Shown here: positions 1 to 9,374 of the stretch, piece by piece
Layout of the letters: each line of letters begins with the position of its first letter
Numbering within the stretch: position 1 is the first letter of the stretch
From: Deltaproteobacteria bacterium
Lineage (GTDB): Bacteria > Campylobacterota_A > Desulfurellia > JAGGSF01
Direction of reading: 5' to 3'
Length of the DNA: 9,374 bases
NCBI GenBank assembly: GCA_021159235.1
Contig: JAGGSF010000114.1
Span: 1 to 9,374, forward strand
Notes under the pieces: generated by a model
The model's database searches: none
Told to the model about the DNA's origin: nothing
Seen by the model: only the letters and a program-made list of their open reading frames with translations
Made by a program: the position numbers and the translations under genes

Positions 1-527
1 ACACTTACAATAAGAGGGTAGGCCAGTGCGCCTTTAATCTTTCTTTTTAAAGTTAGCGACCTTTCTAAAAGGGTGGCTATGTTTTCTAAAGATTTATCAA
101 GATTGCCACCCATTTCTCCTGCTTCTACTGTACTTGTATAAAGTGGCGGGAATATATTTTTGTGTTTCCTTAAAGCATCTGCAAAAGACAGTCCCTCTTC
201 TATATTCCTCTTAACATCTCGCAAAATCTCAGCGAATTTCACGTTTTTCTGTTGTCTGGATAAAACATCTATCGATTCAGTGAGAGAGACACCAGATTTC
301 AGCATCACAGAAAGCTGCTTTGTAGAGGTCATCAATTCTTTCTGCTTCACCTTCCGCTTAAATGAAAATAGTTCTATTTTTTGTTTTTCTGTAACTGGTT
401 TTAGAGAAACGGGGATAAGTCCTTGCTGCCTTAGTTTTAAAATAGCCGCTTGCTTGCTTATGGCATCTATATTTCCCCTTAAAGTATCGCCAGTTTTGTT
501 TTTTCCCTTCCATTTAAAGGTAGGCAT
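1..527 (-). CDS. pilC: Type IV pilus inner-membrane platform protein PilC, N-terminal part (cut by window edge)
   Basis: The protein is a polytopic inner-membrane platform protein of the type IV pilus machine, of the PilC/GspF family. It is thought to couple the cytoplasmic ATPases PilB and PilT to pilin assembly. About 175 residues are visible, of roughly 400 usual for the family. They begin MPTFKWKGKNKTGDTLRG and continue with the basic N-terminal cytoplasmic part. The first T2SSF repeat starts near residue 68, with KQLSVMLKSGVSLTESI and the hallmark TVEAGEMGGNLDKSLENI near residues 140-158. The visible part ends with ALAYPLIVSV, at the start of the first membrane segment. The start ATG directly abuts the pilT stop (TAGATG), and GGAG at 537-540 provides a ribosome site 9 nt upstream. 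I see no damage in the visible part. The 3' end lies beyond position 1. This gene does not appear as a complete open frame because the window edge cuts it. Confidence 0.95.
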   Translation of the reverse strand, partial: MPTFKWKGKNKTGDTLRGNIDAISKQAAILKLRQQGLIPVSLKPVTEKQKIELFSFKRKVKQKELMTSTKQLSVMLKSGVSLTESIDVLSRQQKNVKFAEILRDVKRNIEEGLSFADALRKHKNIFPPLYTSTVEAGEMGGNLDKSLENIATLLERSLTLKRKIKGALAYPLIVS

Positions 528-1598
528 CTATACTCTCTCCAGCAGTGTTTTTAACTCTTCTTTTTTGAGTGAGGCATCCATTGCCTGATTGTAGGTAATG
601 AACCCTTTTTTATACAATTCAGCCAACGATTGGTTGAGTGTTTTCATCTTGGTTTTTTCCTGTCCTGTCTGCATGGAAGAGTAGATCTGAGGAATTTTAT
701 TTTCTCTGATGAGGTTTCTTATAGCATCATTGGGTATCATGATTTCCATTGCCAGCACCAAACCTTTACCATCCTTTCTTTTTAAAAGTTTTTGACTTAC
801 CACACCCTGAAGAACAGAGGAGAGTTGCGTCCTTATCTGATCTTGTTGTTCTGCTGGAAATACATCAACAATACGGGTTATTGTTTCTGAAGCAGAATTT
901 GTATGCAGTGTGGCAAAGACTAAATGTCCTGTTTCGGCAGCTGTTAGCGCTGCTCTTATCGTTTCTAAATCCCTCATCTCTCCAATCAAGATTACATCTG
1001 GATCCTGCCTTAACACATGTTTTAAGGCGGACGCAAAACTTTTTGTATCACTCCCTATTTCTCTTTGAGAAATCAGTGCTTTTTCATGCCTGAATAAAAA
1101 TTCTATGGGATCTTCAATTGTTATTATATGGCAATTTTTTTCCTTATTTATTTTGTTTATCAATGTGGCTAAGGTAGTAGATTTCCCTGCACCGGTGGGG
1201 CCTGTTATAAGCACAAATCCCTGGGAGAGATTTGTAAAATCCTGGACTACTCTGGGTATTCCCAGCTCTTCAAAGGATGGTATCTCAAAAGGTATAGCAC
1301 GAAAAGCACCTGCGACGCTACTTCTCTGTATATACACATTAGCCCTGAACCGACTTATACCTTTTATGCCAAAAGAAAAATCCACCGCCAAGTTCTCCTC
1401 GAATCTCTTCCTCTGTTTTTCTGTCATGATGGAGTAACATAGCTGTTGTGTGTCTTTTGATGTTAATACAGGATAATCATTCAGGTCTTTCAATTCGCCA
1501 GCTATTCTGACTTTGGGTGGAGCTCCACTGATAAGGTGAAGATCTGATGCGCCCAATTTGACAATTTCTTTTAAAAGTTCAGTTATACCCTCCTTCAT
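528..1598 (-). CDS. pilT: Type IV pilus retraction ATPase PilT
   Basis: PilT is a hexameric cytoplasmic ATPase that powers pilus disassembly, and so twitching motility and DNA uptake. The 356-residue length is typical. An N-terminal PAS-like domain (about 1-100, with the family opening LGASDLHL) is followed by a RecA-like core. The core shows Walker A GPTGAGKST at 133-141, the Asp box IEDPIEF at 161-167, Walker B DPDVILIGEMRD at 199-210 and the His box TGHLVFATLHTN at 223-234. The motif AIRNLIRE at 292-299 is characteristic of PilT rather than PilB. No tetracysteine zinc site is present, unlike in the neighbouring PilB. The start ATG forms an ATGA overlap with the displaced PilB frame (stop 1595-1597). 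The upstream Shine-Dalgarno sequence is weak (only GGAAAG close to the ATG), so coupling to pilB translation is likely. pilC follows without a gap. Confidence 0.97.
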   Translation of the reverse strand: MKEGITELLKEIVKLGASDLHLISGAPPKVRIAGELKDLNDYPVLTSKDTQQLCYSIMTEKQRKRFEENLAVDFSFGIKGISRFRANVYIQRSSVAGAFRAIPFEIPSFEELGIPRVVQDFTNLSQGFVLITGPTGAGKSTTLATLINKINKEKNCHIITIEDPIEFLFRHEKALISQREIGSDTKSFASALKHVLRQDPDVILIGEMRDLETIRAALTAAETGHLVFATLHTNSASETITRIVDVFPAEQQDQIRTQLSSVLQGVVSQKLLKRKDGKGLVLAMEIMIPNDAIRNLIRENKIPQIYSSMQTGQEKTKMKTLNQSLAELYKKGFITYNQAMDASLKKEELKTLLERV

Positions 1599-1690
1599 CT
1601 TTCCACATCCATGGTTACCCGCAGGACCTCTTCCACCGTGGTTATGCCTTTTTTTACCTTTTCAACAACATCTTCTCTAAATTTTGAATT
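1595..1690 (-). pseudogene. pilB: Displaced C-terminal end of PilB in a second reading frame
   Basis: Read from the AAT codon at 1690-1688, this stretch encodes NSKFREDVVEKVKKGITT followed by VEEVLRVTMDVER and a TGA stop. This is an unmistakable PilB/GspE C-terminus (the family's ITTVEEVLRVT tail). From KEG to ITT the spacing after joining is 15 residues, the usual distance as I know the family. The TGA at 1597-1595 overlaps the pilT ATG as ATGA, the same junction style as elsewhere in the operon. This frame is open from 1720 downward and has an in-frame TGA at 1723-1721. It is therefore the true end of pilB separated from its body. Whether it is translated depends on the nature of the 43-nt insert. 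Confidence 0.88.
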
Positions 1691-1735
1691 ACGTACCACC
1701 ATTGCATCTTTCCTCACTAGTCAATGTGGAATTAC
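1686..1735 (-). repeat. 43-nt insert with 7-nt direct repeats and a hairpin inside pilB
   Basis: On the coding strand GTAATTC occurs at 1735-1729 and again at 1692-1686, exactly 43 nt apart. Between the copies lie 36 nt containing an imperfect inverted repeat: CCACATTG (1729-1722) pairs with CAATGGTGG (1704-1696). This makes 8 base pairs with one bulged G and a 17-nt loop. The similarity of the flanks extends to 11 of 13 bases (GTAATTCCACATT against GTAATTCAAAATT). Since 43 is not a multiple of 3, the insert shifts the frame, and the resulting TAA stop overlaps the second repeat copy. Removing one repeat plus the insert restores a canonical PilB. It could be a tiny palindromic insertion with target duplication, a diverged duplication, or a translational bypass element. 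I recognise no named family. Confidence 0.75.
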
Positions 1736-3419
1736 CCTCTTTTATTGCCTCTTTTCTCATTTCTTCCAGGTTCTTTCCCTCCAGGATCATTTCCCTGATT
1801 ACCCTGGTTATAGGGATAACCTCGAATAGGGCTATCCGTCCCTTATACCCGATGTTATTACAGTAGGAACAACCTTCTCCCCTGTATACCTTTGTTTTCT
1901 CATCTAAACCGAGTTTTCTCAGTGTCTTGGGTGGAACTTCTGCTTCTTTTTTGCAAAATGGGCATATTTTCCTTACCAGTCTCTGGGCGCAGGCCAAAAT
2001 TAAGGTGTTTGCTATTAAGTAAGGTTCTATTTTCATATCTCTGAGTCGTGCGATGGTAGAAATGGCGTCGTTGGTGTGAAGGGTGGAGAGCACGAGATGA
2101 CCTGTCAATGCTGCTCTTGTGGCAATTTCTGCAGTTTCTTCATCTCTGATTTCTCCAACCATTATTATGTCTGGATCCTGCCTTAAAAATGACCGTAGAA
2201 CATGGGGAAAGGTGAGACCAATCTCTTCTTTTACCTGAACCTGGTTTATGCCTTCTATGTTGTATTCTATGGGGTCTTCAACAGTAAGGATGTTTACTCC
2301 TTCTCTGTTTATCTTATTCAATGCGGTATAAAGAGTGGTTGTTTTTCCTGACCCTGTAGGACCCGTCACCAGAATTATTCCATACGGGGCTTCAATTGCC
2401 TTTTTAACCTTTCTAATATCATCTTCTTCAAGTCCTAAGTCCTTTAAGTCCAGTCCCATGACACTCGTTCTATCCAAGATCCTTAAAACCACCTTTTCTC
2501 CAAATACAGTGGGAGCAGTGGATACTCTGAAATCAATATCTTTACCATTTACCTTCAACTTGATTCTCCCATCTTGAGGTAATCTCTTCTCTGCAATATT
2601 TAATTTAGACATAATTTTGAATCGCGAAGATAAAGCAGGATAGATATTTTTAGGTGGCTCCATTATTGTATACAATATACCGTCTATCCTGTACCTTATG
2701 CGAAATACCTTTTCGTATGGTTCCAGGTGGATGTCTGATGCACCTCTTTCCACTGCACCTTGTATAATCTTGTTTGCAAGTCTTATAATAGGTGCTTCTC
2801 CTGCCTTTTTCTCTTCTGCTATTTCTTCTTCCTCTATGCTGGATGGAGCCTCTACCACATCTATCTCTTTTATTTCCTTATCTAAGTCCAAGTCCATAGT
2901 CTTTTGCTTAAACAGGAAAACACTTTTTTTCTCAGGTTTTTTGTAGTATTTATCTATCGCCTCGGTTATGGAACTTTCTGGTGCGATAAGAGGTATGATT
3001 TCCTTGCCTGTTATTTGTTTTACATCTTTTAAGGCAGTGATGTTTGCAGGATCGGACATGGCTACCTTTATCTTCCCATTTTCCTCTCCTATGGGGATCA
3101 ATTTGTATTTCTCAGCTACATCTGCTGGTATTAAATTGGCAACATTGTCTTCTATTGTAATCTTTTTTAAATCTGCAAATTCACCGGTATCTGCCTGCAG
3201 GAAGGAATACAGCTCGCTTTCTTCTAAATCCATGAATTCAAAGCTTGCCTGTTTCTGCAAGAAAGACTCTAACTCATCCTCACTGATGATTCCTTCCTCT
3301 ACCAGTATAGTACCTAATTTTTTTCCCGTTTTCTTTTGCTTTTCCAGAGCCATATCCAGTTGCCATTTATTGATTTTCCCAAAGAGTAAAAGTAGTTCGC
3401 CTAAGGGAATAAGACTCAT
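1689..3419 (-). CDS. pilB: Type IV pilus assembly ATPase PilB, C-terminal end shifted out of frame
   Basis: PilB is the cytoplasmic hexameric ATPase that drives pilus extension. In frame the protein has 576 residues. It has an N-terminal MshEN/T2SSE_N domain (about 1-160, opening PLGELLLLFGKINKWQLD), an acidic linker (about 170-205) and then the secretion ATPase core. The core shows Walker A GPTGSGKTT at 353-361, the Asp box EDPIEY at 381-386, Walker B around 414-430, the His box TGHLVLSTLHTND at 439-451 and a zinc tetracysteine CPFC/CSYC at 487-490 and 517-520. I chose ATG 3419 because it overlaps the aroE stop as ATGA and has GAAGGA at 3429-3434; an upstream ATG at 3467 is less likely. After KEGNS at about residue 564 the frame turns into non-family sequence and stops at TAA 1689-1691. 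The expected C-terminus lies in another frame down to 1595. A 43-nt insertion explains this; without it the protein would have 593 residues. Confidence 0.93.
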   Translation of the reverse strand: MSLIPLGELLLLFGKINKWQLDMALEKQKKTGKKLGTILVEEGIISEDELESFLQKQASFEFMDLEESELYSFLQADTGEFADLKKITIEDNVANLIPADVAEKYKLIPIGEENGKIKVAMSDPANITALKDVKQITGKEIIPLIAPESSITEAIDKYYKKPEKKSVFLFKQKTMDLDLDKEIKEIDVVEAPSSIEEEEIAEEKKAGEAPIIRLANKIIQGAVERGASDIHLEPYEKVFRIRYRIDGILYTIMEPPKNIYPALSSRFKIMSKLNIAEKRLPQDGRIKLKVNGKDIDFRVSTAPTVFGEKVVLRILDRTSVMGLDLKDLGLEEDDIRKVKKAIEAPYGIILVTGPTGSGKTTTLYTALNKINREGVNILTVEDPIEYNIEGINQVQVKEEIGLTFPHVLRSFLRQDPDIIMVGEIRDEETAEIATRAALTGHLVLSTLHTNDAISTIARLRDMKIEPYLIANTLILACAQRLVRKICPFCKKEAEVPPKTLRKLGLDEKTKVYRGEGCSYCNNIGYKGRIALFEVIPITRVIREMILEGKNLEEMRKEAIKEGNSTLTSEERCNGGT

Positions 3420-4222
3420 TTGAACATTTCCTTCAACTGGTTTGATGATGCTCTTTTGCCTGTCCATATGTAAAATGAGATTAACGCTTGTTCTATGAGC
3501 ATATCTTTTCCATCTATAGTTTTGATTCCTCTTTTTTTTGTCTCATATTGCAGTGGAGTTTCATGGTAGATAAGTTCATAAAAGATGGCGTCCTCTTTTA
3601 AGATAGAAGGCGAGAAAAGCAACCCATCTTCTTTATTCAAGCCACAGGATGTAGCATTTATCACTATTTCTGCATCTTTTAGCTTTTCTTTGTGTGAGAG
3701 TGGATACACCTCTATATTTTTAAATTTTTCCCTCAATTTTACAGCCTTTTCATAGGTGCGGTTAAGCACCACAACAGAAGCATTTTCTTTCAGCAGTGCA
3801 TATATAATGGCCTTTGCCGCTCCACCTGCCCCTATTACTGCCATCTTTCTCTCCCTTATGTCGGGAGCATATTTCTTTAAAGATTTGATAAAACCCCTGC
3901 CGTCTGTATTGTAACCCTTAATGTTACCTCGTTCAAGTTTTATTGTGTTTACTGCTCCTATAATACGAGCTTCTTCATCTATCTCATCTATGTAGTCCAT
4001 AATTTTTTCCTTGTAGGGCAGGGTGATGTTGCATCCCTGAATTTTCAGCGCTTTTAACCCCTCTACCGTATATTTTAGCATATGGGGTTCAACATCAAAT
4101 GCTACATACACGGCATTCATGTGAAAATGGTTGAACAAGAAGTTATGAATATCCGGGGAAATAGAATGTTTTATGGGATGTCCTATGATCCCATACAATT
4201 TTGTTTCTACCGTTATTTTCAT
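3416..4222 (-). CDS. aroE: Shikimate dehydrogenase (NADP+)
   Basis: AroE reduces 3-dehydroshikimate to shikimate with NADPH, the fourth step of the chorismate pathway, in the cytoplasm. The 268-residue length is normal. The N-terminal substrate domain has the shikimate-binding serines in HSISPDIHN (Ser20 and Ser22), NITLPYK with catalytic Lys71, and YNTDGRG with catalytic Asp107. The Rossmann domain has the glycine-rich loop GAGGAAKA at 131-138 and the NADP-type NRT at 154-156. The C-terminal GKDMLIEQA places the conserved Gln at 245. The start ATG overlaps the tsaE stop as ATGA, and the stop overlaps the pilB start in the same way. All key residues are present, so the enzyme should be active. 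It is a housekeeping gene embedded in a pilus operon. Confidence 0.96.
   Translation of the reverse strand: MKITVETKLYGIIGHPIKHSISPDIHNFLFNHFHMNAVYVAFDVEPHMLKYTVEGLKALKIQGCNITLPYKEKIMDYIDEIDEEARIIGAVNTIKLERGNIKGYNTDGRGFIKSLKKYAPDIRERKMAVIGAGGAAKAIIYALLKENASVVVLNRTYEKAVKLREKFKNIEVYPLSHKEKLKDAEIVINATSCGLNKEDGLLFSPSILKEDAIFYELIYHETPLQYETKKRGIKTIDGKDMLIEQALISFYIWTGKRASSNQLKEMFK
3429..3434 (-). promoter_or_regulatory. Ribosome binding site that fixes the pilB start
   Basis: GAAGGA on the minus strand lies 9 nt upstream of ATG 3419, inside the end of aroE. Together with the ATGA overlap it supports this start over the in-frame ATG at 3467. Confidence 0.65.
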
Positions 4223-4635
4223 GCTATTTTTATTATCCTTTTATCGTTTGAAATTGTAAATTCTATTTTCCAGAGAAATGTTACCATGTTTTCTATCTTT
4301 TCTCCCCACTCGCAAACGATTATTCCTTCCTTTTCAAAGAACTCTTCTATCCCTTCAACCGTTTTTAATCTATATAAATCTATATGATAGAACGGGATGC
4401 ATCCATTATATTCCTGGACAATAACAAACGATGGGCTACCGCGAAAATCTGTTTCTCTATATCCCAGACCTGTGAAAAATCCGTGTGTAAACAGTGTTTT
4501 TCCCGACCCCAATTCTCCTATAAGGAGAATAACAATGCTGCCTCCTTCTTTCATCCATCTTCTCCTTACAATTTTTGCCAATCTTTTTCCCAGCGTAAAG
4601 GTCTGTTTTGGAGAAAGACTTGTAAATGTTCTCAT
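4219..4635 (-). CDS. tsaE: tRNA t6A37 threonylcarbamoyl transferase complex ATPase TsaE
   Basis: TsaE (YjeE family) is the P-loop ATPase partner of TsaB and TsaD in forming N6-threonylcarbamoyladenosine at position 37 of ANN-decoding tRNAs. The protein has 138 residues, near the family norm. It shows Walker A GELGSGKT at 40-47, the switch SPSF at 67-70 (usually SPTF, a conservative Thr to Ser change), HIDLYRL at 84-90 and the conserved CEW at 108-110. The start at 4635 gives a normal N-terminus, and a TAG codon directly precedes the ATG. I see no Shine-Dalgarno sequence. A good promoter places the transcript start within a base or two of the ATG, so the mRNA is probably leaderless. This is the first gene of the minus-strand operon, and its stop overlaps aroE as ATGA. 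Confidence 0.95.
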   Translation of the reverse strand: MRTFTSLSPKQTFTLGKRLAKIVRRRWMKEGGSIVILLIGELGSGKTLFTHGFFTGLGYRETDFRGSPSFVIVQEYNGCIPFYHIDLYRLKTVEGIEEFFEKEGIIVCEWGEKIENMVTFLWKIEFTISNDKRIIKIA

Positions 4636-4642
4636 CTAACAT

Positions 4643-4670
4643 AGCATATAACAATATAAAATGTTGTCAA
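4643..4670 (-). promoter_or_regulatory. Sigma-70-type promoter for tsaE-aroE-pilB-pilT-pilC
   Basis: The minus strand has a perfect -35 box TTGACA at 4670-4665. TATGCT follows at 4648-4643 after 16 nt (or ATGCTA after 17 nt) as a -10 box. The expected transcription start is around 4635-4637, so the tsaE ATG would be at or next to the 5' end. No ribosome site is visible upstream of that ATG, which fits a leaderless mRNA. The -35 box coincides with that of the opposing purH promoter. Confidence 0.6.
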
Positions 4671-4692
4671 TTCCCCTTTTATGGGATAATAT
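4664..4692 (+). promoter_or_regulatory. Promoter for purH, sharing its -35 site with the divergent promoter
   Basis: The plus strand has TTGTCA (5 of 6 to consensus) at 4664-4669. GATAAT at 4685-4690 (15-nt spacer) or TAATAT at 4687-4692 (17-nt spacer) can serve as the -10 box. The start would fall near 4697-4699, at the edge of the purH ribosome site GGAGGA (4697-4702), giving a leader of only about 12 nt. The exact -10 is uncertain. Confidence 0.5.
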
Positions 4693-4709
4693 ACTTGGAG
4701 GAGAGAGAA

Positions 4710-6206
4710 ATGATAAAACCAAAACGGGCACTTTTAAGCACATTTGATAAGAGGGGATTGAAGGATTTAGCTTCTACATTGTCAAAATTGGGTATAGAGA
4801 TTATTTCCACCAAGGGTACAGGGGATTTCTTGCATAAAAACGGAATAGATACGATACCTGTTGAAGAGCTTACGGGTTTTTCTGAAATGTTTGATGGTAG
4901 AGTAAAAACACTACATCCAAATATATTCGGAGCTATTCTTGGTCCTCGAGACAGCAGGGAAGAGTTTGAAAGATTTTCGCTAAAGCCTATAGATATGGTG
5001 GTGGTAAATCTTTATCCTTTTGAAGAGATGATGGGTGAGAGTGAGGACAAAATTATTGAAAATATAGATATTGGTGGAGTGGCCCTGTTGCGTGCAGGGG
5101 CGAAGAACTTTAAACATGTAGTTGTTCTTACCGACATTGAGGATTATCGAGTAGTAGAAGAAGAACTCATGAGGAATGAGGGTTTTGTTTCCTATAGTTT
5201 GAGAAGGCATTTAGCGGGTAAAGCATTTTCCCTTACTTCATATTATGATGCTATTATAGGTAGTTATTTTACAGATGATATGAGAAGGGACCTTGCCTTA
5301 CCTCTAAAATTCATAGGCCCTTTGAGATATGGAGAAAACCCTCATCAACAAGCGATTTTATATAAAAAGCCAAAAGCTAAGTTATTCGATGCTCTGGGTG
5401 GAAAGAAACTGTCTTTTAATAATGTGTCTGATATTGATGCTGCTTTCAGGTTGTTGAAGGAATTTAAGGAGCCATTTTCGGCGATAATAAAACATGGTAA
5501 TCCTTGCGGTGCTGCATGCGGGAAAGATGTTAAAGAGGCCTTTTTGAGAGCAAAACAATCGGACAATATATCTTACTTTGGGGGTATAGTGGGTTTCAAT
5601 AGAGATGTGGATGAAACATTAGCTGAGGAAATTATAAAAGATTTCTTTGAAGTAGTGATAGCACCTTCTTTTACCCCGGAGGCATTAGATGTTTTATCTA
5701 AGAAAAAGAATTTAAGGATTATAAAGATTTCAATGGATACGGATGTAGATAAATGGGATATAAGAAGTGTATGTGGAGGCTATCTTGTTCAACAGACAGA
5801 TGACAGGGAGATAGACCTTGAGGTGGTAACAGATATACCATTGAGCGAAGAAGATAAAGAAGAGTTACTTTTCGCCTGGAAAATAGTAAAACATGTAAAA
5901 TCCAATGCCATAGTTATAACCAACAGTAAACAGGTACTGGCTATAGGTGGAGGGGAAACGAGCAGAATAGATGCCTTGAGAGTAGCTGAAGCAAAAGCTT
6001 CTGTTAGAAAACACGAACTTAAAGGTGCCGTGATGGCATCGGATGGGTTCTTTCCTTTCGCCGATTCTATTGAGTTGGCCAGTAAAATAGGTATAAGAGC
6101 CATTATTCAGCCCGGCGGATCTGTAAGAGATAAAGAGGTGATAGATAAAGCGAATGAATGTAAGATACCTATGGTATTTACACATGTCAGATGCTTCAGA
6201 CATTGA
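4710..6206 (+). CDS. purH: Bifunctional AICAR transformylase / IMP cyclohydrolase PurH
   Basis: PurH carries out the last two steps of de novo IMP synthesis: formylation of AICAR by 10-formyl-THF, then ring closure. The protein has 498 residues, slightly shorter than many homologues. The N-terminal MGS-like cyclohydrolase domain (about 1-190) has GRVKTLHP (Lys66), NLYPF (Tyr102), NIDIGG (Asp120) and RAGAKNF (Lys132). The transformylase domain has RYGENPHQQ at 206-214, the catalytic KHGNPCG at 261-267, FAWKIVKHVKSNA at 388-400, SDGFFPFADS at 444-453 and the terminal FTHVRCFRH. The usual GQ(M/T)SRVD reads GETSRID at 415-421, a Gln to Glu change. Start 4710 is preceded by GGAGGA with a 7-nt spacer; an upstream in-frame ATG at 4626 would run through the promoter and is rejected. 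The gene is divergent from tsaE. Confidence 0.97.
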   Translation: MIKPKRALLSTFDKRGLKDLASTLSKLGIEIISTKGTGDFLHKNGIDTIPVEELTGFSEMFDGRVKTLHPNIFGAILGPRDSREEFERFSLKPIDMVVVNLYPFEEMMGESEDKIIENIDIGGVALLRAGAKNFKHVVVLTDIEDYRVVEEELMRNEGFVSYSLRRHLAGKAFSLTSYYDAIIGSYFTDDMRRDLALPLKFIGPLRYGENPHQQAILYKKPKAKLFDALGGKKLSFNNVSDIDAAFRLLKEFKEPFSAIIKHGNPCGAACGKDVKEAFLRAKQSDNISYFGGIVGFNRDVDETLAEEIIKDFFEVVIAPSFTPEALDVLSKKKNLRIIKISMDTDVDKWDIRSVCGGYLVQQTDDREIDLEVVTDIPLSEEDKEELLFAWKIVKHVKSNAIVITNSKQVLAIGGGETSRIDALRVAEAKASVRKHELKGAVMASDGFFPFADSIELASKIGIRAIIQPGGSVRDKEVIDKANECKIPMVFTHVRCFRH

Positions 6207-6231
6207 CCTTTTGGTATGCGTCTGGTAAACT
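6203..6231 (+). promoter_or_regulatory. Promoter for tig-clpP-clpX, overlapping the purH stop codon
   Basis: TTGACC at 6203-6208 (5 of 6 to the -35 consensus) overlaps the purH TGA. After exactly 17 nt comes TAAACT at 6226-6231 (4 of 6 to the -10 consensus). Initiation near 6238 would give a leader of about 23 nt carrying AAGGAG at 6248-6253. No terminator hairpin is visible in the 54-nt gap, so read-through from purH is also possible. Confidence 0.55.
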
Positions 6232-6260
6232 TTGCTCAAATTGAAATAAGGAGTGGTTAG

Positions 6261-7547
6261 ATGTGGAGTTCTGCAATTGAAAGTGTAAGGCCAACTAAAA
6301 GAAAGATCCATATGGAGTTGCCTCTTGAGGAAGCTGCGAAAAGGCGTGATAAATATATAGACCGCTTGAGGAAGAATGTAACAATAAAGGGTTTTAGAAA
6401 AGGGAAAGCTCCAAAGAGTTTAATATTGCAGCAATATGGGGAGGAGGTAAGACGGGACACGACGAGAGAACTTCTGGAAAGTGGTTATCAGGCAGCAATT
6501 GACAGGTATAAATTGGAACCGGTATCTGAACCTGTGTTTACCGATGTGAAGTATGAAGAGAGTATTCCATTTTCTTTCAATATCATAGTGGATGTAAAAC
6601 CGGAGTTTGAATTGAAGGAATACAAGGGAATAGAAATAGAAAAAAGAAAGGTAGAAGTTACAGATGAAGATGTAGAAAAAGCGATCTTTGCTCTTCAGAA
6701 TGTCTTTGCCGAACTGGAGGATATAAAACAGAGAGGGGTTAAGAATGGTGATGTAGTAATAATAGATGTGGAAGCGAGAGAAGGAGAAAAAAAGATAGAT
6801 AGTATAAGTGCAGATAATGTTTATTTAGAATTAGGTAAAGGAAATCTTAGAATTGAGGGAATGGAAAAAGAAATTGCTGGCATGAAGGTAGGAGAGAAAA
6901 AGTCTTTTGAAAAACAATTTCCGCCGGATTATTCCGATGGAACATTGAGGAATAAAAAGGTTACATTCATCATAAGCCTTAAGGCTGCAAGAGAAAAACA
7001 TCTTCCCCCTTTAAATGATGACTTTGCAAAAAAGGTAGATAAGAACCTCAATACAGTTGAAGATTTGAGGAAAAGACTCAGGGAAGAAATACGGCAAACA
7101 AAAGAGAAACAAGAAGAGGAAAGACAAAAAGATGAAATGGTGGAAAAGTTACTCAGACAGTATGATTTTGATCTTCCTGAGAGTTTGGTGACACAGGAAA
7201 CAAGTGCAATGATTATGGACTATTTACGAAACCTGCATTACAGGGGGGTTGACATCAGGCAGGAGAAGTATAAGCATTCTAAATTGAGGGAAAGATTTGA
7301 ACCGGAGGCAAGGAAGAGGGTGAAAACAACGTTTATTCTCCTTAAAATAGCAGATAAAGAAAAGATAAGTGTGGATGAGAAAGAGTTAAGGGAATTTATA
7401 GCCAAAGATGCGCAGATGAAAGGACTTTCCGCTGATGAGCTTTACGAAAGGTATGCAAAAGAGAATGTTCTGCCCCTGGTTAAAATGGATGCATTAAGTG
7501 AAAAAGTGGTGGATTTTCTCTACAAAAATGCAATATTTAAGGAGTGA
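6261..7547 (+). CDS. tig: Trigger factor (ribosome-associated chaperone, peptidyl-prolyl isomerase)
   Basis: Trigger factor binds ribosomal protein L23 at the exit tunnel, shields nascent chains and has FKBP-type prolyl isomerase activity. The 428-residue length is normal. The N-terminal ribosome-binding domain carries the signature GFRKGKAP at 44-51. The FKBP-like domain spans about 155-245 ([14 protein letters not shown], then [22 protein letters not shown]). The C-terminal helical arms cover about 250-428 and are rich in Lys, Glu and Arg, as expected of the charged chaperone cradle. Start 6261 has AAGGAG 7 nt upstream. The gene leads the tig-clpP-clpX cluster, a conserved bacterial order linking co-translational folding with proteolysis. 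The stop is 2 nt before the clpP ATG. No oddity is seen. Confidence 0.97.
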
Positions 7548-7549
7548 TA

Positions 7550-8143
7550 ATGGAGTTAGTGCCTATCGTTATTGAGAGAACACCGCGCGGAGAGAGAGCT
7601 TACGATATATATTCCAGACTTCTTAAGGAGAGAATTGTTATTATAGGAAGCACTATAGATGATGGGGTAGCGAGTTCTGTCATCAGTCAGTTGCTTTTTT
7701 TGGAAGCTGAGAATCCCGACAAGGATATCTATATGTATATCAATAGTCCAGGAGGTATTATCACTTCGGGTCTTGCCATATACGACACAATGCAGTATAT
7801 AAGACCGGATATTACTACCATATGCATGGGACAAGCGGCATCCATGGCTACTATTTTGCTGGCGGCAGGGAAGAAGGGGAAGCGTTATGCGTTACCACAT
7901 TCAAGAATAATGATTCATCAACCTGCAGGGGGAATCCAGGGCAAAGCCACAGAAATTGAGGTTCATGCGCGGGAGATACTTAAGTTAAGAAAAGATTTGA
8001 ATAAGATTCTTGCTTTTCATACTGGTAAAAGGATATCCACCATTGAAGAGGATACGGAGAGGGATTACTTTATGAGTCCGGAGGAAGCATTAGAGTATGG
8101 TATAATCGATGAAATATTAATTAAAAGAGGGGAAAAAGAATGA
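7550..8143 (+). CDS. clpP: ATP-dependent Clp protease proteolytic subunit ClpP
   Basis: ClpP is the serine peptidase that forms the double-heptamer chamber fed by ClpX or similar unfoldases. The 197-residue length is normal. The catalytic triad is complete: Ser98 in GQAASMA, His123 in MIHQP and Asp172 in TERDYFM. The N-terminus [20 protein letters not shown] is typical, with little or no propeptide, and the handle motif INSPGG is at 65-70. I chose ATG 7550 because AAGGAG at 7539-7544 sits 5 nt upstream; an in-frame GTG at 7544 would overlap that site. The ribosome site lies inside the end of tig, and the stop overlaps the clpX start as ATGA, so ClpP and ClpX synthesis are probably coupled. 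The stretch [13 protein letters not shown] departs mildly from the usual family wording but keeps the core IDD. Confidence 0.97.
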
Positions 8144-9374
8144 AGGGTGTGAATAATGAGTTGAGGTGTTCATTTTGTGGTAGAACACAAAGTGAAGTAA
8201 AGAAACTTATTGTCGGTCCTGGTGTTTATATATGTGATGAGTGCGTGGCATTATGTAATAGTATATTAGCGGAAGATGAAGTAAAAAATAAGAGAAAGGG
8301 AGAGAAGAAACTCCCTACTCCAGAGGAGATTAAAAAACGGTTAGATGAATATGTAATTTCTCAGGAAGAAGCGAAAAAGATACTTTCTGTTGCTATTTAT
8401 AATCACTACAAGAGAATTAACCATCGACGCAGCATGTTACCTCAACTGAAAAGTGTAGAGTTAGATAAGAGTAATATCTTATTAATCGGACCTACAGGAG
8501 TGGGTAAAACATTGTTGGCAAAGACAATAGCCAAGATACTCGATGTTCCATTTGCTATTGCTGACGCTACATCTCTTACAGAGGCGGGGTATGTGGGAGA
8601 AGATGTGGAAAATATACTGGTAAGACTACTGCAGGTAGCAAATTACAATGTATCTTTGGCGGAGAGAGGTATTATTTATATTGATGAAATAGATAAGATC
8701 GCCAGAAAATCTGAAAATGTTTCTATAACCAGAGATGTTTCAGGGGAAGGTGTGCAGCAGGCATTATTAAAGATTATCGAAGGCTCTATAGTTAATGTTC
8801 CTCCATACGGTGGAAGGAAACATCCTCAGCAAGAGTTTATTCAAATAAATACAGAAAATATATTGTTTATATGTGGTGGAGCATTCTGTGGTTTAGAAGA
8901 TATCATAAAAAAGAGATTGGGACAATCAAGTATAGGGTTTAAGGAACCTGTTAAATCTCAGATAAATGAAGATTCAGGAAAAATACTGAGAGAATTGACA
9001 ACGGAAGATCTTTTGGCTTATGGGCTTATACCTGAACTTGTTGGCAGGTTGCATGTTGTAGCTGTTCTTGATGAGTTGAGTGAAGATGATTTAGTGACAA
9101 TTCTTACCAAGCCCAAAAATGCATTACTAAAACAATTTGCTGAGTTGTTTGAGATGGATGGAGTATCTCTGGTTTTCACGGATGATGCTGTTAGAAAGAT
9201 AGCACGATGTGCTGTTGAGAGGAAGGTGGGGGCGAGAGGTCTTCGTAGTATTGTGGAGGATGTATTGATGGATATAATGTACAGTGTTCCCTCTGAAAAG
9301 GATATCACCAAATGTATTATAAATGGTGATTGTATTGAAAAAAAGGCCAAACCATTACTTGTAAGAACAACATC
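8140..9374 (+). CDS. clpX: ClpX, ATP-dependent unfoldase subunit of the ClpXP protease (C-terminal end cut)
   Basis: ClpX is a hexameric AAA+ unfoldase that recognises tagged substrates and threads them into ClpP. 411 codons are visible, so only a few C-terminal residues are likely missing. The N-terminal zinc domain has Cys10, Cys13, Cys32 and Cys35. The AAA+ module shows Walker A GPTGVGKT at 117-124, the pore loop GYVG at 150-153, Walker B IIYIDEID at 178-185 and the RKH loop at 226-228. It also has ILFICGGAF at 241-249, the ClpP-docking IGF at 265-267, the arginine region GLIPELVGR with Arg303 and sensor 2 GARGLRS at 364-370. The usual GRLPVV reads GRLHVV at 302-307. The ATG overlaps the clpP stop, with GAGG at 8127-8130 upstream. 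The gene runs off the window. Confidence 0.97.

Follow-up and report, generated by a model that had tools for sequence, protein, structure and literature searches.

The pilB gene analyzed here carries 43 extra nucleotides near its 3' end, which shift the reading frame and leave the end of the coding sequence in another frame; the gene is intact in two congeners, and the extra nucleotides resemble, head to tail, those that immediately precede them. We consider that a recent out-of-frame, out-of-register duplication or join of 43 bp, truncating PilB, is the best account of these observations, with a probability of about 0.52.

The pilB Locus and Its Genomic Context

The window, i.e., the whole stretch of DNA that was analyzed, is the complete contig C45 (9374 bp) of the draft genome G000, which comprises 1.13 Mb in 122 contigs. 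The reported completeness of this bin is 100, and its reported contamination is 0.36%. The minus strand of the window contains pilB, pilT, and the start of pilC, and beyond pilB are found aroE and a small ATPase gene, then purH, tig, clpP, and clpX on the plus strand (the names of the genes other than pil were assigned by reading). The first 55 bases of the window (1-55) recur without a mismatch at the end of another contig of this genome, C15 (G000:C15:22699-22753), on which pilC therefore continues; 55 nt is a typical assembler overlap. The comparison genomes, G001 and G002, are two species of the same genus, and in both the pilB block is collinear with the window at ~86% nucleotide identity. 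The G002 assembly breaks inside pilT (L113, at the start of G002:C158, and L114, at the end of G002:C105), and the stretch matching 783-1564 of the window, in pilT, was absent among the G002 matches. In clpP, the window has one A more than the congeners in a run near the gene end (8133-8143), and the last few residues are changed accordingly (RGEKE here vs. RGEKNERCE in G001). The genome also encodes another PilB/GspE-like ATPase at a different locus (L032, G000:C39:2849-3904). It is intact and shows 48% identity over the core; in principle, it could belong to a different pilus or to a secretion system. The features of the pilB region are as follows.

1689-3419, minus strand: pilB ORF1, encoding MshEN/N1D, N2D, and most of the ATPase C-terminal domain
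1723-1765, minus strand: copy 1, the 43 nt just upstream of the insert (28/43 match to the insert; 41/43 identical to G001)
1729-1735, minus strand: GTAATTC, first copy of a 7-nt direct repeat
1686-1692, minus strand: GTAATTC, second copy, at a distance of 43 nt from the first
1680-1722, minus strand: the extra 43 nt in their best placement (1678-1720 by MAFFT; 1693-1735 if placed by the 7-nt repeat)
1595-1717, minus strand: tail of pilB, comprising 40 codons of the +1 frame from the GTG at 1717, with the motif ITTVEEVLRVT
528-1598, minus strand: pilT, intact (TIGR01420)

The original prediction was that the pilB frame leaves the family pattern after KEGNS and stops at 1689, and that a PilB-type tail follows in a second frame to a TGA at 1595. 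Both parts were confirmed. ORF1 is normal up to ...IKEGNSTL, its 566 residues being collinear with the congeners, after which 10 aberrant residues (TSEERCNGGT) precede a TAA at 1691-1689, so that the C-terminal end reads ...KEGNSTLTSEERCNGGT. The family C-terminus lies in the other frame, as ...FREDVVEKVKKGITTVEEVLRVTMDVER, and runs to the TGA at 1597-1595. The predicted count of 1825 nt from 3419 to 1595, one more than a multiple of three, also holds, and the other counts in the prediction are correct as well. In the tail frame, ITTVEEVLRVT is the C-terminal motif of PilB/GspE; the in-frame motif G-x-T-T-x-E-E-V... is missing from ORF1 and is present solely in this other frame. When the insert is included, the tail frame gives an ungapped 40-aa match to the end of G001 PilB at 65% identity, and it contains an internal ATG at 1702-1700 with GAGG nine bases upstream. 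The TGA of the tail frame overlaps the ATG of pilT as ATGA (window 1595-1598) here and in both congeners, which suggests translational coupling of pilB and pilT in the genus.

Comparison with models of the PilB family gave a concordant result. ORF1 matched the Pfam models MshEN (PF05157, E = 7e-21) and T2SSE (PF00437, E = 1.4e-138), and so contains an MshEN domain plus the T2SSE ATPase core. In the best-matching family, NCBIfam TIGR02538 (564 model positions), ORF1 aligns with positions 2-541 and the tail frame with positions 537-564. The score of ORF1 was 627.4 bits, below the equivalog cut-off of 675.65; because a tail of ~17 bits would leave the gap open, this low score does not result from the lesion alone.

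A 43-nt Excess Relative to Relatives

The alignment of the window with each congener contained a single 43-nt gap in pilB, i.e., exactly 43 nt are extra relative to G001 and to G002, as expected from the discrete insertion that had been claimed. In both congeners, pilB is uninterrupted: its frame stays open across STLRENGIKKVKEGITTVEEVLRVTMDVEK and ends in the ATGA overlap with pilT, as the tail frame does here, and the spacing of 15 residues from EG to ITT, which the original prediction had called normal, is the same. An intact PilB of a relative with the stretch in frame had been named as a refutation, and this was not observed: among 103 PilB-related loci from the same class and from other phyla, the tail is in frame in 100 (95 by pattern and five by reading the printed ends), whereas the remaining three loci are either partial or distant matches. 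The 7-nt direct repeat, 43 nt apart, that was thought to bracket the shift is real (GTAATTC at 1735-1729 and 1692-1686), but the insert is better placed at 1680-1722. Since the congeners keep the bases following the first GTAATTC unchanged, the best placement is just after this copy, and the MAFFT placement at 1678-1720 fits equally well.

We also analyzed how unusual this insertion is within the genome. In the 9.4-kb alignment, it is the sole frame-breaking indel inside a gene body; all other indels in gene bodies are multiples of three, and single-base differences are confined to intergenic stretches and the regions near the ends of clpP and aroE. Across ~112 kb of aligned sequence, it is the sole insertion of 16 nt or more in G000 relative to G001. 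Among 93 sampled ortholog pairs, the largest 3' discrepancy was that of pilB (23 residues), followed by one of 11 residues. The sampled stretches contained no G001 gene split between frames in G000, in a test that would miss short tails like that of pilB. A generally indel-rich assembly was therefore rejected for the sampled G000 stretches compared with G001. The 43-nt excess is a discrete insertion and not the product of generally poor sequence, given that it is the lone frame-breaking indel in a gene body and that pilB has the most altered 3' end of the 93 genes.

Similarity of the Insert to the Preceding 43 Nucleotides

The repetition extends beyond the 7 nt that had originally been noted. 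When the insert is set head to tail against the 43 nt that precede it, 28 of the 43 positions match and 15 differ (65% identity), and on this basis the whole insert reads as a degenerate tandem copy. The likeness falls in two blocks (14/16 and ~12/14) with about eight almost matchless bases between them. Apart from the preceding segment and the insert, a single site, in aroE (29/43), reached a score of 28 among 794,890 43-mers sampled from both strands of G000; the chance of such a match is ~1-3 per 800,000 in G000 sequence, and none of 20,000 dinucleotide-preserving shuffles exceeded 24 matches. The residues encoded by the insert scored poorly in a position-specific comparison with 76 family C-termini (P = 0.06, not significant), so the likeness is argued from the DNA alone. 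A functional PilB as the donor of the insert was rejected on the same score.

The insertion appears to be recent. The tail 3' of the insert is 86.2% identical to G001, vs. 86.8% for the rest of pilB. The tail is thus no more diverged than the rest of the gene, which leaves little time for decay. However, the 15 differences argue against a plain recent slippage duplication, whose copies would be nearly identical. At four-fold sites, 25.6% of positions differ between G000 and G001. With this rate, 15 differences in 43 positions would be reached by an unconstrained copy made after the split from G001 with P ~5e-4, and at the full neutral distance of two lineages with P = 0.11. Slippage and drift from the present copy 1 alone are thus probably not the source. 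A divergent variant joined out of register, either in the cell (unequal recombination) or by the assembler, fits better. A search for further copies of the insert with up to three mismatches found none in G000, G001, or G002; short BLAST searches of ~390 kb each of G000 and G001 detected no source, nor was one found in viral contigs or plasmids. The insert has no inverted ends or hairpin, and no Rfam match to an RNA element was obtained.

In the preferred reading, a divergent copy of the preceding 43 bp would have entered near the 3' end of pilB by tandem duplication or a join. PilB thereby ends in 10 unrelated residues in place of its last 27, and the extension motor would lose the ordered C-terminal end of its ATPase domain. 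The structure of PilB from Geobacter metallireducens provides a reference: the built model comprises residues 181-568, with the C-terminal domain at 296-568 (PMC5424180), and the PilB end lost here aligns with the end of that model. Since the equivalent residues of that protein belong to its built C-terminal domain, PilB is probably inactive or impaired in cells with this allele. The data show the 43-nt excess, the frame shift, the intact gene in the congeners, and the tandem similarity; we infer that the lesion is real in cells, recent, and harmful to PilB.

Alternative Explanations

The main competing possibility, which we regard as tentative but serious, is an assembly artefact. Here, scaffolding, gap closing, or contig merging would have joined two variant ends of pilB out of register, the variants being strain variants or one an error-laden contig tip, so that one 43-nt stretch is present in duplicate, in two versions. 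The two versions stand exactly head to tail with 35% of positions different and normal flanks, and the insert has diverged too far from copy 1 to be a simple biological duplicate. The contig is also one of 122 in a draft genome, and its left end has 55 nt in common with the end of C15, as in de Bruijn assembly. Against this, the rest of the bin contains neither another variant of pilB nor a fragment of the gene nor any similar stretch; the reported contamination is 0.36%. There are no Ns at the insert site, nothing comparable occurs in the ~112 kb compared with G001, and the genes on either side of the insert have similar identities to G001. With an assembler based on exact 55-mers, the reads would have contained every 55-mer that crosses the insert, unless later gap closing made the join.

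It is improbable that the split gene still works. In such a case, either a +1 shift of the ribosome or a stop at the TAA (1691-1689) with a restart at the ATG (1702-1700) would yield the tail as an extension or a separate peptide, with coupling to pilT kept through the ATGA overlap. In favor of this, no stop interrupts the 40 codons of the tail frame, the family motif is preserved, and the frame closes at the pilT start, an arrangement shared with the congeners; of the four codon differences found in its last 17 codons, three are synonymous. Furthermore, a frameshift of 1 bp in the final codon of pilB, by which seven residues are added, leaves PilB functional in Pseudomonas aeruginosa (PMC12533971). 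However, a recent lesion would equally leave the tail intact, inspection by eye revealed no slippery site, and the search for a stable structure was negative (z = -0.09, with DNA parameters). In addition, a split PilB occurs in no relative, and the residues encoded by the insert score poorly as PilB. At the pilB locus, no evidence supporting recoding or a switch was found. A phase-variable locus would have identical repeats or a homopolymer whose contraction restores the frame, with several states in a population; here, the only exact repeat is 7 nt long, and the 43-nt copies are 65% identical.

An unrelated small mobile or random insertion, resembling copy 1 by chance or through a 7-nt target duplication, is likewise improbable: although no near-identical source was found and a 7-nt direct repeat flanks one possible placement, 28/43 matches in a fixed head-to-tail register are a few-in-a-million event in the sequence of G000 itself, and the insert has neither inverted ends or a hairpin nor further copies in the three genomes. 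It is very improbable that PilB is naturally split here, with the duplication creating a restart site, a separate C-terminal peptide completing the motor, and pilT staying coupled.

Implications and Comparison With Known Systems

The lesion is due either to a recent mutation of an ordinary kind that broke the gene or to an error of the assembly. This case is a caution, as a clean but probably private lesion or join error on a single contig of a draft genome is not to be taken as a feature of the lineage. If it is real, the strain would have lost or weakened pilus extension, with pilT and the neighbouring genes intact.

Short out-of-frame tandem duplications are a common class of spontaneous loss-of-function mutation in bacteria. 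The insert shares with them the head-to-tail placement, a length that is not a multiple of three, and short repeats at the ends, and its likeness to the preceding segment exceeds chance. Fresh tandem duplications are identical to their template, whereas the copies here are not near-identical (65%).

In the literature, we found no comparable pilB case besides the 1-bp suppressor of P. aeruginosa (PMC12533971). That mutation, a deletion of 1 bp, is likewise a frameshift at the 3' end of pilB, but it adds seven residues to a complete, functional PilB, whereas here 27 conserved residues are removed.

The closest known system is the type IV-A extension ATPase PilB (TIGR02538; PF00437 and PF05157). 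The domain order, the Walker region, and the CxxC pairs are common to both, as are the synteny with pilT and pilC and the C-terminal motif, which here lies in the second frame. Unlike in that family, the last 27 residues are out of frame in the gene described here, and ORF1 ends at model position 541 of 564.
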